23,135 bases of DNA from Ophryocystis elektroscirrha (Eukaryota; Apicomplexa; Conoidasida; Neogregarinorida; Ophryocystidae). Below the pieces are notes generated by a model. The model saw only the letters and a program-made list of their open reading frames with translations, was not told the DNA's origin and did no database searches. A program made the translations under genes and the position numbers. Location of the stretch: positions 1 to 23,135 of the forward strand of contig JAQIFP010000087.1 of NCBI GenBank assembly GCA_030141585.1, read 5' to 3'. Of the stretch, positions 1-23,135 are shown in pieces. Within the stretch, counting starts at the first letter, position 1. The number at the start of each line of letters is the position of its first letter.

Positions 1-305
1 TATATATATGTATATATATGTATATATATGTATATATATGTATATATGTGTATATATATGTATATATATGTATATATATGTATATATATGTATATATATG
101 TATATATATGTATATATATGTATATATATGTATAATGTATATATATGTATATATATGTATATATATGTATATATATGTATATATATGTATATATATGTAT
201 ATATATGTATATATATGTATATATATGTACCTATATGTATATATATTTATATATATGTCTATATATATATGTATATATATATTTATATATGTATATGTAT
301 ATATA
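1..305. repeat. AT decamer satellite
   Basis: Tandem array with a unit close to TATATATATG (10 bp), nearly perfect for its first 130 bases and then drifting, with one 9-bp slip near 131-136. It touches the left edge, so its full length is unknown. All forward frames are open because the unit contains no in-frame stop, giving Tyr/Ile/Met/Val nonsense peptides; these are not genes. Confidence 0.95.
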
Positions 306-520
306 TATTACTAGGCTAATACAAATATTTTTTATATATACACCTTAATACTTCAAACTACTTAGTCACAAATAAGAATAAATTTTTCCATAAATTTAAA
401 AATGTTTATACAAGCCTTTACATATAATGTAATATTTAAATCTTATTTCTATAAAGTTTATCAGAAATAACCTTCAAAAAAATATAATGCATTTATTATT
501 ACGCAGAATTTAAACTTGAT
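306..520 (+). other. AT-rich leader region before the first gene
   Basis: Non-repetitive AT-rich DNA between the decamer satellite and the first start codon. A pyrimidine/AT stretch ending in an acceptor-like CAG at about 504-506 lies 14 bases before the ATG at 521. A 5' leader intron or a further upstream exon is therefore possible but cannot be shown. Confidence 0.4.
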
Positions 521-2689
521 ATGGATACTATAAAGCTTAACATGGATGAATTACCCGAAGAGGTTAAATCACAAGTCACAAACTTAGCTAAACACATAAG
601 TTCCTTAAGAAAATTTGATATAAAACCAATTAAAACATCGGAAGATCAATGGACAACTCCCTCATACAACGATATATCTGATTCCATAAATATACCTCTT
701 ATATTTCAAATTTTACAAATGCCTCCAAACTCTCGAGCGACTGCAGCCTCAAATAGACAAGAATTTGATTACGCTTCTATTATAGCTAATACACTTGCGG
801 CTGCCGCAAACGGAAGACTTTCGAGTCTGCCTACTCAAGGGGAGATGGAAACCCGGGCTGAAATGTCCGACCAAAATACGGATTCGATTAATATAGAGCC
901 TATTAGAAATTTAACGGAAATGTCCGCTAGATCCAATTTAAATTCTTTGACTAATAACCAATCCAGTGTTCGAGTGTTGCCTAATTCAAATAACATGGAA
1001 TCAATTATAAATGCTGTTATTGAAACGCATAATCTTCTGAGTTTTAATACTGAACCAGAGAATCAAACTAATACCAATAATGAGAATACTCCTGTTGTGG
1101 AAGAACCTACTGAATTAGAAGTTGACTTAGATAGCTCCCAAATCACTACAGATCAACATCTAACGTCTGTAGATACTACTTTAAACTCTGATATACAAAT
1201 ATGTAATCAAAATAATATTGAAGCATCACTCGAAAATGATTCCAATGTTGAAGATACAACATCAAATAACTTTAGTATAAAATCAGAAAATCGTGCACAA
1301 GAAATTGTGGAGAGAGTAAATGACGATAATTTGATAACAAACTTTTCAAATCAAAATTTAAAAAATGAAAATTCTCAAATACAAAAAAAACGAAGATTTT
1401 CTTCAATGCATTCTAAAGATGACTTAAAAGATTTTGTATCAATCGAAAATATTGAAGAAATTTCTAATTATGATACTGTCTCCTCTGGGAAAACAGAAGA
1501 TGGCTCGAATCACTCGTTATCATATAAACGTCAACAATATGAAAAAGATGTAGAAATGGAACACTCTCCTTCAAGTCCTACTGTCGAAGATTATAGTAAT
1601 GACTTTATATTAGAAGCTACTAATCCTTCTCCAGAAAGAGTCGAATTAACGGAACCAGCAAATGTTATTGTAGAATCATCCCCTGAATTAGTTATCGAGT
1701 TATTGCCAAATCAGTCAGTTTTAGATGTAGATTCAAATAATAGTCAAACACCTGTAATCGCGGAACCTATTATAGATCAGTCTCCAGAGCCGGTTGTGGA
1801 ATCATCTCCCGAACTATTACTTCACCTTGCTCCAGTAGAAAATACAAGTCCCAATTACGATAAAAATGATTCCGTTTTGGAAGCGAATCAATCGGTAGAA
1901 GATGATAACTCGTCAAATTCGAGTGAATCTCTAATAATTTCTCCAAATGAACCATTAGTTGATTCTCTCCTTGTAATGGATTCTCAAAATGAAACATCTC
2001 AAAATAGATCTAATTTATTAAGTATTAACTCTCGAATATTTAACAACGCAGATTCACTTGAAGACACTTCAATGGAAACTCGTTTTGATGGACTCATAAC
2101 TCATTATTTAGCAAATGTCCGAAATCTTCAAGTAGCGAATTCAGACGCTCAAGAAGAATTCCTTCGTAATATATGCACAGAAATTTTGATGCAAGCTATG
2201 GCTGCCAGAGAACGTTTAAACAGAGGTTCTTCTCAAGAGAATGGAGACAGAACACAGAATCAATCTACAAATCCTAATTCGAATGTTAATTCTTTACAAA
2301 TAATTGATTTATTTTCTAATCAACAAAGGCAGTCGTCAACTGAGAGAAGAGAGGAAAATCGTACTGAAGCACAGGATAGCGCAATACCTTTGACAGAGGC
2401 ATTATTAACCCCTTTACTGAGCTCATTAAGTGGTGTTGCTGATGTCTCAGTACATACTGATTTTATTACACCGTCCGATACATTTGGAAGACAAGAAGCG
2501 TCCTCCCAACAGCAGCACAACACTGGCCTCAATAATAATATATTAAGAGAAATTTCTTTTATGTTAAATGAGTCCAATAGAATAATGCCATCTCAAAATT
2601 CGACTGTGTCACCAAGTCCAAATATTGATTCACATCTTCCAATAAACCCAACACGACTACTGCAAAACGACATTTCAGCCTCCAATACG

Positions 2690-2753
<64 letters not shown>

Positions 2754-3142
2754 ATGTAGCTGGAAACGGCAACGAGCAGCCTTCAGTGAGTGTTTCCGAA
2801 ACAACTGAAAATAGAGGAAATAACAGGAATCCAAATAATGCAGTCTCCATTATTTGGGTTTCAACTATGCAAGTTGATAGGCAAAGAGGAGTTGACAGAT
2901 CTGGCGTCTACCATTTTAGACATGAAGATTTCGAGTACAGGTGCCACTCTTTACCATGGAGAAACTGGGTTCAAACTAGAGCTGTTCCAGCATCACACTT
3001 TCGTGAAGTATATTTTACGAAAAAAAATGATTCCATCAAAGAAGAAACCTCAGCTGCTGCTCCCACCACCGAAGACCTTTTACTTACTGAATCATATCAG
3101 AAAAACCAATGTTTAACATTTGAAATTTTTTCCTTCTTCTAG
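521..3142 (+). CDS. Large acidic Asn/Ser/Glu-rich protein, function unknown
   Basis: Single long open frame of 873 codons starting at the first ATG and ending in TAG. I do not recognise the family. The first 100 residues are moderately ordered (start MDTIKLNMDELPEEVKS). The middle is low-complexity and acidic, rich in Asn, Ser, Glu and Gln, with a repeated SSPEL(V/L) motif around residues 385-430. Near residues 723-745 there is an Asn tract, broken once by Ile. The last 95 residues are more complex, contain aromatic and charged residues (WVSTMQVDRQRGVDRSG...; LPWRNWVQTRA) and may hold the functional domain. No signal peptide or membrane segment is visible. Asn-rich inserts of this kind are common in AT-rich apicomplexan proteins. 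It faces the aspartyl protease gene convergently. Confidence 0.75.
2690..2754 (+). repeat. (AAC)n trinucleotide run encoding poly-Asn
   Basis: Almost pure AAC repeat of about 21 units with one ATC interruption, lying in frame in the 521-3142 gene and encoding about 13 Asn, one Ile and 8 Asn. The codon is always AAC although neighbouring Asn codons are mostly AAT, so the run arose by slippage of a DNA repeat. On the other strand it reads as poly-Leu, which is a shadow. Confidence 0.95.
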
Positions 3143-3574
3143 ATAGATACATATCTATTTATATAGAATAAGAAAAACTTATGCATTTAATAAACTTGAT
3201 AGAACTCCTGTGTATAATACAGCCATCAGGATAAGAAAAACTCTTTTAAATACTCCTACAACGTCAAAACATATTTATATCCAGATATATTATATAATCA
3301 ATATGTCTCTAATTTGCTTTTTAATAGCAAATAAACGTTATTTGTACATAATTTTATTTCATTAATTAACTCAACAAAAAAAAAAAATCATATCAAATTT
3401 AAATAAATGCAGTATATGCACCAATTAAATGACATTTTCAAATGTTGTCTGTATTAACAAGTCATCAATATCTAAACTAATAAAACTAATAAAAAGTACC
3501 TTGTATATTAGAAAAAATAAAAAAAAAAATTACAAATAATTTAATATACTATTTTTGCGTATATACAAACAAAA
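3143..3574. other. Convergent 3' intergenic region
   Basis: Separates the stop codon of the plus-strand acidic protein from the stop of the minus-strand aspartyl protease. It is AT-rich with A-runs and AATAAA-like hexamers, as expected for two facing 3' ends. I see no gene in it. Confidence 0.6.
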
Positions 3575-5939
3575 TTAAATACCAGGAAATATTGCACATA
3601 ATGACATATATATACGCAACATTAATAATAAATACAAATAAAATAGAGCATTGAAATAACCAGTATTATAGAAATATCTACAAAAAATATCTAGTGCAGA
3701 ATCGTATAAATCAGTCAGATTCTTCGACGTACTATTGGAAGGATTTTTTTCTGTGCCTTTAATGATAGAGTCAGAAATTTCAAAAACTAATTCTTTATTG
3801 TCGGGTAATTTTTTATTGTTATCGCATATTGAGTCTGCGAAACCAACTCTTGAACTATCCAGATCAAATATTACTTCTCTATGTTTGAAAAAATTTGCTC
3901 CAAGTATTATATAATCACGACTATGTTCTCCAAATGCTAGACACCATATATTTTTCTCGTCTTTGTACAAATATGAATATGAATACCAAATTAATGAATT
4001 TATTTGTATAATGGGAAAGTGGAAAAAGTCTGAGAATTCGTTTATTTCAAAACACGTTTCCGACATGTCTTCCACTGCAGCGTAATCTTTCAAAATAGAT
4101 TTCAATTTATGGAATAAGTTTTTCGGTAATAAAGTATATGTCGAGCCTAATAAATGATTATTTCTCTATATTTCATTAAAAAGAATATATATATATATAT
4201 ATATTTATTAATAACTTACTAGCTATACATATATAAGTCGTATTATTATGCACACAAACATTTACTACTACATGTATTTATGATAACTATATAATATAAT
4301 ATTATATATATATATGTATATATTATATTTATATATGTATTAACAATTATATTATATATTATTAATAATATGTGGAAAATTACTTTTCCTAATAATACAT
4401 GAATACATATAACTTATATGATTACTAAATTGATTTGCGTACATATGCACGCATACAATTTGCATACTGATTAATACTATATATATATTTAATATATATA
4501 CATGCATTATTTAAAAAAAAGTTATATAGCAATATACGCCTGTTATAATTATTTAATTTGTAATTTTACAAGTTGAACAGAAAATTACCTGAATCTAATA
4601 CACCTTTGATAGGACCTTGGGTTACAAAAAAAATTTGATCTTCAAAAACAAGTGAAAAATTATTAATATGAAAATTATAAAATTGTTCTGTGTGTAGGGT
4701 TTCCCAATAAATTTGATTATTTGTATATTTTGGTTGTTCTTTAAGTGGCTTTGAAAAACCAACAGACTTTGTAAACCTTAGGATTTTTTCTTTGTTACTG
4801 GAGTTATCTAACCGCGTACCAACATCATATATTTTATGTCTCGATCTTGTCGCTGATTGATCGAAGGTGAAATGATTCGAGGAATTGTATCCTCCTAAGT
4901 ACATGTGTCCTCCAACTTCGCTAAAACAAATCGAAAATATGAGATGCTGATTTGTATGCTTTCTCCAACTCTTCAGTAATGATTTTTGTAATTTTGAAGA
5001 TACTTGATCAATATACAATAGTCCTACTATTCCAGAGGGAGCCTATCACAGTTGGTTCAATATATAGTTCTAAATTAATATTTATATCTACAATACATAT
5101 ACACCCACAATATTTCGTTACACTTTAAAGGTTTATTCTATATCAAATAATTACATTTTCTATTGTAATTTAACCAAAGAAACCCCACTATATATATTAA
5201 TGTAAGTATATATTATATGTAATTTGATTTTATAATAATGGAATTATTATTAATAATTTATATACATATATATATATACATCTATAATATAACTATTATA
5301 ATATACTTTATATCTAATTATATTGTAATTTATATATATTTTTAGAAGTTATATACGTATTTTTTATCTAAGTATAATATATACAGTTACTTTTTAGTAT
5401 ATTTTATATATAATAATAAATTTCTATATATATAATTAGATAAATGTATGATTTTTTTTTTTTTTTTCATTTTTAAATAAATATATTAGTAATACCTGAT
5501 TGAGGAAAAGGTTGGTTTCAGCAGTATGGCATCCTATTTTTGGATGTCGGAATGTACTCTGCGAATTGAAGGGATAAAATGATACCAAGTCACTTATAAA
5601 AGAACCACTTAATAAAGAGCCCTCGGAATATTTCTGTATAAATTGACAGCCATCTTTAGTTAGACAATCATTAGGAATTTCATACGTCAAAGAAGTTGAG
5701 CTATTATAAGGATTATTTAAATGTTTACTACAGTTGTTGCAAGGAGCACATGTAAAGCTAACTATAGAACTTCCAGTATCTACTATTAACGAGTGCGGTT
5801 GACTAGGCTGTCCAATTCCAGCATACACAAAATAATAGCCATACGTACCAATATTACCATATATATTTATTTTTTGAAATATAATACCATACACCCTCAA
5901 TATAAATAGTATTACGATAAACAGTAATCTTACTATCAT
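3575..5939 (-). CDS. Membrane-anchored aspartyl protease, plasmepsin V/ASP5-like
   Basis: Pepsin-fold (A1) protease in three exons, read on the minus strand: 5939-5496, 5042-4589 and 4146-3575, with introns of 453 and 442 nt. The splice junctions keep frame and give 489 residues. A hydrophobic N-terminus (MIVRLLFIVILFILRVYG) looks like a signal peptide. First catalytic motif is DTGSS at about residue 54; the second, LDSG-ST, at about 298 is split by the second intron. Just after the first motif comes a Cys-rich insert (CAPCNNC...NPYNSSTS) resembling the nepenthesin-type insert known from plasmepsin V and ASP5. APSGIVGL follows at the start of exon 2. The C-terminus has one hydrophobic helix (about residues 460-485), fitting a membrane anchor. 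Known relatives act in the ER or Golgi and cleave export motifs; that role here is inference. It could instead be another membrane-bound apicomplexan aspartyl protease. It is divergently paired with the nicotinamidase gene. Confidence 0.88.
4147..4588 (-). other. Intron 2 of the aspartyl protease
   Basis: 442-nt AT-rich intron with TA-rich microsatellite stretches (about 4186-4205 and 4300-4360). On the minus strand it begins GTAATT and ends TTAG. Removing it joins the LDSG of exon 2 to STYTLLP of exon 3, rebuilding the second active-site motif exactly. No other gene is visible in it. Confidence 0.85.
5043..5495 (-). other. Intron 1 of the aspartyl protease
   Basis: 453-nt AT-rich intron, beginning GTATTA and ending GATAG on the minus strand, phase 0. 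It contains TA-rich runs near 5258-5280 and a T tract near 5453-5467. No coding signal is seen inside. Confidence 0.8.
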
Positions 5940-6082
5940 TAGACCTTCATATCCGGTATTATTTGCGATATATTTTTTTTTACTTTTTTTTTTTTATCCA
6001 GATAACGCTTTAGAGAATTTAATTTTTTTTTGGAATAAATTACAATTTATAAACTTTTCATACAAATTAAATAATTTGCTTG
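5940..6082. promoter_or_regulatory. Head-to-head (bidirectional) promoter region
   Basis: Only 143 bases separate the start codon of the minus-strand protease from that of the plus-strand nicotinamidase, so both promoters and 5' leaders must fit or overlap here. The region has long T tracts (about 5972-5994 and 6020-6030), typical nucleosome-excluding poly(dA:dT) DNA. No specific factor site is recognised. Confidence 0.55.
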
Positions 6083-6570
6083 ATGTCAAACTCTTTGAAA
6101 AAAGCGTTAATAGTCGTTGATGTTCAAAACGATTTTTTTGAACCTTGCGGTTCATTGAAAGTTATGAATTCTCTTAAAATAATTCCCCACATTAATTCTC
6201 TTATAAAAGATCCTGTATACTCCATAATAATATTTTCTAAGGATTGGCACCCCTCAAATCACATTTCCTTTAAAAATAATAACAGAGACCCTGTTCTAGG
6301 TGTATGGCCTAATCATTGCGTTCAGCACCAATCCGGCTCCGATTTCCATCCTAAGATTGAATTACCAAAAAACCCTATTGTTATATATAAGGGAACCAAT
6401 CCTGATTCCGAAATGTATTCATCTTTTGGAAACCCTTCGGAACCTACGCAGGTCAGTTTTGTGTGGTTTCTATTATAATTTACTTTTTTTAATTTATATG
6501 CAAACTTATTGTTAGTGAAACCAATAAAGTATCTTTTATATATTAATTACTTTTAACAGTAGTGATGAGC

Positions 6571-6615
<45 letters not shown>

Positions 6616-6910
6616 GCATATATATATATATAAGTGGTATATTAAATTATGTAATTAAATTTTTGTAAAAATCTATTTTATTTAATATTTTTGTTACTTT
6701 TAGTTGAATAACATATTAAAGAATAACGGAATAACTTCAGTAGACGTTGTTGGGCTTGCTTTAGATTACTGTGTAAAAGAAACAGCTTTAGATGCTGTTT
6801 CTTTTGGTTATAGTCCTGTTCAAATAATTCTTAAAGCTACTGCTTCCGTTAATACAGATAATTCCCTAGTTATTAAAGAATTAAAAGAAGCAAACGTCCA
6901 AATAGTATAG
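6083..6910 (+). CDS. Nicotinamidase (isochorismatase-like hydrolase)
   Basis: Hydrolyses nicotinamide to nicotinate and ammonia for NAD salvage, presumably in the cytosol. Two exons, 6083-6451 and 6704-6910, joined in phase 0 across a 252-nt intron (GTCAGT...TTTTAG), give 191 residues, close to the family's usual 180-220. The catalytic triad is visible: Asp13 in VVDVQNDFF, Lys103 in IVIYKGT and Cys146 in LALDYCVKET. The metal site DWHPSNH (Asp54, His56, His60) and the family motif WPNHCVQ followed by DFHP are intact, so the enzyme should be active. The start chosen is the ATG at 6083. No targeting signal is seen. It is divergently paired with the aspartyl protease and followed 39 bases downstream by a tRNA gene. 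Confidence 0.95.
6571..6632. repeat. (TA)n microsatellite in nicotinamidase intron
   Basis: About 62 bases of alternating TA with two single G interruptions (TATG, TATGC), inside the single intron of the nicotinamidase gene. Confidence 0.9.
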
Positions 6911-6949
6911 AATACTGTACAATGGACCACGTAATACTTTCGAACATAA

Positions 6950-7023
6950 GGTCCTATAGCTCAGCTGGTTAGAGCGTACGGCTAATAACCGTAAGGTCGG
7001 CGGTTCAAGCCCGCCTGGGACCA
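6950..7023 (+). tRNA. tRNA-Ile (anticodon AAT)
   Basis: A 74-nt cloverleaf without an intron. The acceptor stem GGTCCTA pairs with TGGGACC (one T-G wobble) and the discriminator is A. The D arm is GCTC...GAGC. The anticodon stem TACGG/CCGTA closes the loop CTAATAA with anticodon AAT at 6984-6986. The T arm GGCGG TTCAAGC CCGCC is complete. Internal pol III A box (TAGCTCAGCTGG) and B box (GGTTCAAGCCC) are present. CCA is not encoded beyond the first bases, as is usual for nuclear genes. It lies between two protein genes on the same strand. Confidence 0.97.
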
Positions 7024-7027
7024 CTTA

Positions 7028-7048
7028 TTTTAGTTAAAATTCTTTTTT
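7028..7048 (+). terminator. Probable RNA polymerase III terminator
   Basis: A T4 run at 7028-7031 starts five bases after the tRNA discriminator, backed up by a T6 run at 7043-7048. This matches the usual oligo-T pol III stop. Confidence 0.6.
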
Positions 7049-7113
7049 ATCAATTTTTGATGTTTATTAAATTAAATAAAATTTATTGAAAGTCGGGTTT
7101 CTAACAAATCAAT

Positions 7114-9902
7114 ATGTTTAAATTAATTTTAACTTATGGATTTTCAATGATATTATGTTTTGTGAGTTTAGACAACAGTAATTCAATGAATTTTTACAGA
7201 ATCCAAATAAGCTTTTCAAGTCACTTGAAAGTAAAATTATATTAGTGTTATTCCCACAATGTAGACGTAGCCCCCATTGATCGAAAAGTAATTCTTATGA
7301 TTGATTAATATATCTAAGGGCATAGAAGAAGCTACACAAAAAATGGAAGTTAGTAAATAATTTTAACTATATTTATTATTAAATAGATTACAGCTCAAAA
7401 CATTATCAACAGCGAGAATGAAGCTAGCTCAGATAACAAAAATTACACATCGGATTGCCCAGAATATTGGTAAAATTACTTTTGTATCAAATGGAAATAA
7501 GGCATTCTAAAATTTTAAAGGATAAAACTATTCAATGTATAGCACCCGATAATTATGCAGGATTTTGCAAGCGTGTTCTCTCTTTTCAAAACATGAGCCT
7601 TATTGAAAGAGTAATCACTAGTAATGCCATGACAAATAAAACTAATAAGTTTTCTATAAAGTAGTTTAACTTCTGTTAATCCTATTTTATACTATTAAAA
7701 TTTTAATTAAATGATGTAAAACTTTTGTTCAATTTATTACAATAAGAAAATGTATTTTATTTTTAGGAAAATATGGCGATAAAATGTGATTTCGAGGTAC
7801 AAGTTGTATAATTTTGAGCTATTACACAGTGGCCAAAAAAAAAATCACAGACATGTGACATAAGTAATTTGATACAACACAAATTAGATTTAGACACTCA
7901 AGTTCAATGCCCACAAGCTTTTATACCACAAGTTTAAATGTCAATTAATGTAATTCAATGTTAGGACGATGGATCATGTATTCCTAATAGTAGTATATAT
8001 ACAGGAGTAAGCTATTGAAAATTTACATTTTTACAAGATATGCCAAACTCAAGTAAATTTTTCACGTAATAAGACAGGTGATGTAATGTGTTATATCAGG
8101 AATGAATAACAAAGAACGAATTGAGTGGGCAAATAATTGTAATGTGTGTAAGGCCAAACACAGTATGAATATTACTACTTTTATTTAGCTTGGCCGTGCA
8201 AAGATTACAACTCTTTAAATATTAGAAAACCTTGTACAAATTTGTAATATTTATGAATAACTATCAAGGTCCTTCAAATTGGATACTGAAGCCCTATAAC
8301 TGGTGCGAAAATACCTTAAACAATGGTACGATAAATAGACTATTTCAAATTTCCCATAGATAACCCAAAGTGGTAAAATAATGTAAATACAGTTTATTTA
8401 CTCAGTTCGGGTTCATTTAGATTTACTTACTGGACTGAGGTACTTCATAATTAGCTAGTCTAAATAAAGAATTGTATTCTTGTGTATTCAATGAAATTAA
8501 ATAAACGGTTGTTATCTAATTCTATTAATTTATGAAAACGTACATTTAAAAAGATTTTAGTCTTCATAAACAATTTATTAATATTTTAAAAATCAAGTTA
8601 ATTTAAAATAGAAATAATCATATTACTACTACAACATTACATTAATTTTTCTGTAAATTTTATAATAATAATCCTCTTAATTTTCATGTAAATACATGTG
8701 CTTGTATAGCAAACAATTTGCACTGCATGTAAATAATAATGAGATCTTTTTGAGATCTTTTATGTAATAGATCTTTATATGTGAACCATCTAAAAATATT
8801 AACAAGTTAAGTGAAATATATTAGGATATGATTGAAGACTTCATTGATTCGTGCAAACTATCTTGGTAACCAAAAAGAATTTAATTATAAATAGGTATAA
8901 GGACAGCATATGGTACACTTTACAATGAGCATTTATAAATACTAGTGAAAATATTGACTATGACTCAATTTGCCCTGAATCTTGGACGCTTATTAATAAT
9001 CTATGCGTAGACTCAAAAAAAAACTCTTGTAACATCAAATGTTGGAGTATTGCACTAAATCATTTATTTACAGCATCTGATTTTTCTATGTTTGACACTG
9101 AATCCAAACAAAAGTTCGAAAAAGAATGCGGTGTAACCTGGCCTTGTTTAAAAGAAGAAGAAAGAGACTGGACACGTAGTTAAACCTAGAAAAATATATA
9201 ATGTTATAGAAAAATGCCCTTCAAATTGGTCACTTTTATCAGTAGGTATTTTATATTATATATATAGTATTGAATAAAAAATTTAGACTATTCACAAAAA
9301 TGATAATTTATACCAAAAAATGTTATGTTTTACGTTTTAAAATACATGCAAGAAATTATTTTGTTGCATGTTGTTTTAAAAATCTAATGTTTTATGTTTT
9401 ATGAGATAGAAAGCTCATGTAATTACTAAAACAAATTATGTTTATTTGCTATCATGTAATTTAGATATAAATTAAAAAACATATATACATAATATATTTT
9501 TACATTCAAAATAGAGTGTCTGTGTACCTACAACATCGTGGAAACCACTGTTCATAAAATATAACTTTTGTAAACAGCCTCAATCTTTTGAACAATATAA
9601 TTGTTCACAAGTAATGTATACATTATAACATTTATTCTATCAGAAAAGAAAATTTGCTTCTGACTGTGATGCACCGTGGCCTTTTAAACGTAGCAGCATA
9701 AATACATATTCTCTAACTTATAAAAATAAAACAGATTCTGAAAGTAAGCATTACTTTGTTTGCAAAATTGCTTTTTTTCTAGTTATATATAGTGACGCCC
9801 AAATACCTAGTATAGATTATCTTAGAGTAAAATTCAATATGTTTTGAAAATGTAATTCAGGAAGGAGCTATAACTAAAGATATTTTAACAAATTACTTGT
9901 AA
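7114..9902 (+). CDS. CPW-WPC repeat secreted protein with 22 introns
   Basis: Secreted/surface protein of the apicomplexan CPW-WPC family. Exons: 7114-7161, 7246-7287, 7319-7352, 7394-7469, 7502-7610, 7767-7796, 7830-7863, 7894-7931, 7965-8006, 8038-8065, 8100-8147, 8189-8233, 8269-8325, 8360-8372, 8406-8439, 8825-8865, 8895-8912, 8946-9175, 9210-9241, 9515-9610, 9644-9743, 9783-9826, 9861-9902. All introns are GT...AG and phases match at every junction, giving 426 residues. A signal-like start (MFKLILTYGFSMILCF) precedes five domains starting at Cys63 (CPEYW...CDFEWP), Cys130 (CPQAF...CNVSWPC), Cys192 (CPSNW...CKLSWYKD), Cys255 (CPESW...CGVTWPC) and Cys325 (CPSNW...CDAPWPF). Domains 2 and 4 keep full WPC; 1, 3 and 5 are degenerate at its end. 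In Plasmodium this family is linked to ookinete surfaces; the role here is inferred. The first two exons are the least certain. Confidence 0.88.
8440..8824 (+). other. Long intron inside CPW-WPC domain 3
   Basis: 385-nt AT-rich intron, GTACTT to TTAG, phase 0, joining FTYWTE to DMIEDF. No coding signal or RNA gene is visible. It sits at the domain position where domain 1 has its 156-nt intron and domain 5 a 33-nt one. Confidence 0.75.
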
Positions 9903-9943
9903 AACTTTTTGATAAAGACAAGCACATAGTTGATTACGATAAA

Positions 9944-12900
9944 ATGTCTAAGACTAAACCATCGCATGTCGGGTTGATAACTCTACCGAATAATGACGAA
10001 TACCTTAAATCGAAAATAGGGGGCACACCAGATTGGTTATGGTGGGACAAACCCTTGGAAATTCAAGATTGTAAATTATGTAAAAATAATCTTTCATTCA
10101 TTCTTCAATTATATACCTATAGACCAGCAATTCCTGCAGCTTATCATGTTGTGCTGTACTTATTTGGTTGTCTGATATGCAAAGAATCATTTACTTTACT
10201 TCGGTCTCAATTGCCATATCTAAATGATTACTTTCCAGTAGTGAATTATCAAACATATATGCCTAAGATGATATCACATTGTGTTGATTGTGGATTCAGA
10301 AAACACTCTATTATCTGTCCAGAAGTTATTCCTATATATGGGATTGATGTTGCGGTCATAAAATAGATTTAATATTAAAATTAATTATATCTTGTATAAA
10401 TAATAATAAAAAAATTCTTTTACTTAAATTGTGTAATATACTTACGATTTATACCGTTGTAATTAGTATTTATATTAATCTGGTGTTGCTTAATAAATAC
10501 ATTATTCATTCAACTAGCTGAGCTTAATTATTATGCATTATTAATTAATACGGAAACAATAATTATTGTAGTTTATAAAATAGAATCAAAATTTAGAAGT
10601 TATACTATTAAAACAAGATTAGTTACAAGCTTTGTTCTTAAATATACTTTAAAATAATAATAATTATAATTGATATTATAAACTGTTTGTATTTGTATTT
10701 TATTTTAGAGAGTTGAACAAGTTGCTGAAAATAAGAATTTATACATATACGAGGAAGTAAAGAGAGAATATCAAAGATCACTTTGGGGAGACCATTCTCA
10801 GATTGATGAAGCTGATAGTATTCCGTCAAATTCAAAATGTTTATCGCCACTGATACTTACAATAGATCAATTAACAAAAATGGACTCTGAAGAACAGTCT
10901 GATTTTAGTATCGAAGAAATATGCGATATATCAGAAACGAGTAAATGTTGTAATCAAAATATGCCTGATATTTCAAAATTATCTACAGCCAGTGATTCTA
11001 CAGCAGCATGTATTCAAATAGAGAATGTTTGTTCAGATCCCAAAGTCTCATGGTTTCAAAAAATGCTAAACATGTCAAGAAATTCTAGAAAAAAAAATGA
11101 ATACACACCCGTTACAGATTTGGATGACATGAATGATGATTTAAATGAAATGAAATTAAATGAACCACCTAAAAATATTTTCCGTCAAATGTTGGGTTTG
11201 AATCAATTGAGACCGTCAAAATCGAGGTGTGACTCAGCAGAAAAAATCGAATGTGAACGATTATTTCCAAAAGAGTTAATAACGTTCAAATCTTCTATTG
11301 AAGAGACAGATAAAAATAAAGAGTGTGAATTAAATGAAATAATGATGAGCCAAAATCAATCCAATAATCCTGGTACAAGTTCAACAAGAGAAGACGGTGC
11401 AATGAAAAAAATCAGCAAGTCGTTCAGACATTTTATTGCAAACTTTAAAGCTCCGGAAAATGGTACAAGAGATGCATTCGTGGAATTTGGAAGAAATATG
11501 TCTACTTGTAACAAAGTGGATTGTTTTTCTGAAAAAGAAGTTATCACAAATACGACATTAATTCTAAATGAAAAATGTACTCCAGCTGCTCAAACTAATT
11601 CAACTGCTTCAAGCAACTTATTAAATATAAGTCCTGAAAGTACAAATACAAAAGATTCTAACTTAATTTGTGAATCTAATAAATCAAACAAATCGGAACC
11701 TTCAACAACATTAAACCCTAAACCAATTGATAATACTGGTACTCTTAAAATGAAACCTCAAGTTAGTTCAAATGGACCTGTTTTACCTCCAGCTATAAAA
11801 CCTAGAATGAGTAAAGCTAATCAATCAATTAAGTGTGAACCAAAAACAACAAGTCCTGTTACTCCTTCTAATAAAAACTTATACCCATCTGCTGGCGATT
11901 TAAATATCACTAATTTATCAACAATTAATATACCATATAAAAAAAAATTCCATATTGCATTTGATAAAAATTCCTATGAGTCAAAACTTACAACTAGTAT
12001 TATCACTGAAGAATCCTCCTCAGAAATAGAACAAAATAGACATTTTTCTAGATTAACACCAGTCGGTAGTAGTATTTCCTCTACAATAGCATATAAAAGA
12101 TTTGATGTACGTCCCATTCCAAGAGAAAGGTCTTTTAAAATGCAAGAAAAACCTATAGAAAGAGTTAAATCATCTCAAATTCTTCTACGGAAAACTCCCA
12201 TGCCACAAACTTTAGATTTACAAGATGAAAAAAAAACCATAAAAGAGACTTTAGATGAAAAAGAGACTCAAAAAAAACCTTCAGGTGATAAAGAGACTCA
12301 AAAAAAAACTTCAGATGAAAAAGAGACTCAAAAAAAAACTTCAGATGAAAAAGAGACTCAAAAAAAAACTTCAGATGAAAAAGAGACTCAAAAAAAAACT
12401 TCAAATGAAAAAGAGACTCAAAAAAAAACTTCAGATGATAAAGAGACTTCGGATGATAAAGATACTTTAGATGAAAAAGAATTTCATAAACTAATTTTAA
12501 GTAATTCTCAAGGTTTTCCTAAAAAAAAATTTAAATCTTCAAAATCAACTTCAGCATTACAAAAAAATAAATCAACTTTTTCAGTACAAAAAGCTATATT
12601 TTTTGAAATTAAACCTATTCCAAGCATTCCAGATGTTTGTAGCGAATCCGAGAAGGAAGAATCATTAGAATCCTCTCAGGTTTCAAATGTGTCTGATTCA
12701 AGTCATTCTGATTTTGTTTACGTAAATACATATGATTTTACTGAATCACCTACTACCGCAAGTACAAATTCCGCTGATTCATCTGACCCTTCACAATCGC
12801 AGGAGTTCTCTAATTACCGAATCTCCAAAAGAAAATGTAAAAAAATGTTACCAATTCCAAAATGTTTAATACTAAAAACGGAATCAACTCCTTCAAAAGT

Positions 12901-13555
12901 CTCATTTCAATGTAAGATTATTCAAAAAATTTATTAATTTATTATTTATTATTATATATCTAAATTAAATATAGTTATCTAAATTTTAATTATATATAAA
13001 ATTATAATTATATATAAAATTATAATTATATATAAAATTATAATTATATATATAAAATTATAATTATATATATATATATGTTTAATTTAAATTTATAATT
13101 AGTTTATAATATCTTGAAATATAAATATTTATACAATTTGTATAGTTTTTTTGTATAGTTTTTTTGTATAGTTTTTTATATTAGTTATTTATATAATATA
13201 TAAATATGTATTATTTAATAAAATAAAATAAAATAAAAATATATGAAAATAATATTTAATATTTGCAGTTTTGAAAAAAAGTTTAAGCGTGGGTAAAAAA
13301 TCAAAATGGGAGTCTAGTTTTATAAAACATTATACTGAAAAGATACCCGCAGAATATAACGATGCGGCACATCAAGTACCAAAATGTCGATGTGGTAGAC
13401 AAAGAACTTTACAGTTTGAAATTACTCAAGAATTGGGAGCACAAATATATATATTCAAGAATATTAATTCTATTTTATTGTACACGTGTCCAGTTTACTG
13501 TGAGTTTTTAGATGTATGGCAGACGGAATTTGTTGTTGCACGAATTAAAAAGTGA
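9944..13555 (+). CDS. PDCD2/TSR4-family protein with giant low-complexity insertion
   Basis: PDCD2-family proteins (yeast Tsr4) are cytosolic chaperones for ribosomal protein uS5/RPS2. The N-terminal half is exon 1 (9944-10354): GLITLPNNDEYLKSKIGG-PDWL, the CKLCKNNLSFILQLY motif, FGCLICK, and CPEV before the intron. Exon 2 (10709-12911) is mostly Ser/Lys/Glu-rich low complexity with a 10-residue repeat. Exon 3 (13269-13555) holds the C-terminal domain: IPAEYN, PKCRCGRQRTLQFEITQ, YTCPVYC and EFVVARI. The exon 2/3 junction (T|GTAAG ... TTTGCAG|TT) is clear; the exon 1 donor (GCG|GTCATA) is weak and GAT|GTTGCG is an alternative. Joined length is about 966 residues against about 340 for human PDCD2, so roughly 600 residues are inserted. 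It starts only 41 bases after the CPW-WPC stop codon. Confidence 0.87.
10355..10708 (+). other. Intron 1 of the PDCD2/TSR4 gene
   Basis: About 354 nt of AT-rich sequence containing stops in all forward frames and ending in TATTTTAG. The acceptor is convincing because the following frame is open for over 2 kb; the donor is not a strong consensus. No gene is seen inside. Confidence 0.65.
12254..12447 (+). repeat. In-frame 30-bp coding repeat (DEKETQKKTS)n
   Basis: Six tandem copies of a unit of about 30 bp encoding D-E-K-E-T-Q-K-K-T-S, with small changes in the first (KKPSG) and last copies. The unit is a multiple of three, so copy-number change keeps the frame. Each unit contains an uninterrupted run of 8-9 A bases. 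It lies in the low-complexity insertion of the PDCD2/TSR4 gene. Confidence 0.95.
12985..13181. repeat. Two minisatellites in PDCD2/TSR4 intron 2
   Basis: From about 12985 to 13075 there is a tandem AT repeat with a unit of about 18 bp (TTATATATAAAATTATAA type), about five copies ending in a TA run. From about 13139 to 13181 there are three copies of a 13-bp unit, GTATAGTTTTTTT. Both are inside the 357-nt intron 12912-13268. Confidence 0.85.
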
Positions 13556-13856
13556 ACCCACAATAAAATAATTAGTTATTGTATTTTAAGGTACATTTCA
13601 TTTTTGACATGCAAAAGTAAAAATTTTATTGAAGATAAATAAATGCTTTAAAACATATATTTGTTAATATTTTTATGTGATTTTTTTAAATATTATTATA
13701 TATATTGACATGTATAAAATTATTATATACCTGTTAATATAATTAGTTCTTTTTTTTAGAATCAATGTTAAAAACAAATTTCTTTTTAATAATAAATTAA
13801 TCTAATCAAATAATTTAAAAAGTTAAGAAGAATTGAAATGAAATTGATATTTTAAT
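13556..13856 (+). other. Intergenic region between PDCD2/TSR4 and alpha-tubulin
   Basis: 301 bases of AT-rich DNA with AATAAA-like motifs near 13563 and 13637 that could serve the upstream 3' end, and presumably the tubulin promoter. No coding signal or strong motif is seen. Confidence 0.5.
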
Positions 13857-15096
13857 ATGCGTGAAGTAATAAATATACATATTGGACAAGCGGGAGTTCA
13901 ATTAGGGAATGCATGTTGGGAATTATTATGTTTAGAGCATGATATTAAACCTGATGGAACTAAACAAACACCCTACGATCAATCACATCACACCTTCTTT
14001 AGTGAAGGTATGAAAACGTTAGTTCCGAGAGCCATCTTTGTTGATTTGGAACCCACTGTAATAGATGAAATTAAAACAGGTCATTACAAACGTTTATTCC
14101 ATCCTGATCAGCTAATATCGGGCAAAGAAGATGCTGCCAATAATTATGGCAGAGGTTTTTTTACCGTAGGAAAAGAACAATTGGAAACTACGATGAATTG
14201 TATACGCCGTGTTGCTGAAAATTGTACTGGTTTACAAGGTTTTTTGATATTTAATTCTGTTGGAGGAGGAACCGGTTCTGGTTTTGCAAGTCTATTACTC
14301 GAACAACTTTCCATGGAATATACAAGAAAGTCGAAATTAAATTTCTGCATATGGCCATCACCACATTTATCAACAGCAGTAGTAGAGCCGTATAACTCAG
14401 TTTTGTCAAGCGATAAATTATTGGAGTATACAGATATATCAGTAATGTTTGATAATGAAGCCATATATGATATATGTTCAAAAAAGCTAAGAGTAGACTT
14501 TACAACTTACACGAATTTGAATCGATTAATATCGCAAGTAATATCATCTTTAACAGCCTCTTTACGATTTGATGGAGCCTTAAATGTCGATCTTACGGAA
14601 TTTCAAACTAATCTTGTACCATACCCGAGGATTCATTTTATGCTATCTTCATATGCTCCTATAAATCCCGCTGCCTCCTATGAATTAAATTCGACTCAAG
14701 AAATCACAAATCGAGCGTTTGATTCCAGTTATATGTTTGCTAAATGCGACCCCATGAAAAATGGCAAATTTATGTCCTGTTGCTTAATGTACAGAGGCGA
14801 TGTTACACCAAAAGATGTAAATGCCGCAGTTGCAAACATAAAAACCAAAAAAAATATTAAATTTGTTGATTGGTGTCCAACCGGGTTTAAATGTGGAATT
14901 AATTACCACCCGCCTGTAGTAGTTCCAAACAGTGGTACTGCTCAAACTAATCGTGGCTGTGCAATGATTTCTAATAATACAGCTATAACTGAAATATTTG
15001 GTCGCATTAATCACAAATTTGATGTCATGTTTTCCAAGAGAGCATTTGTACACTGGTAAATTGCACACAGTTTTCCATGTCGACAAATCGACACAT

Positions 15097-15129
<33 letters not shown>

Positions 15130-15398
15130 TATTAATTAATCTAATTTATATAAATATTTACAGTAAAATTTATATTTTACATAAATAATTATTTTATTAT
15201 ATATACAAAATAGCAAAAATTAGTTTTTTTTTGTACTAAAAAGCTTTATTACATAATAATTAGTATTTCCGTGTACTTATCATAGTCTTATCTTGTATCA
15301 GGTACATAAGTGAAGGTCTGGAAGAAGGAGATATGCAAGATGCACGGGATAATTTAGCTTTACTAGAAAAAGATTATGAAGAAGTCTCTATAGAATAA
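13857..15398 (+). CDS. Divergent alpha-tubulin
   Basis: Microtubule subunit. Exon 1 is 13857-15055 and exon 2 is 15302-15398. The 246-nt intron splits the Trp codon (TG|GTAAAT...ATCAG|G), giving 431 residues. Diagnostic features: [22 protein letters not shown] at the N-terminus, the GTP-binding loop [24 protein letters not shown] with the catalytic Glu that marks alpha-tubulin, [12 protein letters not shown], and RAFVHWY before the C-terminal helix. Oddities: the loop that carries acetylatable Lys40 is about five residues shorter and has no matching Lys-Thr context, and the protein stops at [10 protein letters not shown], so the acidic C-terminal tail and terminal Tyr are missing. The luminal/M-loop side is also divergent ([16 protein letters not shown]). 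This suggests a specialised isotype. Intact frame and motifs argue against a pseudogene. Confidence 0.97.
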
Positions 15399-15489
15399 AT
15401 TAATTGATTTTAGTAGTTGTTTTATTATTGTAGGTATAGATACATATATATGTATTACCGGTACTTATAGTATTATAAGTAGTCGTGGG

Positions 15490-15530
15490 TTTTTTTAAAA
15501 AAAAAAAAAAAAAACAAAAGGTTTTTTTTT
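15490..15530. repeat. Homopolymer T-A-T tract upstream of membrane protein gene
   Basis: T7 followed directly by A18, then CAAAAGG and T9, ending 14 bases before the start codon at 15545. Poly(dA:dT) tracts of this kind often mark promoters or 5' leaders in AT-rich genomes. The T and A runs could also form a hairpin. Length may be affected by sequencing error. Confidence 0.7.
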
Positions 15531-15544
15531 GTACCACCTAATAA

Positions 15545-17014
15545 ATGTTGCATTACTTTACTATATGGTTCGTGCTTATATCATACATTTGCGCTCAAAA
15601 TGTATTTTATGACTTACAAAGCTCATATACGACTCCAGGAGCTGCAACTGAAGATTGCCGTGGTGTGGTAGGAAGAACAATTCCAAACGATTTATGCGAA
15701 GACTTATGTAACATAAGTAGAAATCAATACAGATTTTTCCAGCGATGTTTTGACGATGCATTTTACATAGCAAAATGCTATGGTGCGTTTAACTTTTGGT
15801 TCAATACAACGGAAACAAATAAACCATTAATTCAAATACCTCTTTATTATAAAATGAGACGCAAAGTTGATACGCCGCGAGCTTGTCAAACTGAATGTCA
15901 ACATGTGCGTAATTGTTATTGGTTTGTGTACAACGGAATGGGTTCTAGTACGGTTGATTCATATTCTGAAAATGGGCAATATAATTGTTATTTAATGACA
16001 CTTAGTGATTTAGTTAATACAAATTTACTTTTATATGAAAAATTTATCCAGATGCCAAAATTGAAGCCTGAAGATGAAGTCCTTGAAGATTACTTTTGTC
16101 TAAGTAACGCTAAGTATCCGTCGAGAAACCGCTTAGTTTGTAATGATTATCAATTATGTGCAGATTGGACTGTATTTGAAAGTTCAACAAAATTGACTTA
16201 CGATCAATTAATTTCTAACCAGCCAGAAAAATTTCAAAGTTACATTAATGTCGTTGTATCTGGTCCTCAATTTTGCGATCTAAATTGGACTGATAACTGG
16301 GAAGATAAATTTTGTCCTCCTCTTGTTATATTATACGAAAAACTTCATCCAGATGCTTATTTTAAGTCGAATTTCCCTCGAAATCAAGTACTTGAACCAG
16401 GAGAAGAAAGAGTTACTAAATACTTAGTCAGACAAACCAAAGACAAGCTTTATATAGTTAATGATACTTATGCACAATCATTTATTCCTCAAAGTTCAAA
16501 TAATTTGGATAGAAATAAGCCGAACTATGTAGATTTGTATTTTGCTTATAACGTGATGTCCTCAAATGTAAAAAACCCAGCTTCCGCCGCTGTTTCCATG
16601 ATCCGCCTCAACAAAAAAACCCAACAAGTAACTAACCCAAAAAACGAAAATAATTCTGATAATAGGGAAATAACTGATAATACTAATAATGATAATAATA
16701 CAACAAATATTACTTATAATAAAACTAACAGCAATTTACCCGCAGAAAAACTTGATGCCACAGAATCCAATAAAAATGAAGCTCAAGAATCGGAAACCAC
16801 TGAATCCATAACTGAACCAATCGAAAACAATTCAAAAACTGAAAATACCAATAATATCAATAAAAATATCTCCAAAGCAACTGTTATTGGAATTTGTTCG
16901 ATAACACCTCTTTTAGCTCTTTTAGGTGGAATTTATTACGCAATGAAAGTTCGCAAAACAAAAATGCAAACCGATGAACTAAAGAAAGCCTTACCTCAAG
17001 CAAATTTCGAATAA
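15545..17014 (+). CDS. Type I membrane protein with PAN/apple-like Cys region
   Basis: Single-exon frame of 489 residues with no family I can name. Residues 1-18 (MLHYFTIWFVLISYICAQ) form a signal peptide. The ectodomain is Cys-rich: CRGVVGRTI...LCEDLC...RCFDD...KCYGAF, then a segment resembling a PAN/apple module (TPRACQTEC, then NCYWFVYN, then NCYLM), then a second block with FCLS, VCNDYQLCADW, FCDLNW and FCPP. About residues 345-440 are an Asn/Thr/Glu-rich stalk. One membrane helix follows at about 445-467 (VIGICSITPLLALLGGIYY) and a short basic tail ends in QANFE. PAN modules occur in apicomplexan micronemal adhesins, so a surface or micronemal role is possible but is inference. It begins 146 bases after the tubulin stop. 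Confidence 0.82.
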   Translation: MLHYFTIWFVLISYICAQNVFYDLQSSYTTPGAATEDCRGVVGRTIPNDLCEDLCNISRNQYRFFQRCFDDAFYIAKCYGAFNFWFNTTETNKPLIQIPLYYKMRRKVDTPRACQTECQHVRNCYWFVYNGMGSSTVDSYSENGQYNCYLMTLSDLVNTNLLLYEKFIQMPKLKPEDEVLEDYFCLSNAKYPSRNRLVCNDYQLCADWTVFESSTKLTYDQLISNQPEKFQSYINVVVSGPQFCDLNWTDNWEDKFCPPLVILYEKLHPDAYFKSNFPRNQVLEPGEERVTKYLVRQTKDKLYIVNDTYAQSFIPQSSNNLDRNKPNYVDLYFAYNVMSSNVKNPASAAVSMIRLNKKTQQVTNPKNENNSDNREITDNTNNDNNTTNITYNKTNSNLPAEKLDATESNKNEAQESETTESITEPIENNSKTENTNNINKNISKATVIGICSITPLLALLGGIYYAMKVRKTKMQTDELKKALPQANFE

Positions 17015-17094
17015 ATTCAGTTTTTGTTGGGTTTTTTTAGTCAAACAGTTAATAGATTAGCTTTTTTTATAGATTAGTGTTTCTCAAAATATTT

Positions 17095-18178
17095 ATGTAT
17101 AATCAAAATGGAAATAAGGGTGTTATAAAAACTTTTTTTTTTTTATCTAATTCTTTAATAAATGAATATCAAGATTTAATATTGTATGATTTTACGGAAT
17201 CATTTCAATCTAATTATCAATTACGTCAAAAATTATACGCACATTTCTTTGATGATCACACCTTACTTGTTAGTAAAAAGTTTGAATCTTTTTTCCAAAA
17301 TACAATAATTTCAAAATACTTGAATTCATTATTAAATTGTCATCAAGATTTCCATTTATACAGAAAAGAATCCTCAAACTCAAGTAAGAAACATTTCTTT
17401 TTAATTTACCATAGACAACGCTTGCGAATCACTTAAAAAAAACCTATCCTGTATAAAATTTCTAAAATTTAACAAATTTAACATTTTCAAAAGTCGGCAG
17501 TATAATCAAATAACAGACAAAAATCGTAAATCTCAAAAATTACAAACACCTAGTAGTTTGGTACTTCATAATCTAGCTAATTGTCAAATAATCAATAAAT
17601 TATCTTTGAAGCGATTAATAAAAAAACGTCAATTATTTTTATTCCCCATAAAACGTAAAATAAAGAAGTCAAAATTCCGCTTCAAATCTAAACTTTCCAC
17701 AAAATCTAGCATCCAACAACAAATTATTGTTAAAAGCCATATAAGAGAGCTGCTTAATTATTTCAACAGCTACTACCAATTCTTCAAATTGTTAAAAAAA
17801 TGTTTAATAAAATTAAATTTAATGAAAAAAATATTACCCATATTGAAGGATTACACATTATTCATGTACTTGAAAGGGCTTGAATATTTAACAGATATTG
17901 AAATGGATAGCGTGGTTCAGATAATCAAAAATACATTTGTTGAAACGCTTAGTCATTATATTAATATGTACTCCTCATTATTAAGGCATAAATTAGACCC
18001 ACCAAAATTACATATATTAGGAAAATCCACACACAAGAGTTGGATCAATTTATGTAATTATTTTGGAACAAATAAAGATTTCATTTTGAATGTATAGATG
18101 TATATATTTATAAGTTTAATAGTTATCTATATCTATTCATTTATATATTTGTATTTATATTATTTATATTATTTATAT

Positions 18179-18212
<34 letters not shown>

Positions 18213-19467
18213 ATTAAATATTATTAGGAATAAATTACAGATTTACTATACATCAATTATAATTTAACAAAATTAAATATTAATTGTTTTAGGATGATAC
18301 ATCCCTCAATACTAATATAGCTTCTATCGTTTGCCAAGATTATTACAAAAATCATAAATTAGATGGATCTATTTTTATAAAGAAACCAAAAGAAACAGTC
18401 CACCAACAAATTAGTGTCACCGCTTCCACGTGTAATATTTTATCAAAACATCAGCAAAGTATAGTTGAAGCTATTGTGAAATACATTATTCAACCCTTAT
18501 CACTACGAGTAATGAATAGTAAATTTAAGCATCAATATTATACAATAAAGAATAAAATGCAACTAATTTAAGTGATTTTAATATACTTATTAGCATAAAT
18601 AAAATAAATATATATATATATATATATATATATCAACATTAACATTAATGATAATATAATATATTGATAATTATTATGATTTTAATGAAGATACGGTTAT
18701 TGATCTTGTTAAATGTATTGTTATATATAGGACATGTATGAAAAATTAAACATACCATCCACGCCAAGAATATTGTTATATGGAAAAAATGATTACGCAA
18801 AGAAATTCATTTTCAAACACTTATTGACTGAATATGCCCAATTTGAAATCAAAATTGTTCACGTTACATGCTTATATTCCAAATATATTGGTGATACGGA
18901 GAAAAAGATCAGAGAGCTATTTGCTGAGGTTTGAAGATGCTAGTCTAATTTCTGCACACATATCAGTGAATAAAATATTCTAAAATAATAAATAAACTAT
19001 TTAAAATATATCTATATATATTAAATAGAATTATATTATATTTAATTTATATATTAAATATATAATAATTTAGTAATTAATACTTATAAACTTATCCATA
19101 TAAACACATTATATTATATCCATTAATTTATAATATAAATATAACATAAATTATTGAAGTTTCTTGTGCAATATCTTTTTTTTTTTTTTAGACCCACACA
19201 AAAGACAAAATTATAGTTTTAGATGGGTTAGAACTAATTGCATACAAAGGATATATATCTCAAAACGAATCCAATTTCAGGAGACGTTTACTCACAACTC
19301 TACTTTTGTGCTTAGACTCGGTTGAACGCCAAATTTTTAATATTGCTGTGATTGGTGTAGCTAAATTAGAGCCCACATCTTTGGATGATGCATTGACTAG
19401 ACCTGGAAGGCTAGATCAATGGATAAGTCTTGACGACGTTTATAATGAAGTTCCCGAAAATAAATAA
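17095..19467 (+). CDS. Degenerate AAA-type ATPase domain protein
   Basis: Five exons, 17095-17383, 17415-18091, 18293-18508, 18731-18928 and 19192-19467, with introns of 31, 201, 222 and 263 nt, join in frame to 551 residues. The N-terminal 330 residues are basic and unrecognised. The C-terminal 200 are a single AAA domain: IVEAIVKYIIQPLSL, then MYEKLNIPSTPRILLYG, pore-loop region YSKYIGDTEKKIRELFAE, Walker B position IIVLDGLELIA, and LDDALTRPGRLD. Walker A is GKNDYAKK in place of GPPGTGKT (Lys kept, glycines and Thr lost), Walker B has Gly where the catalytic Glu should be, and sensor-1 Asn is Lys. ATP hydrolysis is therefore unlikely. The alpha-helical lid is absent. The pore region recalls PEX1, PEX6 and SPATA5-type AAA proteins, without a firm match. 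A 34-nt alternative last intron (19450-19483) would change the final residues and end the gene at 19513. Confidence 0.75.
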
Positions 19468-19644
19468 AAAACATATATTTCAGTTCTATCAAATTTTTTA
19501 TCCAAACTATTGATTTTTTTCTTTTAATTTATTATTCTTATTTATTTGAAAATATGTACTAGAAATAATCTAAAAAATTGATAGTGAAAAAAAAAAATAT
19601 TATGTTTATCTCCCAACTTATTTAGATGTAACTAATGAAAAAAA

Positions 19645-21423
19645 ATGTCAACTGGCAAAATTTCTATTGCATTGATCAGAATAACAATTTTAGGATTTAA
19701 AGGTTGTGGAAAGTCTTCTTTAGTGAATTGTTTCGTAAATAATTCTGATGAAACGGTGACTGAATCTACGCAATTTCCTGAGTACTCTTATTTTTATTAT
19801 TTTTTTGATGTAAAGGCTGTATTACCGAGTATTACGACTTTCCTCGCAAGACTCAGAAGAACCTGAAGTTTCTGTTTGCGTGGAAATTGAGGATACTCCA
19901 TATATAGCAACGAAAGGATCAGTTAATACTAGTATTAATAGATCAAATATATTACTGCATATATTAATAACATTTTAACATAGTTTTTTTTCTTAGGATG
20001 AAAGAAGAAACTTATTTGCTGTTTCTAATTTCTACGACATGACCAGAACATCAAGTAAAATGCTTTTGACGTGCATATATTGATAAGTTACTTCTAATAA
20101 AATTGATCCTGAAAAAGTTGTACCATTTAATATATGGAACGCACCCTTATCAACTGTATTCCCCAGTCACCCATGCCATGTCCCGTTATCGCATTGTAAT
20201 TTATATGTATATATATATATATATATATTTAAGGTTTCTATATAACTGATTACTATGACATACAAAAGCTAAATATACATCAATATATATTTATACGTTA
20301 AGGTATATGTATACACATTATAATGTTACTTAATATAAATCCAACTGTGTGTATATAGCAATATTTGTATATACATCTATACGGTTGAAATTATACAGAT
20401 ATGGTACATGCATATATATGCATGTGTATTTAATAGGTCAAGCGATTGAAGCGGCGATAAATACATAATATTAAATATATATATATATATATATAACAAT
20501 AATTACGCTAATGCAGCTGTAGTATATTTTAGTTAATACAAACTAAACTTATATGTGGTATTTTGTATAAACTATATGTAAAATATGAATCAGCAAGAAT
20601 GGGGTACATGATACTCTTTGAAGCGGGAAATATACATTCCTTAGAAGTAGCTATGACAATTCATGCTTCATTTCTCCAATATATGGATATTAAAAAAATC
20701 CAGCAAAGACCTCATATATTTTTTATTGCTACTAAAATGGGTAAAAATCATTGATTATTCATAAAATAACTTATAATAATAATATGGTAATAATAATTTA
20801 ATAATTATAATATAATAATAATAATATAATAATATAATAATATAATAATATAATAATAATAATATAATAATATAATAATATAATAATAATTATAATAATA
20901 ATATAATAATAATATGATAATAATAACATAATAATAATAATATAATAATAATACAATAATAATAATATAATAATAATAATAATAATAATAATATAATATA
21001 ATAATAATAATAATAATAATAATATAATAATAATAACTATATTAATAATAATTATATAAATAATATGACTATAGTTACTAGCTATGATAATAATTTAATT
21101 CTGTAATTGAACTTAATGTCTATATATTTACTGAAGTTAAAATAATTAATTGACTATTAGTGTCTTACAATTACAGATCGCAAAAATGACGACCCTATAT
21201 TTCAGAAAACTATCCAAATGGCTGAGGAGTACACGTAAGAAAGTTCCAAAGTAAATGAATTCTTAGAAGCAGAATGTCTACACGGTTGATAAAAGTCTCA
21301 ACTATAACATTTAAAAACGTTGATAAAGTTAAGCTATTATTTTTTGCATCAATTTTTATAGGCATTTCGAGCCTTAGCGCATTTGGTGCTAGGAAACCAA
21401 ACACTGTGGATTATGGATATTAA
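19645..21423 (+). CDS. Atypical Ras-like small GTPase, seven exons
   Basis: Exons 19645-19781, 19816-19921, 19997-20054, 20088-20195, 20594-20740, 21177-21234 and 21267-21423 join in frame to 256 residues; introns are 34, 75, 33, about 398, 436 and 32 nt. G motifs appear in order: P-loop GFKGCGKSS (about residues 17-25), ELYYRVLRL in the switch I region, VEIEDTPY (the DxxG Gly replaced by Tyr), IFFIATKMD for N/TKxD, and KVSTITFKNVDKVK as the G5 loop and last helix. Some 40 residues rich in Pro and His are inserted between G3 and the core strand GYMILFEAGN. The C-terminus (ARKPNTVDYGY) has no prenylation Cys, so Rab/Ras-type lipid anchoring is not expected; the hydrophobic LLFFASIFIGI segment could be the last helix or a tail anchor. 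The exon 5 start is uncertain: an acceptor at 20532 with donor at 20205 or so is an alternative. Family placement beyond Ras-like is not possible by eye. Confidence 0.8.
20196..20593 (+). other. Long intron 4 of the GTPase gene
   Basis: About 398 nt of AT-rich DNA with a TA run near 20205-20229 and 20478-20494. The donor T|GTAATT and acceptor GAATCAG|CA rejoin frame as SHSRMGYMILFEAGN. The 3' part (20533-20593) is also open in the exon 5 frame, so the true acceptor could lie earlier. No separate gene is visible. Confidence 0.55.
20771..21053. repeat. (AAT)n trinucleotide microsatellite
   Basis: About 280 bases of imperfect AAT/ATA repeat with frequent dinucleotide slips (ATAATATAATAAT patterns). 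It lies in the 436-nt intron between GTPase exons 5 and 6. Confidence 0.9.
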
Positions 21424-21782
21424 AAATGTAATGATAAATTGTCTTCTTTCAACAATTATTAGAGTAAAACAAAACAAGAGAAAAGTCAAAACTCTATTAG
21501 TGAGTTATAAAAACTCCTTCAAATACAACACATAACACACAAAAAATGCTGTCGTAGCACGATTTTATACACAAAATTTAATAAAATGTATCCAAAACCC
21601 AAAAATACATTCGACCAGACGGAATAATGCTCAAACAATCAATTTATTACATTTTTCTCACAATTTTGTTCAATTATTTATTATTGTAAAATAAATTAAA
21701 TCATGCATACGCTTAATAATGACTATTTCGAATATGAAATTTAAGTGGGTAATTTTTCTCTCATGACTAGGCACTTAAAATA
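21424..21782 (+). other. Intergenic region upstream of the karyopherin gene
   Basis: 359 bases with stops in all frames, less repetitive than other spacers and with some purine-rich stretches (AGTAAAACAAAACAAGAG). It should hold the 3' end of the GTPase gene and the promoter of the karyopherin gene. I see no RNA gene or further exon. Confidence 0.5.
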
Positions 21783-22871
21783 ATGAGCTCTCAGTATACC
21801 GAACAATTAATTATAGAATTAATCGAAGAATTATATCTGAGGCACAATGGAAAAGCATCGATTACTTTACTTGAATTTCAAACTTCCTCATGCGCATGGA
21901 ATATATCCATATCTTTGTTGATAAGTACGTTAGACCCAAACAGAGTAAAAAATGGATTATATACCAAGTTACCTACATCTATATTAAGTTACATAGAACA
22001 CCATAATAATATTAATTATAAACCAAGCTTGACAGAGTATATTCAATTTTTTTGCGCTCAAACTCTCTGTACCATATGTCAAAATGGATTAGACATAATA
22101 ATTCCAAGTATGTATATTAACATACAAGATATACGAAGGGGACTGCAAAAAGTAAATAGCTTTTTACTCGATATTATATGGCTTTTGTATAAAGATAATG
22201 GCACTTCAGAGTATATAACGAACAATAGCAACATATTAGGGAAATCCCTTAATCCAATTATTAATCAGTTAGATCAAGCTATATGTGCTAATATGATATT
22301 TTTGCTATTACATGATACAAAGAATATGGAGTATGTTTCTAATCTTTCTTTTCTTACTGAACTTATTTCCTATAAACATGAAATGCCACTAGTAGTCGTG
22401 GATATAATCACATGTCTTCCTGTAGAAATAGACAATAAAAAACTATGTCTTACCGGAAATGAACGATTAATTGTTTCTCATTCTCTCTTATCCCGTACCC
22501 AGTCTATAGCAGATTTAATTGTTAACCTTCATGACGAAATAACGGGCTTTTCTATCGGTAAATACACAAATGCTGAATCTATACAGTCTCTTAATTTCAA
22601 CGAAATTCTTATTAATCATTTTAATACAAATACTATTAATTTTTGCTCTTATATAATGCGATGTCTTCAAACATGGCTTGAAGCCCACACAAGATACCAT
22701 CACAAAACTGAAGATCCTATTTCCGCTGTAAAACCCGACCATCCTCCTGCTGTATTATCCCATGAAGAAAAACTTATGGACTCGACAGCTATACTATCCA
22801 TAGCGCTTTTCTACATGTTCAAAATTTTTAACTCCCTCCTTGTTATTCCTTCTAAGGAATTTCTTCATCAG
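21783..22871 (+). CDS. Transportin-3/importin-13-like karyopherin, 5' part
   Basis: Importin-beta superfamily nuclear transport receptor, N-terminal part only. The start MSSQYTEQLIIELIEELY leads into NGKASITLLEFQTSSCAWNI, which matches the first HEAT repeat pattern of TNPO3/Mtr10 (a short helix pair with a conserved Trp). Then come the YIQFFCAQTL motif of the second repeat and SFLTELISYKHEMP...ITCLPVEI, which parallels the FLLEILTVLPEE region of transportin-3, followed by the expected Leu/Gly/Asn-Arg segment (LCLTGNERL). The known family is about 900-1000 residues; here 363 are encoded. Reading is open to 22880, but CAG|GTTATA at 22871/22872 looks like a phase-0 donor and the rest should lie past the window. 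Relatives import SR-rich splicing factors; the cargo here is inference. An insertion of about 45 residues follows the first repeat. Confidence 0.75.
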
Positions 22872-22984
22872 GTTATATAATTTAGATACATTTATACAAC
22901 ATCATATATATTATATATAAATATACATATATATTTATACATAAATATTATATACATATATATTATATACAGATTTATTATATA
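22872..22984 (+). other. Probable intron start of the karyopherin gene
   Basis: TA-rich sequence directly after the proposed donor GTTATA, grading into irregular ATATACAT repeats. No exon is seen before the window ends. Confidence 0.5.
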
Positions 22985-23135
22985 CATATATACTATATAC
23001 CATATACCATATACTATATACTATATACTATATACTATATACTATATACTATATACTATATACTATATACTATATACTATATACTATATACTATATACTA
23101 TATACTATATACTATATACTATATACTATATACTA
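22985..23135. repeat. 7-bp AT satellite (ACTATAT)n
   Basis: Tandem heptamer ACTATAT, about 20 copies, perfect from about 23005 to the right edge, with two CATATAC variants at its start (about 23000). It continues beyond the window. It lacks the G-rich strand of telomere repeats. Confidence 0.95.

Follow-up and report, generated by a model that had tools for sequence, protein, structure and literature searches.

A heavily fragmented CPW-WPC gene in the genome of the neogregarine Ophryocystis elektroscirrha

Introduction

Can a gene lie in DNA in which no long reading frame is visible, and how finely can it be divided? The question is raised by positions 7114 to 9902 of a 23,135-nucleotide stretch, here called the window, from Ophryocystis elektroscirrha, by taxonomy a neogregarine parasite of monarch butterflies. 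The window is one whole contig of the assembly analysed (8,008,172 bases, 118 contigs) and has a GC content of about 27%. The published genome is described as having 27.18% GC, a k-mer size of about 8.11 Mb and a scaffold N50 of 89,860 bp, and comprises 156 scaffolds and 8.6 Mb, compared with the 118 contigs and 8.0 Mb used here (PMC10210345).

The segment carries a CPW-WPC gene that is heavily fragmented, to a degree that is extreme even among the sampled genes of this genome. The best explanation, to which a probability of roughly 0.92 is assigned, is a functional nuclear neogregarine gene whose five-domain CPW-WPC protein is produced by ordinary GT-AG splicing.

Structure of the gene

The longest stop-free run on the forward strand of 7114..9902 is 84 amino acids, which bears out the sequence-only reading that no long open frame can be seen. 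The 426-residue spliced protein proposed in that reading was rebuilt as a 1281-nt CDS, stop included, that begins with the ATG at 7114, four codons downstream of an in-frame stop, and ends with the TAA at 9902. The 23 exons and 22 introns of that reading equal the count of a domain-blind gene model, whereas the best model, curated by hand, has 25 exons and 24 introns. The exons range from 13 to 109 nt with a median of 42, close to the median intron of 33.5 nt, so the near-equality of exon and intron size that had been noted was recovered. The proposed intron length of mostly 29-41 nt also holds (19 of 24); 21 introns are 22-41 nt long and the other three measure 156, 273 and 385 nt. All 24 have GT..AG borders by choice of the model. 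The donor has A at +3 in 20 of the 24. In no case is the final AG preceded by G, and the A that is conserved six bases upstream of the acceptor in Porospora is not evident in these 24 introns.

All exons lie on the forward strand, and the motif places given here are those of the curated model. Exon 1 (7114..7161) encodes a hydrophobic start that by eye resembles a signal peptide, and is followed by exons 2 (7200..7230), 3 (7265..7287) and 4 (7319..7348). The 3' end of exon 4 is uncertain: the gene models favour 7353-7393 over the intron chosen here, 7349-7386. The first CPW-WPC domain (7456..7838, CPEYW to WPK) begins in exon 5 (7387..7469), where an intron splits CPEY from W, continues through exons 6 (7502..7610) and 7 (7767..7796), and ends in exon 8 (7830..7863). 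Domain 2 (7908..8199, CPQAF to WPC) extends from exon 9 (7894..7931) through exons 10 (7965..8006), 11 (8038..8077) and 12 (8100..8147), the last of which follows the shortest intron (8078-8099, 22 nt), to the WPC in exon 13 (8189..8233). Domain 3 (8233..8901), which runs from CPSNW to a degenerate WYK, takes in exons 14 (8269..8325), 15 (8360..8372, at 13 nt the smallest), 16 (8406..8439), after which comes the longest intron (385 nt), 17 (8825..8865) and 18 (8895..8912). Exons 19 (8946..9046) and 20 (9074..9175) carry domain 4 (8971..9147, CPESW to WPC), and exons 21 (9210..9241), 22 (9515..9610) and 23 (9644..9743) carry domain 5 (9215..9685, CPSNW to WPF). Exon 24 (9783..9826) and exon 25 (9861..9902), with the stop TAA, complete the gene.

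The reading frame needs the removal of 21 of the 24 introns because the retention of any one of them breaks it; only 7864-7893, 9047-9073 and 9744-9782 could be kept with the frame still open. Together with 7349-7386, these are the four junction choices that have alternatives.

The CPW-WPC domains

A Pfam search of the curated protein returned a single family, CPW_WPC (PF09717), at 154.4 bits and 1.4e-45 in five stretches, against a curated cut-off of 23 bits; the five domains expected from the sequence-only reading were thus found. An earlier curated version with one differing junction gave 1.6e-45. Because knowledge of the motif guided the manual choice of the junctions, the score of the curated model is not an independent test. 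The product spliced by the domain-blind model with untrained splice scores still matched CPW_WPC at 112.5 bits and 1.7e-32 in four stretches, and among the matches listed by a search without splicing, domain 4 was the only one from this gene. Four of the five domains start with CPxxW and one with CPxxF. Two end in WPC and domains 1, 3 and 5 in WPK, WYK and WPF, so that the final Cys is missing from these three and some decay is possible. The tandem number, five in the curated model, is the one typical of the family. A search of a protein database that probably lacks the published annotation of this species found one weak relative, of 235 aa with two CPW-like repeats in a single open frame, and a search of solved structures found no relative.

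These scores also bear on the number of introns. The introns 7864-7893 (30 nt, before exon 9) and 9047-9073 (27 nt, before exon 20) are stop-free, have lengths that are multiples of three, and are those absent from the 22-intron count. One or both may be coding, which would give a real gene of 23 or 24 exons, a variant of the best explanation rather than a departure from it. The domain-blind model finds 22 introns, and a protein in which 7864-7893 is kept scores 155.7 bits, compared with 154.4 when it is removed. On the other hand, the domain score is 149.6 bits with 9047-9073 retained and 154.4 once it is removed, and removal of 7864-7893 leaves seven residues from Cys to CP, by eye like the linkers of the paralogues. 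The smaller number of introns is judged somewhat short of an even chance.

Coding signal and chance

The coding signal was measured with a gene model that combined the codon usage of five other open reading frames in the window with generic, untrained splice scores and an intron-length prior peaked at 36 nt. The real segment scored 198.5. Its reverse complement reached 51.0, and 100 dinucleotide shuffles averaged 50.7 +/- 10.3 with a maximum of 74.7, which places the real segment 14 standard deviations above the shuffles with no domain input. The agreement in phase emphasised in the sequence-only reading fared less well. The spliced frame is indeed open, but a phase-consistent open path is no evidence alone because the shuffles yielded such paths of 282 aa on average, two of the 100 reaching 400 aa or more; phase agreement was accordingly discarded as proof of a gene. 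None of the 100 shuffle decoys contained CPxxW or WPC, and the longest of them, the one submitted to Pfam, had no CPW_WPC match. The independent evidence consists of the coding score, the lack of the motif in all 100 decoys and the domain-blind product at 1.7e-32, and on this evidence the CPW-WPC coding signal is real.

A single-gene model applied to 10-kb stretches fused everything into one gene each and was replaced by a multi-gene model that included an intergenic state. The latter recovered the locus as a whole gene (7147-9902, 22 introns, stop at 9902) in three of six settings; the remaining three, which had stricter intron penalties, split it into two or three pieces. With untrained splice scores the gene was whole in one of three settings, that with the mildest intron penalty, and in pieces in two, and 18 of 22 introns were as curated; with splice scores trained on the curated introns it was whole in two of three settings, and 20 of 22 introns agreed. 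A window-wide run in which the length prior was flat and the splice scores were untrained found 12 of the 24 introns of an earlier curated version exactly. It also merged neighbouring genes, and was used for the intron-length distribution only.

The same results weigh on the possibility that the locus is a decaying CPW-WPC pseudogene, its frame mended by an analyst who removed chance GT..AG segments. The long open paths of the shuffled sequence, the loss of the terminal Cys in three of the five domains and the fitting of the curated model by hand all speak for decay. Against it stands the coding score, to which no domain contributed. Moreover, the removed segments form a narrow length class that recurs elsewhere under a flat prior and is also found in intact multi-domain genes, and the five other loci of the family are likewise rich in introns. 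A pseudogene is considered very improbable, and a functional gene remains the preferred reading.

Other genes of the window

The remaining gene calls of the window contain few introns. At the middle setting, the calls at 521-3142 and 15545-17014 have none, the gene at 9944-13555 has two and the call at 17095-19467 has four; an aspartyl-protease-like gene on the reverse strand, modelled separately, has five. The alpha-tubulin-like gene at 13857-15398 (+; Pfam Tubulin, 1.1e-57) is predicted to have a single intron, of about 246 nt, close to its 3' end. A nicotinamidase-like gene call has two, one of 261 nt and another that carries the call past the stop of the gene. At 19645-21510 (+) lies a second fragmented gene, encoding a Ras-like GTPase (PF00071, 3.7e-8), with about nine predicted exons and, in a model built separately, eight introns, some short and some of about 400 nt.

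Additional features of the contig were noted. The single-exon gene at 15545-17014 (+) encodes a 489-aa orphan with an N-terminal hydrophobic stretch and, by eye, a C-terminal hydrophobic segment; its PAN-like match is weak (0.0014, below the cut-off), and none of 5,333 protein-database candidates reached E 0.001. The gene that starts at 9944 had appeared PDCD2-like by eye, and this assignment was rejected when Pfam gave no match for the partial sequence; its long exon contains tandem KETQKKTSDE-type repeats at 12230-12470. Long TA-rich simple repeats occupy both contig ends (1-310 and 22900-23135) and may have ended the assembly there.

Short introns across the genome

The domain-blind multi-gene model was applied to the first 9.9 kb of 17 contigs (168 kb) and produced 72 gene calls with 315 introns, or 4.28 per kb CDS; with the threshold unchanged, 10 calls were made in block-shuffled sequence. 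The 62 calls of at least 450 nt had a median of 4.0 introns per kb CDS and a maximum of 14.5, and with untrained splice scores 64 such calls had a median of 4.2 and a maximum of 15.0. The CPW-WPC gene has 16.9 (blind) or 18.7 (curated) introns per kb CDS, and none of the 62 calls is denser.

Short introns are widespread in the same sample. With the length prior, 145 of 253 survey introns were shorter than 50 nt, and at least one such intron was present in 38 of 47 strongly scoring gene calls. Under the flat prior with untrained scores, 33 (merged) gene calls contained 586 introns, of which 147 formed a clear peak at 30-39 nt. Since introns of about 33 nt recur and are common in the sampled stretches of the genome, the CPW-WPC gene is the extreme of a continuum and not a lone oddity. 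Six-frame matches to the chaperonin family PF00118 fell into 43 pieces on nine contigs, some of which overlap or read through stops; housekeeping genes are therefore interrupted too. The 490 positions of that family are cut into about five pieces, compared with 25 for the CPW-WPC gene.

The ordinary GT-AG spliceosome would have to remove 24 introns from the pre-mRNA of this gene, 21 of them only 22-41 nt long, and the same machinery would clear the many introns of about 33 nt from other genes.

Paralogues, LCCL genes and intron positions

A profile search of the contigs located six CPW_WPC loci with at least 13 matches. The five loci outside the window, when spliced, matched the family at 3.5e-75 (five stretches), 2.9e-48 (four), 7.4e-33 (four), 3.6e-30 (two) and 2.1e-15 (two), figures obtained from sequences of which some were partial, one contained an error and one mixed two models. 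Their gene models have 14-24 introns each and unreliable ends that probably run into neighbouring sequence. At a stricter setting, four of these loci had 8.1-10.1 introns per kb, and the match at the fifth (C75) was covered by no call. The relatives thus carry many introns, though at a density clearly below that of the gene in the window.

The genome also encodes LCCL proteins, at three loci of which two were confirmed by Pfam. Their gene calls have 8.7, 10.3 and 9.2 introns per kb, values exceeded by seven, four and five of the 62 survey calls, respectively. The LCCL gene at C40 (L020:1348-7266, reverse strand) was predicted without domain input to have 38 exons and 37 introns, 32 of them short. 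Its product contains four LCCL domains (LCCL 3.1e-82), two SRCR domains and a Laminin_G_3 domain, and resembles a Plasmodium LAP protein. A second LCCL prediction, at C96, has 27 introns and combines PA14 with LCCL.

The positions of the introns were compared in an alignment of 22 domain copies of the six CPW-WPC genes, which held 60 introns at 52 distinct sites. After three unreliable copies had been dropped, the test of sharing covered the 39 introns that fell within 58 columns of good alignment. In this set, four pairs of domain copies had an intron at the same position and phase, compared with 4.15 +/- 1.97 expected at random (P 0.60), and 33 pairs lay within 3 nt, compared with 26.2 +/- 5.0 (P 0.11). 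The 113 introns of the six models were distributed over the three phases as 41/35/37. Positions are not common to the domain copies beyond chance, and the introns do not track the repeats. Given this lack of sharing, the most likely order of events is duplication of the domain repeats first and insertion or turnover of the introns later; recent gain and old inheritance both fit this result.

Under the first of these, introns of about 33 nt would have been inserted en masse in this lineage into the CPW-WPC and LCCL sexual-stage module once the repeats had formed, with positions random and every phase represented. We regard this as doubtful. The short-intron class of the six CPW-WPC genes is centred on 31-34 nt, and when 90 short introns of these genes were compared with one another the best match had E=0.018 per query; the introns cannot be recognised as copies of each other, and introner-like elements were rejected as their source. 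The density in the window gene, 18.7, is about three times the mammalian value of about 6 introns per kb CDS (PMC3488318), and on this reading the module would offer a natural system in which to study intron gain without introner sequence families.

Under the second, the introns descend from an intron-rich alveolate ancestor and were kept in rarely expressed sexual-stage genes while being lost elsewhere. This history is compatible with the best explanation and comes close to an even chance. It is consistent with the multi-intron CPW-WPC-type gene TA19820 of Theileria annulata (PMC5460460), with a genomic span longer than the CDS in six of the eight P. berghei members tabulated (PMC3637178) and, to judge by its title, with a 2008 paper on intron-rich alveolate ancestors cited in PMC3488318. 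The lack of above-chance sharing between domain copies and the nearly even phases argue against it, in a comparison made within one genome and not between orthologues.

Possible role of the protein

In Plasmodium, CPW-WPC genes are transcribed in gametocytes and translated in zygotes and ookinetes (PMC3637178). The proteins are reported to lie on the surface of the ookinete or, together with the LCCL/LAP complex, in the crystalloid (PMC3637178, PMC7487766), and several belong to the LAP3 interactome (PMC7487766). The function of the domain is stated as unknown in these papers (PMC3637178, PMC7487766), and in P. yoelii the knock-out of one member left ookinetes, oocysts and sporozoite numbers unaffected (PMC3637178). 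By analogy, the protein described here probably acts with LCCL proteins in the zygote-to-oocyst stage, in which sporozoites are formed. Membership of an LCCL/LAP-type module is the simplest inference because this genome also encodes LCCL genes, one of which joins LCCL to SRCR and lectin-like domains, and the hydrophobic start of the protein, signal-peptide-like as judged by eye only, suggests that it may be secreted.

Consequences for annotation

The locus shows that an insect gregarine keeps the CPW-WPC family, and that the exons and introns of a real gene in this genome can be tiny and almost alike in size. The expectation in the sequence-only reading that standard gene finders would miss the gene is a prediction; a simple model that admits short introns found it whole in three of six settings and in pieces in three. 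Default minimum intron lengths are 70 nt in TopHat and about 50 nt in GeneMark-ES. In the published work, RNA from infected monarch pupae was aligned with TopHat for scaffolding and the official gene set, for which a BUSCO value of 80.9% is given, came from GeneMark-ES (PMC10210345). If the defaults were applied, many of the published models would be wrong, and comparisons of gene loss would need care. A much larger number of genes is not indicated: by a crude estimate, the 72 survey calls less the 10 from shuffled sequence in 168 kb correspond to about 3,000 genes in 8.0 Mb, compared with the published count of 2,633 (PMC10210345). Ribosomal protein L37, said to be absent from the published annotation (PMC10210345), was looked for as a gene that short introns might have kept out of it. 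This was unsupported, as neither L37e (PF01907) nor L37ae (PF01780) had a six-frame match in the genome contigs; the gene is either missing from the contigs or too fragmented for an exon-by-exon search.

Comparison with known systems

In the accessible text of the O. elektroscirrha genome paper, no discussion of short introns or of CPW-WPC was found (PMC10210345), and the literature retrieved on Ophryocystis and introns included, by title, none on gene structure. Among the gregarine-related papers found in a search that was mostly without subscription journals, none described a neogregarine CPW-WPC gene. The family itself has already been reported from apicomplexans and chromerids (PMC11285972, PMC4501334). 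In Plasmodium it is tabulated with eight members in one paper (PMC3637178) and described as nine-member in another (PMC7487766). Its domains occur there in tandem, with five in six of the eight tabulated members, as in the window gene (PMC3637178).

The two lineages differ in gene structure. Some Plasmodium members have introns, for example one with 2,843 bp of genomic sequence for a CDS of 1,116 bp, and in two of the eight tabulated P. berghei members the genomic length equals the CDS (PMC3637178), as against 24 introns in 1,281 nt here. The median intron of P. falciparum is 140 bp (PMC9250747), compared with 33.5 nt in the window gene. A very short class is known from other compact apicomplexan genomes, with a mode of 28 nt in Porospora cf. 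gigantea and of 20 nt in Babesia microti; Porospora, in which an A six bases upstream of the acceptor is conserved, averages 1.8 introns per intron-bearing gene (PMC9250747). A further comparison is with TA19820 of Theileria annulata, a piroplasm and not a gregarine, whose annotation was revised with homology and RNA reads to include three longer introns and one more intron (PMC5460460). Set beside these systems, the gene described here is an unusually fragmented member of a known family, of interest for the extreme density of its introns and for the warning that it may carry for annotation.
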